Shown: piece after piece, positions 1 to 64,000 of the stretch
How the letters are laid out: each line of letters starts with the position of its first letter
How positions within the stretch are numbered: the first letter of the stretch is position 1
Source: Halorussus halophilus
GTDB lineage: Archaea; Halobacteriota; Halobacteria; Halobacteriales; Haladaptataceae
NCBI RefSeq assembly: GCF_008831545.1
Contig: NZ_CP044523.1
Span: 1,116,001-1,180,000 of the forward strand
Direction of reading: 5' to 3'
DNA: 64,000 nt
The notes under the pieces: model-generated
What the model saw: the letters and a program-made list of their open reading frames with translations, nothing else
What the model was told of the DNA's origin: nothing
Databases searched by the model: none
Translations under genes and position numbers: made by a program

Positions 1-1
1 C

Positions 2-1129
2 ATGACCAACATCGGGACGATTCCCGACTCGTTCACTTGCGACGTGTACACCCGCGCCGACAGCGAGTGGGTCGGCAACTTGGACGAGTCGTATCTCGAT
101 ACCCTCGAAAAAGGCGACGTGTTCGTCCTCGGCGGCCAGAACTTCGAGTTCCAGTACAGAAGAGGTTCGAAGGTGTACGCCGACCCGACGAGTGCCCGCC
201 CGACCGTCCCCTCGTGGTTCTCCGAACGACTGCCGCTCTCTTACGACCTGGGCCGCTCGATTCTGGAATTTCAGGGCGAACTGCTCGAACGACTGGCCAA
301 GCGCGGGAAGCCCGCAGTGAGAGTCTGGCTCAAGCAGTTCCCACTGGACGACGACAGCGTCCGGGCCATCGCGCGGATGTTCGACGAGCAGGTCCGCTAC
401 GCGGGTCAATCGAGCGTCAGCACCGACGACCGACTCGCGGTCGAAATCGAACTCGACCGCGACGAGTACGAGCGCCACTACTACGTCCACTCGAACTACG
501 GGCGACAGTTCAACGACGGTCTCTCGCGGGTCGTCGCGTACCGTTGTGCGAACGCCGCGAACACCAACGTCTCGGTGGCCGTCGCCGACCACGGGTTCAC
601 TGTCTCGATGCCACTGAACCGGAAGGTAGACGTAGCCGAAATTCTGCGCGACGTCTCTCCCGAGGAAGTACGTCCCGACTTACGGTCCGCGCTCGACGGC
701 ACGGAACTGCTCCAGCGGTACTTCCGCATCAACGCGACTCGGGCGCTGATGATTCTGAAACGCTACAAGGGCTACGAGAAGTCCGCGAGCGAACAACAGG
801 TCTCCAGTGAGATGCTGTTGGGCTTCGCAGAAGACTTAGAGGACTTCGCAGTCATCGAGGAGACCTACCGGGAAATCATCGAGGACAAACTCGCGGTCGA
901 AGCAATCGAGGACGTGATGGCCGACGTGCAGGCCGAGACTGTCGAAATCGCCCAACAGCGCGTCGATACGCCCTCGCCGAAGGCGTTCGGACTGGCGACG
1001 CTGATGGCGAGCGACGTGGTGCTGGCCGAAGACGAGAGCGCGGTTCTACAGGAGTTCCACGAACGCGTGCTGGACGAGATCGAGGGTGAGGAATCGGATT
1101 CGTTGACGGGGACCTCGGCGGCGCGGTGA
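2..1129 (+). CDS. Lhr-family ATP-dependent helicase, C-terminal part (5' end outside window)
   Basis: This is the last ~375 residues of a large superfamily-2 helicase of the Lhr type, a cytoplasmic DNA/RNA-unwinding enzyme usually linked to repair. The two RecA domains with the Walker motifs lie before the window. What is visible is the winged-helix and beta-bundle part that follows them: GDVFVLGG near residue 38, then PTVPSWFSERLPL and SYDLGR near residues 68-85, stretches I recognise from archaeal Lhr proteins. The Met at base 2 is an internal residue, not a real start. The protein ends in an acidic tail. Its stop lies 10 bp from the convergent next gene. Confidence 0.85.
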   Translation: MTNIGTIPDSFTCDVYTRADSEWVGNLDESYLDTLEKGDVFVLGGQNFEFQYRRGSKVYADPTSARPTVPSWFSERLPLSYDLGRSILEFQGELLERLAKRGKPAVRVWLKQFPLDDDSVRAIARMFDEQVRYAGQSSVSTDDRLAVEIELDRDEYERHYYVHSNYGRQFNDGLSRVVAYRCANAANTNVSVAVADHGFTVSMPLNRKVDVAEILRDVSPEEVRPDLRSALDGTELLQRYFRINATRALMILKRYKGYEKSASEQQVSSEMLLGFAEDLEDFAVIEETYREIIEDKLAVEAIEDVMADVQAETVEIAQQRVDTPSPKAFGLATLMASDVVLAEDESAVLQEFHERVLDEIEGEESDSLTGTSAAR

Positions 1130-1139
1130 GCGCAAGGCC

Positions 1140-1505
1140 TCAGCGACGAGCGCGTCGTCGGACTTCGATGGCGACGGGAACGAGTAACGAGCAGGCGAGG
1201 AGATCGAAGCCGACCGTGACGAGGAGTTCACCAGCCTCGCGAATGGGCAAGACGCTCGCTAGTTTGACGAGCGGTCCGGCGTCTCCGACCCCGCCGAGCA
1301 GTTCGAGCGTCCCGAGGGCGACGAGACCGAGACCGAAACCGACGGCCACTAGCGCGGCAGTCACGCCGTCACGTACCGCGAGCAGCGTGAGGGCGTCCCT
1401 CTCCGAAAGGTCGGCGACCCACTGATAGCGACACCGCCACCCGACACCTGCGGCGACGAAACCGGCCCCGACCGTGGTGACGATTGCGACGACGTGTCGT
1501 AACAT
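1140..1505 (-). CDS. small membrane protein, three predicted TM helices
   Basis: A 121-residue protein that I do not recognise. It shows hydrophobic segments at about residues 4-23, 47-70 and 92-112, separated by short polar loops, and ends in an Arg-rich tail (RRRARR) that should stay in the cytoplasm. No catalytic motif is visible. It is convergent with the helicase and lies 103 bp downstream of the larA-like gene on the same strand, so it could be cotranscribed with it, but nothing links the two functionally. Coding rather than shadow status rests on the good ATG start, the TM pattern and the tight fit between neighbours. Confidence 0.65.
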   Translation of the reverse strand: MLRHVVAIVTTVGAGFVAAGVGWRCRYQWVADLSERDALTLLAVRDGVTAALVAVGFGLGLVALGTLELLGGVGDAGPLVKLASVLPIREAGELLVTVGFDLLACSLLVPVAIEVRRRARR

Positions 1506-1607
1506 GACCTCATCTCACGCGAATGCGAGAAAAGTCTTGGGCAGGGTCCGGCACCACAGAAGTCCCCTCACGCCGACACGCTGTCGCTGTTCCTGAAGGA
1601 CTGACAG

Positions 1608-2846
1608 TCACTCCGCGACCAGCAACGTGTCCAGCGCGTCCGGCACGACCAGCACGTCGCTTCCGGGTTCGATGGCGTCTTCGACGGACTCGCAAGCGGT
1701 CATCAGGCAGTCTTCGACCACCTCCGGGGCCTCGCTGTTCGTAACGTACACCTCGTAGTTTCGGAGGACGCGAGCGACGACGAAGGCCCGCTGTGCGCCG
1801 GGTTCGTAGCCGCGGCGCATCTCCTCGTACAGCTTTTCGGCACTGTCTGCTTCGCTGAGCCAGTCGTAGAAGCGTTGCTCGCCAGTGCCTTCGCCCGCGC
1901 CCTCCTGCAATCTGGCGGGGACGACGATGCGGCCGTTCTCCCGTAGTGGATTATTGTCACCGAGCGCCACGTACGTCGCGGCCCGCGTCGCCTGATAGAG
2001 GTTCGCGTCCTTCGGCGCGCCGACGCCAGCGACGACTGCGTCGTAGCTTCCTTCGGCAGGGACAGACAGCGCCGCCTTCGCCACCTCCGCGAGGTCGGAC
2101 ACGACGGCGCGGTGGTCGCCCGCGCTCGCGCCGACGATGCCTACCGGCGCGTGGGTGACGTTCAGACAGAAGTCGAGACCAATCAAATCTCCTGCCTCGT
2201 CGAGCATCTCGCGGAACGGGTTCCCCTCGATTCGCCCTAACCTCACACCCTCCCGCGCCAGCATCTCTGGGCCGTGGGTGTACCGAATCAGTGACTCGCC
2301 ACCCGCGCCGACGACTGCTGTCTTCGCACCCCCAGAGAATCCGGCGTACTGGTGCGGTTCGACCATTCCCGTCGAAACCACGCGGTCGGCGTCTACGACG
2401 GTCTGATTGAGTTCGACCGGGACTTCCTCGTCCGCGACTCCATCGACGGTGCCGACTTCTCGGGCCGCCGCGGCGTCGTGATTCTCCGCGAGGTCTGCGT
2501 GGTCGCCGAGCGCGTCTTCGAGTTCCTCCGCTGTCATCGGCCGATGTAACCCGAGTCCGACGACGACGCTGACCTGCTCCCGTGAAACGCCGCCAGCGTG
2601 GAGTTCCGAGAGCAGTACGTCGAGGAGTATGTCGTCGGGAGTGGCTCTGGTTACGTCCGTGACGACGATTGCGACTTCGTCGTCCGGGGAGACTCGCTCG
2701 CTCAGGGATGGGCCGTGCGGGTTTTCGACCGCCCGCTCTGCGGCCTCGCGGGGGTCTACTGGTTCGCCGCCGGGTGGTTCGGCGACGGTGACGTTGCAGT
2801 CCGGGAGCGAGATGTCGAGTGTGGTGTCCGAATACGGGATTTTCAT
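1608..2846 (-). CDS. LarA-type nickel-pincer racemase/epimerase family protein
   Basis: A 412-residue protein of the lactate racemase catalytic subunit family (LarA). LarA uses a nickel-pincer nucleotide cofactor to racemise or epimerise 2-hydroxyacids. Seen here: H101 in GLHRPMT, H165 and K175 in the segment EPHQYAGFSGGAK, and H191 in RYTHGP. Known LarA (Lactobacillus numbering) has H108, H174, K184 and H200; the spacings H-10-K-16-H match exactly, so all pincer ligands and the Lys anchor are kept. The cofactor-making LarB, LarC and LarE are not in the window. The substrate may be another 2-hydroxyacid, since LarA homologues are diverse. The start is the only ATG fitting the family N-terminus. 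Confidence 0.88.
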   Translation of the reverse strand: MKIPYSDTTLDISLPDCNVTVAEPPGGEPVDPREAAERAVENPHGPSLSERVSPDDEVAIVVTDVTRATPDDILLDVLLSELHAGGVSREQVSVVVGLGLHRPMTAEELEDALGDHADLAENHDAAAAREVGTVDGVADEEVPVELNQTVVDADRVVSTGMVEPHQYAGFSGGAKTAVVGAGGESLIRYTHGPEMLAREGVRLGRIEGNPFREMLDEAGDLIGLDFCLNVTHAPVGIVGASAGDHRAVVSDLAEVAKAALSVPAEGSYDAVVAGVGAPKDANLYQATRAATYVALGDNNPLRENGRIVVPARLQEGAGEGTGEQRFYDWLSEADSAEKLYEEMRRGYEPGAQRAFVVARVLRNYEVYVTNSEAPEVVEDCLMTACESVEDAIEPGSDVLVVPDALDTLLVAE

Positions 2847-2935
2847 TGTTTGTAGATTCTGTCGCCGATGCCGTGAAACTCTCGCTCGGAAACGGAGGGT
2901 GTGGATTTGGGGCTGGTAGAACTACTTCTGCAACT

Positions 2936-3066
2936 GAGAAGCTAGCTACTCCCGATACAACGCCACGCCCTCGCTCGATGCTCGTGGCCTCCGGCCACTC
3001 CGCGTCTCTCTCGCCCGTTCCCCCCGAGGACAGCGAGAGCGCGGCCGCCGAGGGCGGCCGCGCAGG
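2936..3066 (+). repeat. diverged copy A of the dispersed hairpin repeat
   Basis: The first ~22 bases match the conserved box of the other copies (GAGAAGCTAGCTACTCCCGA then TA). The rest differs but has the same architecture of stacked hairpins: GTGGCC-TCC-GGCCAC at about 2987-3001, CTCTCGC paired with GCGAGAG, and CGCGGCCGCC-GAG-GGCGGCCGCG at about 3040-3062. It lies between the start of the larA-like gene and the end of the M42 peptidase gene. The right boundary is uncertain. Confidence 0.5.
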
Positions 3067-3120
3067 TTAGTGCTTGCGAAGATTTCGTTTCTGGGAGAAG
3101 GTGTCGAACTCTGTTCGAAT

Positions 3121-4185
3121 TTAAATCTCGACTTCGAACCCGTCGCGGTCCTCGCTCGTCGCGGCGAACGCCGCGAGCAGGTCCGCAATCGCGTCGAGGT
3201 CGTCCAAGTCGATGACCTCTGCGGGCGTGTGCATGTAGCGGTTCGGCACGCCGACGTTCAGCGACGGGATGCCGTCCCGAGAAGTGTAGAAGGCGTCGGC
3301 GTCGGTGCCAGTCGAGCGACCAGCGGCCTGCAACTGCACGTCGATTTCCTTCTCTGCGGCCGCCTCACGTGCGGCCCGGACGACTTCGGGGTGGTTGGAG
3401 GACCCACGAGCGAGTACCGGTCCACCGCCGAGTTCGACCTCGCCGTGTTCGTCCTCTTCCTTGCTCAAATCTGGCGAATCGACGGCGTGGGTCACGTCCA
3501 CCGCGAGCGCGGCGTCTACGTCGAGGTCGAACCCGACCATCTTCGCGCCCTGCTTGCCGAGTTCTTCTTGCACGGTGCTGACTGCGTAGACCGTCGCGTC
3601 TACGTCTGCCTCGGCCGCTCGGCGCAGACCTTCTGCGGCACACCACGTACCGACGCGGTTGTCCATGCCGCGGGCGGCGACACGCGAGCCTTGCAGTTCC
3701 GTGATGGACGTTTTGAACGTCATCGGGTCGCCAACGTCTACGAGTTCGCGGGCTTCGGCCTCGGTCTCTGCGCCGATGTCTACGTGCTGTTCGGCGACGT
3801 CCTCGTACTCCTCTTCGCCGGTTTCGCGGAGGTGAATCGCCGTCTGGCCGACCACGCCGGTGACGATGCCGTCGTCGGTGTGAATCTCGACGTGCTGGCC
3901 TTTCGTGACCGTGCGGTCTGCGCCGCCGATGCGCGAGGGATGGACGAAGCCGTCGTCGTCCACGCTGCTGACCATCAGCCCGATTTCGTCGGCGTGGCCA
4001 GAGAACGCGATTTCGGGGCCGTCCCCTTCGACCACGGCGATGGCGTTGCCGTAGGCGTCGGTCCGTACGTCGTCGGCGAACTGCGAGACGTACTCGACCC
4101 ACGCGCGTTGGCCGTCTGCCTCGAATCCGGAGGGACTGGGCGTCGTCAACAGTGTGTCGAGGAACTTGCGGTGTTTCTCGTCCAT
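3121..4185 (-). CDS. M42 family metallopeptidase (dodecameric/TET aminopeptidase type)
   Basis: A 354-residue cytoplasmic metalloaminopeptidase of family M42, which in archaea forms tetrahedral complexes trimming peptides released by the proteasome. Metal and catalytic residues are visible: H64 and D66 in SGHADEIG, D175 in GMDNRVG, the E207-E208 pair in QEELG, D230 in DVTHAVD and H319 in RYMHTP. The length is normal for the family. I start at MDEKHRKFL (4185), because the 12 residues before it in the longer open frame do not look like the family. Some M42 proteins are annotated as endoglucanases, which is probably a historical misnomer. Confidence 0.92.
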   Translation of the reverse strand: MDEKHRKFLDTLLTTPSPSGFEADGQRAWVEYVSQFADDVRTDAYGNAIAVVEGDGPEIAFSGHADEIGLMVSSVDDDGFVHPSRIGGADRTVTKGQHVEIHTDDGIVTGVVGQTAIHLRETGEEEYEDVAEQHVDIGAETEAEARELVDVGDPMTFKTSITELQGSRVAARGMDNRVGTWCAAEGLRRAAEADVDATVYAVSTVQEELGKQGAKMVGFDLDVDAALAVDVTHAVDSPDLSKEEDEHGEVELGGGPVLARGSSNHPEVVRAAREAAAEKEIDVQLQAAGRSTGTDADAFYTSRDGIPSLNVGVPNRYMHTPAEVIDLDDLDAIADLLAAFAATSEDRDGFEVEI

Positions 4186-4319
4186 ACTTTCGTCTTCTGA
4201 AGGGGCCTTATTCAACGTCACGACTCGAACCGAGCAAAGGCTCCGTCTCAGTTTGGATATTCAAATCCGCGCGCTCCTGCCCAAACCGATAAGTTCGCGC
4301 TCGGCGAACCTCATACGGC

Positions 4320-4634
4320 ATGGGAATACTCGAACTACACTTCCACGACTCGGAGCTGTCGTGGAACTTCGGCCCCGGCGCGGACGAGGAGCGCTCGTTC
4401 TCGCTGGGCACGGGGGGAGAATCGAAGACTACGGCGACGAACGGCGGGCGAGAGAAGTCGGAGTCACCGTCGCTGGCTCCGAAACTGCGGTCGTTCGGCG
4501 TCCTCGCGCTCGTAATCGGGGCTGGGATACTCTACAACCGCCGGAAGGCGCGCCGAAAAAGCGGACGAGCTGAGGAGGCAGAGACGGAAGAGAAGTCGGC
4601 AGGGCGGCGGTTCTCGCTGTCGCGCTCGAAGTAA
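4320..4634 (+). CDS. small haloarchaeal protein with one C-terminal TM helix
   Basis: A 104-residue protein of unknown function. It has an N-terminal stretch MGILELHFHDSELSWNFGPG, a Ser/Thr/Gly-rich linker, one TM helix at about residues 57-73, and a strongly basic stretch (NRRKARRK) followed by an acidic tail. The charge pattern predicts the N-terminus outside and the basic tail in the cytoplasm. It is divergent from the M42 gene and its stop lies 4 bp from the end of the convergent next gene. I see no domain that would suggest an activity. Confidence 0.7.
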   Translation: MGILELHFHDSELSWNFGPGADEERSFSLGTGGESKTTATNGGREKSESPSLAPKLRSFGVLALVIGAGILYNRRKARRKSGRAEEAETEEKSAGRRFSLSRSK

Positions 4635-4638
4635 CTCT

Positions 4639-5235
4639 TCAACTTTCGGAAGCGCTCGTCACCGTGGGAGTGGCGGTCTCGTTGCCGCCGGACTCCCACG
4701 GACAGCGCACGATGTCAGGCGACTTTCCTGAGACAGTGCCATTGCCGAGAGTCGTCGAGTTCTCGCCCGCGGTCGAATCACCGAGAACCGCACACTCGCT
4801 GAAGTTCCGCTGCTCGGAGCCTTGTCGAACCGCCTCGGCCGCGCCAGTTCGTAGATTCACGACCATCGCCTGCCCGCCGTAGCCGTGGGTCTGGTCGTGG
4901 CCGCGGACGACGACCAACGAGACGTTTTCCGGTATCTCGACCAGCGTCGAGCGCGTGAACGGTTCGGTGCCGTGGGCGTGGAGTAGTTCCCGGCGACCCA
5001 ACTCCGTGCCGTTCAGCGTCTCGACCTGCCACCAGTTCGCGTAGCCGTCTTCCCCGTCGTCGTCGTGGTACAGCGTCACGTCGAAGGTGTAGCCGCCGTC
5101 GCCTGCGTCTTCGACTTCGACGCTGACGACGTTCGCTTCTTGCAAATCGAGGGCAGGGTTGGTCGTCACTTGCGAGACGCCGAACAGCGTGCCGAGGATG
5201 ACAGCGACAGCGACGAACGCGGCGACTGCCTTCAT
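4639..5235 (-). CDS. exported or membrane-anchored haloarchaeal protein
   Basis: A 198-residue protein starting MKAVAAFVAVAVILGTLFG, a single hydrophobic N-terminal segment acting as signal or anchor. The rest is hydrophilic with a GHDQTHGYGGQA motif near residue 110, several N-glycosylation sequons (NGT, NVS, NFS, NST, NGT, NET) and a Thr/Ser-rich C-terminus, all consistent with an extracellular location. Its ATG overlaps the stop of the upstream NmrA gene by 4 bp (ATGA), so the two are translationally coupled. Function unknown. The longer open frame upstream of this Met would run into the NmrA gene and is rejected. Confidence 0.75.
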   Translation of the reverse strand: MKAVAAFVAVAVILGTLFGVSQVTTNPALDLQEANVVSVEVEDAGDGGYTFDVTLYHDDDGEDGYANWWQVETLNGTELGRRELLHAHGTEPFTRSTLVEIPENVSLVVVRGHDQTHGYGGQAMVVNLRTGAAEAVRQGSEQRNFSECAVLGDSTAGENSTTLGNGTVSGKSPDIVRCPWESGGNETATPTVTSASES

Positions 5236-6095
5236 TCGTCGCCCCAGTCGTGCCTGCGGAGGTATTCTTCCAGCGTCGAGAACGCCACGTCGTGGTTCGC
5301 CCGGAGTGCTTCGATGTCGGCTTCGTACCCCGACTCGTTGAACCACTCGAACATCACCGCCATCTCCTCGCCCATCTGTTCGCGCAGGTCGTCTATGGAC
5401 ACGTGGATTGGTTCGACAGGTCTGTCCAGCACGTCCGCGAACGTCTGAGCGGCACTCTCGACGGTGAGTTCGTCGCTCGCCAGTTCGTACGCCTCACCGA
5501 GATAGCGGTCGGGGTCCGCGAACGCCTCGGCGACGAAGCCACCGATGTTGTCGGCGTCTATCATCTGTAGCGAGACGCCCTCGGCCAGTCCCATCGCAAG
5601 CGTCCCACTTTCGATGTCGTCGCGCATCCCCTCGAAGTTCTGCATGAAGAAGACCGGTCGAACGATAGTCTCGGGCGGGTCTAACTCCCGAATCCGCTGT
5701 TCTATTTGCCACTTCGAGTCGAAGTGCGCGATGCCGGTGTCGCGCTCGGCCCCGCCGACCGAACTGAACACGAAGTGGTCTATCTCTTCCTCGGCGGCGA
5801 CTTCCGCGAGGTTCGTCCCTTGCTCGATTTCGTCGTCGAATCCAGCCTCCCAGAAGTTCGTCATGCCGAAGACGGCGTCTACGTCCTCGACGAGCGGCCG
5901 CAGATTGTTCTTCTGCATCAGGTCGCCCTCTACGACTTCCGCGCCCCTGTCAGCCAGCACGTGTGCTTCGCTCGTCTCGGGATGCCGCGTCATCGCGTGT
6001 ACCTCGAACTCCCCGTGGTCACCCGACAGCAAGTGGTCCACCACTGCACCCCCCTGCGTCCCAGTCGCGCCGGTAACGAGTACTCGGTTCGTCAT
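5232..6095 (-). CDS. NmrA-family NAD(P)-binding protein
   Basis: A 287-residue Rossmann-fold protein of the NmrA/HSCARG group of atypical short-chain dehydrogenases. The N-terminal VTGATGTQGGAVVDHLL contains the GxxGxxG dinucleotide motif (residues ~7-14), and residues around 35-42 (AMTRHPE) fit the NADP-selecting loop. NmrA proteins often sense NADP or act as quinone or isoflavone reductases, and the classical SDR Tyr-x-x-x-Lys is absent here. First gene of a two-gene unit with the exported protein downstream (4-bp overlap). Substrate unknown. Confidence 0.85.
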   Translation of the reverse strand: MTNRVLVTGATGTQGGAVVDHLLSGDHGEFEVHAMTRHPETSEAHVLADRGAEVVEGDLMQKNNLRPLVEDVDAVFGMTNFWEAGFDDEIEQGTNLAEVAAEEEIDHFVFSSVGGAERDTGIAHFDSKWQIEQRIRELDPPETIVRPVFFMQNFEGMRDDIESGTLAMGLAEGVSLQMIDADNIGGFVAEAFADPDRYLGEAYELASDELTVESAAQTFADVLDRPVEPIHVSIDDLREQMGEEMAVMFEWFNESGYEADIEALRANHDVAFSTLEEYLRRHDWGDE

Positions 6096-6214
6096 CGCAG
6101 ATGCTCACGACGAGCGTGCGAATAAGTGACGTGGCCGTCGCGAGTCCTGCTTCTCTGGAGTGGTTCAGTCGCCCGTCACACTTTTGCGCGAGTCCGTCGA
6201 AGTTCGACGCTGGT

Positions 6215-6511
6215 ATGTCAGAGAATATCTACCACGTCTACTTGGTCCGAACGAACGTCCACAGAGACAACGACCAACCCGGCGAGCGGGAGATCACGTC
6301 ACCGGTCGAGGGCTACGCCGTCGATTTCTACGACTCGGGCGTCTGGCTCTCACGCGAGACTGGGCGGAACTTCTTCCCGTACGAACAGGTGCGAACGATT
6401 CGAGAGCATCCCGCGGGCCAACCGATGGACGAGGAAGAAGAACGTATGAGTGTGGGAAAATCGTCGGAAGACGGCCCCACCCAAGAGGAACTCGCCGACC
6501 CGGATAGTTAG
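6215..6511 (+). CDS. small conserved haloarchaeal protein, unknown function
   Basis: A 98-residue acidic cytoplasmic protein beginning MSENIYHVYLVRTNVH. The centre (about residues 27-60) has a compact beta-rich look with several aromatic residues (VDFYDSGVWLSRE, NFFPYEQV). The last 30 residues are acidic and probably disordered. The ATG at 6215 is preferred, since the 38 residues before it in the open frame have no family character. It is divergent from NmrA and convergent with ade. I do not recognise the family. Confidence 0.65.
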   Translation: MSENIYHVYLVRTNVHRDNDQPGEREITSPVEGYAVDFYDSGVWLSRETGRNFFPYEQVRTIREHPAGQPMDEEEERMSVGKSSEDGPTQEELADPDS

Positions 6512-6535
6512 GGGTCGAGGTGGGCGAACCGAGAG

Positions 6536-8275
6536 TTAGGGCTCCAATCCGACGACTTCGCGGTTCAGGATGTCGGCGTAGCCCGAGAAGCTGAACTTCA
6601 GCGTGGGGACGCCGGGGAAGGTGAGCGTCTGAATCGCCAGCATCGGCCGCTCGACTTCCGTACCGAGTCGTCGTAGGGCGCTCTCGACCGCACTGTAGAG
6701 TTTCGCAGTCTCCTCGACTTCGAGGTCCGAGCAGACGCCCGCGACGCGCGTCGGCAGTTCGGCGATTACTTCGCCGTCTTCGACGACCGCCCACCCGCCA
6801 CCCATCTCTTCGACGTGCGCGACGGCGGTTCTGAGGTCGTCGTCGTTCGTCCCGACTGCCATCACGCCGGTCGCTTCCCACGTCACGCTCGTGGCGACTG
6901 CACCGGTGTCGAGACCGTAGCCGGTGAGGAAGCCGGTGAAGCCAGTGCCGTCTCCGTCGGGATGGCGGTCGAGTAGGGTCGCTTTCAGTACGTCATTTTC
7001 GGAGTCTGCGACCAGTTCGCCCTCCACTTCGGGCGGCGAGACAGTGGTTTCGCCCGAGAGGAGACCGCCCTGATACTCGACTGTTCGGACTTCGCCGTCC
7101 TCGTTCGCGCTCTCTGCGGAGACCCGGAACTCCTCGGGGGCCGTCGAGACCGACACCGAGTCGTAGAAGTGGTTCGGGTACTCGTAGTTGCGCGGCGCGA
7201 CCTTCGACTCGCCCTTGTTGTAGACGAGTTCGCCGCCGCTGACGACCGTCGAAACGGTCACGTCTTCGAGGTCGTCGATGAGGACGATGTCGGCGACGTT
7301 GCCGGGGGCGAGCGACCCAACGTCGTCCAGTCCGAAGTGCTGGGCGGGGTTGAGCGTCGCCATCCGAATCGCGTCGGCCGGTTCGACGCCTTCTTCGATG
7401 GCTCGGCGGACTACTACGTCCATGTAGCCCTCGCGGACCAACTCGCGGGGCCACATGCCGTCCGTCGAGAGCGACACGTCGCTCGCGCCGACTTCGGGAT
7501 AGGCCTCGCCGACGGCGTCCATATCGTCGCGAATCGACCCGTAGCGTCCGATTGCGTGGACGCCGTTTTCGAGTCGCCGGACGATGTCTTCGCCCGAAAT
7601 CGACTCGTGGTCGTCGTCGATGATGCTGGCAAATGCGGCGAACTTCTCGCCAGTACAGCCTGCGCCGTGGCCGGTGACGGTCTTGCCTTCGTCGCGGGCA
7701 CGCTCGTAGAGTTGCTCGACGGGCGTGTCTCTGCCGACTGCGTGAATCCAATCGGTCTCGCCGACGCCGACGACGCGGTCGTCTGCGAGCAGGTCGGCGA
7801 GTTCTTGGGCCTCCTCCTCGCTGGCGCGCTGTGGTTCGAAGGTATCGAGCAACGGATGCGGCGGGACGGTCACGCGAACTCGAACGGGGAGGTACGACGT
7901 GGCGGCGAGTAACTGCTCGACGCCCTCCGCACCGAAGGCTGGTCCGTAGCCCGTGACCTCCGAAATGATGGTCGTCGTCCCCGACTCGACGGCGTAGTGG
8001 TACGCACTCTCGAACGTCTGGTGGAGGTCCAAGTGTGTGTGGGCGTCCACGAATCCGGGTGCGACGACGCGGTTGCTGGCGTTGACGACTCGCGTGTCCT
8101 CACCGACGACGGACTTCGTGACTGCTTCGTCTTCTGGCAGGGCCGCGACTCGGCCGTTCTTTACGACTACGTCGCGGGCTTGGAACTCGCCGAGTTCCGG
8201 CAGACAGACGCGGCCACCGGTGACCACGAGGTCGGCGTCTTCCTCGCCGAGTGCGACCGGTTGCAGGTCGTTCAC
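6536..8275 (-). CDS. ade: adenine deaminase family amidohydrolase
   Basis: A 579-residue metal-dependent amidohydrolase of the adenine deaminase family, converting adenine to hypoxanthine plus ammonia in purine salvage. Domains: a short N-terminal beta domain, the TIM barrel with APGFVDAHTH (H79, H81), GETD near 172, H203 in GHGAGC, H223 in DDHES and STDGMW (D272), and the family-specific C-terminal adenine deaminase domain (about residues 400-579, ending FSFSGYADI). The usual bacterial HIESS after the metal His pair is replaced by HLDLHQ, so the substrate could differ. It is the upstream partner of the MBL gene with a 4-bp overlap. Confidence 0.85.
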   Translation of the reverse strand: MNDLQPVALGEEDADLVVTGGRVCLPELGEFQARDVVVKNGRVAALPEDEAVTKSVVGEDTRVVNASNRVVAPGFVDAHTHLDLHQTFESAYHYAVESGTTTIISEVTGYGPAFGAEGVEQLLAATSYLPVRVRVTVPPHPLLDTFEPQRASEEEAQELADLLADDRVVGVGETDWIHAVGRDTPVEQLYERARDEGKTVTGHGAGCTGEKFAAFASIIDDDHESISGEDIVRRLENGVHAIGRYGSIRDDMDAVGEAYPEVGASDVSLSTDGMWPRELVREGYMDVVVRRAIEEGVEPADAIRMATLNPAQHFGLDDVGSLAPGNVADIVLIDDLEDVTVSTVVSGGELVYNKGESKVAPRNYEYPNHFYDSVSVSTAPEEFRVSAESANEDGEVRTVEYQGGLLSGETTVSPPEVEGELVADSENDVLKATLLDRHPDGDGTGFTGFLTGYGLDTGAVATSVTWEATGVMAVGTNDDDLRTAVAHVEEMGGGWAVVEDGEVIAELPTRVAGVCSDLEVEETAKLYSAVESALRRLGTEVERPMLAIQTLTFPGVPTLKFSFSGYADILNREVVGLEP

Positions 8276-9237
8276 GACTCTACCTCCTCGTAGACGACGA
8301 CGCCGCCCTGTTCGGAGTGGGTCACTTTGCCGCGCGCTTCGAGAACGTCGAGGTGGCCGATAGCTTCACTCATGCCGGAGAAGTACTCCGTCGCAGGGAG
8401 GTCTTCGAACAGTTCGTTCATCACTTCGACTGCGGTCGTCGGACCGTCCACGATGGACTCGACTTCGGCGGTCCGTCGCTCGTGGGCGTCGAGAATCTCG
8501 CCGATGCGCTCCCTCGGTGCGGTAATCTCTTCGCGGTGGCCGGGGTAGAAGCGGTCGAAGTCGCGCTCGCGCAGTCGCTTCAGCGAGCGATTGAACGCCG
8601 GGAGAACGCGCGGGCGGTCGCCACCTTCCTCGGCGGGCGGTTGGAGGAGCGGATTCGGCGTGATGTCGCCCAGCACTTGGTCGCCGACGACGGCGCGTGT
8701 CTCTACCCCGTCGTCCGTCTCTGCTTCGAATGTGAAGATGGTCTCGCCAGGAGCGTGGCCTTGCACGGCCTCGGCGGTGACGGTCGTCCCAGCGACTTCT
8801 ACGGTGTCGCCGTCGGCGACTTCGTAGTCGGTTTCGACGCTGGGCGCGACGGGGAGGAACGTCTCCGGGAGGTTCGTAATCGTCTCGGCGGTCGTGGCCG
8901 CCATGCCGTGGCGTTCGAAGAAGTCCGAGAAGAACGACTGCTCGTACTCCAGTCGGGATTCGAAGTCACGAATACCCTCCGCGGCGGTCGGACTGGCGAC
9001 GACGCGCGCACCGTGTTCGCGTAGTCGCTTCGCGAGTCCGAAGTGGTCGGGATGGGGGTGTGTGACCAGTACTTGTTCGACGTCGGTCGGTCCTAACTCG
9101 CGGGCTTCGAGGCCGTCGAGCAGGGCCGCCCACGCCTCTTCGGTTCCCGGTCCAGGGTCGACCAGCGTTCGCCCGGAGAGGTAGGCGTTCACCGGGCCGA
9201 TTTGGAACGGCGTCGGTATCGAGAGCCGCGTGAACAT
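8272..9237 (-). CDS. MBL-fold metallo-hydrolase with C-terminal winged-helix-like domain
   Basis: A 321-residue metallo-beta-lactamase fold hydrolase. The zinc signature HPHPDH lies at residues 60-65 and further ligands are expected at GHAPGET, GDQVLGD and YPGHRE. The last ~80 residues (from about 240) resemble the winged-helix extension of the LACTB2/glyoxalase II-like group. The start MFTRLSIPTP is chosen over a longer frame with 51 unrelated residues. The order on this strand is MBL first, then ade: the MBL stop overlaps the ade ATG by 4 bp only if read from the complementary coordinates, so the two sit end-to-start and are probably cotranscribed. Substrate unknown. Confidence 0.85.
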   Translation of the reverse strand: MFTRLSIPTPFQIGPVNAYLSGRTLVDPGPGTEEAWAALLDGLEARELGPTDVEQVLVTHPHPDHFGLAKRLREHGARVVASPTAAEGIRDFESRLEYEQSFFSDFFERHGMAATTAETITNLPETFLPVAPSVETDYEVADGDTVEVAGTTVTAEAVQGHAPGETIFTFEAETDDGVETRAVVGDQVLGDITPNPLLQPPAEEGGDRPRVLPAFNRSLKRLRERDFDRFYPGHREEITAPRERIGEILDAHERRTAEVESIVDGPTTAVEVMNELFEDLPATEYFSGMSEAIGHLDVLEARGKVTHSEQGGVVVYEEVES

Positions 9238-9327
9238 ACGCGAATTGTGACCGCCAGCGGGTAAACCGTTTTTGACATGCCGCGTCGATTGCCGGTCTTC
9301 CGACAACGTGCCGTGTCGTCGGAGCAA

Positions 9328-9338
9328 AGTATATATTT
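9328..9338 (+). promoter_or_regulatory. TATA box for the 77-residue protein gene
   Basis: AGTATATATTT, a strong archaeal TATA element, 36-46 bases before the ATG at 9374, predicting a short leader of about 10-15 nt. Confidence 0.6.
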
Positions 9339-9373
9339 GTCCTTCACGTAGAAACACAATTGGTGTGGTACAG

Positions 9374-9607
9374 ATGAACAAGAACTTCAAGGACGCGTGG
9401 TACTACGAGCGACGCGCCGCACAACACCTCTACCGAGGCATTCGAGAAGAACTGGAACCAGTCGAAAACCGAATTCGAAAGGCGACCGGCCGTGAGAAAG
9501 AAGCCGTCAGTCGAACCGAGAAGTGGCGCGCAGAGATAGTGGACGCCGAAACGCGGGCCGGGCGCCGAGCGAAAGACGCCGTCCGACGCGCCCGCAGTCG
9601 AGTCTGA
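9374..9607 (+). CDS. small highly charged helical protein (DUF7553-like)
   Basis: A 77-residue protein, MNKNFKDAWYYERRAAQHL..., almost entirely helical by composition and rich in Arg, Lys, Glu and Ala (for example KATGREKEAVSR, AETRAGRRAKDAVRR). Strongly basic proteins are unusual in haloarchaea and this one may bind nucleic acid or a membrane surface. I recall similar short proteins in haloarchaea under DUF7553, but the assignment is tentative. It has its own TATA box and is followed 64 bp later by tRNA-Val. Confidence 0.75.
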   Translation: MNKNFKDAWYYERRAAQHLYRGIREELEPVENRIRKATGREKEAVSRTEKWRAEIVDAETRAGRRAKDAVRRARSRV

Positions 9608-9671
9608 CCGGTCGTTTTTTCGGGTGGTAAAGTAAGTCTTAAGTCCGGCAAGGGGGAACCGTTTGGTACGC

Positions 9672-9746
9672 GGGTCGGTAGTCTAGTCCGGTTATGACAG
9701 CTCCTTCACACGGAGCAGGTCGGCAGTTCGAATCTGCCCCGACCCA
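9672..9746 (+). tRNA. tRNA-Val (anticodon CAC)
   Basis: A 75-nt cloverleaf. The acceptor arm GGGTCGG (9672-9678) pairs with CCGACCC (9739-9745), with discriminator A at 9746. The anticodon stem GCTCC/GGAGC encloses the 7-nt loop TTCACAC, giving anticodon CAC, which reads GUG (Val). The T arm is GGCAG-TTCGAAT-CTGCC. No intron and no encoded CCA. The last 17 bases recur 153 bp downstream with one mismatch. Confidence 0.95.
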
Positions 9747-10153
9747 TAGATTCTTGCGGCGAACAACACTGCGAGCGACCGCTGTGTCGCTCGCAAATCC
9801 GTGAGCCGCGAAGCTGTTCAGGAGGGCGGATTCGAACCCTGTCAGTCGCGCGCAACGAAGTGAGCACGTCTGACTCCGGTGAGAATCCGCCCCGACCCAC
9901 TCGTTTCCCTGCTAGTATCGAAGGACAGGATGGCGTCGAGTTCGGGTGTTTTCGACGCGCATTCTGCAGTTCGTTCGAGCAGATCGCCGATTCCTCCTCG
10001 CCGAAGCAAATCGTTGAATGTAGGTGCTCGCTCGCCTACGCTCGAAGTTGCGGAGGCGAGTGCAACGCAATCGGAGGAGCGTGGTCGGACGTTGAGGACC
10101 GCAAGTGGGTTCGATTCCCCCGAACGCTCAGTCTCCGTTACCCGTGGTCTCGG
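9747..10153. other. gene-free stretch after tRNA-Val with tRNA-like debris
   Basis: About 400 bases without a credible gene. It holds a near copy of the tRNA 3' end (GAATCCGCCCCGACCCA at 9883-9899 against GAATCTGCCCCGACCCA at 9730-9746), and an inverted repeat GGGCGGATTC (9824-9833) with GAATCCGCCC (9883-9892). A second T-arm-like string lies near 10101-10130 (GGGTTCGATTCCCCC then GAACGCTC). The short open frames here only read through tRNA sequence and are not genes. Confidence 0.6.
9883..9899 (+). repeat. duplicated tRNA-Val 3' end, possible att-site scar
   Basis: 17 bases, 16 identical to the 3' end of the tRNA at 9730-9746, in the same orientation. Integrases of archaeal elements commonly use tRNA 3' ends as attB and leave such a direct repeat at the far end of the insert. 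Only ~136 bp lies between the copies and no integrase is present, so this would be the scar of a lost element. Confidence 0.45.
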
Positions 10154-10528
10154 TTACGAAAGATGAGCAGTGATGTCGGTGGAGGAGACCATCCCCACGT
10201 AGCCGTCGTCGACGACTGGGAGGTGTTTGATACCGTAGTTGGTCATCATCGCGGCGACTTCTTCCATGTACAAGTCCGGTGTGGCAGTCTCGACGTCGGT
10301 CGTCATCACGTCCGCCACCTGTAATTCGGAGGTGTCACGCCCGTCAGCGACGGCGCTGAGTACGTCCGTACTGCTGATGATTGCCCGTGGCGTGTTCGGT
10401 ACGACCAGCGCATTGATGTCCTTCTCTCGCATCCGCTGTGTGGCTTCCATTACCGTCGCGTCCTTCGAGATGGTCTCCAGGGGTGCTGACATCACGTCTT
10501 CGACAGTTAGCCGCTCTTCAGAACTCAT
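10154..10528 (-). CDS. tandem CBS-domain protein
   Basis: A 124-residue cytoplasmic protein made only of two CBS modules, which together bind adenosyl ligands (AMP, ATP, SAM or NADH) as an energy or redox sensor. Module 1 is about residues 8-60 (VEDVMSAPLETISKDAT ... ALVV ... IISSTDV) and module 2 about 68-124 (VADVMTTDVETATPD ... HLPVVDDG ... VSSTDI). No fused enzyme or DNA-binding domain. The ATG at 10528 is preferred to the one four residues upstream. It is transcribed alone and its partner cannot be told from context. Confidence 0.9.
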   Translation of the reverse strand: MSSEERLTVEDVMSAPLETISKDATVMEATQRMREKDINALVVPNTPRAIISSTDVLSAVADGRDTSELQVADVMTTDVETATPDLYMEEVAAMMTNYGIKHLPVVDDGYVGMVSSTDITAHLS

Positions 10529-10635
10529 ACAGCATACCACGGGTGGAGACCTTATGGGTGTTCCCCAAGCGCAATTTACCCCTACAGACTACTACGTACG
10601 CAAAAAATGACGAAAACCGCAAATCGAAGACCGAT

Positions 10636-11292
10636 TTAGCGACGGCGAAGACCGAGCGCGAGTGCGCCGACGAGGGCGACGACGCCGGTAATCGGCGTGA
10701 AGCCGGGGATGGTGCCGCTCGACCCCTCAGTCGTCTCGGAGGAGTTGTCCGAGCCGCTGTCGGTCGTGGTCATGTCGTCAGCGGTCGTGGTCGCGCCGTT
10801 CGAATCGCTCGTCGTGGTCGTCTCGGAGGAGTCCGAGCGGTCGCCACGCTCTTCGAGGTAGACGTAGGACACGTCCGAGACGCTCTGGTTTGTGGACGTG
10901 TTGTAGGTCATCGTGTCTTCGCTGGCGTTGTAACTCTCGCTGCCGTTGTTGCGGAACAGCGTGGCGGTGTGAACCTGCGCACTGCTGGGGGTCGCATTCA
11001 GCGAGATGGTGACGTTCTCGTGAGTGCCGTTCGAGAGGTACTCACTGTGGCCGACCTGGATACCCGACTGGTTGTAGACGACGACGAAACCGCCGTCGGG
11101 GAGGGTCGCCGATTCGACCGTCACGGTATCGTTGCTACCGAGCTTCTGGTCGGGGAAGTTGACCGTCGCATTACTATCTGTGCTATTCGTCGCGGTCGTA
11201 GTCGTCGTCTCCTGGGCGGCGAGAGCGGTTCCGGCGAACGCGGCGAGAACCACTGCCACAGCGACGACGAGCGTGCGAGTTGATACTGACAT
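10636..11292 (-). CDS. PGF-CTERM-anchored surface glycoprotein with DUF7282-like domain
   Basis: A 218-residue exported protein. A Sec signal peptide (MSVSTRTLVVAVAVVLAAFAGTALA, residues 1-25 by position) precedes a domain resembling DUF7282 (PDGGFVVVYNQ, HENVTISL) at about residues 45-145. A long Thr/Ser/Asp/Gly stretch follows (about 150-192), then the C-terminal sorting signal PGF followed by one TM helix and RRR. PGF-CTERM proteins are cleaved and lipid-linked by archaeosortase A. More than ten N-glycosylation sequons (NST, NAT, NGT, NVT, NGS and others) and the Thr-rich stalk fit a cell-surface glycoprotein. The longer upstream frame is rejected because the signal peptide fixes the start at 11292. 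Confidence 0.88.
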   Translation of the reverse strand: MSVSTRTLVVAVAVVLAAFAGTALAAQETTTTTATNSTDSNATVNFPDQKLGSNDTVTVESATLPDGGFVVVYNQSGIQVGHSEYLSNGTHENVTISLNATPSSAQVHTATLFRNNGSESYNASEDTMTYNTSTNQSVSDVSYVYLEERGDRSDSSETTTTSDSNGATTTADDMTTTDSGSDNSSETTEGSSGTIPGFTPITGVVALVGALALGLRRR

Positions 11293-11617
11293 CGTGTTTT
11301 CTCCGTGCCCAGAAATATCAAAATTCCAACTTTTATGAGGGCGCGCCGCGGCGCTCGCGGCGTCGATATTTCTGAGACGCGACCTGTTGGTAAGAGGGGG
11401 AGTATGAATTATGTTACGGAACCGAATGTTTGGTCCTGTCACACACGAAGCCGTCTCGGAATTAAATCACGCGTTACCCTTGAATTCGGACGGGGCCGGA
11501 CGCCGACCGAAGACTGACGAGCGGTGATAGATTCGAGTCTCGACCAGAGACATATATATCCGTCATAGAAAATACTTAAAGCATCGAAGCCTGAGCGGTA
11601 GATGCGGCCGGAACATC
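11293..11617. other. divergent promoter region
   Basis: 325 bases between the surface protein and the DUF7511 gene. It contains AT-rich promoter elements near each end (CATAAAAG on the minus strand near 11330; CATATATAT at 11551 and TACTTAAAG at 11573 on the plus strand). I see no gene or repeat in the middle. Confidence 0.5.
11573..11581 (+). promoter_or_regulatory. TATA box for the DUF7511 gene
   Basis: TACTTAAAG, about 40 bases before the ATG at 11618, predicting a leader of roughly 10 nt. A second AT-rich string at 11551-11559 lies farther upstream. Confidence 0.45.
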
Positions 11618-11854
11618 ATGAGTACGAATCCCGACACACTCGGCGACCGGACCGACACCGACGATACCGCCGATTTCGATACTGCGCCGCGCGCCGACCA
11701 CACACTCGCCGACCTTCGCTCGGTGGTCGTCAACTACGAGGACCGCCCAGATAGACGAACGGTCTACCCCGGTGGCCTCTCCAGCGTCGAACGAATGTCC
11801 ACGTGGCTTACCGCAGACGCCACCGCCTTCATCGAACTGGACGACGCCCGCTGA
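11618..11854 (+). CDS. small haloarchaeal protein, DUF7511-like
   Basis: A 78-residue acidic protein. The first 30 residues are Asp/Thr-rich and probably disordered. The conserved part is VVVNYEDRPDRRTVYP (about residues 36-51) followed by SSVERMSTWLTAD and a C-terminal helix. I recognise this string from short haloarchaeal proteins grouped as DUF7511; no biochemical role is known. Transcribed alone from a clear TATA box, with 233 bases of apparently empty DNA after it. Confidence 0.75.
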   Translation: MSTNPDTLGDRTDTDDTADFDTAPRADHTLADLRSVVVNYEDRPDRRTVYPGGLSSVERMSTWLTADATAFIELDDAR

Positions 11855-12030
11855 CCGGACCCTCTCTTTCCCCGCTTCGAATACAATCCGTTCAGTCTCT
11901 CCGTTTCAGTCTCGTTCGACCACTCTGCTATCTCCCGTCGCCGGTCGCTACCTCGGTCTACGTAGTTCGCCATCGACTTCTTCCTTGTGAGGTTTTCCCA
12001 ATCACTCTGCCCTGTTTCACCCCGTCCGAG

Positions 12031-12039
12031 AATATATCA
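12031..12039 (+). promoter_or_regulatory. TATA box for the DUF7344 regulator
   Basis: AATATATCA, about 50 bases before the ATG at 12088, in otherwise GC-rich DNA; predicts a leader of ~20-25 nt. Confidence 0.5.
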
Positions 12040-12087
12040 ATACCACGGACAGTTTGATGTAGCTACGGCGCGTGAACGTTACTACTC

Positions 12088-12420
12088 ATGGCCAAGAACG
12101 ACGGTGCCACGGGCGGCGACGCACCGGCCGACCAATCGTCCGACGCGCTCCACTGGGCGTTGACCGACCGCCAGCGCGTCGCTGCTATCGCGTTCCTCCA
12201 GAACCACGACACGGCGACGCCATCCGAACTGGCAGACCGCATCGCCCGGCAACGAGACGGCGACCCGAAGAGCCTCGAACTCTCGCTGACGCGCCACCAC
12301 CTCCCGGTGATGGCGGACGCCGGACTCGTGGAGTACGACGAGGCCGACGAATCCGTCACGCTCGCAGAACTGTCGCCGGACGCGCGCGAACACGTCGAAC
12401 GGGCACTGGACGAGCAGTGA
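12088..12420 (+). CDS. DUF7344 winged-helix regulator
   Basis: A 110-residue protein with the haloarchaeal DUF7344 winged-helix fold: a first helix LTDRQRVAAIAFLQNHD (about residues 26-42), then the ATPSELADRIA helix-turn-helix, the recognition helix with LTRHHLPVMADAGLVEYD (about 76-94) and a beta wing ending SVTLAEL. Family members are predicted DNA-binding transcription factors. The first 22 residues are low complexity. A second DUF7344 gene lies at 33473. The target is unknown; the next gene downstream on the same strand is a zinc-ribbon membrane protein 90 bp away. Confidence 0.82.
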   Translation: MAKNDGATGGDAPADQSSDALHWALTDRQRVAAIAFLQNHDTATPSELADRIARQRDGDPKSLELSLTRHHLPVMADAGLVEYDEADESVTLAELSPDAREHVERALDEQ

Positions 12421-12510
12421 ATCACTGCGACACGTAGTGACCCGTTAGCGAATCGCTCTCGAATCGTGTCGATTCGTCACACCTTTGCCCGCAGATTCGC
12501 TCGTTCCTAC

Positions 12511-12810
12511 ATGGACCAGAGCGTTCGTCTAGTGCTCGTACTGGCGATAGCTCTCTCGCCGATGGTGCTGTACGTCGGCCTGCTGCGAGGTTTGGCCCGG
12601 CTTTGCGACGGCGACGCTAGCGACCGGTTCGGCGGCCGAAAATCACCTTCTGGCGTCACCGACGCGGCCGCGGAGATGCTCGACACCGGACCGATTCGGA
12701 GCGGTAACCGTACTCTTCGCTCGGAGTCGGTCGCCTGCTCGGACTGCGGCACGTCGAACGTAAGCGATGCGGCGTACTGTCGGTCGTGTCTGCGTACGTT
12801 GCGGGAGTAG
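12511..12810 (+). CDS. membrane protein with C-terminal zinc ribbon (DUF7577-like)
   Basis: A 99-residue protein: one N-terminal TM helix (about residues 4-24, VRLVLVLAIALSPMVLY), a polar linker, and a C-terminal zinc ribbon with CSDC and CRSC separated by ~12 residues (residues ~76-92). The arrangement resembles haloarchaeal DUF7577 proteins. The ribbon should lie in the cytoplasm. The start at 12511 is preferred over an ATG 15 codons upstream because the TM helix follows directly. Function unknown. Confidence 0.72.
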   Translation: MDQSVRLVLVLAIALSPMVLYVGLLRGLARLCDGDASDRFGGRKSPSGVTDAAAEMLDTGPIRSGNRTLRSESVACSDCGTSNVSDAAYCRSCLRTLRE

Positions 12811-12847
12811 CGCGAGAAGAGCGAGATAGCAGAAAAAGGCGAAAGTT

Positions 12848-13717
12848 CTACAGGAAGTCTTCGATGTGGTCTGCGACTTCGTTCGGGGTGTCGCCGACCG
12901 GGACGCCAGCGTCGTTCAGCGCGTTGATTTTCGATTCTGCAGTGCCGGTGCCGCTACCGGAGACAATCGCACCGGCGTGACCCATGCGCTTGCCCGGCGG
13001 TGCGGTGCGACCGGCGATGAAGCCAGCGACCGGCGTGTCCATATTCTGGGCGATGTACTGGGCGGCCTCTTCCTCGTCCTCGCCGCCGATTTCGCCGCAC
13101 ATGACGACGGCTTGGGTGTCTTTGTCCTGTTCGAACAGTTCGAGCGCGTCGATGAAGTCCGTCCCGATGATGGGGTCGCCGCCGATGCCGATGGCGGTGG
13201 TCTGGCCGATGCCACGCGACGTGAGGTTATCCACGACTTGGTAGGTCAGCGTCCCGGAGCGCGAGACGAGACCGACGTTGCCCGACTCGAAGATGTTGCC
13301 CGGCAGGATGCCGAGTTTCGCTTCGCCGGGGGTGATGATGCCCGGACAGTTCGGGCCGATGAGTCGCGTGTCCACTTCGCCGAGTCGCTTGTGGACCTTC
13401 GCCATGTCCTGGGTCGGGATGCCTTCCGTAATGGCGACCACGAGGTCCAGCGGCGCGTCGAGTCCTTCGAAGACGGCGTCCGCGGCGAACGCGGGCGGCA
13501 CGAAGACGACCGACGCGTCTGCGTCCTCTTCGCGGGCGGCCTCTTCGACGGTGTCGTAGACGGGAACGCCTTCGACTTCTTGACCACCTTTGCCGGGCAC
13601 CGCGCCAGCGACGACGTTGGTGCCGTAGTCCATCATCTGTGCGGTGTGGAACTTACCCTCTCCGCCGGTGATGCCCTGTACGACGACGCGAGTGTCTTCG
13701 TCTACGAGTACGCTCAT
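12848..13717 (-). CDS. sucD: succinate-CoA ligase (ADP-forming) subunit alpha
   Basis: A 289-residue subunit of succinyl-CoA synthetase, the TCA cycle enzyme that makes ATP or GTP from succinyl-CoA. The N-terminal CoA-binding Rossmann domain has [12 protein letters not shown] (residues 14-25), and the active-site phosphohistidine is H247 in [10 protein letters not shown]. Full length for the family. Its ATG overlaps the sucC stop by 4 bp, so the two subunits are made in coupled fashion in the cytoplasm. Confidence 0.97.
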
Positions 13718-14856
13718 TGTCCTCCCTCCGCGTTCTTGACTGCACCTTGCACGGCGTCTTCCAGTGTCTCCTCGACCTGCACGAGTTCGTCGTTCAGAAT
13801 CTCGCGGCCCTCTTCGGCGCGGGTGCCAGCGAGACGAACGACGACGGGTTTCGGAATCTCGTCGAACTGGCCGAGCGCGTCGTTGATACCCTTGGCGACC
13901 TCGTCACCGCGGGTGATGCCGCCGAAGATGTTGAACACGACCGAATCGACGTTCTCGTCGGAGAACACCATATCCAGTGCGTTGGCGACTCGTTCTGCCT
14001 TCGCGCCGCCACCGATGTCGAGGAAGTTGGCGGGCGTGCCGCCGTAGTAGTCCACGAGGTCCAGCGTCGTCATCACGAGACCGGCACCGTTACCGATGAT
14101 GCCGACGTTGCCGTCGAGTCGGACGTAGTCGAAGCCGTACTCTCCGGCCTTCTTCTCCAGTTCGTCCTCGTAGGTCTCCTCTTCCATCTCGGCGAGGTCC
14201 GATTGGCGGAACAGCGCGTCGTCGTCGATGTTCATGACGGCGTCCGCGGCGATGACCTCGTCGTCCTCCGTAATCATCAGCGGGTTGACCTCGATTTCGC
14301 TGGCGTCGCGGTCGTCCCAGAGTTGGTAGAGCGTCTGGAGAATCGACGCCACGTCGAGTGCGACTTCGCGGGGGACGCCCGCTTCGTAGACGGCCTTACG
14401 GGCCTGATACGGGTGCATCCCGAACGCGGGGTCTACGTGTTCGCGGGCGATTGCCTCGGGGGTCTCCTCGGCGACGGATTCGATGTCCACGCCGCCTTTC
14501 GAGGAGACCATGGCCACGGGCTTGCCCTCGCCGCGGTCCATCGTCACACCGACGTACAGTTCGTTTTTGAAGTTGACGGCCTCTTCGACCAGCACGCGCT
14601 CGACGTGGTAGCCCTTGAGGTCCATCCCGAGGATGTCTTCGGCGTACTCCTCGGCTTCCGCCTTGTTCTCTGCGAGTTTGATGCCACCGGCTTTGCCACG
14701 GCCACCGACGTGGACCTGTGCCTTGACGGCTACCGGGTAGCCGATGTCCTCGGCGGCCTCCACGACCTCGTCTACGGACGACGCCAGCGTCGCCTCTGGC
14801 GTCGGAATCCCTGCATCGGCGAAGACGTTCTTCGCCTGATACTCGTGCAGTCTCAT
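13714..14856 (-). CDS. sucC: succinate-CoA ligase (ADP-forming) subunit beta
   Basis: A 380-residue ATP-grasp subunit that binds nucleotide and succinate. Seen: [18 protein letters not shown] at the N-terminus, [14 protein letters not shown] (residues ~44-57, nucleotide-binding lysines), EVNPLMI with the metal-binding site, and GNGAGLVM and NIFGGITR (succinate/phosphate loop) in the C-terminal domain. First gene of sucCD, with a TATA element GCTTAAAT at 14885-14892 about 30 bases upstream, which predicts an almost leaderless transcript. Confidence 0.97.
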
Positions 14857-14884
14857 TTTGCATCCGAAAACGGGTCGTCCGGTC

Positions 14885-14892
14885 GCTTAAAT
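14885..14892 (-). promoter_or_regulatory. TATA box for sucCD
   Basis: On the minus strand ATTTAAGC, about 29-36 bases before the sucC ATG (14856), the spacing of a leaderless or nearly leaderless archaeal promoter. Confidence 0.55.
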
Positions 14893-14944
14893 CCCGACGG
14901 TTCGTGGCTGAGAGTGAGCGAGAGCGGGCGATACTTGCCGGATG

Positions 14945-15145
14945 TTACTCTTCGGCGTACAACCGAACTAACCCGCAGTCCGGACACCGCCGCGGCACCA
15001 CGTCGAGCGCGGTACTCGCACCGACGGCGGCCAGCAAGTCGTCGCCGTTCTCCTCCGTTCGGACGCGAAACTCGCCGTTTCCGGTGAACAGGTCGGCCTC
15101 CTCCAGCGGCACCTCACAATCAGGACAGCGACCCGTCGTTGCCAT
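14945..15145 (-). CDS. small two-CxxC zinc-ribbon protein
   Basis: A 66-residue protein with CPDC at residues ~7-10 and CPDC at ~54-57, the four ligands of one zinc ribbon bracketing about 43 residues of beta-rich sequence. Small proteins like this are common in haloarchaea and may act as RNA/DNA binding or protein-interaction modules. It lies between sucC and ychF on the same strand with ~90-100 bp gaps on each side, so it is probably its own unit. No specific function can be given. Confidence 0.75.
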   Translation of the reverse strand: MATTGRCPDCEVPLEEADLFTGNGEFRVRTEENGDDLLAAVGASTALDVVPRRCPDCGLVRLYAEE

Positions 15146-15247
15146 GTCGAGTTGTCGTCACTGCAACTCGAAAAACATGTCGGTTATCGTTACTTCTTCG
15201 ACACCACGAACAGAGCCAGAATCGATTCGCCGACGAACCGACCGGAG

Positions 15248-16441
15248 TCAGTTCGTCGAGACGATGTCGATGACGTCGCGCTCGTCTAACACGCTGTCGG
15301 AGCCGACCTGTCGGTTGCTCCGGCAGTCGATGCCGTGGAGGAACCCGTCGCCCAAATCGGAGTGGATGTGGTACGCGAAGTCCTCCGCGGTGGACTGTTC
15401 CGGCAGGAGGAAGCAGTCGGGCAGGACCTCACCGTTCTCGTTGCCGAGGCCGTTCGCGCCGCCGGGGAAGACTGGCACGACGCCCAACTCCTCGAAGAGT
15501 GCGTCTTCAATCGCTTGCTGGACGCCAGTGCCGCCGTACTCCGCTACGAACTCCTGAATCTCTTCGAGACCCTTGCGCTGTTCGTCCGAAACGTCGGCCA
15601 CTATCTCGAACTCAGTGTCGCCGGGCCGGTATTGGACTGCACCCTGTTCGTCGGCGTTCTTCAGGGCCTTCTCGGCGTGAGCGCTCGCAGGCGTAAACGT
15701 CAGATGCTCGTACTCGGGGTCCGACGTAATCTCCTCGAAGTTTTCCTGTGCCTCGGGCGTGTCCATCTTGTTTGCGGCGACGACCATCGGTTTCGTCGTC
15801 TTACGAATCTCGCGCGCCAAATCTTCTCTGTCATCGTCGTCCCACGTCTCGGGTTCGAGTTCCAAACCGAGCGAGAGGATTTCGCGTTTTATCTCGTCTT
15901 TGTTGATGCGGAACGCGCTCATCTGCTCGGCCAACTCGATTTCGATGTCGTCCTCGTTGCCGTCGTAGCCGCTCTCGTAGCGGTTGATTCCCTTCTCCAG
16001 AATTTCGAGGTACCACATGTCGAGTTCCGCTTCGAGGAAGTCGATGTCCTCGCGCGGGTCGTGGTCCTCGACCGGTTCGCCTTCGATGTCGGTCTTGCCC
16101 GAGAAGTCAACGACGTGGACCAGCACGTCCGCTTCGTTCAGGTCGGTGAGGAACTGGTTGCCGAGGCCGCGACCCTCGTGTGCGCCGGGGACGAGTCCCG
16201 CAACGTCAACGAGTTTGGTCGGTACGAAGCGCGTTTCGTCCTTGCAGAAGCCGACGTTCGGCGTACACTGCTCGTCGAACTCCGGGGCGGCACACTCGAC
16301 GCGCACGTAGGCTTCTCCGACAGAGGGGTCGATAGTCGTGAACGGGTACGCGCCCTCCGGCACGTCGTCCATCGTCGCCGCGTTGAAGAACGTCGATTTG
16401 CCCACCGAGGGCTTGCCGACGAGACCGATTTTGTAGCTCAT
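15248..16441 (-). CDS. ychF: YchF/OLA1-family translation-associated GTPase
   Basis: A 397-residue P-loop NTPase of the Obg-related YchF/OLA1 family, which binds ribosomes and can hydrolyse ATP. G1 is GLVGKPSVGKST (residues ~6-17), switch II DVAGLVPGAHEGRGLG (~78-93) and the G4 motif ANKMD (~218-222). A helical insertion and a C-terminal TGS-like domain follow, ending DVIDIVSTN. In bacterial YchF the G4 is altered to prefer ATP; here the canonical NKMD is kept, so GTP is possible. The TATA box is ~27 bases upstream. Confidence 0.95.
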   Translation of the reverse strand: MSYKIGLVGKPSVGKSTFFNAATMDDVPEGAYPFTTIDPSVGEAYVRVECAAPEFDEQCTPNVGFCKDETRFVPTKLVDVAGLVPGAHEGRGLGNQFLTDLNEADVLVHVVDFSGKTDIEGEPVEDHDPREDIDFLEAELDMWYLEILEKGINRYESGYDGNEDDIEIELAEQMSAFRINKDEIKREILSLGLELEPETWDDDDREDLAREIRKTTKPMVVAANKMDTPEAQENFEEITSDPEYEHLTFTPASAHAEKALKNADEQGAVQYRPGDTEFEIVADVSDEQRKGLEEIQEFVAEYGGTGVQQAIEDALFEELGVVPVFPGGANGLGNENGEVLPDCFLLPEQSTAEDFAYHIHSDLGDGFLHGIDCRSNRQVGSDSVLDERDVIDIVSTN

Positions 16442-16463
16442 TGGGTTCGTCTGACTGACGAAT

Positions 16464-16473
16464 AGCTAAAAAC
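16464..16473 (-). promoter_or_regulatory. TATA box for ychF
   Basis: On the minus strand GTTTTTAGCT, centred ~27 bases before the ychF ATG at 16441, predicting a leaderless transcript. Confidence 0.55.
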
Positions 16474-16579
16474 CCATCTATCGCCGAGAGCGGGCGTGAG
16501 GCGTTGTCACGGCACAGTTTGGCACTTGTCTGGCCCCGTTTTCGCCCGGAGATTTTTGTCGTCCCTCGTCGTGTCTCTA

Positions 16580-17863
16580 GTGGATGATTTTCCGACTGTC
16601 GCAGAGACGGAGCAGTGGATGGGGCTGAGAGACCGCACACGGTCGCTGGTCGGAACGCTGTCGTTTCTGGCTCAGTGGCTCTGCTATCGTCTCGTCGAGC
16701 GACTGCAGTTCTGGGAGCGCGACGACTCGTTGTGGGTGTTCGGCGCGCGCGGCGGCGAGGCGTTCGCAGACAACGCGAAGTACCTCTACCTGCACGTGGC
16801 TGCCCAACACGCCGATATACGGCCTGTCTGGCTCTCGAAGAACCGTGAGGTCGTCCGAGAGCTTCAGGAGGAAGGCTACGAGGCGTACTACTGCTACTCG
16901 CCCAGCGGACTCCTCCTCAATTTGCGCGCTGGCGTCGTCTTCCTCACGCAGGGCCACCGAGACCTCACGATGCCCTGCTGTGCGGGCGCACTGACCGTCC
17001 TGCTCTGGCACGGCGTTCCCCTCAAGAAAATCTCTTGGGACGCAGGATTCGCCGAGGAACCAACAGTCGTCCAAAGAGCCCACGCCGACATGGCCGCGGA
17101 GTTCGACGTGCTCACGGTCCCTGGCGGGGCATCGACCCGCGTCTTCGAGTCGGGTCTTCGAATCGACCGCGAGCGAATGGTCGCGACTGGCTATCCGAGA
17201 AACGACGCCCTGTTCGACTCGATTCCGGGCGAAGCGGTCGGCACCGACACCGACTCGTTGGCGAACGTCGAGCGCCTTTCGGCGGACCACCCCGTCCTGT
17301 TCTACCTGCCGACGTTCCGAGAGTGGGACGGCGGGTCGGTCGCCGCACAACTCGACTTCGCGGCGCTCGACGACCTTCTCGAACGCCGCGACGCGTATCT
17401 CGTGCTGAAGATGCATCCCCGTGAGCCGCTTCCCGTAGACGCGGCCGACTTCTCGCGCGTCGTCGTCCTCCCCGAACACACCGACGTCTATCCGTTTCTC
17501 CGGCACGCAGACGCGCTCGTGACCGACTACTCCTCCGTCGCGCTCGACTACCTCCTCCTCGACCGGCCGCTCGTCTTCTATCCGTTCGACCTCGACCGCT
17601 ACCGCGAGAAGCGCGGCCTCTACTTCGACTACGACGAGGTGACGCCGGGACCGGTCGCCCGAAACTTCGAGGACCTTCTCGTGGCGCTCGACGGTGCGTT
17701 GTCCGACCTCGACGCTCCCGGCGAGTTCGCCAGCGAGCGCCGTGCAGTGCGCGAGCGGTTACTGGACGACGATAGTCCCGGACTCGATGACGAGCGTTCA
17801 GCAACTGGCCGGTCGGCCGCCGTCTACGACTTGGTCCAACGCCACCTCTCGAACGCTCGATAG
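16580..17863 (+). CDS. CDP-glycerol glycerophosphotransferase family protein (TagB/TagF-like)
   Basis: A protein of about 427 residues of the CDP-glycerol:poly(glycerophosphate) glycerophosphotransferase family (PF04464). In Gram-positive bacteria this family builds wall teichoic acid from CDP-glycerol or CDP-ribitol. Hallmarks seen: WHGVPLKK (the catalytic His loop), GYPRNDALF, YLPTFRE, LKMHPRE, and the family signature TDYSSVALDYLLLDRP followed by FYPFDLDRYREKRGLYFDYDE and PGPV. The N-terminal ~45 residues are partly hydrophobic, fitting membrane association. The start is uncertain: GTG at 16580 or 16571, or ATG at 16619. It opens a same-strand group with a GDPD, a cytidylyltransferase-HAD fusion and a TIM barrel. 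Confidence 0.88.
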   Translation: MDDFPTVAETEQWMGLRDRTRSLVGTLSFLAQWLCYRLVERLQFWERDDSLWVFGARGGEAFADNAKYLYLHVAAQHADIRPVWLSKNREVVRELQEEGYEAYYCYSPSGLLLNLRAGVVFLTQGHRDLTMPCCAGALTVLLWHGVPLKKISWDAGFAEEPTVVQRAHADMAAEFDVLTVPGGASTRVFESGLRIDRERMVATGYPRNDALFDSIPGEAVGTDTDSLANVERLSADHPVLFYLPTFREWDGGSVAAQLDFAALDDLLERRDAYLVLKMHPREPLPVDAADFSRVVVLPEHTDVYPFLRHADALVTDYSSVALDYLLLDRPLVFYPFDLDRYREKRGLYFDYDEVTPGPVARNFEDLLVALDGALSDLDAPGEFASERRAVRERLLDDDSPGLDDERSATGRSAAVYDLVQRHLSNAR

Positions 17864-17892
17864 ACAACCTATCTCTCCGGTTCGCTCCCCTC

Positions 17893-17901
17893 ACTATTTA
17901 T
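17893..17901 (+). promoter_or_regulatory. possible TATA box upstream of the GDPD gene
   Basis: ACTATTTAT in a short AT-rich pocket 108-116 bases before the GDPD ATG at 18009. If used, the mRNA would have a leader of ~80 nt, long for a haloarchaeon. Confidence 0.35.
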
Positions 17902-18008
17902 TTCCAGAGGGAAACATTGAAGTCGAGGTTATTCTAAGGACGTTCAAAGGGTGGCAACGTCGCTCTTGGTCCCCCATCGGGTCGCCGAGGCGTCGTACTC
18001 ACGAAGAC

Positions 18009-18896
18009 ATGGCTGATACGACAGGAACCACGACAACGGACGTAGCGGGCCGAAACGAACTCTCCATCATCGCTCACCGCGGTTTCGCGGGGGTCTACCC
18101 CGAGAACACGCTCGCGGCCGTCGAGCAAGCGACTACTGGGGCGAGACAAGCAGACCTCCCCGAGATGGTCGAAGTGGACGTGATGGCGAGCGCCGACGGC
18201 GAAATCGTCGTCTTCCACGACACTGACCTCGCTCGCGTGACGAACGCGCCTGCCGACCTCGCCGAGCAGAAAGTCTGGGAGACGCCGTTCGAGACCCTGT
18301 CGGAACTGGAAGTGCTGGGCACTGGCGAGACGGTGCCGACGCTCGAAGCCGTCCTCGACGCGATTCCGCCCGAAGTCGGTCTGAACGTCGAGTTCAAGAA
18401 CCCTGGTTCGGCGGCGGTTCGACCTCGGAAAAATCTTCCACGTGAAGTGCGCGAGACGCAGAAAGAACTGTGGCTCGACTTTGCGGCCGAGGTATCCGAG
18501 ACGCTCGCCGACTACGACCACGAAATCCTCGTCTCGTCGTTCGCCGAGGGCGCGCTGGCGGCGGTCAGAGAGGTCGCCCCCGAAATCCCCCTCGCGGCCG
18601 TCTTCGCCACGTCCATCACCGACGGGATGGAAATCGCCCGCCGGTACGACTGCGAAGCGGTCCACCCGCCGTGGAACATGATTTCGGGGACGCCGCTGTT
18701 CAACAGCGAGTACGGGACGCTCGGTCCCTACGAGGACATCGACCTCGTGGACATCGCCCACAGCGAGGGCCGGGCCGTCAACGCGTGGACCGTCGAGAGT
18801 TGGTATCAGGCGACGCATCTCCGGCAGGCAGGCGTAGACGGACTCATCACGGACTACCCCGGCGTGGTTCGGTTCGGTGACGCCACTGCCGAGTGA
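18009..18896 (+). CDS. glycerophosphodiester phosphodiesterase
   Basis: A 295-residue TIM-barrel enzyme of the GDPD family, which hydrolyses glycerophosphodiesters to glycerol phosphate plus alcohol. Seen: AHRGFAGVYPENT (catalytic His and Arg, residues ~22-34), EVDVMASADGEIVVFHD (metal-binding Glu/Asp and second catalytic His, ~55-73), VEFKNPG (Glu and Lys, ~123-129), and WTVES near 262. An insertion at ~130-150 (RPRKNLPREVRETQ) is unusual. No signal peptide is present, so it acts in the cytoplasm. It lies 145 bp after the TagF-like gene, suggesting turnover or precursor supply for a glycerophosphate polymer or for lipid head groups. Confidence 0.93.
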   Translation: MADTTGTTTTDVAGRNELSIIAHRGFAGVYPENTLAAVEQATTGARQADLPEMVEVDVMASADGEIVVFHDTDLARVTNAPADLAEQKVWETPFETLSELEVLGTGETVPTLEAVLDAIPPEVGLNVEFKNPGSAAVRPRKNLPREVRETQKELWLDFAAEVSETLADYDHEILVSSFAEGALAAVREVAPEIPLAAVFATSITDGMEIARRYDCEAVHPPWNMISGTPLFNSEYGTLGPYEDIDLVDIAHSEGRAVNAWTVESWYQATHLRQAGVDGLITDYPGVVRFGDATAE

Positions 18897-18914
18897 GTCG
18901 GGGTCGCCGATTCC

Positions 18915-18926
18915 TATCTAAATAAA
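18915..18926 (+). promoter_or_regulatory. possible TATA box upstream of the cytidylyltransferase-HAD gene
   Basis: TATCTAAATAAA, about 105-116 bases before the ATG at 19031. It predicts a long leader of ~80 nt, like the arrangement at the GDPD gene. Confidence 0.4.
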
Positions 18927-19030
18927 ACAGTTCGTTTCCGACTTTTCGCCGTTCAATCTACGCATCAGACGAATACAGAGTGGCCGGTATCGTTAACCGT
19001 GACTACGTCGCGGTATGGTGCGGTGATACA

Positions 19031-20632
19031 ATGAGGGGGATAATTTTAGCGGCTGGTATCGGGTCTCGACTGCGGCCGGTGACACTCTCCAAACCGAAAT
19101 GCTGTGTCACTGTCGGCGACGCACCGATTCTGACTCGGCAACTCCGAGCGTACGCCGACGCAGGCGTCACGGACGTGACCGTCGTCGCCGGGTATCTGGC
19201 CGACGACGTGCGAACGCTCTGCGAAGAAGTTGCCCGAAAACGTCCTGAACTCGACGTATCTATCGAAGAAAGCGAGGTGTACGCTAACACCGACAACATG
19301 TACTCGCTCTACCTCGCTCGCGAGGCCGTCGCGGGCGAACCGTTCGTCCTCAGTAACGGCGACGCCGTCTTCGACTCGGAACTGCTCGCGGACCTCGTGG
19401 ACGCCGACGCGAAGAGCGCCGTGGCGGCCGACCCGGCCACCTACTCCGACGAAGCGATGAAAGTCACCGTGGACGACGCCGGACGCGTCTCACACATCGC
19501 CAAGGACGTTCCCGAGAACGTCGCGCACGCCATCTCGAACGACGTGTACCGTTTCTCTGCGGACTTCTCTGCGAGCCTCTTCGAGGAGATTACGCGAACC
19601 GTCGAACAGGAGGGCGACTACTGTGGGTGGACAGAGGCCGCTATCGACCGAATCGTCCGGAACCAACCTCACGACCTCGAACCGGTGGACGTGAGCGACC
19701 ACCGCTGGGTGGAAATCGACGACTTCGCGGACCTCGAACGGGCAGACCTCCGCTTCTCGCAACTCTCGGATATCACCGAGAAAGAGGCCGTCTTCTTCGA
19801 CCTCGACGGCACCGTGTATCTGGACGACGAACTCGTAGACGACGCAAAGACTGTTATCGACCACCTTCGTGCCGCGGGCGTCGATGTGTACTTCCTGACG
19901 AACAACTCCTCGCGCTGGAAAGACGACTATACAGCGAGACTCGCGAATTTGGGTATCGCTGCAGACACCGAACAAGTACTGCTCTCGACGGACGGCGTCA
20001 TCGATTATCTAGAGCACGTGGACGACGAGGTGTACGTCCTCGGCACTGAGCGAATGCGTGCGGCCCTCGCCGACAACGGTGTCGAACTCGGCGATGAAGA
20101 CCCGGCCGCCGTCGTCGTCGGCTTCGACACGGAACTCACCTACGAGAAAGCCCGGACTGCCACGTTGGCGATTCGGAACGGCGCGACCTTCCTACTGGCG
20201 CATCCCGACGCGGTCTGTCCCACTGCGGAGGGCTTCGTCCCGGACTGTGGCTCCATTGGCGCGATGATAGAGCGCGCTACCGACCAACAGCCAGCGCGCG
20301 TCTTCGGGAAGCCCAACCCCGAGATGCTAACGCACGTCCTCGAATCTGAGGGCTACGACCCCGAGGACGTGCTAGTCGTCGGCGACAGGTTAGAGACGGA
20401 CGTACAACTCGCCGAGAACGTTGGCTGTGACTCCGTCTGTGTCCTCTCGGGCGATTCGACCCGACTGGAAGTCGAGCAGAGCGACCTCCACCCGTCGCTG
20501 GTCGCCCCTGACGTGAGCGTACTGACTCGACTCTTACCGGACACCGACGCCAAGGAGGCAGGAATCGACCGGGACACGGTAGACCCGGACGCCGTGGAGG
20601 CGGTTCCGGCAGGCGACCGGAGTGAAGAGTAG
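19031..20632 (+). CDS. LicC-like nucleotidyltransferase fused to NagD-type HAD phosphatase
   Basis: A 533-residue two-domain enzyme. Residues 1-240 are a nucleotidyltransferase of the phosphocholine/polyol-phosphate cytidylyltransferase type: LAAGIGSRLRP (6-16), KPK (21-23), NTDNMYSLYLA (86-96), SNGDAVFD (108-115, metal site) and GWTEAAID. Residues 250-505 are a HAD hydrolase of the NagD/p-nitrophenylphosphatase class: nucleophile D257 and acid D259 in FFDLDGTVY, TNNSS (290-294), K427 in GKPNPEML and GDRLETD (451-457). All catalytic residues of both parts are kept. Probable role: making a CDP-activated polyol or alcohol for the TagF-like transferase, with phosphatase removal of a precursor phosphate. 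The stop shares one base with the next GTG start. Confidence 0.88.
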   Translation: MRGIILAAGIGSRLRPVTLSKPKCCVTVGDAPILTRQLRAYADAGVTDVTVVAGYLADDVRTLCEEVARKRPELDVSIEESEVYANTDNMYSLYLAREAVAGEPFVLSNGDAVFDSELLADLVDADAKSAVAADPATYSDEAMKVTVDDAGRVSHIAKDVPENVAHAISNDVYRFSADFSASLFEEITRTVEQEGDYCGWTEAAIDRIVRNQPHDLEPVDVSDHRWVEIDDFADLERADLRFSQLSDITEKEAVFFDLDGTVYLDDELVDDAKTVIDHLRAAGVDVYFLTNNSSRWKDDYTARLANLGIAADTEQVLLSTDGVIDYLEHVDDEVYVLGTERMRAALADNGVELGDEDPAAVVVGFDTELTYEKARTATLAIRNGATFLLAHPDAVCPTAEGFVPDCGSIGAMIERATDQQPARVFGKPNPEMLTHVLESEGYDPEDVLVVGDRLETDVQLAENVGCDSVCVLSGDSTRLEVEQSDLHPSLVAPDVSVLTRLLPDTDAKEAGIDRDTVDPDAVEAVPAGDRSEE

Positions 20633-21417
20633 TGCCCGACGTCCGGACGGGCTACGTCACACAGACCCACACCGGCGACGTGTCGTGGCGCGAGGCAGTA
20701 GACGAGGGTGCCCGTATCGGCTTCGACTTCGTGGAACTCTACATGGACGGCGCGACAGAGCGCGCGAAACTCGACGCCGAAGCGGTCGAATCGCGGGTCT
20801 CCGGCGCGAATATCGACCTGCTCGTCCACCTGCCGTTCGCGGACCTCGAAATCGGGTCGCCTCGGGAACTGGTTCGAGAGGGGTCGCTGGACGAACTGCG
20901 CGCCTGCATCGAGACGGCGGCGGAGATGGGCGCAGAGAAGGCAGTCCTCCACGCTAGTTCGCACGCCACGCCGCCGGAGTGGCACGTCGAAGATATCGCG
21001 CCACTCCTGCTGAAGTCGGTGCGCCAGTTGGACGCGTTCGCGGAAGAACGTGGCGTCGAAATCTGCGTCGAGAACCTCCCGGGCGTGCTGTTCACGATTC
21101 ACGACATGGAGCGAGTGTTCGCGGAGACGTCGGCCTCGATGACCCTCGACACAGGTCACGCGCGAGTCGATGGCGTGGACGCCGAAGGCATCGCGGAGTT
21201 CCTCGACAGCCACGGCGAGCGAGTGAGCCACGTCCACGTCAACGATTCGCGGCAGGCGGCGGACGAACACGTACCGACTGGGTCTGGCAATCTGGACTTC
21301 GAGACCGCGCTCGCGCCGCTTCGGGAGGGGTGGAAAGGGACCGTCTCGATAGAGGTCTACACTTTCGACTTCGACTACGTGGCACTGAGCAAGGAGAAAC
21401 TGGATACGTATCTGTAG
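20632..21417 (+). CDS. sugar phosphate isomerase/epimerase-like TIM barrel
   Basis: A 261-residue protein of the xylose isomerase-like TIM barrel superfamily (AP endonuclease 2 fold). Metal-binding strands are visible: FVELYMDG, VHLPF, VLHASSH, EICVENLP (Glu), LDTGHA (Asp-His), HVHVNDS and a final VSIEVY (Glu). Such proteins isomerise or epimerise keto sugars and inosose derivatives. It starts at GTG 20632, overlapping the last base of the previous gene, so it is cotranslated with the cytidylyltransferase-HAD enzyme and probably supplies or modifies its polyol or sugar substrate. Confidence 0.87.
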   Translation: MPDVRTGYVTQTHTGDVSWREAVDEGARIGFDFVELYMDGATERAKLDAEAVESRVSGANIDLLVHLPFADLEIGSPRELVREGSLDELRACIETAAEMGAEKAVLHASSHATPPEWHVEDIAPLLLKSVRQLDAFAEERGVEICVENLPGVLFTIHDMERVFAETSASMTLDTGHARVDGVDAEGIAEFLDSHGERVSHVHVNDSRQAADEHVPTGSGNLDFETALAPLREGWKGTVSIEVYTFDFDYVALSKEKLDTYL

Positions 21418-21460
21418 GATTTGGCGTTCGAGTAACGAGAATTCTATTTCGGAGTCTCGT

Positions 21461-21673
21461 CCTTTGCTTCGGCGCGCGCTGGTGCGACCCCCGTGGTCGC
21501 GCCAACTTCGTGCGAGGTCTTTCTGAACGCAGTGAAGAAAGGCCCGGCAGACGGGGCTTGTCTGCCGGTGGATGACTGAGCGAAGCACCGCAGGTGCGAG
21601 TGAAGGAATCGGCTGGGGAGGTGTGTGGCTGTCGCGGTGCGGTCTCCATCGGTATCGGGAGTAGCTAGCTTCG
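21461..21673 (-). repeat. copy B of the dispersed hairpin repeat
   Basis: Read on the minus strand it begins GAAGCTAGCTACTCCCGA, keeps the core AGCCACACACCTCCCCAGCC, then has hairpin 1 (CGGCAGAC ... GTCTGCCG) after ATCCAC. Hairpin 2 (GCGACC ... GGTCGC) lies just before the end box GCGCGCGCC. Length ~213 bp. It matches copies C and D in order and spacing, while the hairpin arms differ in sequence. Confidence 0.75.
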
Positions 21674-21723
21674 ACTCTGCTGTCCGCTCTACGGTGAATT
21701 CGGTATAGCGGATATTGCCGCGT

Positions 21724-21986
21724 AGAAAGCCCCCGTCCGCTCGCGGTCGCTCAGCGACATATCTGCAAACCGCCGACGGACAAACCGCGTCCGTCGAGGT
21801 CTCCGAAAATCGGAGATTTTCGGGATCAGGCGGGAGCGTTGCTCCCGCCGACCTCGCGGAACGTCGTTCCGCTCAGTCACGAAAGAGCGTCGCTCTTTCG
21901 AACGATCACACTCGCTTCGCTCGCGTGACCGCGCAGATAGAGGTCGCTGAGACGACCACGGCGAGCGCGAGCGTCCGGCCCCTTTC
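21724..21986. repeat. MITE-like element: terminal inverted repeats enclosing five hairpins
   Basis: The ends are imperfect inverted repeats of ~43 and ~54 bases that share GAAAG, CGCTCGCG, TCAGCGAC and ATCTGC in order. Between them lie consecutive perfect or near-perfect palindromes: CCGAAAATC/GATTTTCGG, GGCGGGAGC/GCTCCCGCC, CGGAAC/GTTCCG, CGAAAGAGC/GCTCTTTCG and TCACxCTCGC/GCGxGTGA. There is no coding capacity and no clear target-site duplication. It may be a miniature element or a structured RNA/DNA region. Confidence 0.6.
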
Positions 21987-22072
21987 AGTCCCGCCCGTTC
22001 GGTTCGTCAGCCCGCTGTTTCCGGTGGTTGTTCAGTCTGCCACGGCGTCTCTCCACATCCCTCTCGCGCCCC

Positions 22073-22081
22073 GAAATATAT
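22073..22081 (+). promoter_or_regulatory. TATA box for the SDR gene
   Basis: GAAATATAT, 26-34 bases before the ATG at 22107, giving a leaderless or nearly leaderless transcript. Confidence 0.6.
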
Positions 22082-22106
22082 CCCCCATGCCGTCGTCTTC
22101 TTTGCT

Positions 22107-22832
22107 ATGAGCGCAACCTTCGAGTACGCAGACCAGACCGTCCTCGTCACGGGTGCCAGCGGCGCACTCGGGAGCGCCGTCTGCCAGACGTTCGCCGATA
22201 CCGGTGCGACAGTTGCCGCGACGGACGTGGTCGAACCGGACGACGACTCTGCCGCTCTCGACCCCGCTGCATCGGAGCGAATCCACTTCTATCAGGGCGA
22301 CTTCACTGACGAGTCCGAAGTCGAGCGGGTCGTCTCCGAAGTGGCCGACGACCACGGCGGTATCGACGCGCTCGTCAACGTCGCCGGAACGTGGAAGGGA
22401 GGGTCGCCAATCGAAGACACCGACGTGGACACCTTCGACCTCCTGCTGGACGTGAATCTCAAGACGATGTTTCTGGCGAGCAAGCACGCGCTGCCGCACC
22501 TGAAAGAGCGGGACGGGCAGCAGGGCGCAATCGTCAGCGTTAGCGCCCGCGCCTCGCTGGAGGGCGGCGAAGGCGACGGTCCCTACCGAGCCTCCAAGGC
22601 AGGCGTCCGCCTACTCACCGAGACCATCGCCGAGGAAAACGAGGGCGTCGTCCGGGCGAACGCGGTCATGCCGAGCGTCATCGACACGCCCGCGAACCGT
22701 GAGATGATGCCCGACGCAGACCACGAGACCTGGGTCGCCCCGGAAGACATCGCCGAAGTCATGCTCTTTCTCTGCTCGGAGTCCGCGTCGGTCACCAGTG
22801 GCGCGGCAGTTCCGGTGTACGGCGAGGCGTGA
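22107..22832 (+). CDS. SDR family NAD(P)-dependent oxidoreductase
   Basis: A 241-residue classical short-chain dehydrogenase. The cofactor motif TGASGALG is at residues 15-22, the structural NVAG near 91-94, catalytic S146 in VSVSARAS, and Y160/K164 in PYRASKAG. An acidic residue D40 after the second beta strand suggests NAD preference. The C-terminus has the usual SASVTSGAAVPVYGEA. Length is normal. The substrate cannot be deduced; the flanking genes (repeats upstream, NSS transporter downstream with a 143-bp gap) do not help. Confidence 0.92.
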   Translation: MSATFEYADQTVLVTGASGALGSAVCQTFADTGATVAATDVVEPDDDSAALDPAASERIHFYQGDFTDESEVERVVSEVADDHGGIDALVNVAGTWKGGSPIEDTDVDTFDLLLDVNLKTMFLASKHALPHLKERDGQQGAIVSVSARASLEGGEGDGPYRASKAGVRLLTETIAEENEGVVRANAVMPSVIDTPANREMMPDADHETWVAPEDIAEVMLFLCSESASVTSGAAVPVYGEA

Positions 22833-22975
22833 ACGGCATCTTCTTCGACGCGCATGAACGACTGTCCAGTTTCTTCGCTTTCCCGACCTGTTAGCGAAAA
22901 CACTTCAAGAAAAAACAACCAGACGGCGACGAATCGTTTCGTTTATGGCTGGCGATTTGGAAGCCAAAGTCACAC

Positions 22976-24313
22976 ATGGCTCAACGAGAGACCTGGACGA
23001 GTAGAATCGGATTTATCTTCGCCGCTGTCGGGAGCGCGGTGGGACTCGGGAATATCTGGTCGTTCCCGTTCCAGACCGCCGCGAACGGCGGGGCGGCGTT
23101 CCTCGTCGTCTACCTACTGGCCGTCTTCCTCATCGGCTTCCCGACGATGATGATCGAGTTCGTCATCGGACGGCGCGGCGAACAGAATCCCGTCGCCGCA
23201 TTCGAAAAAATCGGCTACGGCAACTGGTCGTTCACCGGCGGACTCGGCGTCTTCTCCTCGCTGGTGACGCTGTCGTTCTACAGCGTCGTCGGCGGGTGGG
23301 TCCTCAGCTACATCGTCGGTAGTGCCACCGGCGCGTACTTCGGTGACCCCGGCACGTACTTCGGGTCCGTCGCGTCCGGCCCGACTGCAATCGCCGCCCA
23401 CGCCGTCTTCATGGCGATTACCATCGGCATCGTCGCCTCGGGCGTCACCGACGGTATCGAGCGCGCGACGAAGGTCATGATTCCCGCCATCCTCGTTCTA
23501 CTGGTCGGCATGGCCGCGTGGGCGACCACGCTCTCCGGTGCGTCTGCGGGGTACGAGTACTACCTTTCGCCGGACTTCGGTGTCATCGCCGACAACTTCG
23601 CGTCGATCGTCCCGCCCGCGATGGGACAGGCGTTCTTCACGCTCTCGCTCGGGTTCAGCGTCATGATCGCCTACTCGTCGTACCTCGGCCGTGACGACAG
23701 CCTCCCGGCCGACGGCGGTGCAATCGTCGTGGTCAACACCCTCGTCGCACTCCTCGCAGGGTTCGTCATCTTCCCCATCTTCTTCGCCACTGGCGGCGCT
23801 GAAGGTGCAGGAAGTGGCGGTGCAGGGACCGCGTTCGTCGCGCTCGCCGGAGCGTTCGGTAGTCTTCCGGCAGGTCAAATCATCGGGTTCGTCTTCTTCG
23901 CCGTCCTGTTGTTCGCAGCACTGTCCAGTTCGATTAGCCTGCTGGAAGTGCCGGTGTCCTACGTCACCGAGAGCTACGGTTACAGTCGAGGGACGACGGC
24001 GGTGGTGATGGGTCTCGCCATCGCGCTCCTCGGCGTGCCCGCGACGTTCGGCACGTCGTGGCTCGGTTTCTACAACGACCTCGTGTTCAACATCTTCCTC
24101 CCCATCGCGGTCCTGCTGTTCGCCGTCTTCGCTGGCTGGGTTGCCAACAGGGAGGCCGTGGACGAACTCGGTCGCGGTAGTTCCGTCGGCGAGTCGTTCA
24201 CGACGGCGTGGCTCTGGTGGATTCGAATCGTGGTTCCCATCGCCGTCATCGTGACGCTCTACCTCGGCGTCGAGTCGCTGTACACTGGTCTCACATCTGG
24301 GGCGTACTTCTAA
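22976..24313 (+). CDS. NSS family sodium-dependent transporter (paralogue 1)
   Basis: A 445-residue neurotransmitter:sodium symporter (SNF) family protein, carrying amino acids or related solutes with Na+ across the cell membrane. The unwound TM1 motif GSAVGLGNIWSFPF (residues ~19-32) and NGGAAFLVVY, the PTMMIEFVIGRR loop after TM2, and TM8-like LSSSISLLEVPVSY are present. About 11 TM helices are visible, as in prokaryotic members. A TATA-like element GTTTATGG lies ~30 bases upstream of the ATG. A paralogue follows 146 bp downstream in the same direction. Confidence 0.94.
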   Translation: MAQRETWTSRIGFIFAAVGSAVGLGNIWSFPFQTAANGGAAFLVVYLLAVFLIGFPTMMIEFVIGRRGEQNPVAAFEKIGYGNWSFTGGLGVFSSLVTLSFYSVVGGWVLSYIVGSATGAYFGDPGTYFGSVASGPTAIAAHAVFMAITIGIVASGVTDGIERATKVMIPAILVLLVGMAAWATTLSGASAGYEYYLSPDFGVIADNFASIVPPAMGQAFFTLSLGFSVMIAYSSYLGRDDSLPADGGAIVVVNTLVALLAGFVIFPIFFATGGAEGAGSGGAGTAFVALAGAFGSLPAGQIIGFVFFAVLLFAALSSSISLLEVPVSYVTESYGYSRGTTAVVMGLAIALLGVPATFGTSWLGFYNDLVFNIFLPIAVLLFAVFAGWVANREAVDELGRGSSVGESFTTAWLWWIRIVVPIAVIVTLYLGVESLYTGLTSGAYF

Positions 24314-24459
24314 CGCTCACGAATCGTAACCACTCGTTTTCTTTCGGAATGCACGCAGACTGAAGGGACCTGCGTAGTCGCGTGAAGACCGTGATTTTTC
24401 TCTCCTGACGGTTTTCAATCTCGAAACACTCTTCCGACTCGATTGGCCATTGTGTATCA

Positions 24460-25818
24460 ATGACACGTGAATCGTGGCACACCCGCCTCGGCTTCATCCT
24501 CGCGGCCGTTGGGAGCGCCGTCGGACTCGGCAACGTCTGGCGCTTTCCGTGGATGACCGCCGAGAACGGCGGGAGTGCCTTTCTGGTGGTATATCTCGCA
24601 ATCGTTCTCCTCGTCGGCGTCCCCGGCTTGCTGGCGGAGTTCGTCATCGGACGGCGTTCGAACCGTAATCCGGCTGGTGCGATGTTCAGGCTCTCCTCCG
24701 GGTCGAAGTCGTGGGGGATGGTCGGTCTGTTCGGCGTCGTGACTGCCGTCGTGCTACTGTCGTTCTACAGCGTCGTCGGCGGGTGGATTGTTCGGTACTT
24801 CCTGTCGAGTTTCATCGGGTCGTACCACGCAGCACCAGCAGCGTACTTCTCGGGTATCGACTTCGGCATCGGCGCGGCCTTCTACCACGTCGTCTTCCTT
24901 TCGCTGACCGCTTTCATCGTGGTCGGGGGCGTTCGGGACGGTATCGAGAAGGCGACGAAGGTCATGATGCCTCTGATTCTCCTCCTGCTCGGGGCGCTGG
25001 CCGTCTGGGCCACTTCCCAACCGGGCGCAGGTGCAGGGCTGGAGTTCTACCTGAACTTCGACGCCGCGTACCTCCAGAACAACTTCTTCGACGTTCTCGG
25101 AGCGGCCGCGGGCCAAGCCTTGTTCACGCTCTCGCTCGGCGTCGGGACGATGATAACCTACGCCTCGTATCTGGGCGACGACAACGACCTAGCGCTCGAC
25201 GGGAGCATCATAGCGGTGCTGAACACCGGCGTCGGCGTCCTCGCGGGACTGGTCGTCTTCCCGCTCCTCTTCGCGACGTTGGGCGAACTCTCCGGCACGG
25301 CGGCCAAGGGCGGTGCTGGTGCGCTGTTCATCAGCCTCGCGGGTGCGTTCTCACAGGTGCCGTTCGGCACGGTGCTGTCGGTGCTGTTCTTCGGCGTCAT
25401 CACGCTAGCCGCGCTCTCCTCCTCGATTAGCATGCTCGAAATTCCGGTCGCGTACCTCGTGGACGAACACGACATGGAGCGTCGAAACGCCACGCTCGGA
25501 CTCGCGGGACTGATTCTGTTCACCGGATCGGCGAACGCCCTGAATCCGGCGCTGTTCGACTTCGTCGCGAGTACGCTCGTAGACCTTATGTTGACTACCG
25601 GTCTCGTCGGTTTCCTCGTCTTCGCTGGGTGGGTCCTCGGCAAAGACGCCCTGTCGGAGTTCTCGGCAGGCGCAGGACGCTCGCGCGCCATCGGCCCAGC
25701 GTGGCTCTGGAGCATCCGAACGGTACTGCCCGTCTTCCTCGCGGGGACGCTCCTCGTGAATCTGCTCGCGCTGGCTGGCTTCTCGGTGGGCGACCTACTG
25801 GCGTTCGTCGTCCCGTAG
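24460..25818 (+). CDS. NSS family sodium-dependent transporter (paralogue 2)
   Basis: A 452-residue NSS/SNF transporter of the same build as its upstream neighbour: GSAVGLGNVWRFPWMTAENGG in TM1 (residues ~20-40), PGLLAEFVIGRRSNRNP, SFYSVVGGWIV, and LSSSISMLEIPVAYL in TM8. Differences in TM1 (NVWRFPW against NIWSFPF) suggest another substrate specificity; the NVWRFPW form is the commoner one in amino acid carriers. Its stop is followed by a hairpin and T-rich stretch at 25831-25856, a likely transcription end. Confidence 0.94.
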   Translation: MTRESWHTRLGFILAAVGSAVGLGNVWRFPWMTAENGGSAFLVVYLAIVLLVGVPGLLAEFVIGRRSNRNPAGAMFRLSSGSKSWGMVGLFGVVTAVVLLSFYSVVGGWIVRYFLSSFIGSYHAAPAAYFSGIDFGIGAAFYHVVFLSLTAFIVVGGVRDGIEKATKVMMPLILLLLGALAVWATSQPGAGAGLEFYLNFDAAYLQNNFFDVLGAAAGQALFTLSLGVGTMITYASYLGDDNDLALDGSIIAVLNTGVGVLAGLVVFPLLFATLGELSGTAAKGGAGALFISLAGAFSQVPFGTVLSVLFFGVITLAALSSSISMLEIPVAYLVDEHDMERRNATLGLAGLILFTGSANALNPALFDFVASTLVDLMLTTGLVGFLVFAGWVLGKDALSEFSAGAGRSRAIGPAWLWSIRTVLPVFLAGTLLVNLLALAGFSVGDLLAFVVP

Positions 25819-25830
25819 TTTTTGCCCTAA

Positions 25831-25848
25831 GTTCGACGAGCGTCGAAC
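25831..25848. promoter_or_regulatory. hairpin/palindrome between NSS2 and pccB
   Basis: GTTCGAC-GAGC-GTCGAAC, a 7-bp stem with a 4-base loop, followed at once by CTATTTTTAGC. It could end NSS2 transcription, and it also lies directly against the likely TATA box of pccB (25850-25858), where an operator would be expected. Confidence 0.45.
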
Positions 25849-25920
25849 CTATTTTTAGCAACTCTTTTCCGGCCTCTCGTCGTGAAATCGTCTAACGACC
25901 ATGCGGAGGGTACGACGACT

Positions 25921-27471
25921 ATGACGATGGAAGACAAGCTAGCGGAGTTGCGCGAGAAACGCCGGGAAGCCCTGAAGGGCGGCGGCGAGGACCGCATCGA
26001 GTCCCAGCACGAGAAGGGCAAGATGACCGCGCGCGAGCGCATCGACTACTTCCTCGACGACGGCACCTTCAACGAGTTCGACCAACTGCGGACCCACCGG
26101 AGCCACAACTTCGGCATGGAGGAAAAGCAGATTTCCGGCGACGGCGTCGTCACGGGCTACGGCGAGGTCAACGGTCGCAAGACGTTCGTCTTCGCCCACG
26201 ACTTTACCGTCTTCGGTGGTTCTCTCGGTGAGGTGTTCGCCGAGAAGGTCACGAAGGTCATGGACAAGGCCGTCGAAGTCGGTGCGCCCGTCATCGGCCT
26301 GAACGACTCGGCCGGAGCAAGAATTCAGGAGGGCGTCTCCTCGCTGGCTGGCTACGCCGAAATCTTCCGGCGGAACACAGAGGCGAGCGGCGTGGTACCC
26401 CAGATTTCGGCCATCATGGGACCGTGCGCTGGCGGTGCGGTCTACTCGCCCGCGATTACGGACTTCACCTTCATGGTGAAAGACACCAGTCACATGTTCA
26501 TCACCGGGCCGGACGTCATCAAGACGGTCACGGGCGAGGAGGTCACCTTCGAGGAGTTGGGCGGCGCGAAGACCCACGAATCGACCTCCGGCGTCGCGCA
26601 CTTCGCGGAGGACAGCGAGGAAGACGCACTCGACAACATCCGCCGACTCCTCTCGTATCTCCCGCAGAACAACGTCGAAGACCCGCCACGCGTCGAACCG
26701 TGGGACGACCCCGAGAGACAGGACGAGGAACTCGAATCCATCGTCCCGGACGAGCCGAAGAAGCCCTACGACATGGAACGAGTCATCGACGGCGTCGTAG
26801 ACGAAGACTCCTTCTTCGAGGTGCAGGAAGGCTACGCGAAGAACATCGTCATCGGCTTCGCGCGCCTCGACGGCCGCTCGGTCGGCATCGTCGCCAACCA
26901 GCCACGAGTCAACGCGGGCACACTCGACATCGAGTCCAGCGAGAAAGGCTCGCGGTTCGTCCGCTTCTGTGACTCGTTCAACATCCCAATCGTCACCTTC
27001 GTGGACGTGCCCGGCTTCATGCCCGGCACGGACCAGGAACACGGCGGCATCATCCGACACGGCGCGAAACTGCTCTACGCGTACTCGGAAGCCACCGTCC
27101 CGCTCCTCACCGTAATCACGCGGAAAGCCTACGGCGGAGCCTACGACGTGATGGCCTCCAAGCACATCGGCGCTGACGTGAACTACGCGTGGCCGACCGC
27201 CGAAATCGCAGTGATGGGGCCGCAGGGTGCGGTGAACATCCTCTACAGCGACGAACTGGAGGAGGCCGACGACACCGAGGCGCGCCGACAGGAACTCATC
27301 GACGAGTACCGAGAGGAGTTCGCCAACCCCTACACGGCCGCCGACCGCGGCTTCGTAGACGACGTGCTCGAGCCGACGGAGACTCGCCCGCGACTGATAG
27401 ACGACCTCGAAATGCTCGCCAGCAAGCGCGACGAGCAACCGGACAAGAAACATGGCAACATCCCGCTCTGA
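25921..27471 (+). CDS. pccB: acyl-CoA (propionyl/acetyl-CoA) carboxylase, carboxyltransferase subunit
   Basis: About 516 residues, the carboxyltransferase beta subunit of a biotin-dependent acyl-CoA carboxylase. It moves CO2 from carboxybiotin to propionyl-CoA or acetyl-CoA. The N-terminal [16 protein letters not shown] is followed by the crotonase-fold carboxyltransferase repeats: [37 protein letters not shown], then [27 protein letters not shown] and [15 protein letters not shown]. Two starts are possible: ATG 25921, giving the family-like N-terminus, or GTG 25882, which sits at leaderless distance from the TATA box. pccX overlaps its end by 20 bp. Confidence 0.94.
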
Positions 27472-27778
27472 GGAACGTGAGGACGGGGCGGCGGGGTCCG
27501 ACGCCGACTCCACGACTGCCGACCCGCTCGCGGACGTGAACCTCACGCTCCCCGACAACGCCAGCGAGGAAGAGGCAGCGGCGATAGCTGCTGCTATCGG
27601 GGCGCATCTCCGAGACCAAGAACTGGCCGCGCAGGAGGGTGAGGAAGAAGAGACGTGGGACGGCAAGCGATGGGCGTTCGCCGGGAAGTTGCGCGGGCTT
27701 CAGGGCCGCGCTGGGCGTGTGCCGACGAGTGCGCCGACTGATGCGTGGTCGGCTTCGGGACGGACGGATAGGTTCTAG
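27452..27778 (+). CDS. pccX: PccX-like small subunit of haloarchaeal acyl-CoA carboxylase
   Basis: A 108-residue acidic protein overlapping the pccB 3' end by 20 bp. The central [23 protein letters not shown] region (about residues 38-60) and W69[11 protein letters not shown] resemble the small third subunit of acyl-CoA carboxylases (epsilon type), called PccX in Haloferax mediterranei, where it is needed for activity. The N-terminal 30 residues are low complexity. The overlap implies coupled translation and fixed stoichiometry with PccB. Confidence 0.82.
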
Positions 27779-28167
27779 ACCACCTTTTTCTGGGGGATTC
27801 AGCTACTTTTCCAACTGGACCGCGATAGCTGACTGAGCAAACCACGGGGTGGGACTTTCGAAGAAGAAGTTCTGGATGCGTTGATTGTGAGCACGGAGTC
27901 GAGAAGAAGCTAGCTACTCCCGATACCGAGGAGAAACCGTACTGCGCCGCACAGCACCGCCTCAGCCACACACCTCCCCAACCGATTCGCTCACGTCCGT
28001 TCGCTCATCCACCGGAAGAACAAGTTCTTCCGAGCCTGCGGTCACTCCGTTCCCGAAGACCTCGCGCATTTTGACGCGACGAGAACGCCGTCGCGTCAGC
28101 GCGCGCCAAACAAAGAGGCCGTATCGTGACCTCCGAAAGCGAGGTTCCGAAGCGACTCTTCCGTTTT
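27779..28167. other. gene-free convergent region containing repeat copy C
   Basis: 389 bases between the stops of pccX and the methyltransferase. The first ~125 bases show only T-rich and AT-rich pockets (CCACCTTTTTCTGGGGG at 27780, a possible terminator). The remainder is copy C of the dispersed hairpin repeat. Confidence 0.6.
27904..28117 (+). repeat. copy C of the dispersed hairpin repeat
   Basis: It begins AAGAAGCTAGCTACTCCCGA, keeps CGCACAGCACCGCCTCAGCC and CACACACCTCCCCAACC, then hairpin 1 (CGGAAGAAC/GTTCTTCCG) after ATCCAC. Hairpin 2 is TGACGCGAC/GTCGCGTCA before the end box GCGCGCGCC and AAACAAAG. About 214 bp, the most complete copy. It lies between two convergent genes. Confidence 0.78.
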
Positions 28168-28995
28168 TCACGCCCGACACACAGCCAGCATGTGCTCCGA
28201 GAAGTCCACTGCCGTCCGGTCTTCCCGTAACATCTCGACTACCTCCTGAACACTCTCCAAAGCCTCCTCGTCGGCGTCTTCCAACTCGTGTTTCATCCGA
28301 CTGGCGACGTTCTCCAAGCCGACCAGCGTCTCGACTTCGAAGCCTGCCTCCTCCAACTCCCGTTCGAACTCCGCCGCACGGAACCCGTGGCACTGCGCCC
28401 AGCCGTCGCCGCCAGCGAACTTCTCGACGCGTTCGGCGGTGTAGTCGCCGTCCGCGGCGATGGGCGAGAGCAGGCCGTGAGAGCTATCGAGGGTGAACTT
28501 CAGGATGTCTCGGAGCATGACGAACCGGCCGATGACGGAGACAAAGACGGGCGCGCCCGATTTTGCGACTCGCCGCAACTCGGCCATCGCCTGCTCGCGC
28601 TCTGACTCGTCTACGATGTGGCTCAGCGGGCCGCCGAGACAGCAGACCGCGTCGAACTTGCCGTCTTCGAAGGGAAGGGTTCGAAGGTCGCCCTGCTGGC
28701 AGTTTACTTGCGATTCGACGCCGCGCTCGCTTATCTTCTCGCGGGCGATGCGGACCTGCTCTGCGCTCAAGTCGAGGTGTTCGACTTCGTACTCCGCTCC
28801 CTGCTCGGCGAGCCAGACCGAGTAACGTCCCGGACCACCTCCAGCGTCGAGAATCCTGCCTGAATCGGGGAGATTTTCCGCGAGATAGTCTATCGTGTTC
28901 TCGAATTCCAGCCGTGTCACGGGGTCTCGCTCCAGTCGCTCCCACTCGCCGTCGGCGAACGCGTCGTAGTACTGCTGGGGGTCCAAGTCGGCCAT
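28168..28995 (-). CDS. class I SAM-dependent methyltransferase
   Basis: A 275-residue Rossmann-type methyltransferase. Motif I is ILDAGGGPGRYSVWLAE (residues ~48-64), the acidic end of strand 2 gives HLDLS, motif post-I QGDLRTLPFEDGKFDAVCCLGG (~101-122) and a C-terminal family extension with EEAGFEVETLVG. It resembles Methyltransf_11/25 enzymes acting on small molecules. No substrate-specific feature is visible. It runs in the same direction as the P450 gene, 146 bp downstream of it, so a shared transcript is possible. Confidence 0.88.
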   Translation of the reverse strand: MADLDPQQYYDAFADGEWERLERDPVTRLEFENTIDYLAENLPDSGRILDAGGGPGRYSVWLAEQGAEYEVEHLDLSAEQVRIAREKISERGVESQVNCQQGDLRTLPFEDGKFDAVCCLGGPLSHIVDESEREQAMAELRRVAKSGAPVFVSVIGRFVMLRDILKFTLDSSHGLLSPIAADGDYTAERVEKFAGGDGWAQCHGFRAAEFERELEEAGFEVETLVGLENVASRMKHELEDADEEALESVQEVVEMLREDRTAVDFSEHMLAVCRA

Positions 28996-29141
28996 CGTAC
29001 TCGAAACATATCGGTCTCGATAATAGGGGTTGGGGTGGCGTGCAAAGGAACAGCACGGGAGAACTCGGCGTAGGTGCGGTGGAGGGTCAGAAGCGTCAGC
29101 GGACGACTTACCGTGAAGGCCCCGAAGCGTCAGGGAGACGA

Positions 29142-30548
29142 CTACAACTTCCGCACGCGCATCTCCATCGGTTCCTCGGGGCGGAGCGTCGCGGCCATGG
29201 TCAACTCGGGGTCGCCCTCGTAGACCGGTTCGAATTCGACGCGCTGGGCCAGCGTCGCCAGCGTCAGTTGGAGTTCCGTCATGGCGAATCGCATGCCGAT
29301 GCAGTGGCGCGGACCACCGCCGAAGGGGAAGTAGGCGTACTCCGGTCGCTCGGGGTCCTCCGCGGCGAACCTCTCAGGCCGGAACTCGTCGGGGTCGTCC
29401 CACCACCGCTCGTCCCAGTGGAGTTTGAACGTCGGAATCGAGAGGGCCGTTCCTTCCGGAATCGTGTAGGGGCCGACCTGTACGTCTTCGGTCGGTTCGC
29501 GGAAGATGACGTAGGCGGGCGGGAACAGTCGAAGCGACTCTTTGACCACCTGCTCAGTGTAGTCGAGGTTTGGCAGGTCGAACATCGACGGCGAACCGTC
29601 CAGTTGCTCGTCGAGTTCCGCGCGAAGTCGCTCTGCGTTCTCGGGGTTCTGGCCGAGCAGATGCCACGTGTAGGTCAGCGCGAGCGACGTCGTCTCGTGG
29701 CCTGCAAACAGGAAGGTTATCATCTGGTCGCGGATTTCCCGCTCGTTCATCGTCTCGCCGTTCGGTCCTTCCGAGTCGAGGAGCAACGATAGCAGGTCGT
29801 CGTACTCCTCGCCGTCGCTCTCGCGTCGTTCGGCGAGCAACTCGTCCACGAGCGACTCGAAGTCGGCCATTCCCTGCCTGAACCGGCGATTCTTCGGCGT
29901 CGGCACCCAGTCGGGGAGGAACGCAGACACGCCGCTGGCGTCGCCGCGTTCGTTCAGCGCCGCCGTCGCCTCGCGGACGGGTGCGCGACGCTCGGCCACG
30001 TCGATGTCGAATAGCGACTTCGCCAGAATCTGGAGGGTCAACTCGCTCATCGCGTCGTCCACGTTCACGACTTCGCCGTCTTCGAACTCGTCGGCCGTCT
30101 GCTCGGCGTATCTGACCATCGCGTCGGCGTAGCTCTGGATGCGGTCGAGCGTGAACGCTGGTTGCATCTGGACGCGCTGGTCGCGCCACTGCTCGCCTTC
30201 GGTCATGACCAAGCCTTGCTCGGCGAAGCCAGCGGCCGAGTCGCGGAATATCTCTGCTTTCACGAACTTGTCGCTCTTCTCGACCAGAACTGCTTCGACG
30301 TATTCGGGTTCGAAGAACGTGCAGAAGTCGTACCCGCCGACGCTGTAGCGCACTGCATCGCCGTACGATTCGAGGCGGTCGTAGAACGCGAACGGGTCGC
30401 GTATGAACTCGAAGGTGTTGCCGACCAGCGGTTTGCCTGCGAGACGCGGGGGCGTCTCGTCGGTCGTGGCCGCTTCCCGACCGCTTGCGGCCTGTCTCTC
30501 GTGGCTCCCGGCCTGTTCGTCGCCAGCGGCTACGTCCGTGTCGTTCAT
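29142..30548 (-). CDS. cytochrome P450
   Basis: A 468-residue cytochrome P450 monooxygenase, soluble by sequence (no membrane anchor). Seen: the I-helix oxygen-activating FAGHETTSLAL, the K-helix KESLRLFPP (ExxR), the PERF region RPERFAAEDPERPEYAYFPF, and the heme loop FPFGGGPRHCIGMRF with ligand C416. The first ~30 residues are Asp/Ala-rich and disordered. The longer open frame upstream of ATG 30548 is rejected because it crosses the divergent promoter. It faces a Bat-type HTH regulator 81 bp away. A redox partner is not encoded here. Substrate unknown; fatty acids or carotenoid-like lipids are possible. Confidence 0.95.
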   Translation of the reverse strand: MNDTDVAAGDEQAGSHERQAASGREAATTDETPPRLAGKPLVGNTFEFIRDPFAFYDRLESYGDAVRYSVGGYDFCTFFEPEYVEAVLVEKSDKFVKAEIFRDSAAGFAEQGLVMTEGEQWRDQRVQMQPAFTLDRIQSYADAMVRYAEQTADEFEDGEVVNVDDAMSELTLQILAKSLFDIDVAERRAPVREATAALNERGDASGVSAFLPDWVPTPKNRRFRQGMADFESLVDELLAERRESDGEEYDDLLSLLLDSEGPNGETMNEREIRDQMITFLFAGHETTSLALTYTWHLLGQNPENAERLRAELDEQLDGSPSMFDLPNLDYTEQVVKESLRLFPPAYVIFREPTEDVQVGPYTIPEGTALSIPTFKLHWDERWWDDPDEFRPERFAAEDPERPEYAYFPFGGGPRHCIGMRFAMTELQLTLATLAQRVEFEPVYEGDPELTMAATLRPEEPMEMRVRKL

Positions 30549-30600
30549 ATGTGAGTGTCGTGACGGCTTCTCGATAGGGATTCCGTCGAACTCCCTAGCT

Positions 30601-30610
30601 TCTTTAAATA
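30601..30610. promoter_or_regulatory. TATA element between P450 and HTH regulator genes
   Basis: TCTTTAAATA, whose core TTTAAA is symmetric. It lies 20-29 bases before the GTG of the HTH gene (30630), fitting a leaderless start. It also lies ~55 bases before the P450 ATG on the other strand, so one element might serve both. Confidence 0.5.
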
Positions 30611-30629
30611 CGGTTACGAACGTGGGGGC

Positions 30630-31292
30630 GTGAACTACCTCACGCTCACCCTCCACCAACCTCGCGAGACGCGCCACCCGATGCAGAATTTTATCGCCGA
30701 CTCAGACGCCGTGGCCCGCGAGGAACTGCTGTCGTGGAATATTCTGCACGAGGAGAGCGTCGAGTACCTCCTCTTCTTCGTGGACGGCGAGATTGTACCG
30801 TATCGCGAGGCCATCTCGGAGATCGAGTCGGTTCCCGAGTACACGTTAGTTCCCATCGACGACTCCTCGTTCTACGCCTACGTGGTTCAGGAGACCCGCG
30901 ACGAAGACGTTCGGTTCCGTACTGCCTTCGCGCGCCGCCGGTTACTCGTCGTGCCGCCTATCGAATACACCGGCGAGGGCCACATGCGGTTCACGGTCAT
31001 CGGCGACCCCGAGGACATGCGGTCGCTCGTGAACGCCATGCCAGACTCGATCACCGCCGAAATCGAGGAGGTCGGCGAGTACGACCACCGTCACGGCACC
31101 GTCGCTGGCGCGCTGACCGACCGGCAGTTCGAGGCTGTGACGGCCGCGAAGGAGGTTGGCTACTACGAGGTGCCCCGCGAAGGGTCGCTCTCTGAGGTGG
31201 CCGAGAAATTGGGCTGTGCTGAGAGTACGGCTTCGAATCTGCTCCGGAAGGCCGAGTCGCGGGTGATGTCGGAGTTGGTGGCTGGTCGCTGA
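30630..31292 (+). CDS. Bat-type helix-turn-helix transcriptional regulator
   Basis: A 220-residue regulator of the bacterio-opsin activator group. The N-terminal ~155 residues form the beta-rich sensory domain found in these proteins (LLSWNILHEESVEYLLFFVDG, SFYAYVVQE). The C-terminal HTH_10 domain is about residues 163-218: LTDRQFEAVTAAKEVGYYEVPREGS, then LSEVAEKLGCAESTASNLLRKAESRV. These regulators control light, redox or metabolite responses in haloarchaea. The start GTG at 30630 lies ~25 bases after the TATA box. Its divergent position suggests that it regulates the P450. Confidence 0.9.
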   Translation: MNYLTLTLHQPRETRHPMQNFIADSDAVAREELLSWNILHEESVEYLLFFVDGEIVPYREAISEIESVPEYTLVPIDDSSFYAYVVQETRDEDVRFRTAFARRRLLVVPPIEYTGEGHMRFTVIGDPEDMRSLVNAMPDSITAEIEEVGEYDHRHGTVAGALTDRQFEAVTAAKEVGYYEVPREGSLSEVAEKLGCAESTASNLLRKAESRVMSELVAGR

Positions 31293-31439
31293 CGGAGTCG
31301 GTAGCAACACGTTGAAGGGGAGGTAGCCAGTCGTTGATCCGGTTCGTCAACCGACTCGCCACTCGAAGTGGACGAACCACCAGTCGCTTGTTCCGAACCG
31401 ACAGAATGAGGTAGCCTTCTCGAATACTCTTCCGTAAGA

Positions 31440-33272
31440 ATGTTCGACAAGGTTCTGGTCGCCAATCGAGGTGAAATCGCAGTTCGCGTCATGCGGGCCT
31501 GCGAAGAGTTGGATATCGGTACCGTCGCCGTCTACAGCGACGCAGACAAGGATTCGGGCCACGTGCGCTACGCCGACGAAGCGTACAATGTCGGTCCGGC
31601 CCGCGCCGCCGACTCCTACCTCGACCACGACGCAGTCGTCGAGGCCGCACAGAAAGCCGGTGCGGACGCCATCCACCCCGGCTACGGTTTCCTGGCCGAG
31701 AACGCGGAGTTCGCGGGCAAAGTCGAAGACACTGAGGGCGTCAAGTGGATTGGCCCGTCGGCCGACTCGATGCAGCAACTCGGCGAGAAGACCCACGCCC
31801 GCAAGACGATGCGGGAGGCAGACGTGCCCATCGTGCCGGGCACGACCGACCCCGTAGAAGAGGCTGAAGAAGTCAAAAAGTTCGGTGAGGAACACGGCTA
31901 CCCGGTCGCTATCAAGGCGGAAGGCGGCGGCGGTGGCCGCGGCATGAAGGTCGTCCGCAGTGCCGAAGAAGCCGAAGACCAACTCGAATCCGCGAAACGC
32001 GAGGGCGAGGCGTACTTCGACAACGCTAACGTCTACCTCGAACGCTACCTCGAAAACCCGCGACACATCGAGGTCCAGATTATCGCGGACCACCACGGGA
32101 ACGTCCGGCACCTCGGCGAGCGTGACTGCTCGCTCCAGCGCCGCCACCAGAAGGTCATCGAGGAAGGGCCGTCCCCGGCACTCACCGACGAACTGCGCGA
32201 GAAGATTGCTGAATCTGCTCGTCGCGGTGCCGACGCCGCTGGCTACTACAACGCCGGCACCTTCGAGTTCCTCGTGGAAGAAGACGAGTCGCGCGGCCCC
32301 GACGAACTGCTCGGCGCGGACGCGAACTTCTACTTCCTCGAAGTCAACACGCGGATTCAGGTCGAACACACCGTCACCGAGGAACTCACGGACATCGACA
32401 TCGTGAAGTGGCAGATTAGAGTCGCACAGGACGAGGAACTCGGCTTCGCCCAGAGCGACGTGGACCTCGAAGGCCACGCGATGGAGTTCCGCATCAACGC
32501 CGAGAACGCCGCAGACGACTTCGCGCCCGCGACGGGTGGCCAACTGACGACGTACGACCCGCCGGGCGGTATCGGCGTCCGAATGGACGACGCGCTCCGA
32601 CAGGGCGACGACCTCGTCACCGACTACGACTCGATGATTGCGAAGCTCATCGTCTACGGGGGCGACCGCGAGGAGTGTATCGTCCGCTCACAGCGCGCGC
32701 TCGCTGAGTACGACATCGAGGGTATCCCGACCATCATCCCGTTCCACCGCCTGATGCTCGAAGACGACGAGTTCGTCGGTGGCACGCACACGACGAAGTA
32801 TCTCGACCACCACCTCGACCAAGACCGAATCGAAGAGGCCCAAGAGAAGTGGGGCAGCGACACCACCTCGCCGAGCAGCGACGAGGAAGTCGTCGAACGC
32901 GAGTTCACCGTCGAGGTCAACGGCAAACGCTTCGAAGTCGAACTCGAAGAGCGCGGCGCGGCCGCAATTCCCGCGGGGAACGCCGGGTCCGGTGGCGAGA
33001 AGCCACAACCTGCGGGCGGCAGCGACGACGGCGGTTCGGACGCGAGTGTGGACGGCGACGGCGAGAGCGTCGCCGCCGAGATGCAGGGCACCATCCTCGA
33101 CGTGAACGTCTCGGAAGGCGACGAAATCGCTTCGGGCGACGTGGTCTGTGTCCTCGAAGCGATGAAGATGGAGAACGACGTAGTCGCCGAGCGCGGCGGT
33201 ACCGTGACGCAAGTCGCCGTCGCAGAGGGCGACAGCGTAGACATGGGCGACGTGCTCGTCGTCATCGAGTAG
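31440..33272 (+). CDS. pccA: acyl-CoA carboxylase biotin carboxylase/BCCP subunit
   Basis: A 610-residue fusion of biotin carboxylase and biotin carrier. Biotin carboxylase (1-450): [34 protein letters not shown], the ATP-grasp Gly loop [46 protein letters not shown] flexible linker (~455-530, Gly/Ser/Asp-rich) leads to the C-terminal biotinyl domain with K576 in EAMKMEND. With PccB and PccX it carboxylates propionyl-CoA or acetyl-CoA, used in propionate catabolism, the methylaspartate route or 3-hydroxyvalerate metabolism. The subunits are separated by ~3.7 kb, but the biotin ligase lies just downstream. Confidence 0.95.
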
Positions 33273-33348
33273 CCGCCGATTGGCGGATTTCTGATTCGTC
33301 TTGGCCATCGATCAACCATACCGTTTTCTCGACGCTACGGCGCGACTA

Positions 33349-33357
33349 CATTTAAGA
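33349..33357 (+). promoter_or_regulatory. TATA box for the second DUF7344 gene
   Basis: CATTTAAGA, ~120 bases before the ATG at 33473, implying a ~90-nt leader that contains a dyad TTACA-CTCACAAT-TGTAA (33408-33425), a possible operator. Confidence 0.4.
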
Positions 33358-33472
33358 TGCCTCTCACGTCATGGTGAACAGTTAACCGGGCTCCGGTCGC
33401 ACGGTAATTACACTCACAATTGTAACTGCGCGTCCTTCACGTACGCGCGTCTTTCTCGTCCACGCCTCCACC

Positions 33473-33814
33473 ATGTCAAAAGATACACCGACATCGACTT
33501 CCGGTGAACGTACTCGTGCCGTAGAATCACTCGACAGGACTTTTCGCGCGCTCGCCGACGAACGTCGCCGCAAGACGCTCTGGTATCTCGACCGGCACGA
33601 AACGGCCGACTTGACCGACCTCGCCGACCATTTGTCAGACGGTAGCGAAGACGCCGCCCGTCGAGCGTACACGTCGCTGTATCACAAACACCTTCCGATG
33701 CTCTCGGCCGCGGGGCTGGTCGAGTACGAAGCAGAGAGCGAGCGCGTGGTCCTCACGACCGACACCGAACCGCTCGAAGTCGTCCTCGACTCGATGGGGA
33801 AGCTCGCGGAATAG
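33473..33814 (+). CDS. DUF7344 winged-helix regulator (second copy)
   Basis: A 113-residue predicted transcription factor. Residues 24-46 (FRALADERRRKTLWYLDRHETAD) and LTDLADHLSD give the first helices, AYTSLYHKHLPMLSAAGLVEYE (~67-88) the recognition helix, then a beta wing. It is homologous to the protein at 12088 but with the more typical ERRRKTLWYL helix. It lies between pccA and birA on the same strand, 46 bp before birA, so it may control the biotin-carboxylase genes. That link is inferred from position only. Confidence 0.85.
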   Translation: MSKDTPTSTSGERTRAVESLDRTFRALADERRRKTLWYLDRHETADLTDLADHLSDGSEDAARRAYTSLYHKHLPMLSAAGLVEYEAESERVVLTTDTEPLEVVLDSMGKLAE

Positions 33815-33836
33815 GAGGAAAAACAAGCGTTTCTTG

Positions 33837-33860
33837 ACCTCCTCCTCCCTACGAGGAGGT
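33837..33860 (+). promoter_or_regulatory. hairpin that hides the birA ribosome-binding site
   Basis: ACCTCCTC (33837-33844) pairs perfectly with GAGGAGGT (33853-33860) across an 8-base loop. The right arm is a full Shine-Dalgarno sequence that touches the ATG at 33861. The structure would block ribosome access, and the zero spacing is itself unusual. Confidence 0.5.
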
Positions 33861-34811
33861 ATGAACGACACTCGCCGGGCCGTCCTCGACGCGCTCGCCG
33901 ACGGTCCCGTCACCGGACCCGCGCTCGCCGACGAGTTGGGCGTCTCGCGCAACGCCGTCTGGAAACACGTCGAAGCGCTCCGGGGGGCCGGATTCGAAGT
34001 CAGTAGCGACGACACCGGATACGCCCTCGAATCCGTGCCCGAGTTCGGCGGCCCGGCCGTCGAGTTCGGACTGGACGCCCCGTTCGAAGTCGAGTACCAC
34101 GAGTCGGTCGGCAGTACGAACGACCGCGCCCGGCAGGTCGCCGCAACTGGAGCGGCAGACGTTGCAGTTGTAGCAGACGAACAGACAGGCAGTCGTGGGC
34201 GACTCGACCGCGAGTGGTCGGCCCCGAGCGGCGGCGTCTGGACGAGTTTGGTCCTTCGGCCGGACTTGCCGCCGGCACACGTCCCTGTACTCACGCTCGC
34301 CGCCGCCGTCGCGACGACCGACGCCGCACGCGAGGCAGGCGTGCCTGCGGAGATAAAGTGGCCGAACGACGTGCTCGTAGAGGGCGAAGACAAAAGCGCC
34401 ACCGCCCGCGGCGGCCACAAACTCGCAGGCATCCTCACCGAGATGGAGGGCGAAGCGGACCGCGTCTCCTGGGTCGTCGTCGGCATCGGTGTCAACGCGA
34501 ACCTCGACGCCGAAGACTTGCCCGAGGGAGCGACGAGCCTCCGGGACGAGAACGGCGACGTAGACCGCAGACGCTTCGTCCAGCGACTTCTCGAACGGTT
34601 CGACGAGTTGCGAGACGACCCCGAGGAGATTCTGGATGCGTGGCGCGACCGCTCCGCGACGCTCGGCCAGCGAGTGCGCGTCGAAACTGCCGACGGCGAA
34701 GTCGTCGGCGAGGCCGTAGACGTGGCGCTCCCGGGCGCACTACTTGTCGAGACCGAGGACGGCCGAGTCAGAGTTCACGCGGGCGACTGCGAGCATCTTC
34801 GGCCCGAGTAA
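33861..34811 (+). CDS. birA: biotin--[acetyl-CoA-carboxylase] ligase, bifunctional BirA type
   Basis: A 316-residue biotin protein ligase with an N-terminal winged helix. HTH (residues 1-60): TRRAVLDALADGPVTGPALADELGVSRNAVWKHVEALRG. Catalytic domain: VGSTND, the biotin/ATP loop GSRGRLDREW then SAPSGGVWTSLVLRP (~115-140), the catalytic Lys in EIKWPNDVLV (~168-177), KLAGILTEM and VVVGIGVNAN. A C-terminal SH3-like domain follows (~255-316). It biotinylates K576 of PccA, and its HTH makes it a candidate repressor of biotin-related genes. Start ATG 33861 follows the SD hairpin. Confidence 0.95.
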   Translation: MNDTRRAVLDALADGPVTGPALADELGVSRNAVWKHVEALRGAGFEVSSDDTGYALESVPEFGGPAVEFGLDAPFEVEYHESVGSTNDRARQVAATGAADVAVVADEQTGSRGRLDREWSAPSGGVWTSLVLRPDLPPAHVPVLTLAAAVATTDAAREAGVPAEIKWPNDVLVEGEDKSATARGGHKLAGILTEMEGEADRVSWVVVGIGVNANLDAEDLPEGATSLRDENGDVDRRRFVQRLLERFDELRDDPEEILDAWRDRSATLGQRVRVETADGEVVGEAVDVALPGALLVETEDGRVRVHAGDCEHLRPE

Positions 34812-34820
34812 GAAGACGGA

Positions 34821-35321
34821 CTACTCTGCGGCGACGTGGTCGGTTTCCGGTTCGGCGTCGGCCGCCGGACCGTCGTCGTCGCCGACCCGCACAGTCAGCA
34901 CCGGCACGGAACTGTCGCGGACGACGCCCTCCGAGACGCTGCCGAGAAGTAGGCGGTCGATACCGCCGCGGCCGTGACAGCCCATGACCACGAGGTCGCA
35001 GTCTTCGCGCTCGGTGCAAGTGACGATGCGCTTGCTCGGCGACCCCTCTTCGACGTGGGTCGTCACTTCGACGCCGTGGTCGGCGGCGATTGCTTCGACT
35101 CGTTCCAGAGCGGCGTCGCCTTCTCGACGCAACGTGTCGCCGACGCCGTCCCACGACCCCTCCATCGGGAACCCCGCGTAACTGGCGGAGTTGAGGACGT
35201 AGACGGCGTGTAGTTCGGCGTCGTGCGCGGCCGCCAGCGCAGCGGCGTGCGCGACCGCGCGCTCGGTCTCGGTCGAACCGTCGGTCGGCACGAGAATCCG
35301 CTCGTACATGTTGCTCGTCAT
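34821..35321 (-). CDS. universal stress protein, UspA family
   Basis: A 166-residue single-domain Usp. It has the N-terminal ERILVPTDGSTETERAVAHA strand-helix with the ATP-contacting Asp, and the ATP-binding signature MGCHGRGGIDRLLLGSVSE then SVPVLTVR (about residues 113-143), so it belongs to the ATP-binding class. A short acidic tail follows. The start could be ATG 35321 (MTSNMYERI) or the internal ATG 35309. A TTAAG-containing element ~28 bases upstream of 35321 supports the former. It is convergent with birA, 9 bp apart. Confidence 0.9.
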   Translation of the reverse strand: MTSNMYERILVPTDGSTETERAVAHAAALAAAHDAELHAVYVLNSASYAGFPMEGSWDGVGDTLRREGDAALERVEAIAADHGVEVTTHVEEGSPSKRIVTCTEREDCDLVVMGCHGRGGIDRLLLGSVSEGVVRDSSVPVLTVRVGDDDGPAADAEPETDHVAAE

Positions 35322-35386
35322 GTGATAACACACCACGGTTCTTAACTATTTGGCATAGACAACAGCCGACGAGAAAACGGACGCGG

Positions 35387-36400
35387 CTATAGAAGGACTT
35401 CTTTCACGTCGCTCGCACCCGCTCGCCGCACCACGGCGCGAACCACGTTCTGCACACCCGCGAGGTTGTCCGAGTCGCCGTCCAGTACGAGCAGTTTCGC
35501 GTCGTGGCCCTCCTCGACGACGCCGCAGTTCAGCCCGGCGATTCGCGCGCCGTTGAGCGTCGCCATCCGGAGGACTTCCCGTGCAGTTACGTCTGCGAGT
35601 TTCGCGGCGAACTCCATCTCGCGAAACATCGACGGACTGTTCAACATCACGTTGTCGGTTCCGAGCGCGACGGTGGTTCGCTCGACCAGTTCTGCGATTG
35701 GTGGCGTGCCGACGCCGGTCACGAGGTTCGAACGCGGGCAGACGACCACCGGAATCCCGCTGTCCTCCAAGCGTTCCAAGTGAAGTGTCTCGGGGTGGAC
35801 CATGTGGACGAGGAAGTCCGGGTCCAAGTCGAGCGCCGGGTTGATGTCTGTCGCGTCGCGCTCTCCGGCGTGGATACCGAACAGTTTCTCCTCGCGGGCA
35901 GTCGCGTTTCGCTCGTAGGAGAAGTCGCCGTCGCGCGCACCGCTCGCACCGAACCCGTCTGCCGCTTCCATCGCGTCGGCCGTCTCGCGGCCGAGAATCA
36001 CTGGCGCTACGCTGCTACCGGAGGAGGCCTCTCTGAGCATGTAGACGCCTTCGACGCCGCCTTCGCGGAATTCGAGGAACGACGTCGTGCCGGTCGTCTC
36101 CATGAGCCGAATCGAGCGGCGCATGGCTTCGACCTTCTCCTCGCGGGAGGCTTCGCGGAGCAACTGGTGTTTCAGGCCGTCCGGTGGCGCGACCAACGCG
36201 TCGAGGTCTAACCCCTCGCCCGCTTCCTTGGCGATGGAGTCGCCGATGTGCGTGTGGGCGTTGACGAACGCCGGGAGGATGACGTCGTCCGAATCGACGC
36301 TCGCCTCTTCGACGGCCGCAATCGTTCCGTCCTCTACGACGACCCGGCCCTCGACGGGTTCGAACTCCGGCCCGCGCAGGACGGTCCCCTCGATTTTCAT
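35387..36400 (-). CDS. amidohydrolase family protein (cytosine deaminase/TRZ-ATZ type)
   Basis: A 337-residue metal-dependent hydrolase. The N-terminal composite beta domain precedes NAHTHIGDS (H49, H51), then GIHAGE, HMVHPE, CPRSNLVTG and LGTDNVML (catalytic Asp), all on the expected strands of the barrel. The family deaminates or hydrolyses nucleobases, guanine derivatives and related amidines; the substrate cannot be read from the sequence. The start at 36400 is preferred since the 15 residues before it extend into the neighbouring gene. It lies 41 bp downstream of the membrane protein gene on the same strand and is probably cotranscribed with it. Confidence 0.88.
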   Translation of the reverse strand: MKIEGTVLRGPEFEPVEGRVVVEDGTIAAVEEASVDSDDVILPAFVNAHTHIGDSIAKEAGEGLDLDALVAPPDGLKHQLLREASREEKVEAMRRSIRLMETTGTTSFLEFREGGVEGVYMLREASSGSSVAPVILGRETADAMEAADGFGASGARDGDFSYERNATAREEKLFGIHAGERDATDINPALDLDPDFLVHMVHPETLHLERLEDSGIPVVVCPRSNLVTGVGTPPIAELVERTTVALGTDNVMLNSPSMFREMEFAAKLADVTAREVLRMATLNGARIAGLNCGVVEEGHDAKLLVLDGDSDNLAGVQNVVRAVVRRAGASDVKEVLL

Positions 36401-36441
36401 GTGCGGTGAACTCTCGGCGAACCCCCTTGAACTTCCCCATT

Positions 36442-37293
36442 TCACACCCGCGGTAGCCGCTGCTGTTGGCGTCCCGTCAGGAACTCCGGTGGTAACTCGC
36501 TGTGCGGACGCTCGGACGCGAACAGTTCGTCTAGCGTCTCGAACGACCCCAACTCGGCCTTCCCGGAGTCCAGTCGCCGGCCTCGCGGGCGGCCGCTCCA
36601 GTCGGTGTACAGCAACGAGGCGTGCAGTTTGACCATCCCGACTTCCGTCTTTTCGAGCAATCCGACGAGGTCCTCGAACTGCGACTCGACGGCTCGTTCG
36701 GTGTCTCTACTCCGGCGGCGAAATGTGACCGGCGCGACGAGCGTCGCGGTTTCGCCGCTTTCGAGGTGGGTCTTCCCTGTCGCGTCGGTCGCGCCCTCTC
36801 TCCGAAACGGCACGTCGGCGCGGTCTATCGTCCACTCCGCGCCCTCGTACACGACTGGGTGTTCCGTACTCACGCCAATCTTCGAAGCGTCCGCCCGGTA
36901 CAGCACGAGGTCGAGACCAAGTGTGAGGTCTCGAATAGGAGACGCGCCTTTGTTCGCGACTTCGGCGACGATTCGGGTCTCCCTCGTGCTGGTCTCGATG
37001 GAGTATTCCTGAACCTCGACGACTGGCTCCTGCTCGCGTTCGATGAGTCGCTGTTGGCGCTCCATCAGTTCGGTCTGGCGACGCTGGGTCTCGCTCATCT
37101 CCCGGTAGAGGACGGCGAGAATCAGCGAGAGCGCGAGTGAAGTGACCGTTCCGAACACGCCGACCCACTCGGCGAACCCGACCGTCGAAGGCGGAGCGAG
37201 CACGTACGCGGCCGGAATCGTCACCACGAGCGCCGTCGCCAGGAGCACGAGCCACCAGTTCCGTCGAAGCGTCGAGCGCAATCGGTCTGACAC
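36442..37293 (-). CDS. membrane protein with two N-terminal TM helices and coiled coil
   Basis: A 283-residue protein of unknown function. TM helices lie at about 12-33 and 40-62. A short Gln/Glu/Arg-rich coiled coil follows (YREMSETQRRQTELMERQQ, ~64-88), then a soluble beta-rich domain (~92-270) in the cytoplasm, by the positive-inside rule. Its start is GTG with a strong TATA box (GATATATAAAATTT on the other strand) 20-32 bases upstream, predicting a leaderless message. No enzymatic motif. It may be a sensor or a membrane-bound structural protein. Confidence 0.72.
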   Translation of the reverse strand: MSDRLRSTLRRNWWLVLLATALVVTIPAAYVLAPPSTVGFAEWVGVFGTVTSLALSLILAVLYREMSETQRRQTELMERQQRLIEREQEPVVEVQEYSIETSTRETRIVAEVANKGASPIRDLTLGLDLVLYRADASKIGVSTEHPVVYEGAEWTIDRADVPFRREGATDATGKTHLESGETATLVAPVTFRRRSRDTERAVESQFEDLVGLLEKTEVGMVKLHASLLYTDWSGRPRGRRLDSGKAELGSFETLDELFASERPHSELPPEFLTGRQQQRLPRV

Positions 37294-37312
37294 GTAATCG
37301 AGTTACCAGACG

Positions 37313-37325
37313 AGATATATAAAAT
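37313..37325 (-). promoter_or_regulatory. TATA box for the coiled-coil membrane protein gene
   Basis: AAATTTTATATAT on the minus strand, 20-32 bases before the GTG at 37293. It is one of the strongest AT-rich promoter elements in the window. Confidence 0.6.
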
Positions 37326-37361
37326 TTCGACGACCGACCGTGGCTACAGTTCGAGTCCCCG

Positions 37362-38588
37362 CTATTCGAACTCGTCCAGGGTCGTCCGCTGGCCGGTCGA
37401 GCGAATTTCGCTGACGAGCGCGCCATCCGTCTCCAACCCTAGTACGTTCTCCGCGGCGTGGCCGACGGTATCCGTGACTGCTGCAGGGGCATACACGCCG
37501 AGACGCCACTGCTCGCGTTGGACTCGCTGGAGCGCCGACACCAGCGTCGATTGCTGGCCGAGACGACGAATCTCGCCGTTGACGATGACTCGCGAGGACG
37601 ATTCGCGCATGCTCGGGCGACTGAGTACGTCCACGATGACCTGCTCGCGGTTCACGTCGGCGGCGTCGGCGATGTTGTCCTCGAACTCTCGAATCGCCTC
37701 GTAGTCGGCATCGATGACTTCCTCCGGCACGTCGTCCATCTCCGCCCAGACCGCCCGCTTGTAGAGGTCGCGGTCGCCGAGTCGGCGCGCGAACTCCGCC
37801 GTCTCGGGGGTGTCGCGCAGTGCCGCGAAGAAGTCGTGGTCGTCCATCCGGCGCAGTTGCTCGGGCGTCACGTCCGATTCTGCTAGGAGTCGTTCGCTCC
37901 CTCGCTGGAGCAGTCCCCGGCAGATGCGCGTGACGTGGTGGTTGTAGACGGTCGGGTTCATCAGCGACCGGGCGAGGAGCAAACTCTCTGCGGTCGGGAC
38001 GTTCCCCTCGGCTAAGACCAACTCGCCGTCGATGAGTCGCAGTTCGCGGACGAGTCGCGCGTGGTCGATGGTCCCGTACGGAACGCCCGTGTGGTGGGCG
38101 TCCCGGACGAGGTAGTCCATGCGGTCCACGTCGAGTTCTCCGGCGACGATTTGGCCGAGTTTCGCGTCACCGCGGACGAAATCTGCGATGGTCGCCGGGT
38201 CGAGGTCGTGGCTCCTGAGGACGTCGCCGACCGCGCGCTCTGCGAGTAGTTCGTCTACGTCGTCGTGGTACTTGCCGGTGTGTCGGTGGATGACCTCCTC
38301 GATGGTGTGGCTGTAGGGGCCGTGGCCAACGTCGTGGAGGATAGCGGCCGCCTGCACCTGTTTCGCGCGCTTGCCTTCGATACCGAGATGGTCGAGTGCT
38401 TCGCAGGCCAGATGGTAGACGCCGAGACTGTGTTCGAAGCGCGTGTGGTTCGCAGAGGGGTAGACGAGATGTGCCGGACCGAGCTGCTTGATGCGTCGAA
38501 GTCGCTGGACCGCAGGCGTGTCGAGAAGAGCGCGAGCGACGCCCTCGACCTCGATGTGGTCGTGGACGCTGTCCTTGATAGTCTTCAT
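37362..38588 (-). CDS. HD-domain phosphohydrolase (dNTPase-like)
   Basis: A 408-residue HD-superfamily metal-dependent phosphohydrolase of the type related to dGTPases and SAMHD1. Metal ligands: H53 in [13 protein letters not shown]85-D86 in [12 protein letters not shown], and a distal Asp in [17 protein letters not shown]. The N-terminal [16 protein letters not shown] and the HTRFEHSLG string are typical of the archaeal group. Probable substrates are dNTPs or other nucleotides. It is transcribed alone from a TATA box 22-31 bases upstream (leaderless) and is divergent from cofD. Confidence 0.92.
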
Positions 38589-38609
38589 AGGCGACGTTTT
38601 GCCGCCATC

Positions 38610-38619
38610 GTATAAAAAC
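38610..38619 (-). promoter_or_regulatory. TATA box for the HD-domain gene
   Basis: GTTTTTATAC on the minus strand, 22-31 bases before the ATG at 38588, predicting a leaderless transcript. Confidence 0.58.
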
Positions 38620-38688
38620 CGCCGGACCGGTAGCAGAGGCCTTGCACACAGCGTAAGCGTTTACCCCCCAGCACTCGCAGGCTCTGAC

Positions 38689-39696
38689 ATGGTTACGTTT
38701 CTCTCCGGGGGCACCGGCACCCCCAAGCTCTTGGAGGGTTCGCCCGCTGTCTTCGACCCGGCCGACACCACCGTCGTCGGCAACACCGGCGACGACGTGG
38801 AACTCGGCGGCCTGCTCGTCTGCCCGGACATCGACACCGTACTCTTCCAGCAGGGCGGCGTGCTAGACCGCGAGTACTGGTGGGGCATCGAAGACGACAC
38901 CACCGAGACTCACGACGAACTCGCCGCACTCGCCGACGCCGCCGGACTGGAAGACGGGCCGCGCTATCTCGATGCGGAAGCACAGACTGCTGGCAGAGAC
39001 ATCGCCAACTGGCGGCGCTTCTCCGGCGTCGCGGAGTTCATGGAACTGGGCGACAGGGACCGGGCAGTCCACGTCACGCGGACGAGTCTGTTGGACGAAG
39101 GACAAAGTCTCACGGAAGTCACTCGCACGCTCGCTGACGCCTTCGACGCGGCGGTGGATGTCGTGCCGATGAGCGACGACCCTGTGGCGAGCATCATCCA
39201 CACGCCCGAAGACGAGCGATTCGACGACGAGATGCACTTCCAAGAGTTCTGGGTGGCCCACCGGGGCGAACCCGAGGTCGAAGACGTGGAGTTTCGCGGC
39301 GCGGCAGACGCGACTGCGACCGACGCTGCGCTCGGTGCCATCAGCGAGGGGCCCGTCGTCGTCGGTCCCTCGAACCCCGTGACGAGCATCGGGCCGATGG
39401 CCGCACTCGACGGTCTCCGCGACGCCCTCGAAGAAGCGACGGTCGTCGCCGTCTCGCCGTTCGTCGAGGACGAGGTGTTCTCCGGTCCGGCGGCGAAACT
39501 CATGGCCGCAGTCGGCTACGACGCCTCGACCGCTGGCGTGGCGGACGCCTATCCGTTCGCCGACGCCTTCGTACTGGACGACGCCGACGGCACCGAACTC
39601 TCACGGCCGGTCGTCCGAACGGATACGAAGATGGACGACGATGGAGACGCCGAGCGCGTCGCGCAGGCAGTCGCCGACGCGCTGGAGGTGGTCTGA
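38689..39696 (+). CDS. cofD: 2-phospho-L-lactate transferase (coenzyme F420 biosynthesis)
   Basis: A 335-residue CofD, which joins the lactyl-type phosphodiester moiety to FO in coenzyme F420 synthesis. Seen: [17 protein letters not shown] (N-terminal nucleotide loop), [25 protein letters not shown] (residues ~27-51), and [15 protein letters not shown] (~225-239), the family signatures. It opens a four-gene unit in which every downstream gene abuts or overlaps its neighbour. F420 is known in haloarchaea, where it serves DNA photolyase and F420-dependent reductases. Confidence 0.95.
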
Positions 39697-40494
39697 GTGT
39701 TCGAGCCGAGAGTCGCCATCGCCAGTCTCAGCGGCGAGTCAAACGCCGAGTGGGCGACAGCGGCGAGCGAGTTCGTGGGGGCGGCGTTCCTCGGCGGTAT
39801 CGCGCTGGACGGCCCAACCCGAGAGGCGGCCCGCCAGATGACCGACCGCGAGCGCGAGGAGTTTCTTCCGGGGGACCCCGTCGCGTTCGTGGACGACGAA
39901 CTCGCCGCGCTCGACGGGAGTAAGAGCGATGACGATACCGACCCGCCGCTTCGGGCAGGCTTCAACGTCCGGTCTAGCTCGCCCGAACCGATTCGGGAGG
40001 TCGCCAGCGTCTGCGCCGACTACGACGCCATCCTCGAACTCAACGCCCACTGTCGGCAGGACGAAATGTGCGCCGCGGGCGCTGGCGAGTCGCTCCTTCG
40101 GGACACCGACCGACTCTGCGAACAAGTTGAAGTCGCGGCAGACGAATGCCCAGACGTGAGCGTGAAAGTCCGCGCAGAACTCCCCGGAGTCGACCTCCCC
40201 GAAGTCGCACGCCGAATCGCCGACGCAGGAGCGTCTGCGATTCACGTCGATGCGATGGACTCCGAGCCAGTTATCGCCGAAGTCGCAGACGCCGCGAACC
40301 TGTTCGTGATAGCCAACAACGGCGTCCGCGACGAGGCGACCGCCCGAGAGTATCTCTCCTACGGGGCCGACGCGGTCAGCGTCGGCAGGCCGAGCGACGA
40401 CCCCGTGATTCTGGCTCGCGTCCGAGAGGCGACAGAAGCGTGGTTCTCAGGGGAGCACTCGGAAGAACCGAATGGAGAGGAGGTGTCGCTATGA
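39697..40494 (+). CDS. FMN-binding TIM-barrel protein, tRNA-dihydrouridine synthase-like
   Basis: A 265-residue flavoprotein-type TIM barrel resembling tRNA-dihydrouridine synthases and dihydroorotate dehydrogenases. Seen: LELNAHCRQDEMCAAGAGESLLR (residues ~109-131), VSVKVRAELPG, ADAGASAIHVDAMD, FVIANNGVRDEATAREYLSYGADAVSVGRP (~200-229), a typical phosphate/FMN site. The usual Dus catalytic Cys region differs (the Cys is in CRQDEMC), so true tRNA reduction is uncertain. It starts at GTG immediately after the cofD stop, within the coupled cofactor-like operon. Confidence 0.8.
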   Translation: MFEPRVAIASLSGESNAEWATAASEFVGAAFLGGIALDGPTREAARQMTDREREEFLPGDPVAFVDDELAALDGSKSDDDTDPPLRAGFNVRSSSPEPIREVASVCADYDAILELNAHCRQDEMCAAGAGESLLRDTDRLCEQVEVAADECPDVSVKVRAELPGVDLPEVARRIADAGASAIHVDAMDSEPVIAEVADAANLFVIANNGVRDEATAREYLSYGADAVSVGRPSDDPVILARVREATEAWFSGEHSEEPNGEEVSL

Positions 40495-41327
40495 CGCCCG
40501 CAGAAAACGCCCAACTGGCCCTGCTCCTCGAAGTGGCGGGCACCCCCAAACCCGGCAACGTGGACCGCGAGCGTGACTTCGACGACCTCCGGTTCGAACA
40601 CTTCCTCGCGGGGTCCGTCGGCGCTGGGTCCGGACTCAGAACTGCCGAAGACGGTGCGCCGGTCGGCGCAGCCTTCGAACAGGCAGTCGCGGGGATGAGC
40701 CAACAACGCGGCGGCAACACGCAGTTCGGGGCCTTGCTCCTCCTCGTTCCGCTGGTTCGCACGAGTGCCGAGAGTGACCTCGTCTCGGAGAGTGTCCGCG
40801 CAGTCGTGGAGAACACCACCGTCGAGGACGCCACGAACTTCTACCGCGCGTTCGACCACGTGGACGTGTTCGTGGACGACCCGCCGGAAGACGCCGAACC
40901 ACTGGACGTGCGGCGTGGAGCCGACGCAGTTCCCGCTCTCGAAGACCGCGAGACGACTCTGTACGACGTGATGGAGATGAGCGCGCCCGACGACGGCGTG
41001 GCCAACGAGTGGGTGTCCGGATTCGAGCGCACCTTCTGGGCCGCCGACAGACTCACCGACTTCGAAGGGCCGATTTCGGCACGCGGTGCGCGGGTGTACC
41101 TCGAACTCCTCTCGCGCGAACGCGACACGCTGGTGCAGAAACAGCACGGCCGAAAAGTAGCCGAGAGCATCCGCGTGCGGGCGCAGGAGGCCCTCGAAGG
41201 CGGCGGTGCCGTGATAGAGGCCTTCGCGGAGTCGCTCGTGGACGACGACATCAACCCCGGCACGACCGCCGACATCACCGCGGCCGCGTTGTTCGTCGCG
41301 CTCGAAACCGGAGCCGTGGAAGTGTGA
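40491..41327 (+). CDS. triphosphoribosyl-dephospho-CoA synthase family protein (CitG-like)
   Basis: A 278-residue CitG/MdcB family protein. Bacterial CitG makes the citrate-lyase prosthetic group from ATP and dephospho-CoA; archaeal members lack that context. Seen: LEVAGTPKPGNVDRERDF (residues ~13-30, family N-terminal motif), QRGGNTQFGALLLLVPL (~68-84), and DINPGTTADITAAALFVAL near the end (the nucleotide-binding signature). The start overlaps the previous stop by 4 bp and the end overlaps the next GTG by 4 bp. No citrate lyase or malonate decarboxylase gene is nearby, so the substrate is probably different. Confidence 0.9.
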   Translation: MTPAENAQLALLLEVAGTPKPGNVDRERDFDDLRFEHFLAGSVGAGSGLRTAEDGAPVGAAFEQAVAGMSQQRGGNTQFGALLLLVPLVRTSAESDLVSESVRAVVENTTVEDATNFYRAFDHVDVFVDDPPEDAEPLDVRRGADAVPALEDRETTLYDVMEMSAPDDGVANEWVSGFERTFWAADRLTDFEGPISARGARVYLELLSRERDTLVQKQHGRKVAESIRVRAQEALEGGGAVIEAFAESLVDDDINPGTTADITAAALFVALETGAVEV

Positions 41328-41926
41328 CTGCCAACGCCGCCGAGTGGCCCATCGAGTGGTCCGGCGTGACCGAGTCGCTGGTGACGACGCTCGGCCCGAA
41401 CGAGCGCTGGAACGTCGCGGCACTAGGTCTGCATCCGCCCGACGAAGGCCGGAGGGCAGGTGTGACAGAAGGCGCAGTCACTGCCGAGACGTGGGGGAAC
41501 ACCCGAACTCGGCGCAACTTCCACCGGCAGGGCGGTGGCTACGTCCAGTTCACGCGCGACCCCGTCGCGTTCACGAACGCCGCGCTCTCGATTTACGAGG
41601 TGGATGCGCCGGTCCTCGACAGCGCCGACGCGTGGGTCGAGGTAGACGTCGAACTACTCGACTCGAACGAATCGGACGGCACGACCGTCGAAACGTGGGC
41701 ACTCACGCCGGTCGAATCCGGGGTCGAACGCGAGGTCGTACCGACGATTAACCGCGGATTCGCCGCCGTCGTGGAGGCGACAGTCGCGGCCTCACGACTC
41801 GACGTGGACGCCTACGAGACAGAAACACTCCGCGACCGATTGGACTACTTCGAGACTGTCGGACGAAACTGTGGGGGCGAGCGCGTTCGTGCGGCGTTCG
41901 ACCGTTTGCACGAGTTGCTCGACTAG
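41324..41926 (+). CDS. DUF447 family protein
   Basis: A 200-residue cytoplasmic protein of the archaeal DUF447 family, a flavin-reductase-like split-barrel fold by family knowledge. Seen: EWSGVTESLVTTLGPNERWNVAALGLHPP near the N-terminus, AETWGNTRTRRNF and DPVAFTNAAL (residues ~46-78), and a C-terminal helical ETVGRNCGGERVRAAFDRLHELL. It begins at GTG overlapping the CitG-like stop (GTGA). I recall DUF447 and CitG-like proteins together in gene clusters for tetrahydromethanopterin-linked C1 metabolism, which haloarchaea lack. Confidence 0.85.
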   Translation: MTANAAEWPIEWSGVTESLVTTLGPNERWNVAALGLHPPDEGRRAGVTEGAVTAETWGNTRTRRNFHRQGGGYVQFTRDPVAFTNAALSIYEVDAPVLDSADAWVEVDVELLDSNESDGTTVETWALTPVESGVEREVVPTINRGFAAVVEATVAASRLDVDAYETETLRDRLDYFETVGRNCGGERVRAAFDRLHELLD

Positions 41927-41935
41927 ACGACCGAA

Positions 41936-42160
41936 CTACAGGCCGTCCTTCCTGTCGACAGTGACTGTCCAGTCTGGAATCTCGTCGGGACCGAATTCGA
42001 GGTCCCAGACTCCCTCGATTTCTTCGCCGCTCCCGAACGAACTGAGAATCAACTCTTCGAGTTCTGCTTCGAAGTCCTGATTCGCGGTAGTTCTCTTTTC
42101 CATAGCTCCTCGATTTGTAGATTGCGCTGTGTCTGAGTCGAATTCGCTATGGATATTCAT
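41936..42160 (-). CDS. small acidic protein of unknown function
   Basis: A 74-residue acidic protein (or 55 residues if it starts at the internal Met MEKRTTANQDF, 42103). The core EAELEELILSSFGSGEEIEGVWDLEF and IPDWTVTVDR suggests a small alpha/beta fold. It lies convergent with DUF447 (9 bp between stops) and divergent from rps17e. No motif is recognised. Coding status rests on its fit between neighbours and a plausible composition, so it is moderately supported. Confidence 0.55.
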   Translation of the reverse strand: MNIHSEFDSDTAQSTNRGAMEKRTTANQDFEAELEELILSSFGSGEEIEGVWDLEFGPDEIPDWTVTVDRKDGL

Positions 42161-42209
42161 TCTTACGAATACTACTTGCGCAGTCTAGCTCGCTCGGCGC
42201 GAACGAATG

Positions 42210-42218
42210 CTTTTAATG
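42210..42218 (+). promoter_or_regulatory. TATA box for rps17e
   Basis: CTTTTAATG, 24-32 bases before the ATG at 42242, the spacing for a leaderless message. Confidence 0.6.
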
Positions 42219-42241
42219 CCGCCAACCCAGAACTGTCCAGT

Positions 42242-42415
42242 ATGGCTATCAAACCCGACTACGTCAAGAAGACGGGGACCATCCTGTTGGAGCGATACCC
42301 GAACGCCTTCACCAAAGACTTCGACCAGAACAAGGACAGCGTCACGAAACTGACCAACATCGAGTCGAAGGGCGTCCGCAACCGCATCGCTGGGTACGTT
42401 ACCCGGAAGAAGTAA
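42242..42415 (+). CDS. rps17e: 30S ribosomal protein S17e
   Basis: A 57-residue ribosomal protein of the archaeal/eukaryotic S17e (eS17) family, part of the small subunit. It matches the family along its whole length: MAIKPDYVKKTGTILLERYPNAF, DFDQNKDSVTKL, then TNIESKGVRNRIAGYVTRKK. Basic, as expected for an rRNA-binding protein. It is a single-gene unit with its own promoter and a strong symmetric hairpin 16 bp after the stop. Confidence 0.97.
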   Translation: MAIKPDYVKKTGTILLERYPNAFTKDFDQNKDSVTKLTNIESKGVRNRIAGYVTRKK

Positions 42416-42718
42416 AACGACCTTTTTATTGCGAGCGTTCGCGGGGCGAACGCTCGATAAAAACGTCGATGAAAATCACGTCGTCACCGCCTTCAGCGAG
42501 CCGTAGGCTCGCTTCCGACGGTTCCTCGGACGCGCTCGCTTGGCGGCGCGCGGAGCGCGCCGCCTCCGCTCGCGGCAGAATCTCTCGTCTAACCGCAACC
42601 GTATCCGCAGGGGAGGTTACAACCCGCCGACACGGAGTGCTGTCAGAAGCTCCACGAATCGCAACACGTGGGGGTATCCAAACCGTTTTGCTCTCGTAGA
42701 GTCGAGACACCCACTACC
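42416..42718. other. gene-free region with three strong hairpins between rps17e and asd
   Basis: 303 bases. After the terminator hairpin (42432-42456) come AGCGAGCC-GTA-GGCTCGCT (42495-42513) and GGCGGCGCGC-GGA-GCGCGCCGCC (42542-42564). The remaining ~150 bases before asd show no gene and no clear TATA box. Confidence 0.55.
42432..42456. terminator. bidirectional terminator-like hairpin after rps17e
   Basis: CGAGCGTTCG (42432-42441) and CGAACGCTCG (42447-42456) form a perfect 10-bp stem with a 5-base GC loop. It is preceded by CTTTTTAT and followed by ATAAAAA, so it has a U-tract on either strand. Confidence 0.6.
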
Positions 42719-43753
42719 ATGACCGTACGAGTCGGTGTTCTCGGTGCGACGGGTGCCGTCGGCCAGCGATGTATCCAACTGCTGGACGGCCACTCCGAGT
42801 TCGAACTGGCGGCAGTAACGGCGAGCGAATCCAGCGCGGGACGGTCCTACCGCGACGCGGCAAAGTGGCGGGTCGATTCCCCGATTCCGGACTCTGTGGA
42901 AGACCTCACGGTTCGGGCGACCGACCCAGCAGAAGTCCCCGACGACGTGGACCTGCTCTTTTCGTCGCTTCCCTCCGGCGTCGCCGCGGAAGTCGAACCG
43001 AAATTCGCCGAGGCGGGCTACGTCCTCTCCTCGAACTCTTCGAACGACCGAATGGCCGAGGACGTGCCGCTCGTCATCCCGGAAATCAATCCGGGGCATC
43101 TCGACCTGCTGGAAGTCCAGCGCGACGAGCGCGACTGGGACGGGGCCGTGCTGAAGAACCCGAACTGCTCGACCATCACGATGGTGCCGACGCTGGCGGC
43201 GCTCCGGCAGTTCGGTCTCGAACGCGTCCACGTCTCGACGCTTCAGGCCGTCTCCGGCGCGGGCTACTCCGGCGTCTCCTCGATGGAAATCATCGACAAC
43301 GTCATCCCGCACATCGGCGGCGAGGAGGAGAAGATGGAGACCGAATCGCGGAAGCTTCTGGGCACCTTCGACGGCGCAGAGCTACAGAACCACGACGTCG
43401 AAGTCTCGGCGTCCTGCAACCGCGTGCCGACTATCGACGGCCACCTCGAAAACGTCTGGGCCGAGATGGAGGAGGACGTGACGACCGAACAGGTCGAAGA
43501 CGCCTTGCGCGCAGTCGAGAGCCTCGACTTGCCGAGCTCTCCCGACCAACTCATCGAAGTGTTCGACGACCCGATGCGTCCGCAACCGCGTCTCGATAGG
43601 ACCCTCGGAGACGGAATGGCGATTGCCGCAGGCGGCGTCCAAGAGACGCCCGCTGGCGTGCAGTACAACTGCCTCGCGCACAACACGATTCGCGGCGCGG
43701 CCGGTGCGGCCGTCTTGAACGGCGAACTGCTGGCGAGCGAAGGCTGGTTGTAG
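42719..43753 (+). CDS. asd: aspartate-semialdehyde dehydrogenase
   Basis: A 344-residue NADP-dependent enzyme that reduces aspartyl-4-phosphate to aspartate semialdehyde, feeding threonine, methionine and lysine synthesis. Seen: VGVLGATGAVGQRC (cofactor loop, residues 5-18), FSSLPSGVA, SSNSSNDRM, catalytic C150 in KNPNCSTITM, a GAGYSGVSSM string, and the active-site His region RVPTIDGHLENVW. It belongs to the archaeal/fungal branch by length and by NPNCSTI. Start MTVRVGVLG is clear. It is transcribed alone. Confidence 0.95.
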   Translation: MTVRVGVLGATGAVGQRCIQLLDGHSEFELAAVTASESSAGRSYRDAAKWRVDSPIPDSVEDLTVRATDPAEVPDDVDLLFSSLPSGVAAEVEPKFAEAGYVLSSNSSNDRMAEDVPLVIPEINPGHLDLLEVQRDERDWDGAVLKNPNCSTITMVPTLAALRQFGLERVHVSTLQAVSGAGYSGVSSMEIIDNVIPHIGGEEEKMETESRKLLGTFDGAELQNHDVEVSASCNRVPTIDGHLENVWAEMEEDVTTEQVEDALRAVESLDLPSSPDQLIEVFDDPMRPQPRLDRTLGDGMAIAAGGVQETPAGVQYNCLAHNTIRGAAGAAVLNGELLASEGWL

Positions 43754-43799
43754 TCTCTCGTTCCTGACGTTTATCTCTGTACGGTGTGTTTCTTCGGTC

Positions 43800-44702
43800 G
43801 TGACCGCCCGCGAAGCGACCGACAACTCGAACGCGACGACCCACCCCGCCGACTCCGAGACCGTCGAGTGGACGCACACAGTCGCCACCTCGCGATTCCT
43901 CCGCGGCCTTACCGCGCTCTCGCTCGGTATCTTCGGTGGCGGGGCACTCGCGGTGGGCGGCGGTGCCGTCTTCCTCACCGCGAAGTTGCTCCTCGCTGGC
44001 CAGTACACCGTCGCCCTCGCTATCCTCCTCGCGCTCGTGTTCGCCGCGGCGCGCTTCGCGCCCCAGCACTTGGCGCTTCATCGTTCGTGGCTGTCGAAGT
44101 CGAATCCGTTCTACGAGGGGACCAAGAAACTCGGCTGGCGGGGCTTCGTCGTGGCCTCGCTGTTCGGTCTCGGCGTGCTCTGGGTCGGCCTCCAGTTCGG
44201 TGGGGTCGGCTTCTTCGTCGTCGTGTTCGGCATACTCGCAGTGCCGATAGTGATAGTCTCCGCGCTCACTTCTGAGGGCGAACTCGACGCGGAGTCCCAC
44301 GCGCTGACCTACTGCGGAACCGACGTAGACCTCTCCGCACTCGATAGTTTCCGGCGCGTCGGCCTCGGGACTCTCGTGGTCTACCAACTGTCGTTCGTCA
44401 GCGGTGCGATGTCTGCGCGGACGCCTCGCTTTCTGGTCGTCCCCGCCACGGTAGACGAGTCGATTCGGCAGGCCGTCGAGACTGGTGTCGCTCTCGACTC
44501 GCCCGAGTACGACCCACCGAATCGCGCGGTACAGGCGACGCTGGCCGCGTTCGGCATCGGTTGTCTCGCGTTCGGCGGCCTCCTGTTGACCGTCGAACCC
44601 AGTTCGTCGAACTCGGACGCGGGCATCGTCCTCGTCTACGGCGCGCTCGTCGTTGGCGTCTTCGGGTTCATCTTTCTCTCGTTGGCGGTTCGGTCGGGGT
44701 AG
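43800..44702 (+). CDS. haloarchaeal multi-pass membrane protein
   Basis: A 300-residue protein with about six TM helices (approximately 36-62, 66-85, 112-132, 134-155, 242-262, 270-295), an acidic N-terminal cytoplasmic stretch and a central soluble part (~160-235) with DAESHALTYCGTDVDLSALDSFRRVGLG. I recall similar proteins in haloarchaea without a known function. It starts at GTG 46 bp after asd. Its 3' end overlaps the convergent exported protein gene by 67 bp. Confidence 0.75.
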   Translation: MTAREATDNSNATTHPADSETVEWTHTVATSRFLRGLTALSLGIFGGGALAVGGGAVFLTAKLLLAGQYTVALAILLALVFAAARFAPQHLALHRSWLSKSNPFYEGTKKLGWRGFVVASLFGLGVLWVGLQFGGVGFFVVVFGILAVPIVIVSALTSEGELDAESHALTYCGTDVDLSALDSFRRVGLGTLVVYQLSFVSGAMSARTPRFLVVPATVDESIRQAVETGVALDSPEYDPPNRAVQATLAAFGIGCLAFGGLLLTVEPSSSNSDAGIVLVYGALVVGVFGFIFLSLAVRSG

Positions 44703-45172
44703 GACGCCGAGTTCGCCGTTCCATTATCCACGTAGAGCCATTCTTCTTGGCCGTGTTCGCACGTCAGTACCGAGACGAACCGCCAATCGGAACTGTTCGG
44801 TTCGGAAAACGCGCTCGGTGGGAGGTCCGCGTCGAAGACGATACGAGTCGTCGCGTTCGCGGGAACTCGAACCGCGTCCCGGCCCAAGAGTTCACCTTCG
44901 AGTCGGATTTCGACTAGCTGGGTCGTCGCGACGGCTGCCGGGTTCGTGAGGTTCGCTTCGATTCGAGACGTGCCGCCGACGGTGCCGTTCGTCGCGCTCA
45001 CGTCCTCAACTGCGAGGGATTGAGTTGTGTGGCCGACTCCGCCACAATCGACGGTCTGGCTGTCTTTGGGAGCGGTCGTGACTAGTCCGGGACCGACGAT
45101 GGTCGCACCTGCCGGTGCGGCGAGAATCAGGAGCGACACAATTCCGGCGAGCGTCGTTCGCGTCAGTTGCAT
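44636..45172 (-). CDS. exported protein with signal peptide
   Basis: A 178-residue protein with the signal peptide MQLTRTTLAGIVSLLILAAPAGA (cleavage after about residue 24, before TIVGPG). The mature part looks like an immunoglobulin-like beta domain (DVSATNGTVGGTSRIEANLTNPAAV, LVEIRLEGELLGRDAVRVPANAT) with two Cys (DCGGVGH and LTCEHG) that could form a disulfide, and N-glycosylation sequons. This fits a cell-surface role. Its end overlaps the convergent membrane protein gene by 67 bp. The ATG at 45172 is favoured over one five codons upstream. Confidence 0.75.
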   Translation of the reverse strand: MQLTRTTLAGIVSLLILAAPAGATIVGPGLVTTAPKDSQTVDCGGVGHTTQSLAVEDVSATNGTVGGTSRIEANLTNPAAVATTQLVEIRLEGELLGRDAVRVPANATTRIVFDADLPPSAFSEPNSSDWRFVSVLTCEHGQEEWLYVDNGTANSASYPDRTANERKMNPKTPTTSAP

Positions 45173-45266
45173 CGTGACCGCGCTCACGGCGCTCTGTCAT
45201 TTTGTTATGGCCTGCGTTGTGGGCCGGGTGGTTGGAGTACGTTAGATTACGGCGCTGAAAGCTTCG

Positions 45267-46223
45267 TTACACCACCCGATTCTCTAACTCCTCACCGCGC
45301 TCCAGTCGGCCGACGTTCTCAGCTACGATGTCGGCCAACCGAGAATAGTACTCCGGCGTGTGCCCCGAGCAGTGTGGCGTCACCAGACAGTTGCCCAGAT
45401 TCCAGAGCGGGTGGTCCTCCGGGAGCGGTTCGGGGTCGGTCACGTCCAGCGCGGCCCCGCGGAGGTGGTTCTTCCGGAGCGCGTTCACGAGGTCGTCCGT
45501 CTCGACGACCGCTCCTCTGGCGACGTTGACCAACACTGATTCGGGTGGAAGCGTCTGAATCTCGTCCGTGCCGATCAGGCCTCGCGTCGTCTCGGTCAAC
45601 GGACAGGCAAGCACGAGGTAGTCAGTGCGGGCGAGTGCATCGTGGAACTCGTCTCTGTCGAAGCCGACCACCTCGTCGGTGGGACCACCCTTCTCTGGCG
45701 TGTAGCGCACGCCGATAGTATCGACGCCGAAGCCCTGCAAGCGTTCGACCACCGACTGGCCGATTGCTCCGAGTCCGACTATCGTGACGGTACTCCCTTC
45801 GAGTTCGTGCGAGCGAAAGTGTCGCCACTCCCGCTTCTGCTGGCGCTTCCACCCCTCGTGGAGTCGCCGCGCGAACACGAGCAGATTGCCGACGACGTGT
45901 TCGCCGATGTTCGGCCCGTGGACGCCGGAGGCGTTGGTGACGGCGATACCGCGCTCTTCGAACGCGTCCATCGGCAGGTGGCCGGTCCCGGCGTAGGCGC
46001 AGGCGAACAGTTCGAGGTTTTCGGCGTGCGAGAGGAGCGACTCGTCGATCTCCATCCCGGCGACGATGGGGGCGTGGGTGATTAGCTCGCGCTCCTCTTT
46101 GGGCGTCCGAGCGAGTTGGACATCGTGGTCGGGCAGGCGTTCTTGGAGTTCTGCGGCGTAGTCTTCCGCGGGCATGCCGTGGGTTCCCTTTCGGAGGACG
46201 AGTAGGTCTGGTGTGTCGGTCAT
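45267..46223 (-). CDS. D-2-hydroxyacid dehydrogenase family protein
   Basis: A 318-residue NAD(P)-dependent D-isomer-specific 2-hydroxyacid dehydrogenase. Seen: VTIVGLGAIGQSVVERL (cofactor loop, ~145-161), VNVARGAVVETDDLVNAL with the substrate-binding Arg (~232-249), DVTDPEPLPEDHPLW with the catalytic Glu region, and the catalytic His in VTPHCSGHTPEYY. Length and order are typical. The substrate is not determined. It ends close to an apparently unrelated gene, and its start is followed by the D/E pair of dispersed repeats. Confidence 0.93.
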   Translation of the reverse strand: MTDTPDLLVLRKGTHGMPAEDYAAELQERLPDHDVQLARTPKEERELITHAPIVAGMEIDESLLSHAENLELFACAYAGTGHLPMDAFEERGIAVTNASGVHGPNIGEHVVGNLLVFARRLHEGWKRQQKREWRHFRSHELEGSTVTIVGLGAIGQSVVERLQGFGVDTIGVRYTPEKGGPTDEVVGFDRDEFHDALARTDYLVLACPLTETTRGLIGTDEIQTLPPESVLVNVARGAVVETDDLVNALRKNHLRGAALDVTDPEPLPEDHPLWNLGNCLVTPHCSGHTPEYYSRLADIVAENVGRLERGEELENRVV

Positions 46224-46352
46224 GGGTTTGCTTTCGTGTTCACCGACTAAATTCGTGGGTTACGGGCAATCGGGTTCGGGACGGGAGTTGGTCGGAGCTA
46301 GTGTACGAAGCTCTGGAATCGTGAGTAGTAAGATGACAGCGAACAGCGAAAC

Positions 46353-46544
46353 GCTAGCTACTCCCGATACCGAGAAGAGCGCACCGCGCCCCACAGCACT
46401 GCAACAGCCACGCGCCTCCCCACCCGATTGCAGTCCTCGTTTTCGGAATGCGCGGCATCGCGCGCTTTCCGAGCTACGGTCCTCATCCCTCGCGCGGGGT
46501 TGGTGCGACACGAGGTCGCACCACCGCGCGCCATGACCAAAATC
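46353..46544 (+). repeat. copy D of the dispersed hairpin repeat
   Basis: It begins GCTAGCTACTCCCGATACCG, keeps CGCACCGCGCCCCACAGCAC and CCACGCGCCTCCCCACCCGA. Hairpin 1 is TCGGAA ... GCGCG-GCAT-CGCGC ... TTCCGA, and hairpin 2 TGGTGCGAC/GTCGCACCA before CCGCGCGCC. About 192 bp. Confidence 0.75.
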
Positions 46545-46565
46545 CAGTTTCGAGAATCCACTCCC

Positions 46566-46710
46566 CTTCACGGCGCGCGAAGTCGCACCGGAGGTGTGAC
46601 CGCGCGAGGGCGACTGAGTCTAGTGAAGGAGCGGTTGGGGAGGACGTGGCTGAAGTGGTACTGTGCGGTTGCGGTACGGCCTTCTGGGTTTCGGGAGTAG
46701 CTAGCTTCTC
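46566..46710 (-). repeat. copy E of the dispersed hairpin repeat (shortened)
   Basis: Read on the minus strand: GAGAAGCTAGCTACTCCCGA, then CCGCACAGTACCACTTCAGCC, CACGTCCTCCCCAACCGC, and the terminal hairpin GTCACACC-TCC-GGTGCGAC (one mismatch) before CGCGCGCC. Hairpin 1 is missing, which explains the length of ~145 bp. It is inverted relative to copy D, 21 bp away. Confidence 0.7.
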
Positions 46711-46779
46711 GAATCCGTTCACTCAGACGCTGTCGTCTCGACCTACAGCAGATACAAATAAAGATTCGTTCCGTACTCC

Positions 46780-47976
46780 TTACCACGCGTACTCTTCGCG
46801 GGGGTCTACGTCGTCCTCCTCGCTACTGTAAATCCGCTCGCCCTCCACGAACACTTGCTCGGCGTCCGATGAGAGTTCGAACATTGGGCCGTCCCAGACC
46901 ACGAGGTCGGCGTCCGTGCCTTCTTCCAACGTTCCCACCCTATCTTCGATACCCAGAATCTCCGCGGCGTTCCGGGTCACGGTCTTCAGCGCCTCTTCCT
47001 CCGGCAAGCCCTCTCGAACCGCCAAGCCGACGCACACGTCCAGATGCTCCTGTGGAAGCACCGGCGCGTCGGTCTGGATGGCGACCTTCACGCCCGCGTC
47101 GTGGAGGATGCCGGGGGTCTCGAAGGTGATGTTGCGCAGTTCGTACTTGCTCGCGGAGGAAATCGTGGGGCCGACGATGGCAGGTACGTCGCGTTCGACG
47201 AACTCCTCGGCCAGTACGTGGCCCTCCGTCGCGTGTTCGATGGAGAGCTCGTCGATGCCGAACTCGTCGGTGATGCGGAAGATGGTGGCGATGTCGTCGG
47301 CGCGGTGCGCGTGGACGCGCAGGGGCAGGTCGCCCTCCACGACCCGAGCCAGATTCTCCATGCCCAAGTCCCGCTCGAAGGGTTCGTCCTCCGACTCCGC
47401 GTTTTCGCGGCGTTCCACGTAGTCTTCGGCGTCCATCAGTGCCTGCCGGAGCGTCGCCGCGACCCCCGGCCGGGTCATCGGTTCGCGGTCGTAGTTCTCG
47501 CCGTGGACGCGCTTGGGGTTCTCGCCGAACGCGGCCTTCATGCCGTCCTCGCGAATCAGCATCCGGTCTGCCACGTCGCCGTAGGTCTTCATCGAGCAGA
47601 TGATACCGCCAACTACGTTCGCGCTCCCCATCCGCGCGCTGACTGTCGTCACGCCGCCCTGAAACGCGTTCTTCAGTTCTTCGTCTCGCGGGTGGAAGCC
47701 GTCGAGCGCGTTGACGTGTGGCGTCACCGGGTCCGAGAACTCGTTGACGTCCCCGTCGTGGGGCTGTGCCCACTCGCCCATTCCGGCGTGGCTGTGGGCC
47801 TCCACGAGGCCGGGCGTGACGTGTTTACCGCCTACGTCTACCGTCTCGGCGTCGTTCGGAACCTCTACGTCCGGGCCGACCTCCAGAATCTCCCCATCCT
47901 CGAACAGGATAGTTCCGCCCTCGATTGTCCCCTGCTCCGTGACCGTGTGAACCGTTCCATTGACGATTGCTTGCAT
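46780..47976 (-). CDS. amidohydrolase family protein (imidazolonepropionase/dihydroorotase-like)
   Basis: A 398-residue metal-dependent amidohydrolase. After a small beta domain comes PGLVEAHSHAGMGEW (first metal His pair), later LRVHAHRADDI (two His), DELSIEHATEGH (His) and IQTDAPVLPQEH (catalytic Asp), on the expected barrel strands, then the closing beta domain with GTLEEGTDADLVVWDG. Many haloarchaeal and thermophile homologues are annotated simply as amidohydrolases, and some act as prolidases or isoaspartyl-type dipeptidases. The start at MQAIVNG (47976) fits the family; the 40 residues before it do not. Confidence 0.9.
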   Translation of the reverse strand: MQAIVNGTVHTVTEQGTIEGGTILFEDGEILEVGPDVEVPNDAETVDVGGKHVTPGLVEAHSHAGMGEWAQPHDGDVNEFSDPVTPHVNALDGFHPRDEELKNAFQGGVTTVSARMGSANVVGGIICSMKTYGDVADRMLIREDGMKAAFGENPKRVHGENYDREPMTRPGVAATLRQALMDAEDYVERRENAESEDEPFERDLGMENLARVVEGDLPLRVHAHRADDIATIFRITDEFGIDELSIEHATEGHVLAEEFVERDVPAIVGPTISSASKYELRNITFETPGILHDAGVKVAIQTDAPVLPQEHLDVCVGLAVREGLPEEEALKTVTRNAAEILGIEDRVGTLEEGTDADLVVWDGPMFELSSDAEQVFVEGERIYSSEEDDVDPREEYAW

Positions 47977-48131
47977 ACCTCGTACGAACGACGGTTCCCG
48001 CAAGAGTATTTCGGTTCGAAACACGGCTTGCCGGTTCGGTCGGTCGGGGACTGCAGACTGCCGAACGCCGGTAGTGGCAACCCCGTCGGGTTCCACCGAG
48101 GGTTTATCCTCTGCCGAGCAACGTCCGTTCA

Positions 48132-49376
48132 GTGACGGAGCGACGCCAGCAGGCAGTCATCGCGCTCGCGGCCGCCGCCCGGTTCGCCAGTGGCATCCTC
48201 ATGGGTACCGCGCTCGCGGTGTACGTCGGCGAACGTGGCTCCCCGCTGGCGGTCAGTCTCGTTCTCACTGCCTACTTCCTCGGCATGATGGTGTTCGCCC
48301 CGGTCTGGGGCGCACTTGCGGACGTGACCGGCAGACGCCGCGCGGTGCTGATTCTCTCCGGGGCGCTGGCGACAATCGCTGTCCTCCCGCTCACAATTGC
48401 TGAGGGCGTCGTCGCACCAATCGCGCTCCGGGGCGTCTACGCCGTCTTCGCGGCCGGGTTCGCGCCGGTGATGCTCGCCATCGTCAGCGTCCGGGGCGGC
48501 GAGACAGGTCGGGGGAAGTCGGTCGGCTTCTTCAACAGCGCCCGCGCGGTGGGCTTCGCAGGCGGCCAACTCACCGTCGGCGCGCTTCTCGGTCTGCTCG
48601 CGCCCGAGAGTCTCTTTCTGGTCATCGCGGGCGTGAGCCTCGTCGCTACGCTCGCCGTGGCACTCGTCGCGGACCCGACGCCGACGCGCGAGAAGCAACC
48701 CTCGCTCTCGGAACTCCGTCGAGAAATCAAAGAGCGACTCTTCCCTGCGGCGGGTGAGCGCGGCCACCTCACGACGAACGGTCTCGGCTGGCTCTATATT
48801 GCGCTCGCGCTCCGCAACATGACCGTGCTGGGCGTGATGAGTCTGATGCCGCCGTACCTCACGAACCACGTCGGGGTATCGGCGTTCGTCATGGGCGCGC
48901 TACTGGCCATCAACCCAGCGGGCCAGTCGGCGTTCATGCTGGCGTTCGGCCGGGTCGCAGATGCAGCCGGACGAAAACCGCTCATCGTCGTCGGTATGGC
49001 CGGAAGCGGACTCTTCGCCGTTATTCTCGGGATGGCGACCCAACCTGCCTCACCCCTCGGTCGGGGTCTCGTCGCAGGCGTCGGTATGGTCGTCATCGCG
49101 GCGGCGTTCTCGGCGATGACGACCGGTGCCGTCGCGTTCATCGGCGACGTGGCTCCCGACGAGCGGGAATCTGAACTGATGGGCCTGCGAACGACCGCGA
49201 AGGGCGTCGGCGGCGTACTCGGGCCGCCCATCTTCGGCGTCGTTGCGACCGTCGCAAGCTACGAGACGGCGTTCCTCGCCGGAAGCGTCCTCGCGTTTCT
49301 GGCGGCAGGCGTCGCGGGCACGCGACTGGCTGAGAGCCGCACCGGCGCGCCGGGCGGAGTCGCGGCGGACGACTGA
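48132..49376 (+). CDS. MFS transporter
   Basis: A 414-residue major facilitator superfamily carrier with ~12 TM helices. The MFS loop 2-3 motif appears as GALADVTGRRRAVLI (residues ~60-74) and its second-half repeat as GRVADAAGRKPLIVVG (~275-290). A long central basic/acidic loop (TPTREKQPSLSELRREIKERLFP) separates the halves. It may be a drug or solute exporter; specificity cannot be read. It starts at GTG 48132, divergent from the amidohydrolase gene with 155 bp between. Confidence 0.92.
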   Translation: MTERRQQAVIALAAAARFASGILMGTALAVYVGERGSPLAVSLVLTAYFLGMMVFAPVWGALADVTGRRRAVLILSGALATIAVLPLTIAEGVVAPIALRGVYAVFAAGFAPVMLAIVSVRGGETGRGKSVGFFNSARAVGFAGGQLTVGALLGLLAPESLFLVIAGVSLVATLAVALVADPTPTREKQPSLSELRREIKERLFPAAGERGHLTTNGLGWLYIALALRNMTVLGVMSLMPPYLTNHVGVSAFVMGALLAINPAGQSAFMLAFGRVADAAGRKPLIVVGMAGSGLFAVILGMATQPASPLGRGLVAGVGMVVIAAAFSAMTTGAVAFIGDVAPDERESELMGLRTTAKGVGGVLGPPIFGVVATVASYETAFLAGSVLAFLAAGVAGTRLAESRTGAPGGVAADD

Positions 49377-49391
49377 GGCTCGTTTCTTTCG

Positions 49392-50189
49392 CTACTGCCC
49401 CTCGAACTCGGCTTCCTCTTTCTCGAAGAACGCCGCCAGCCCCCGTTCGTAGTCGCCGGTTCTGGCCAACTGCGTGATGGCGTCGGTCTCTGCGGCGAGT
49501 TGCGCGCTCAAATTTCGACCGTAGCTCTTCGAGAGTAGGCGCTTGGTCGCGCCATAGGCACGCGTCGGGCCGTCTGCGAGTCGGGTGGCGAGTTCGGCGA
49601 GTCGGTCCTCGAACTCCCCTGAAGGGCCGACCTCGGTCGCCAGTCCAATCTCGACCGCTTCGTCTGCGGGGATAGGTTCGTCCAACAGCGCGATTTCTTG
49701 GGCCTTCCGCAGACCGACAAGTCGCGGCAAGAAGTACGTGGAACCGCCGTCGCCCGAGAGGCCGAGTTTCGGGTACGCGAACTCGAAGCGGGCGTTCTCG
49801 GAAGCTAGCACGACGTCGGCACACAGCGCGAGTCCGAGACCGCCGCCCGCGGCGACGCCGTTCACGCCAGCGACGACCGGCTTTCTGGCAGTTGCGAGGT
49901 GCGCGACGGTGGCGTGCAGGCGCGTCGCAATCTCTCGCAGTCGGCGCGGGTCGTCGCTGTCGCCGTTACTGTCACCGTCCAGCACGGAGAGGTCCGCACC
50001 CGTGCAGAAGACGCTCTCGGTTCCAGTCAGGACGACACAGCGCACCGCTCGGTCGTCCACGACCCGCTCGACAGCGGCTTGCAGGTCGGCCGCAGTCTGG
50101 CGGTCCAGCGAGTTGTGCGTCGCCGGTCGCTCGATACTGATTCGCGCGACGCCGTCGGTACGCTCGACGGAGACGTTGTCGAAGTCCAT
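49392..50189 (-). CDS. enoyl-CoA hydratase/isomerase family protein
   Basis: A 265-residue crotonase-fold enzyme. Seen: RISIERPATHNSLDRQTAADL (CoA-binding N-terminus), VFCTGADLSVL (oxyanion hole 1), AGVNGVAAGGGLGLALCADVVLAS (oxyanion hole 2 region), FAYPKLGLSGDGGSTYFLPRLVG with the catalytic acidic residue position shown as SGDGG. The shift from the usual Glu pair suggests isomerase rather than hydratase chemistry. Start MDFDNVSVERTDG at 50189. It probably acts in fatty acid or branched-chain oxidation; no beta-oxidation gene is adjacent. Confidence 0.93.
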   Translation of the reverse strand: MDFDNVSVERTDGVARISIERPATHNSLDRQTAADLQAAVERVVDDRAVRCVVLTGTESVFCTGADLSVLDGDSNGDSDDPRRLREIATRLHATVAHLATARKPVVAGVNGVAAGGGLGLALCADVVLASENARFEFAYPKLGLSGDGGSTYFLPRLVGLRKAQEIALLDEPIPADEAVEIGLATEVGPSGEFEDRLAELATRLADGPTRAYGATKRLLSKSYGRNLSAQLAAETDAITQLARTGDYERGLAAFFEKEEAEFEGQ

Positions 50190-50233
50190 GGCGGTTGTGG
50201 GTCGCCCCGGAGCGTGAATTTTGCTTTTCCGAA

Positions 50234-52186
50234 TTAGAACACTGCCCCGAGGACGTTCCAGTACCACAACTGCCAGCAGAAGACCACGAACGCGAGCGCC
50301 AGCACGGTGTAGTGCAGTCGCCCGAAGACGCCCCAGTAGCGGTTTCGCCACGCGACGCCGGTGAAGACGACGACGCCCAGCGTTCCGAGTGCGACGAGGA
50401 GGGGAACTGCGAGCAGTGCACTGAGCGCGGCCGACCCGCCGAACAGAAGGCCCTGCGGGTCCGTCACCAGCGAGTAGCCGAGTCCGACCACGAACGCGAG
50501 GGCGAGCAGTCCGGCGACTCCCGCGAGCCAGCGGGCCGCTCGTGGGCCGTTAGTCGACTGCTCGCTTCCTCTCCACCGTCGCCAGAGCGCGAGCATTGGC
50601 CAGCCCAGAATCGCCGTGAGGAAAACGAGTATCGTCACCGCGAACGAGCCGAGTTGGAACAGCGTCGATTCGTACGTCGGAATCCGCGCGAATCCGGTCG
50701 GGGCCGACGAGTCGAAGAAGGCGTAGGTCGCGCGGCCGTTCTCGACGCGGAACGCGAGTCGCTCGTCGCCGCCCACCTCCTCGAAGACGGTCGGTCTAAC
50801 CTGCACCCAACGCTGTGTTTCGCCCGTGACGCTCGTGGTCAGGAGCGTGCCGTCGCCGGGCGCTTGCACGCGGAAGTCGCTGCCGAGTGCGCCCAACTTC
50901 TCTATCGTGCTTGCGGGCATGCGCGTTGGTCTGTACGTGCCGGTGAATTTGTCGAGGTCGCTCGTCGAGGCGTTCGTGCTGTTGGCGACTTGCTGACCTC
51001 CATCGACGGCGACCGCTCCGCTCGGTGGGGCTTCTTCCGGGAAGAAACGGTCTACGAAGGAGTCGATGAACTCCTCGCGAGCAGAAACCCCGCCGACACT
51101 GTTGTAGGAGACGAATACCCCCAAGTCTCGCTGGGGGAAGAGCCAGAGGCCGCTGTGGAACAGTTGGGTGTCGCCGCCGTGGCCGACGATTCGTTGATTG
51201 TTTTGACTCTGCTCGTAGAAGCCGAACGCCATCCCGTTGACTGCGGGGTGGTTGGTAAACTGCTGGCGGTGCATCCGGGTCGTCGCGGCTTCCGACAGAA
51301 TTCGCTCGTCGCGGAACTGGCCTTCTTCTAAGTGCGCAATCATGAAGTTCGCCATGTCGGTGGCCGTCGCGCTCATCGACCCCGCGGGCGGGATGCCGAC
51401 CGTCTCAAACTCGCCGCGGTGGAACCGACCGGTTGAATAGCTGTAGCCCTGCGAGACTTCGCCGGGAACGCGCTGAGGAACTGGCTGGCGGAAGGTGCTG
51501 TGGCGCATGTCGAGGGGTGCGAAGAGTCGGCACTCGACGTACTGGTCGAAGGACGTGTTCGCTTGCTCGGCCGCGATGTGGCCCGCCAGCGCAGCGCCGT
51601 AGTTCGAGTAGGAGGTGACGACGCCCGGTGGCCGGACGCGCTTGGGCGGATTCTGGAGCGCCTCGCCGAGTGGTTGCACGTCCTCGGGGTCCTCGACGAA
51701 CACGCCGCGGTACTTGTCCTCGAATCCGGCGGTGTGCGTGGCGAGGTGGTTCATCGTAATCGGCTGGCCGTACTTCTGTGGAATCCGAACGTCGTCGAGA
51801 TACCTGTTCACGTCGGCGTTCGGGTCGATAGTTCCGGCTTCGACCTGTTGCATCGCCGCGGTCCAGACGAACAGTTTCGAGACGGAGCCGATTCGAAAGA
51901 GGGTCTGATTGGCGACGACGGGCGTTCGGTTCTGCCGGTCGGCGTAGCCGTACCCTTCTGCGAACAGCAACTCGCCGTCCTTGACCACCGAGACTGTCGC
52001 TCCGGAGACGTGATGCTCTTCGAGGTCCTCGGCCATCGCGGCGTCCACGAACTCCTCGACATCTTCGCGGGACGTGACGCCCTGTGATTGCTGATTTTGT
52101 TCTGATACTGCGAGTACTGGTCCGACCTGTGTGAGTAGTAGCGTTGCGACTACGAAGACTGCGAGCGCGCGAGTTCCCCTCCCCAT
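50234..52186 (-). CDS. exported serine hydrolase (beta-lactamase family) with C-terminal membrane domain
   Basis: A 650-residue protein. A signal peptide (residues 1-26) is followed by a class C beta-lactamase/penicillin-binding-protein-like domain with S101-V-S-K104, YSNYGAALAG (the Tyr-x-Asn motif near 195) and HGGDTQLFHSG (the third motif). A linker/Ig-like part lies at ~420-520, and four to five TM helices are in the last ~140 residues. The active domain is therefore outside, anchored at its C-terminus. Haloarchaea lack murein, so the substrate may be a D-peptide, an ester or an exported peptide. It is transcribed alone. Confidence 0.9.
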   Translation of the reverse strand: MGRGTRALAVFVVATLLLTQVGPVLAVSEQNQQSQGVTSREDVEEFVDAAMAEDLEEHHVSGATVSVVKDGELLFAEGYGYADRQNRTPVVANQTLFRIGSVSKLFVWTAAMQQVEAGTIDPNADVNRYLDDVRIPQKYGQPITMNHLATHTAGFEDKYRGVFVEDPEDVQPLGEALQNPPKRVRPPGVVTSYSNYGAALAGHIAAEQANTSFDQYVECRLFAPLDMRHSTFRQPVPQRVPGEVSQGYSYSTGRFHRGEFETVGIPPAGSMSATATDMANFMIAHLEEGQFRDERILSEAATTRMHRQQFTNHPAVNGMAFGFYEQSQNNQRIVGHGGDTQLFHSGLWLFPQRDLGVFVSYNSVGGVSAREEFIDSFVDRFFPEEAPPSGAVAVDGGQQVANSTNASTSDLDKFTGTYRPTRMPASTIEKLGALGSDFRVQAPGDGTLLTTSVTGETQRWVQVRPTVFEEVGGDERLAFRVENGRATYAFFDSSAPTGFARIPTYESTLFQLGSFAVTILVFLTAILGWPMLALWRRWRGSEQSTNGPRAARWLAGVAGLLALAFVVGLGYSLVTDPQGLLFGGSAALSALLAVPLLVALGTLGVVVFTGVAWRNRYWGVFGRLHYTVLALAFVVFCWQLWYWNVLGAVF

Positions 52187-52408
52187 GCACTCAGGCTACG
52201 ACGCTTCTCTACTTACGTGTTGGTGGGGTGATTAGTTTGGGTGAGACGGTCGTGGACGTGTTTCCTTTCGAGTGACTTTTCTTGCTCGTTCGGCCAATAG
52301 CAACCCGTCTCGGTACTAATTCCCACGCTGTCCCACGAAAACCCAGCCTCGTACTATCCCGGAATCGGAAGGTCAATGATTTATAACCCGACGCGGAAGC
52401 CTTGAGGT

Positions 52409-53779
52409 ATGAAGCGAGTCGATGTCGCCATCGTCGGCGGAGGCCCCGCCGGGATGACCGCCGCGCGACAAGCCGCCGAGTCGGGAGCGGACGTCCTCCT
52501 CGTAGAGAAGGGCGTTCCGCGCGAAGACCGGGAGGAACTGGGTCCGGATTCGACAGACGCCGCCGGGATGCTCGACTACTGGGTGGACATTCTGGACATT
52601 CCCTTCGAGGAGATACCGGACCACGTCGTCCTCCAAGAACTGGACAGCACGACCTTCTACGGCCCGAACGAGACCTGCACGCTCGAATCGACGGGCATCG
52701 AGTCGTCGTACGACGGCTTCGGGTTCACGTTCAATCGGACTCACATGGACGATTGGCTCCGCGAGGAGGCAGAACGAGCGGGCGCGGAGTACCGCGTCGG
52801 CGACGGCGTCACGGACGTAGAGACCGACCTCACGGGCGGACACAGTCACACGCTCTCGCTCTCGGGCGGCGAAGAAATCGAGTCGGAGTACCTAATCCTC
52901 GCGGACGGCCCACAACGACAGGTCACGATGCGGGTGCTGGACCGATTCAGTCCCGAGGACCGGAAAATCTCACAGGTGATGGCACCTAACGAGGCGAACC
53001 ACATCGCGTATCAGGAGTACCGGGAGTTCCCCGAGGAACTGTTCGAGGACGACGACCTCAAGTTCTGGTGGGGCGTCATGCCCGGCGAGACGGCGTATCC
53101 GTGGGTCTTCCCGAACGACGGCACGGTTGCGCGCGTCGGCCTCACCATGCCAATCGGTATGGACATCGAGAACGTCGAAGACCGCGAGAAGTACGACCTC
53201 CTCCGACCGGAAGACGACCGAATCCCGCGACCCGGCGAGTACATCGAACGACTGCTCGAACGCGAGTACGGCGACGAGTACGACCTCTCGGATTTCCCGC
53301 TCGTGGAAGACCGCGGGAAGAACAAGGGCACCGAGACGTACCCCATCTCCTCGACGCGTCCTATCGACTCGCCGACGAAGGCCGGTATCGCAGTCGTCGG
53401 TGGCGCGATGGGCACCACCTCGGCGTTCCACGAGGGCGGCTATCACGTCGCGGCCCGCACCGGCAAAATCGCTGGCGAACTCGCGGCGAACGGAAATCTG
53501 TCTTCCTACAACGACCGCTGGAAGGACGTCATCGGCGACGAAATCCTGCGTAACGTCACCTTCGCAGACATCGTCGGCGACTACGGGCCGGACAAGTGGG
53601 ACAAGACGATTGCCGCGACGCGGAACCTGTTGGCCAACGGCGGACTTGGTAGTGGCCTCAAGTCGAAGTTCGCCGCTGGCGTCACGGGCGCGAAACTCCT
53701 CGGCACGTACCAGAAGCGAAAGCGGTCGTTCAAGAACGGCAAGTACGTGCAGTTCGAGGAGTCCGAGTACACGATTTAA
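52409..53779 (+). CDS. geranylgeranyl reductase-like FAD-dependent oxidoreductase
   Basis: A 456-residue flavoprotein of the geranylgeranyl reductase family, which saturates isoprenoid chains of archaeal membrane lipids. Seen: VAIVGGGPAGMTAARQAAESG (FAD loop, residues 6-26), DGFGFTFNRTHMDDWL, YLILADGPQRQV, PWVFPNDGTVARVGLTMP and GIAVVGGAMGTTSAFHEGG (the C-terminal FAD contact). The acidic N-terminus is typical of haloarchaeal members. Strict assignment to digeranylgeranylglycerophospholipid reductase is not proven, since menaquinone or carotenoid reductases share the fold. The next gene starts 26 bp downstream. Confidence 0.87.
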   Translation: MKRVDVAIVGGGPAGMTAARQAAESGADVLLVEKGVPREDREELGPDSTDAAGMLDYWVDILDIPFEEIPDHVVLQELDSTTFYGPNETCTLESTGIESSYDGFGFTFNRTHMDDWLREEAERAGAEYRVGDGVTDVETDLTGGHSHTLSLSGGEEIESEYLILADGPQRQVTMRVLDRFSPEDRKISQVMAPNEANHIAYQEYREFPEELFEDDDLKFWWGVMPGETAYPWVFPNDGTVARVGLTMPIGMDIENVEDREKYDLLRPEDDRIPRPGEYIERLLEREYGDEYDLSDFPLVEDRGKNKGTETYPISSTRPIDSPTKAGIAVVGGAMGTTSAFHEGGYHVAARTGKIAGELAANGNLSSYNDRWKDVIGDEILRNVTFADIVGDYGPDKWDKTIAATRNLLANGGLGSGLKSKFAAGVTGAKLLGTYQKRKRSFKNGKYVQFEESEYTI

Positions 53780-53804
53780 CTGCCTGCGGGTTCGGGTTCG
53801 ACAC

Positions 53805-54892
53805 ATGGACGACCCGGAGAAGAGCGTTTTCGACGGCCACAACGACACGCTGATTCATCTCCACCTGCCGGACCGCGGCGGCGGACGTTCGTTCTTCGAG
53901 CGTGGCGACCCTGACGGAAGCGACCCCAAACTGAACGAAGCGGGTCACATCGACCTGCCGCGAGCGCGCGAGGGCGGCTTTGGCGGCGGCTTCTTCGCCA
54001 TCTTCGTGCCGAACGAGGACCACGAGTACGATGTCACCGAGACCGAGGAGGGTTTCGAAGTGGCTCGCCCGCCTGCCATCTCCCACGAGCGGGCGAAGCA
54101 GTTCACGTACGACGTACTCGAACGACTCTATCGACTCGAAGCCGACTCCGACGGCGCGCTCGAAGTCGTCACCACGGTAGAGCGCCTCGAACGCACCCTC
54201 GAAGCCGAGGATACAATCGCGGCGGTCCCCACCTCGAAGGTGCTGCGGCAGTCGCACCCGACCTGTCGAACCTTGACTTCCTCTACGCCGCTGGTGTCCG
54301 CTCTATTGGTCTCACGTGGAACCGCCCGAACGCGTTCGCCGACGGTCTTCAATACAGAAACCCTGGTACGCCGGACACCGGTCCCGGACTCACGGAGGCG
54401 GGCCGTGACCTCGTCGCGGCCTGCAACGAGCGAGGCATCGTCGTGGACCTCGCACACATCACCGAGGCGGGCTTCTGGGACGTTGCCGACACCACGAGCG
54501 ACCCGCTCGTGGTTAGCCACGCCGCCGTCCACGACATCTGTCCAGTGAGCCGAAATCTGACCGACGAACAACTCGACAAGATTGCGGACTCCGGTGGCGT
54601 CGTCGGCGTCTCCTTCGCTCCGGCGTTCCTCCGTCCGGACAGGGGGCGAGACACGGACGTTCCTATCTCGACGCTCGTTGACCACGTCAAGTACGTGGCA
54701 GACAGAGTGGGCGTCGAACACGTCGCGCTCGGTTCTGACTTCGACGGTGCGCCAGTGCCGGATGCGGTGGGCGACGTGACGGGACTCCCAGACGTGTTCG
54801 CCGAGATTCGAGACCGAGGGTTCGACGAGGACGAGGTTCGGGCGATTGTGCGGGACAACTGGCTTCGCGTGCTTCGAGAGACGTGGGCGTAA
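53805..54892 (+). pseudogene. M19 membrane-dipeptidase family gene, disrupted by a frameshift
   Basis: The two halves of a ~360-residue renal-dipeptidase-like zinc enzyme lie in different frames. The first part runs from MDDPEKSVFDGHNDTLIHL (HxD zinc ligands) to EDTIAAV at ~54226. Near the C-run GTCCCC (54226-54231) the frame must gain one base to continue as HLEGAAAVAPDLSNLDFLY, which contains the bridging Glu. The second half follows to the end: VVSHAAVHDICPVSRNL (zinc His) and ALGSDFDGAPVPDAVG (Asp). Without a shift, translation reads ~100 wrong residues to 54548. This could be a real mutation or a one-base sequence error; the remainder is well conserved. Confidence 0.82.
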
Positions 54893-54993
54893 TCCGTTTG
54901 AATAGTCTGACGAGGTTACTCACGAGGTACCGTGTGGAACTCGCGCAGACAAATCCGAACGTATTCCTCGATAGAACTCCTTAGTTCCGGGTC

Positions 54994-55416
54994 GTGGGGT
55001 ACTCCAGATACGGAGCGGTCGTTGACCGTTCGACTGTGGTCCGCCTCTACCGGTTCGTCGTCGTCGGTGCGAGTGCCGCACTCGTCCAGACTGCAGTGCT
55101 GTGGTTCCTCGTCGAACACGTCAGCATCAACTATCTGGTCGCTGCTACCGGTGCTATCGAACTGACGATTATTCTCCAGTACTTCGCGAACAACGCGTGG
55201 ACGTTCCAACACTCGAAGAACTCGTCTCGGAACGACCTGCTCGCCGGACTCCTCAGAACGAACGTGGTCCGTGGGTCTGCGATTCCACTGCAAGTCGGCT
55301 TGCTGTACGCGTTCGTCAACTGGGCGGGACTCCTCTATCTCGTCGCCAACGGGTTCGCCATCTTCATCAGCGGTCTCTATCGGTACTACTTCGACTCGCG
55401 GTGGACGTGGCAGTAG
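54994..55416 (+). CDS. GtrA-family small membrane protein
   Basis: A 140-residue (or ~126 if it starts at GTG 55036) integral membrane protein with four TM helices. LYRFVVVGASAALVQTAVLWFLVEH opens the first, NYLVAATGAIELTIILQYFANNAWTF forms TM2 with the loop NNAWTF typical of GtrA, and YRYYFDSRWTW closes the protein. GtrA proteins are thought to flip or help transport lipid-linked sugars (for example undecaprenyl or dolichyl phosphate-glucose). It lies between the dipeptidase remnant and RidA, with no glycosyltransferase nearby. Confidence 0.87.
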   Translation: MGYSRYGAVVDRSTVVRLYRFVVVGASAALVQTAVLWFLVEHVSINYLVAATGAIELTIILQYFANNAWTFQHSKNSSRNDLLAGLLRTNVVRGSAIPLQVGLLYAFVNWAGLLYLVANGFAIFISGLYRYYFDSRWTWQ

Positions 55417-55441
55417 TAGCCGATTCCAACGTCTCGACTTC

Positions 55442-55894
55442 TCACTCGTCCAGTGTCTCCACCTCCCACTCGTCGTTCGGAATCACCGCTTCCGAGTCGA
55501 TTTCGACCAGTTTTCCCTCGCGGACGAGGTCCGACACTTCGACCAACGTACTCGCCGGATAGTGGTGCGAGTCGAAGAACTCGCCGCGCGCTTCGTGAAT
55601 CGCCTCGAAGTTCGCCTCGTTCAAGTGCGGTTCGCGCACGTACACCCGGACTCGAACCACGTCGTCCACCTCGCCGCCGACGGCTTCGAGGTCGGCTTGC
55701 AGTTGTTCGAGTACGTCGCGAGTCTGGCCCTCCATGTCGAGGTCGGGGTCCCGCGAAGTCAGGCCCGCCAAGAACACGCGCTTGTGGGTGGGCGTCTCCA
55801 CGACGACGCCCTCGGCGTACGCTGGTTCGGTCCCGGTTCGCTCTGCGTAGCCGATTCGCTCTCCCGCGTTCGGGTTGATAATAGTCTTCTTCAT
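55442..55894 (-). CDS. ridA: RidA/YjgF/YER057c/UK114-family protein
   Basis: A 150-residue RidA-family protein, trimeric enamine/imine deaminases that protect against reactive 2-aminoacrylate-type intermediates. Seen: FLAGLTSRDPDLDMEGQTRDVLEQLQADLEAVG (residues ~41-73), and VRVRVYVREPHLNEAN containing the conserved Arg, then the C-terminal STLVEVSDLVREGKLVEIDSEAV. Slightly longer than the ~130 residue norm. It is the last gene of the ABC operon, 7 bp after the ATPase gene, which hints that the imported substrate yields an imine. Confidence 0.88.
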   Translation of the reverse strand: MKKTIINPNAGERIGYAERTGTEPAYAEGVVVETPTHKRVFLAGLTSRDPDLDMEGQTRDVLEQLQADLEAVGGEVDDVVRVRVYVREPHLNEANFEAIHEARGEFFDSHHYPASTLVEVSDLVREGKLVEIDSEAVIPNDEWEVETLDE

Positions 55895-55901
55895 AGTCGA
55901 G

Positions 55902-57143
55902 TCACTCTCTCACTGTCAGATTCTCCCCGGTCGCGCCGTCGAAGACGTGCGCCTTCGACATCTCTACCGCGAGGGTAATTAGGTCACCCGCCGTCACTTC
56001 GCTGTCGTTCGAGACGCGTGCGGTGAACTCCTCGGCCTCGTCGGCCAGCAAGCGTTCGTCGTCAGCTTCCGTGCTGGGGGCCAGCGTCAGGTCCTTGTTC
56101 GACCCCATCGGTTCGACGACGCGAACGCGGGCTTGGAACGAGTGAACCGCTCGTTGCTCGCCAGCGAGAAGCGCGGCGTCGTGCAAGTTCTCGGGCCGAA
56201 CCCCGAAGACGAGTTCGTCACGATTGCCCTCCCACGAGTCGAGTTTGTCGGCCATCTCGTCCGGCACTGCGAGTTCGAACGCCTCGGAGACGAGCCAGAG
56301 ACCGTCCTCCCGTTCGGCGAGGCTCACGTCGAAGAAGTTCATCGGCGGTTCGCCGATGAATCCCGCGACGAATCGGTTGACCGGCGCGTCGTAGACGCGC
56401 TGTGGCGGGTCGAACTGCTGGAGTTGTCCGTCGCGCATGACCGCCACGCGGTCGCCGAGCGTCATCGCCTCCTCTTGGTCGTGCGTAACGTACACCGAAG
56501 TCTTGCCGACCCGGTCGTGGAGCTTGTTCAACTCCGTGCGCATCTGGATGCGGAGTTTCGCGTCCAAGTTGCTCAGCGGCTCGTCGAACAGGAACAGCTC
56601 CGGGTCCCGGATGATTGCCCTGCCGAGCGCGACCCGCTGTTGCTGGCCGCCAGAGAGGTCGCCGGGCTTTCTGTCGAGCAGTTCTGGGATGCCGAGCAGT
56701 TCGGCGACGTTCTGCACGCGCTCGCTCCGTTCGTCTTTCGGATACTTCCGAATCGTCAGCGGGAACGCGAGGTTCTCCCGGACGGTCTTGTGCGGATACA
56801 GCGCGTAGTTCTGGAACACCATCGCCACGTTACGCTCGCGTGGGTCCAGCCCCGAGACGTCTTTGCCGTGAATCTCGATGCGGCCCTCCGAGGGCTGTTC
56901 GAGACCTGCGACCATCCGGAGCGTCGTGGTCTTGCCACAGCCAGAGGGGCCGACGAGGACCACGAACTCGCCGTCGTAGATGTCCATGGAGACGTTATCG
57001 ACCGCGACGACCGGCGTGTCGCCTTCTTCGAACGTCTTTCTGACCTCCAGCAGTCGCAGGCTGAGATTGCGTTCCTGCGTACCGGTTTCTCGGTCGTTCG
57101 TTACTTCCCCGTCGGTGGATTCGCTCGGTGCTGTGTCGCTCAT
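55902..57143 (-). CDS. carbohydrate-type ABC transporter ATP-binding protein (MalK/UgpC-like)
   Basis: A 413-residue ATPase of the CUT1 sugar importer type. The first ~25 residues are acidic low complexity. Walker A is VGPSGCGKTTT, the signature LSGGQQQRVALGRAI, Walker B LFLFDEPLSNLDAK, and the switch His in VTHDQEEA. After the nucleotide-binding domain comes a TOBE-type regulatory region (about 270-410) with FGVRPENLHDAAL, as in MalK and UgpC. It overlaps the permease gene upstream by 4 bp and precedes RidA. It drives uptake by the two permeases. Confidence 0.95.
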   Translation of the reverse strand: MSDTAPSESTDGEVTNDRETGTQERNLSLRLLEVRKTFEEGDTPVVAVDNVSMDIYDGEFVVLVGPSGCGKTTTLRMVAGLEQPSEGRIEIHGKDVSGLDPRERNVAMVFQNYALYPHKTVRENLAFPLTIRKYPKDERSERVQNVAELLGIPELLDRKPGDLSGGQQQRVALGRAIIRDPELFLFDEPLSNLDAKLRIQMRTELNKLHDRVGKTSVYVTHDQEEAMTLGDRVAVMRDGQLQQFDPPQRVYDAPVNRFVAGFIGEPPMNFFDVSLAEREDGLWLVSEAFELAVPDEMADKLDSWEGNRDELVFGVRPENLHDAALLAGEQRAVHSFQARVRVVEPMGSNKDLTLAPSTEADDERLLADEAEEFTARVSNDSEVTAGDLITLAVEMSKAHVFDGATGENLTVRE

Positions 57144-58009
57144 CTCTTCAGGCCTCCGGTGAGTCCGACGACGATGTATCGCTGGAAGAAGAAGACGACG
57201 AGAGCGGACGGAATCGTCGCAACCACCGCCGCCGCGGCCATCGACGCCCACTGGATGGACGTGTCGCCGACGAAGAGGTAGGTGGCGACCGGAATCGTCA
57301 TCGATGAGAGGTCGGTGCTGACCGTGAACGCGAAGAGGAACTCGCGCCACGAGTACAGAAAGGTCAGAATCGTCCCCGCCGCGAACCCCGGCAGGACGAC
57401 TGGGAAGACGACGTGGCGGAACGCCTGTAGCTTGGTACAGCCGTCTACACGGGCCGCCTCGTCCAACTCCTTCGGGATGGTGATGAAGAAGTTGCGCATG
57501 ATGTAGACGACTAGCGGCAACCAGAGGTAGACGTTGGCGACGACGATGCCGACTCTGGTGTTCAGAAGCCCGGCCAGTCCCATGATGCGGTAGTACGGCA
57601 CGACCAAGCCGATGGGCGGAAACAGTCGCGTGAACAGGACGAACGTGAACACGAGGTTGTCGAACGGGAAGCGATACCTGCTGAAGACGTAGCCTGCGGG
57701 CGTTCCGAGGGCCATCACCGCAACTGTCGAAGCAGTCGAGATGATGATGCTGTTGACGATGGCCCTCCAGAATCCTCGCTCGACGAGCGCGATGTGGTAA
57801 CTCTCTAACGTCGGATTTCGCGGGAAGTACGTCAGGTCGTAGACCGCCTGATTCGTCTTGAACGAAGTCAGCAGTTCCCAGACGAGCGGTGCTGTGACGA
57901 AGAACACCGCCAGAAAGAGGACGAGGTGGACGACGAACGGACTCTCGACGGCGTTCCAGAACCCCTGTCTGCGGCGGTAGCTCTCGATGCCGATTCGAGC
58001 GCCGCTCAT
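57140..58009 (-). CDS. ABC transporter permease, MalG-type
   Basis: A 289-residue inner-half permease with six TM helices. The N-terminal part is a long cytoplasmic leader, followed by TM1 with VLFLAVFFVTAPLVWELL. The coupling loop EAA motif reads ELDEAARVDGCTKLQAFRHVVFPVVLPG (residues ~185-212), which contacts the ATPase. It overlaps the ATPase start by 4 bp and is preceded by a 21-codon open frame that overlaps it by 4 bp (58006-58071). Confidence 0.95.
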   Translation of the reverse strand: MSGARIGIESYRRRQGFWNAVESPFVVHLVLFLAVFFVTAPLVWELLTSFKTNQAVYDLTYFPRNPTLESYHIALVERGFWRAIVNSIIISTASTVAVMALGTPAGYVFSRYRFPFDNLVFTFVLFTRLFPPIGLVVPYYRIMGLAGLLNTRVGIVVANVYLWLPLVVYIMRNFFITIPKELDEAARVDGCTKLQAFRHVVFPVVLPGFAAGTILTFLYSWREFLFAFTVSTDLSSMTIPVATYLFVGDTSIQWASMAAAAVVATIPSALVVFFFQRYIVVGLTGGLKR

Positions 58010-58071
58010 CGCTCGCCCTCCTCGTCAGGTTCTGTTTCGCTCGCTTCCGCTTCTGTCTCGCGTCCTCTCAT
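58006..58071 (-). CDS. 21-residue open frame coupling two permease genes
   Basis: ATG at 58071 overlaps the stop of the MalF-type gene (ATGA), and its TGA overlaps the ATG of the MalG-type gene. The predicted peptide is MRGRETEAEASETEPDEEGER, acidic and probably without a fold. It closes the only gap in an otherwise fully overlapped operon, so its main role may be to carry ribosomes from one permease gene to the next. Whether the peptide is stable is unknown; it could also be chance. Confidence 0.42.
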   Translation of the reverse strand: MRGRETEAEASETEPDEEGER

Positions 58072-59015
58072 TCTGCTATCTCCGAAATCTGTTCTAAGAT
58101 GGTGGTCACGTAGATGCTCGCAATTATCAGCGTCACCGCGACGAGGAACATCGACACCGCCGAAGCGAATCCGAAGTCGAACAGTTCGATGCCGAAACGG
58201 TGGATGTAGATGGCCAGTACTTCGGTCGCGCCTGCTGGCCCGCCGCCGGTAGTCGAGAACGGAATGGCGAACGCCCGGAACGCGAACATCCAGTTTATCA
58301 GTCCCGCGACGAAGAAGGAGGGCCGAAGGTACGGCACCGTCACGTGCCAGAACGTCTGGAAGGAGGTCGCGCCGTCCACCTTCGCGGCGTCGTACATCTC
58401 CTGCGGAATCGACTGGAGTCCGGCCAGCATTACGATTGCCGCGAACGGGATGCGCGACCACGAGTCGGCGACGACGATGAGTGCCATCGCGGTCAGCGGG
58501 TCGGCGAGCCACGAGTAGCCGCTCGATAGGATTCCGAGGTCTACTAGCAACTGATTCACCACGCCGAGTTGCCCGTTGAACATCCAGCGCCACGTCACGC
58601 CGACGATGGAGAGCGGGACGGCCCACGACAGCAGGATGAGCGTCGTGTAGGTGTCCCGCAGTCGCTTTCTGACGACGCGGTTGAGCGCGAGCGCGATGAC
58701 GAGGCCCGCGGCCATCGAGAAGAAAAACGAGCCGAACGAGTAGGTCAGCGTCTTCTCGACGGCGCTCCAGAACGTCGGGTCCGTGAGCATCTTCTCGTAG
58801 TTGTACGTCGGGTCGAACTCCGTGACGAAACCGAGCGTCCGGTGGAACGAACTCCAGACGAGGACTGCCACGGGGTAGACGAAGATGAGCAACAGACTCA
58901 CGAGCGCCGGGCCGAGCAAGGTGATGCGAATGTGGTCGTTGAGCAACTTCGAGACGCGTCGCTTCGTGCGGCCGAACGTGGTCTGTGGAACGCGTCTGGT
59001 TTCTTCGAAGGCCAT
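58068..59015 (-). CDS. ABC transporter permease, MalF-type
   Basis: A 315-residue permease with about six TM helices. The Arg/Lys-rich N-terminus (RRVPQTTFGRTKRRVSKLLN) is cytoplasmic. The EAA loop is EMYDAAKVDGATSFQTFWHVTVPYLRPSFF (residues ~212-240), typical of CUT1 importers. It lies 32 bp downstream of the solute-binding protein gene, and the stop overlaps a 21-codon frame leading to the second permease. Confidence 0.95.
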   Translation of the reverse strand: MAFEETRRVPQTTFGRTKRRVSKLLNDHIRITLLGPALVSLLLIFVYPVAVLVWSSFHRTLGFVTEFDPTYNYEKMLTDPTFWSAVEKTLTYSFGSFFFSMAAGLVIALALNRVVRKRLRDTYTTLILLSWAVPLSIVGVTWRWMFNGQLGVVNQLLVDLGILSSGYSWLADPLTAMALIVVADSWSRIPFAAIVMLAGLQSIPQEMYDAAKVDGATSFQTFWHVTVPYLRPSFFVAGLINWMFAFRAFAIPFSTTGGGPAGATEVLAIYIHRFGIELFDFGFASAVSMFLVAVTLIIASIYVTTILEQISEIAE

Positions 59016-59047
59016 CGGTCAGGAGATAGTGAAGAGTCAGCCGAGAG

Positions 59048-60544
59048 TTATTGGCCGAGAACGTCGTCCACGAACTGTTGGCCTTGCTGTGTCGCCTGCT
59101 GTGGCGTCATGTCTCCGACGATTGCCTGCTGGAACGTCGTCGCTAATCGCTGGAAGATGGCCTGCTGCTGTGGGAACAGTTCGAGGACGCCCCGGTCGAT
59201 GGCCGACCCGAGCACGTCGCTGAACGGCACTGCGTCTTGGTCGGCCGCGTCGCCGTAGACTTGGTCCATGAACGACATGTTTCCCTCGAAAGTGAACTCC
59301 CACCACTGACTCGGGTAGGAGAGACGCAGGTCGCCGTAGAGCAGTCCCGCCAGTTTGTGTCCGGTGTCCGCGAACGGGTTGATGGCCGTCGCGTTCGGCG
59401 CGACGAGCGAGGCCTGCGTCGGATTCGGCCCGGTGTTCGCGGCCGCCGGAACGACCGCACGGTATTGACTGTTGGCGTCGTACTGTGCGAGCGCTCGCGG
59501 CACGAAGTCGCTGAACCCTTCCGCGTAGGCTACTCGCCCAGCCAAGAACAGGTCGATGATGTCGCCCTCGCCGTAGGAGATGACCTCTTGGGGCACCCAG
59601 CCGTTGTCGCGCCACTCGGCCATCTTTCGCAGTACGGTTCGTGCGGGTGGCGTGTCGATTTGCACGGTGCCGTCGTCTTGGACCATGCGGCCACCCTGCT
59701 GGTAGAGCAGTTGCCTGAACGAGTAGAAGAGATAGACCGGCGTCCCAGCGTAGTAGGCGAACCCGAACACGTCGGTATCCTCGAACGCGGCCATCATCTC
59801 TTCGAGCAGGTCCCACGACCACTCGCCGTCGAACCGTGCCGGGTCGATGCCCTGCTCTTGGACGAGGTCGGTACGGAGGCTTCCGACAGTCGCTTCCGCG
59901 ATGTTCGGGAAGCCGTACTGATGGGTCCCCTGTCGATTCGGATCGATGTCCCACTCGACCAGACTGCGCAGTGCCGGGATGTACGAGTCCCACATCTCCT
60001 CGGTGTACAGCGGGTCCACCGCTTCGAGATAACCTTGCTGGACGAATACCGGTGTCAGCGGGCCGTCTACGTTCATCACGTGCGGCGAACTCTGTTGAGA
60101 ACTGAGGAACTGCTGTTCGCGCAGGTTCGCTTGGTCCACTCCGATTTCGAGTACGTCTACGGTAATGCCCGTCTTCTCCTCGAACAGTTCGTGGGTCGCC
60201 AGCGTGGCCGGGTCGAACTCCATGTTGGCCGCGCCGTGGTTCAGAATCTGGATGCTGTCTACGTTGCCTGCGGCCGTGTCCTGCCAGCCTTCCGGTGGTT
60301 CCCACGGCGCGGTCTGGAACGACTCTGAGTTCGTCCACGTCGTGTCTTGCTCTCTGTTCGGTACTCCCTGTCGCTGTTGGGCGGTCCAGTTACTCGCCGC
60401 GCCGATGCGTCGCTGCTGCCAGTTCTCGCTCAGCCCGAGTTGTTGGGCTTGCGAGAGATACGTGTCTTGTTGTCGGTTCGTGTACCCACTGAGTCCCGCG
60501 AGACCGACTGCCCCCGCCGCTTCGATGAATTGACGCCGTTGCAT
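59048..60544 (-). CDS. Tat-exported ABC solute-binding protein lacking a lipobox
   Basis: A 498-residue sugar-type extracellular binding protein (family 1). The N-terminus MQRRQFIEAAGAVGLAGLSG carries the twin-Arg motif RRQFI, but the region where haloarchaeal binding proteins have a lipobox Cys reads GLSGYTN, and the whole protein contains no Cys. It is therefore likely secreted free or held by its uncleaved signal. Gln-rich stretches occur near both ends (residues 24-60 and ~460-498). Family-type strings in the middle (NVDGPLTPVFVQQGYLEAVDPLY, GRVAYAEGFSDFVP) support periplasmic-binding fold. First gene of the operon with its own TATA box. Confidence 0.93.
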   Translation of the reverse strand: MQRRQFIEAAGAVGLAGLSGYTNRQQDTYLSQAQQLGLSENWQQRRIGAASNWTAQQRQGVPNREQDTTWTNSESFQTAPWEPPEGWQDTAAGNVDSIQILNHGAANMEFDPATLATHELFEEKTGITVDVLEIGVDQANLREQQFLSSQQSSPHVMNVDGPLTPVFVQQGYLEAVDPLYTEEMWDSYIPALRSLVEWDIDPNRQGTHQYGFPNIAEATVGSLRTDLVQEQGIDPARFDGEWSWDLLEEMMAAFEDTDVFGFAYYAGTPVYLFYSFRQLLYQQGGRMVQDDGTVQIDTPPARTVLRKMAEWRDNGWVPQEVISYGEGDIIDLFLAGRVAYAEGFSDFVPRALAQYDANSQYRAVVPAAANTGPNPTQASLVAPNATAINPFADTGHKLAGLLYGDLRLSYPSQWWEFTFEGNMSFMDQVYGDAADQDAVPFSDVLGSAIDRGVLELFPQQQAIFQRLATTFQQAIVGDMTPQQATQQGQQFVDDVLGQ

Positions 60545-60562
60545 GCTCCCCCACTCCGACCA

Positions 60563-60580
60563 TATATATCATTAAAAATG
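60563..60580 (-). promoter_or_regulatory. TATA region for the ABC importer operon
   Basis: On the minus strand it reads CATTTTTAATGATATATA then TG, 19-36 bases before the ATG of the solute-binding protein gene (60544). It predicts a leaderless or very short-leader operon message. Confidence 0.6.
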
Positions 60581-60784
60581 CTTAACGTCTTTGCGAGAGT
60601 ACCGACAGATTCCCGACTAGAGTTTCTCGTTCGGAGGATATAATTTACCGTCGTCGTCTCCTCGTCTACTGCTCTCTCGAACTGTGATTTACTCACGGCG
60701 CGACACCGTCGCGGCGCGAGCGTCGAAGAAGTTGAGGAGAGAAGTCGAGGGAAGAAGTTGAGAGGGAACTACAGGCGCACGTCC

Positions 60785-62416
60785 TCAGTCCTCGTCTCCG
60801 TGCTTTTCGTCGTCGTGACCGCCGTCCCAGCCGTGGTCGTCGTCACGTTCGTCGTCGTCGTGATGCCCGTGGCCGTCGTCGTCATCGTCGCCCCAATCGT
60901 GGTCGCCGCCCCATATCGGCCAGAAGACGGCCGCCGCGAGGTCGAGGTGGCCCTCACCGCTGTACGACGGCTGGTGGAGGTCGTCAGCGGTCGCTTCGAG
61001 GTGTTCCCGGATTTGCTTGGGCGACGCGTCTGGGTTGACGCTCTTGACCAGTGCCGCGGCCGCAGTGACCTGCGGTGCGGCCATCGAAGTGCCCGCCTTC
61101 CACCCGTAGGACGGCTTCATGCTACCGTCGTCGGCCCACTCGAAGATGGTGCTCAACACCATGTCGTACTGGGTCTTGGCGTCCTCGGGTGCGTCCTGGG
61201 GAATGTTTCCACCGGCCGCGCTCACGTCAACCGCTTCTTCGCCGTAGTTCGTGTACGTCGCGGGCGTCGTCGTCGGCTTCTGCAGGTCGTAGATCGGGTC
61301 GTCGAAGGGGAACCTGTAGCGGTCGTAGCCGTCTCTGTCGCCGTGTCCGTGCCAGCCGTCTTCGTCTCCGCGTCCGCGGTGGCCGTCGTCGTCGCCGTAT
61401 TCGTGCCAACCGTCTTCGTCGTCCGAGTCTTCGTCCGAGTTGTCGTCGTTCGACTTCTCGTCGTCCCAGCGGTAGCCGATTGGACCGGTCGCGCTGACGC
61501 TCATCACGTTGTCCGCCTCGTTCGGCAGGCTAATCACGTCGCCGTCCGTGTCGAGGTTGACGCCGTCGTTGCCCGCGGCCGCGACCATCAGCGTGCCCTT
61601 CTCGGCGGCGTAGTCGGTGGCACGTTCGATAGAGTCTCGGAGCGTCGCGGTGTCGGCGTCGTTCGGGAGCGGGTAGACGCCGAGACTCATGTTCGCCACG
61701 TCGGATTCGATGTCGCCGCTGTAGGTCATCGCCGCGATGATGTCGCCGAAGAAGGCGAACGGCCCGGTGAACACGCGGAGTTCTACGAGGTCGGTATTCG
61801 GTGCAGAGCCGAGAATGCCCTTCTCGTTCGATCCGTCCGCGGCGATGATGCCCGAGACGTGGGTACCGTGGTCGTTGTACCACGGCGTGAAGTCGCCGCC
61901 GTCGCCGGTGAAGTTCTTCGACAGGTCGGTGTTGAGCGCGTTGGTGAGGTCGGGATGGCCTCGCATCGCACCGGAGTCGATGACCGACACGCGGGTGCCT
62001 TCGCCCGTAGTCTTCTGGTACACGCCGAGCAGGTCCTGAGCCTGTTTGTCCCACTGGTACTCGTAGCGGGAGGGTATCGTCCAGTCTTTGTGGTGGTGGT
62101 TGTCGCCACCCCAGTCGTGGTCGTCGTCATCGTCGTCGCGATGCTCCCTGTCCACCTGAAACTCCATCTCCACGTCTTTCGAGTGGCGCAGTCCCTCGAC
62201 CGCGTCCTTCTCGCCTTCGACGACGGCGATGTCGATTTGACTGAGGTCGTGGACGACGGTCAGGCCGTCGAGCGCGCCTTCGGAGACGTTCTGTAAGTCG
62301 ATGATGAAGCGGTCCTCTCTCGACTTCGCGGAGACCGTAGCGGTCGGGAGCGTGAGACCGGCGACTGCAGCACCTGCCCCTTTCAGAAACGAGCGTCGAT
62401 TGGGTTTGTCTACCAT
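60785..62416 (-). CDS. Tat-exported subtilisin-like serine protease with Asp/His-rich inserts
   Basis: A 543-residue S8 protease. A Tat signal (NRRSFLKGAGAAVAGL, residues 6-21) leads to an I9-like propeptide (~35-90), then the catalytic domain with D147 in VIDSGAM, H183 in DHGTHVSG, oxyanion N283 in AAAGNDG and S444 in AGTSMAAPQ. Three segments very rich in Asp, His, Gly and Trp are inserted at residues 93-111, 318-366 and 503-543 (the C-terminal end). Known halolysins are also Tat exported, but such His-containing acidic runs are unusual and may bind Ca2+ or transition metals. A TATA-like CTTAAG and an SD-like GGAG precede the ATG. Confidence 0.93.
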   Translation of the reverse strand: MVDKPNRRSFLKGAGAAVAGLTLPTATVSAKSREDRFIIDLQNVSEGALDGLTVVHDLSQIDIAVVEGEKDAVEGLRHSKDVEMEFQVDREHRDDDDDDHDWGGDNHHHKDWTIPSRYEYQWDKQAQDLLGVYQKTTGEGTRVSVIDSGAMRGHPDLTNALNTDLSKNFTGDGGDFTPWYNDHGTHVSGIIAADGSNEKGILGSAPNTDLVELRVFTGPFAFFGDIIAAMTYSGDIESDVANMSLGVYPLPNDADTATLRDSIERATDYAAEKGTLMVAAAGNDGVNLDTDGDVISLPNEADNVMSVSATGPIGYRWDDEKSNDDNSDEDSDDEDGWHEYGDDDGHRGRGDEDGWHGHGDRDGYDRYRFPFDDPIYDLQKPTTTPATYTNYGEEAVDVSAAGGNIPQDAPEDAKTQYDMVLSTIFEWADDGSMKPSYGWKAGTSMAAPQVTAAAALVKSVNPDASPKQIREHLEATADDLHQPSYSGEGHLDLAAAVFWPIWGGDHDWGDDDDDGHGHHDDDERDDDHGWDGGHDDEKHGDED

Positions 62417-62622
62417 ACGGACTCTCCTACATGGGTTGAACTTAAGACTAGTGAAACAGTAAACAACTTATGTTTCATTTTCTCACACTAATTTCTACAC
62501 TATAAGAAAGTACAATAATTGGGTTAACAAATGGAAGTTCGAGCGGCACGGGAGCGTAGCGAATCAGCGGGCGACGGCAAGAAAGAGAAACCTCGTCTCG
62601 GTGGCTTCTGGAGAGACGGTCG

Positions 62623-63774
62623 TTAGAAGCCTTTGCCGAGCAGTTCGCGAGCGATGATGTTCTTCTGAATTTCCGTGGTGCCCTCGTAGATTTGGGTGAT
62701 CTTCGCGTCGCGGTAGAACCGCTCGACGGGGAAGTCGTTGACGTAGCCTGCGCCGCCGTGAATCTGGACGGCTTCGTTGGCAACGTCCACGGCCACGCGG
62801 GAGGCGAACTCCTTGGCCATGCTGGCGAGTTTCGTGATGTCCTCGCCCTGGTCCACGTTCCACGCGGCCTTGTAGGTCAGGTTGCGCGCGGCCTCGGTTC
62901 GGGTGTGCATGTCGGCGAGTTTGTGCTGAATCGCCTGGAAGTCGCCGATTTGACGGCCGAACTGCTCGCGCTCCTCGGCGTAGTCGAGTGCGGCCTCGCT
63001 GGCACCCTTTGCGATACCGACGCCCTGGGCGGCGACGGCCGTGCGAGTCTCGTCGAAGAACTGCATCTGCTGGAGGAAGCCCATGCCGCGGGTCCCGATG
63101 AGGTTCTCCTCGGGGACACGCACGTCGTCCAGAATGAGTTCGGCGGTGTCCGACGAACGGATACCGAGTTTGCCCGTAATCTTCTCGGACTCGAAGCCGT
63201 CGCGGTCGGACTCGACCACGATTTGGCTGAAGCCGTTGTAGCGACCGTCTGCGTCGGGGTCGGTCTGACAGAGGACGACGTAGAAGTCGCCGACAGAGCC
63301 GTTCGTAATCCACATCTTGTTGCCGTTGATGACCCACTCGTCGCCGTCCTTCTCGGCGCTGGTCGAGACGCTGGACACGTCAGAGCCGGTGTCAGGCTCG
63401 GAAATCGCCGCGCCCATGATTTGCTCGCCTTCCGCGATTGGCCGCAGGAAGCGCTCTTTCTGGTCGTCGGTCCCGAACTGCATGATGGCGTCCGCGCCGA
63501 ACGCGGCGGAGGTGATGCAGAGACCAATGCCAGCGTCTACGGCGAACAGTTCCTCGGTGATGATTGCGGATTCGAGGTTACTGTAGCCCGCACCGCCGTA
63601 ATCGAGGGGGATGTGCGCGCCGAGCAGTCCCATCTCGGCGGCCTTGTCCATCACGTCCCACGGGTACTTCTCTTCGACGTCGTACTCTTTCGCTACGGGA
63701 GCGATTTCGTTCTCGGCGAAGCGTCGAACTTCTTCTCGAATCTGTTTCTGCTCGTCGGAGAGTCCGAAGTCCAT
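62623..63774 (-). CDS. acyl-CoA dehydrogenase
   Basis: A 383-residue FAD-dependent acyl-CoA dehydrogenase of normal length, the first oxidation step of fatty or branched-chain acyl-CoA breakdown. Seen: [71 protein letters not shown] (flavin contact), [80 protein letters not shown] with the catalytic Glu region and ends GKGF. It is divergent from a 3-hydroxyacyl-CoA dehydrogenase 116 bp away, consistent with beta-oxidation. Confidence 0.96.
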
Positions 63775-63889
63775 GGGCCGGGGTTACACACCCGACCCTA
63801 AAGTCCTTTGTAACCGGGAATAAACTCGAAGATAGTTTTTAATCTCGGATAGGGAAACGTTCAAACGCCTTCCAGACGACGCCACGCGT

Positions 63890-64000
63890 ATGGAGGTAGA
63901 CGATATCAACACCATCGCGGTTCTCGGTGCTGGCAACATGGGCCACGGCATCGCGGAAGTCGCGGCCATCGCGGGGTTCGACGTGAACCTGCGAGACATC
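63890..64000 (+). CDS. 3-hydroxyacyl-CoA dehydrogenase, N-terminal fragment (runs off window)
   Basis: The first 37 residues: [20 protein letters not shown] then [17 protein letters not shown], a Rossmann NAD-binding start with GxGxxG in the form [14 protein letters not shown], typical of 3-hydroxyacyl-CoA dehydrogenases (short N-terminal region then the binding loop). The gene continues beyond base 64000. It is divergent from the acyl-CoA dehydrogenase gene, so the two could work in the same beta-oxidation pathway. Confidence 0.85.

Follow-up and report, generated by a model that had tools for sequence, protein, structure and literature searches.

Within the window, a stretch of 64,000 nucleotides of the Halorussus halophilus genome, four genes lie in a row on the plus strand and encode a TagF-like protein, a GDPD-family phosphodiesterase, a LicC-like/HAD fusion protein and a TIM barrel protein (Table 1). 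All four had been described in an earlier note on this DNA and profile searches found each of them to be present and intact. The GTG start of the TIM barrel gene overlaps the stop codon of the fusion gene by one base. The downstream SDR and SNF transporter genes are conserved only as local synteny within the same family and, for this reason, were excluded from the module. No linked glycosyltransferase or exporter was found in the window.

Table 1. Genes of the locus and domains of the fusion protein, with positions in the window.
Feature	Position	Strand	Details
TagF-like gene (TagF/TarF-like, PF04464)	16580..17863	+	GTG start; 427 aa; single catalytic domain
GDPD-family glycerophosphodiester phosphodiesterase gene	18009..18896	+	295 aa; PF03009
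LicC-like/HAD fusion gene	19031..20632	+	533 aa; NTP_transferase/NTP_transf_3 residues 3-132, HAD-IIA 252-496
Fusion, N-terminal LicC/COG1213-type cytidylyltransferase domain (predicted)	19031..19750	+	residues 1-240
Fusion, C-terminal HAD-IIA (NagD/PGP-type) phosphatase domain and short disordered tail	19751..20632	+	
AP_endonuc_2 TIM barrel gene	20632..21417	+	GTG start; PF01261

The TagF-like protein matches PF04464 with 206.5 bits (cut-off 22.1) and TagF of S. epidermidis (SeTagF, 3l7i) with 1e-30. Its His144 and His279 correspond to SeTagF His444 and His584 and are kept in 41/41 homologues. Both catalytic histidines, the PF04464 domain and the R-N-D, TDYSS and PGP motifs are common to the bacterial TagB/TagF/TarF proteins of teichoic acid synthesis, which bears out the previous identification of this protein as TagF-like; its predicted activity is that of a CDP-alditol:alditol-phosphotransferase. 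The haloarchaeal protein differs from its bacterial relatives in having a single domain of 427 aa and in scoring far below the NCBIfam cut-offs for the TarF, TarB and TarL equivalogs (119, 45 and 72 bits versus 550, 500 and 1000, respectively).

The N-terminal cytidylyltransferase (NT) domain of the fusion has R13, K23 and D111 at the positions of the IMPCT active-site residues R16, K26 and D112 (PMC12275187), as matched by motif, and all three are invariant in 20 fusions. The top five PDB matches to a profile of this domain were all cytidylyltransferases, with LicC, PntC and IPCT as the best relatives. An AlphaFold model of the fusion had a mean pLDDT of 90; however, a Foldseek search with the whole protein gave only HAD proteins among the matches listed and so the NT domain was modelled separately, upon which LicC ranked first and PntC second. 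In a phylogenetic tree, a branch (96/89) separated the TagF-linked NTs from the sugar NTs sampled. The tree, the PDB ranking and the motif (N-x-YSL versus GLAHAL/GSGHA) together rule out a sugar-nucleotide NT of the AglF or GlmU type. These results support the prediction that this half of the fusion is a COG1213/LicC-type CTP enzyme. It has the fold, the active-site Arg/Lys/Asp and the N-x-YSL motif in common with the CTP:phosphocholine cytidylyltransferase LicC and its COG1213 relatives (IPCT, PntC and CpgD), but differs from them in its HAD-IIA phosphatase partner and in acceptor-pocket residues of its own. The partner domain exceeds the TIGR01460 cut-off (141.3 versus 100.15 bits), it matches 1vjr (1e-46), and its DxDGT and NNSS motifs, K427 and D452 are invariant in 20 fusions. 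The domain matches, PDB relatives and TIGR01460 score are thus in agreement with the original description of a LicC-like cytidylyltransferase fused to a HAD phosphatase.

Similarly, the identity of the GDPD is secured by its PF03009 score (119.4 bits, cut-off 23.6) and by catalytic His/Arg/Glu/Asp/His/Glu/Lys residues that are invariant in 19/19 homologues. No signal peptide was evident by eye, and the enzyme may be cytoplasmic. The earlier note had called the fourth protein sugar-isomerase-like, which is apt for the fold (PF01261, 117 bits) but doubtful for the function, since H66, H107, E147, D173, H176, H202, D211, H213 and E241 constitute the endonuclease IV ligand set. Alignment was with endonuclease IV 5zhz and MJ1311, with E241, the last ligand, lying outside the pairwise alignment; all nine metal ligands are present in 35/35 homologues. 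Based on these ligands, the protein is likelier to be a phosphoesterase than a sugar isomerase, the latter being weakened yet kept because paralogues adjoin a PfkB-like kinase in 8/19 loci. The TIM barrel and conserved metal ligands are common to CbiR and endonuclease IV, both AP_endonuc_2 phosphodiesterases; the protein differs from CbiR, its nearest NCBIfam family (NF041277), in scoring 80.7 bits against a cut-off of 105.

The lack of co-occurrence in other genomes that had been set beforehand as refuting the proposal was not what we found. Of 292 Halobacteria genomes, 21 carry the fusion and 45 a TagF-like gene, the latter including 21/21 of those with the fusion (naive hypergeometric probability 7e-20, or 1e-5 at genus level, the genomes not being independent); the GDPD accompanies the fusion in 19/21. 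All four genes are clustered in 13/21 fusion genomes from several families. The expectation of a conserved four-gene order was borne out as to clustering but not as to a single order, there being two, and the gene set is therefore one that survives rearrangement. In 13 further genomes the TagF-like gene is directly preceded by a stand-alone gene for a cytidylyltransferase-like protein, of the same clade as the fusion NT, the fusion itself being found in 0/13, and these pairs are often beside glycosyltransferases and a polysaccharide deacetylase. An ABC transporter link at one locus (L032) was of the Liv/Urt type and uninformative.

Among 21 TagF-like loci in other Halobacteriota, 13 have both an NT and a glycerol-3-phosphate dehydrogenase (GpsA in eight and GlpA in five), which points to CDP-glycerol. 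Weak PF04464 matches at loci L202-L206 were left out of the counts, since BLAST revealed no TagF-like protein there. No glycerol-3-phosphate dehydrogenase was present in any of the haloarchaeal loci examined. The pairing of a LicC-type NT with a TagF-like protein is, on this evidence, supported as conserved in Halobacteria and other Halobacteriota.

The host genome has a glycerol kinase and GlpA and should therefore make sn-glycerol-3-phosphate. We found no TagD/TarD glycerol-3-phosphate cytidylyltransferase in this genome (best TIGR01518 match 33 bits, cut-off 165) and no PF03808 match that would represent a TagA/WecG linkage enzyme. With TagD absent, CDP-alditol would evidently come from the fusion, and with both enzymes absent the pathway is not that of classical teichoic acid.

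We propose, with a probability of roughly 0.6, that the module uses CTP to activate an alditol phosphate and that the resulting CDP-alditol donates its alditol phosphate to a glycan, a lipid or a polymer. This proposal builds on what the genes encode, the preservation of their catalytic residues, their linkage and co-occurrence, and the presence of a glycerol-3-phosphate dehydrogenase partner in relatives. All of the reactions, the identity of glycerol, the roles of the GDPD, HAD and TIM proteins and the acceptor are predicted. The LicC-type domain would convert CTP and a small alcohol phosphate, most likely glycerol phosphate, to a CDP-alditol, and the TagF-like enzyme would move the alditol phosphate to an acceptor hydroxyl at the inner membrane face, the acceptor being a candidate glycan, lipid or polymer. 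Hydrolysis of phosphodiesters by the GDPD and by the endonuclease IV-like TIM barrel may supply or recycle alditol phosphate, and the fused phosphatase may dispose of surplus or unwanted alditol phosphate. The earlier suggestion that a CDP-polyol is made and polyol phosphate transferred is therefore favoured by the LicC-type NT/TagF pairing, co-occurrence and relatives' dehydrogenases, but not in the form of the classical pathway. Against the proposal stand the lack of a dehydrogenase in the haloarchaeal loci examined, the many GDPD and TIM paralogues outside the cluster, the absence of a linked glycosyltransferase or exporter in the window and the pocket of the fusion described below.

The mechanism could be the same with an alcohol other than glycerol, such as another polyol phosphate, glycerate, the opposite glycerol-phosphate enantiomer or an amino-alcohol phosphate. 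The fusion pocket has S169, D171 and WTE, unlike the GE(Y/F)IG/W-Y shared by the stand-alone and most GpsA-linked NTs, and so its alcohol may differ from glycerol-3-phosphate. In addition, the COG1213 family is broad, with choline, inositol, phosphoglutamine and phosphoglycerate among its known substrates (PMC12275187), an NT fused to a CobD/HisC-like aminotransferase is beside the TagF-like gene of one relative (L189), and the kinase-adjoining TIM paralogues suggest sugar chemistry. However, the GDPD adjacency and the dehydrogenases of relatives favour glycerol, and we consider a different alcohol somewhat unlikely.

An improbable alternative to an envelope component is a soluble product, a phosphodiester osmolyte of the diglycerol phosphate or glycerophosphoinositol type. 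To our knowledge the known osmolyte routes use membrane CDP-alcohol phosphotransferases rather than TagF-like enzymes, and the glycerophosphoinositol route of Archaeoglobus has a different transferase family and a soluble product. The glycosyltransferases and deacetylase near stand-alone pairs also argue against an osmolyte, whereas the cytoplasmic-looking phosphodiesterases of the set could degrade such a solute. The Archaeoglobus route does have archaeal use of CDP-glycerol in common with the proposed module, and that CDP-glycerol serves glycerophosphoinositol synthesis in archaea, according to work cited in PMC8262930, speaks for an osmolyte. Least probable, a salvage set for glycerophosphodiesters may adjoin an unrelated transferase by chance, the GDPD and TIM families being common in Halobacteria with many paralogues outside the cluster, but for the NT and TagF-like genes this is essentially refuted by their co-occurrence in 21/21 fusion genomes, the rearranged clusters in several families and the recurrence of the pairing in two further architectures, although it may still hold for the TIM and HAD roles.

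Another parallel to the proposed CTP-dependent module is the wchX-gtp1-gtp2-gtp3 capsule cassette of S. pneumoniae 23F, which by its annotation in PMC3493582 has a glycerol phosphotransferase and a nucleotidyltransferase like the locus and a dehydrogenase like the methanogen triads. It differs in being a bacterial capsule locus for which a GDPD and TIM barrel are not listed. The earlier note had regarded such a pathway as undescribed in haloarchaea, and we likewise found no description in the literature searched, mostly without subscription papers.

It is very probable that this conserved gene set produces a polyol phosphate in activated form, CDP-glycerol being the likeliest, and that polyol phosphate is then attached to a component of the cell, much as in bacterial teichoic acid synthesis; the best predicted label for the set is envelope or lipid polyol-phosphate transfer. 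More tentatively, it is possible that the Halobacteriota have a polyol-phosphate pathway of their own, teichoic-acid-like, for a glycan or lipid and with a LicC-type, not a TagD-type, CDP-glycerol synthase, to which several haloarchaeal lineages would have added a synthase-phosphatase fusion and two dedicated turnover phosphodiesterases, giving a polyol-phosphate surface component new for haloarchaea. The module is amenable to CTP assays and 31P NMR. Polyol-phosphate decoration is familiar mainly from bacterial capsules and the walls of Gram-positive bacteria; if our reading is true, it would also occur on an envelope component or lipid of archaea that have ether lipids and an S-layer. There would then be a specific role for the bacterial-type glycerol-3-phosphate dehydrogenases of methanogens, whose lipids have the glycerol phosphate enantiomer opposite to that of these enzymes, and a function for archaeal TagF-like genes that have so far been annotated by homology alone.

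The earlier note's four plus-strand genes in a row were borne out, each with clear Pfam and NCBIfam assignments, and they are preceded by the minus-strand genes sucD, sucC and ychF in the window (1116001-1180000 of contig 1), which belongs to a haloarchaeal genome of 4.45 Mb. The fusion protein begins with an NTP-transferase (NT) domain, which Pfam places at residues 3-132 and the structure at about 1-240; a HAD-IIA phosphatase domain follows (252-496). The protein's AlphaFold model reaches a mean pLDDT of 90, and the stop codon of the fusion gene overlaps the start codon of the TIM barrel gene by one base. Downstream, two adjoining SNF-type sodium symporter genes (22976-25818) and an SDR gene are conserved together in Halorussus and Haladaptatus.

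Genes of the candidate polyol-phosphate module and their positions in the window
Feature	Coordinates	Strand	Remark
TagF-like gene	16580-17863	+	clear Pfam and NCBIfam assignment
GDPD gene	18009-18896	+	clear Pfam and NCBIfam assignment
Fusion gene	19031-20632	+	533 aa; clear Pfam and NCBIfam assignment
TIM barrel gene	20632-21417	+	GTG start; clear Pfam and NCBIfam assignment

A fusion homologue covering both halves was present in 21 of 292 sampled Halobacteria genomes, the window's own included, and all 21 are among the 45 genomes that have a TagF-like gene (naive hypergeometric probability 7e-20 when counted by genome and 1e-5 by genus, the true figure being larger because of relatedness). 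In 20-kb neighbourhood maps of the fusion genomes, for which relatives' genes were called with a simple ORF model whose starts may be off, the four genes are together at 13 of 21 loci, but in two different orders, TagF-GDPD-fusion-TIM (5 loci) and TIM-TagF-GDPD-fusion (8 loci). Five further loci have TIM-TagF-fusion, TagF-GDPD-fusion or TagF-fusion-GDPD, while two genomes have a relocated GDPD-fusion-TIM trio with TagF still beside ychF, and in one the fusion lies 27 kb away from TagF. Overall, GDPD accompanies the fusion at 19/21 loci and TIM at 16/21. That these genes are kept together despite rearrangement favours a functional linkage. In G256 (locus L051), one of the 21 genomes, unread bases interrupt the fusion gene at a codon flanked by near-identical repeats, which is probably an error of assembly. 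A 524-530 aa protein with no Pfam match adjoins the fusion in one genome and a TagF-like gene in another (L050:7478-9052, L106:7587-9179).

The top five PDB hits of a profile built from fusion and stand-alone NTs were all cytidylyltransferases, namely LicC (6.6e-32), the phosphonate enzyme PntC and three that act on inositol phosphate, with sugar-nucleotide enzymes ranking below; Foldseek with the NT model placed LicC first and PntC second, sugar NTs close behind. The stand-alone NT (~241 aa) lies directly upstream of the TagF-like gene, often with overlapping ends, in 13 other Halobacteria genomes, to which its clear orthologues are confined and which all lack the fusion; the matches ranking next are mostly to NT halves of fusions. 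These loci often carry glycosyltransferases, a polysaccharide deacetylase or a sulfatase-like protein. Sulfatase/alkaline-phosphatase-like proteins with weak or no Pfam match (clusters c7 and c23) recur near TagF-like genes (L083, L084, L085, L088, L092-L094, L102, L107). In a 69-protein tree with several long branches, one branch (96/89) parts the TagF-linked NTs from the other sampled NTs. Two NTs on its opposite side, in G129 and G285, are also near TagF-like fragments.

The likeliest product, CDP-glycerol, is suggested by relatives. We mapped 21 loci with a clear TagF-like gene, 20 from the same phylum outside Halobacteria and one haloarchaeal (L192). At 13 of these, from at least three families, a LicC-like NT and an adjoining glycerol-3-phosphate dehydrogenase are present, the latter GpsA-type (PF01210/PF07479) in eight (L182, L183, L185, L186, L191, L193-L195) and a GlpA-like FAD enzyme in five (L187, L190, L197-L199); these triads belong to non-halobacterial Halobacteriota. 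NAD(P)-dependent GpsA yields sn-glycerol-3-phosphate, while the lipids of archaea are built on sn-glycerol-1-phosphate (see also PMC8262930); the GpsA-type triads place a bacterial-type enzyme in archaea that make their lipids from the opposite enantiomer. A dedicated glycerol-3-phosphate supply for CDP-glycerol is the simplest reading of the triads. Haloarchaea would not need a linked dehydrogenase, since genes for glycerol kinase and GlpA lie side by side in the genome that contains the window. A GE(Y/F)IG pocket pattern is common to stand-alone and most GpsA-linked NTs, whereas the fusion pocket has invariant S169 and D171 plus WTE; because of this difference, glycerol phosphate is the likely, rather than established, substrate of the window's enzyme. 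The NT family can serve other alcohols, as at L189:5595-7448 (G488) a single gene joins a LicC-like NT to a CobD/HisC-like aminotransferase directly beside a TagF-like gene, possibly a CDP-amino-alcohol variant.

GDPD catalytic residues are all kept in 19/19 proteins and the HAD motifs in 20/20 fusions; the HAD subfamily also includes glycerol-phosphate and phosphoglycolate phosphatases. The TIM barrel, earlier taken for sugar-isomerase-like, is likelier to be a phosphoesterase, based on its alignment with endonuclease IV (5zhz) as well as MJ1311 (2e-20), and on nine endonuclease IV-type metal-ligand positions conserved in 35/35 orthologues and paralogues, including an Asp-x-His pair that the epimerase UlaE lacks. 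Its nearest NCBIfam model (80.7 bits, below the cut-off of 105) is CbiR, a phosphodiesterase of the same superfamily (PMC7733943). Against this reading, paralogues at L131-L149, which retain all nine ligands, adjoin a PfkB-like sugar kinase, recognised by eye from sequence, at ~8 of 19 loci.

In an open library with few subscription papers, no description of a CDP-glycerol or TagF-like pathway in haloarchaea came to light, in line with the earlier note, though such an absence is weak evidence. A TagF-like gene of Methanobrevibacter ruminantium has been assigned to teichoic acid biosynthesis by annotation only, and archaeal CDP-glycerol is cited as precursor of the osmolyte glycerophosphoinositol (cited in PMC8262930). 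The window's genome has no match to TagA/WecG and only a weak one to TagD (33 bits vs 165). The TagF-like protein matches PF04464 (residues 48-375), and among solved structures S. epidermidis TagF is nearest to it (1e-30). Its His144 and His279, which line up with His444 and His584 of that enzyme, the YPRND Arg, Tyr317 and Ser318 are invariant in 41 archaeal homologues. Since the haloarchaeal proteins (362-459 aa) are the size of TarF/TagB and not of the two-part polymerase TagF, adding a few units would be as likely as building a long polymer. Judged from sequence, the module would carry out activation and transfer much as in the making of teichoic acids, but it is not a member of the classical pathway as defined.
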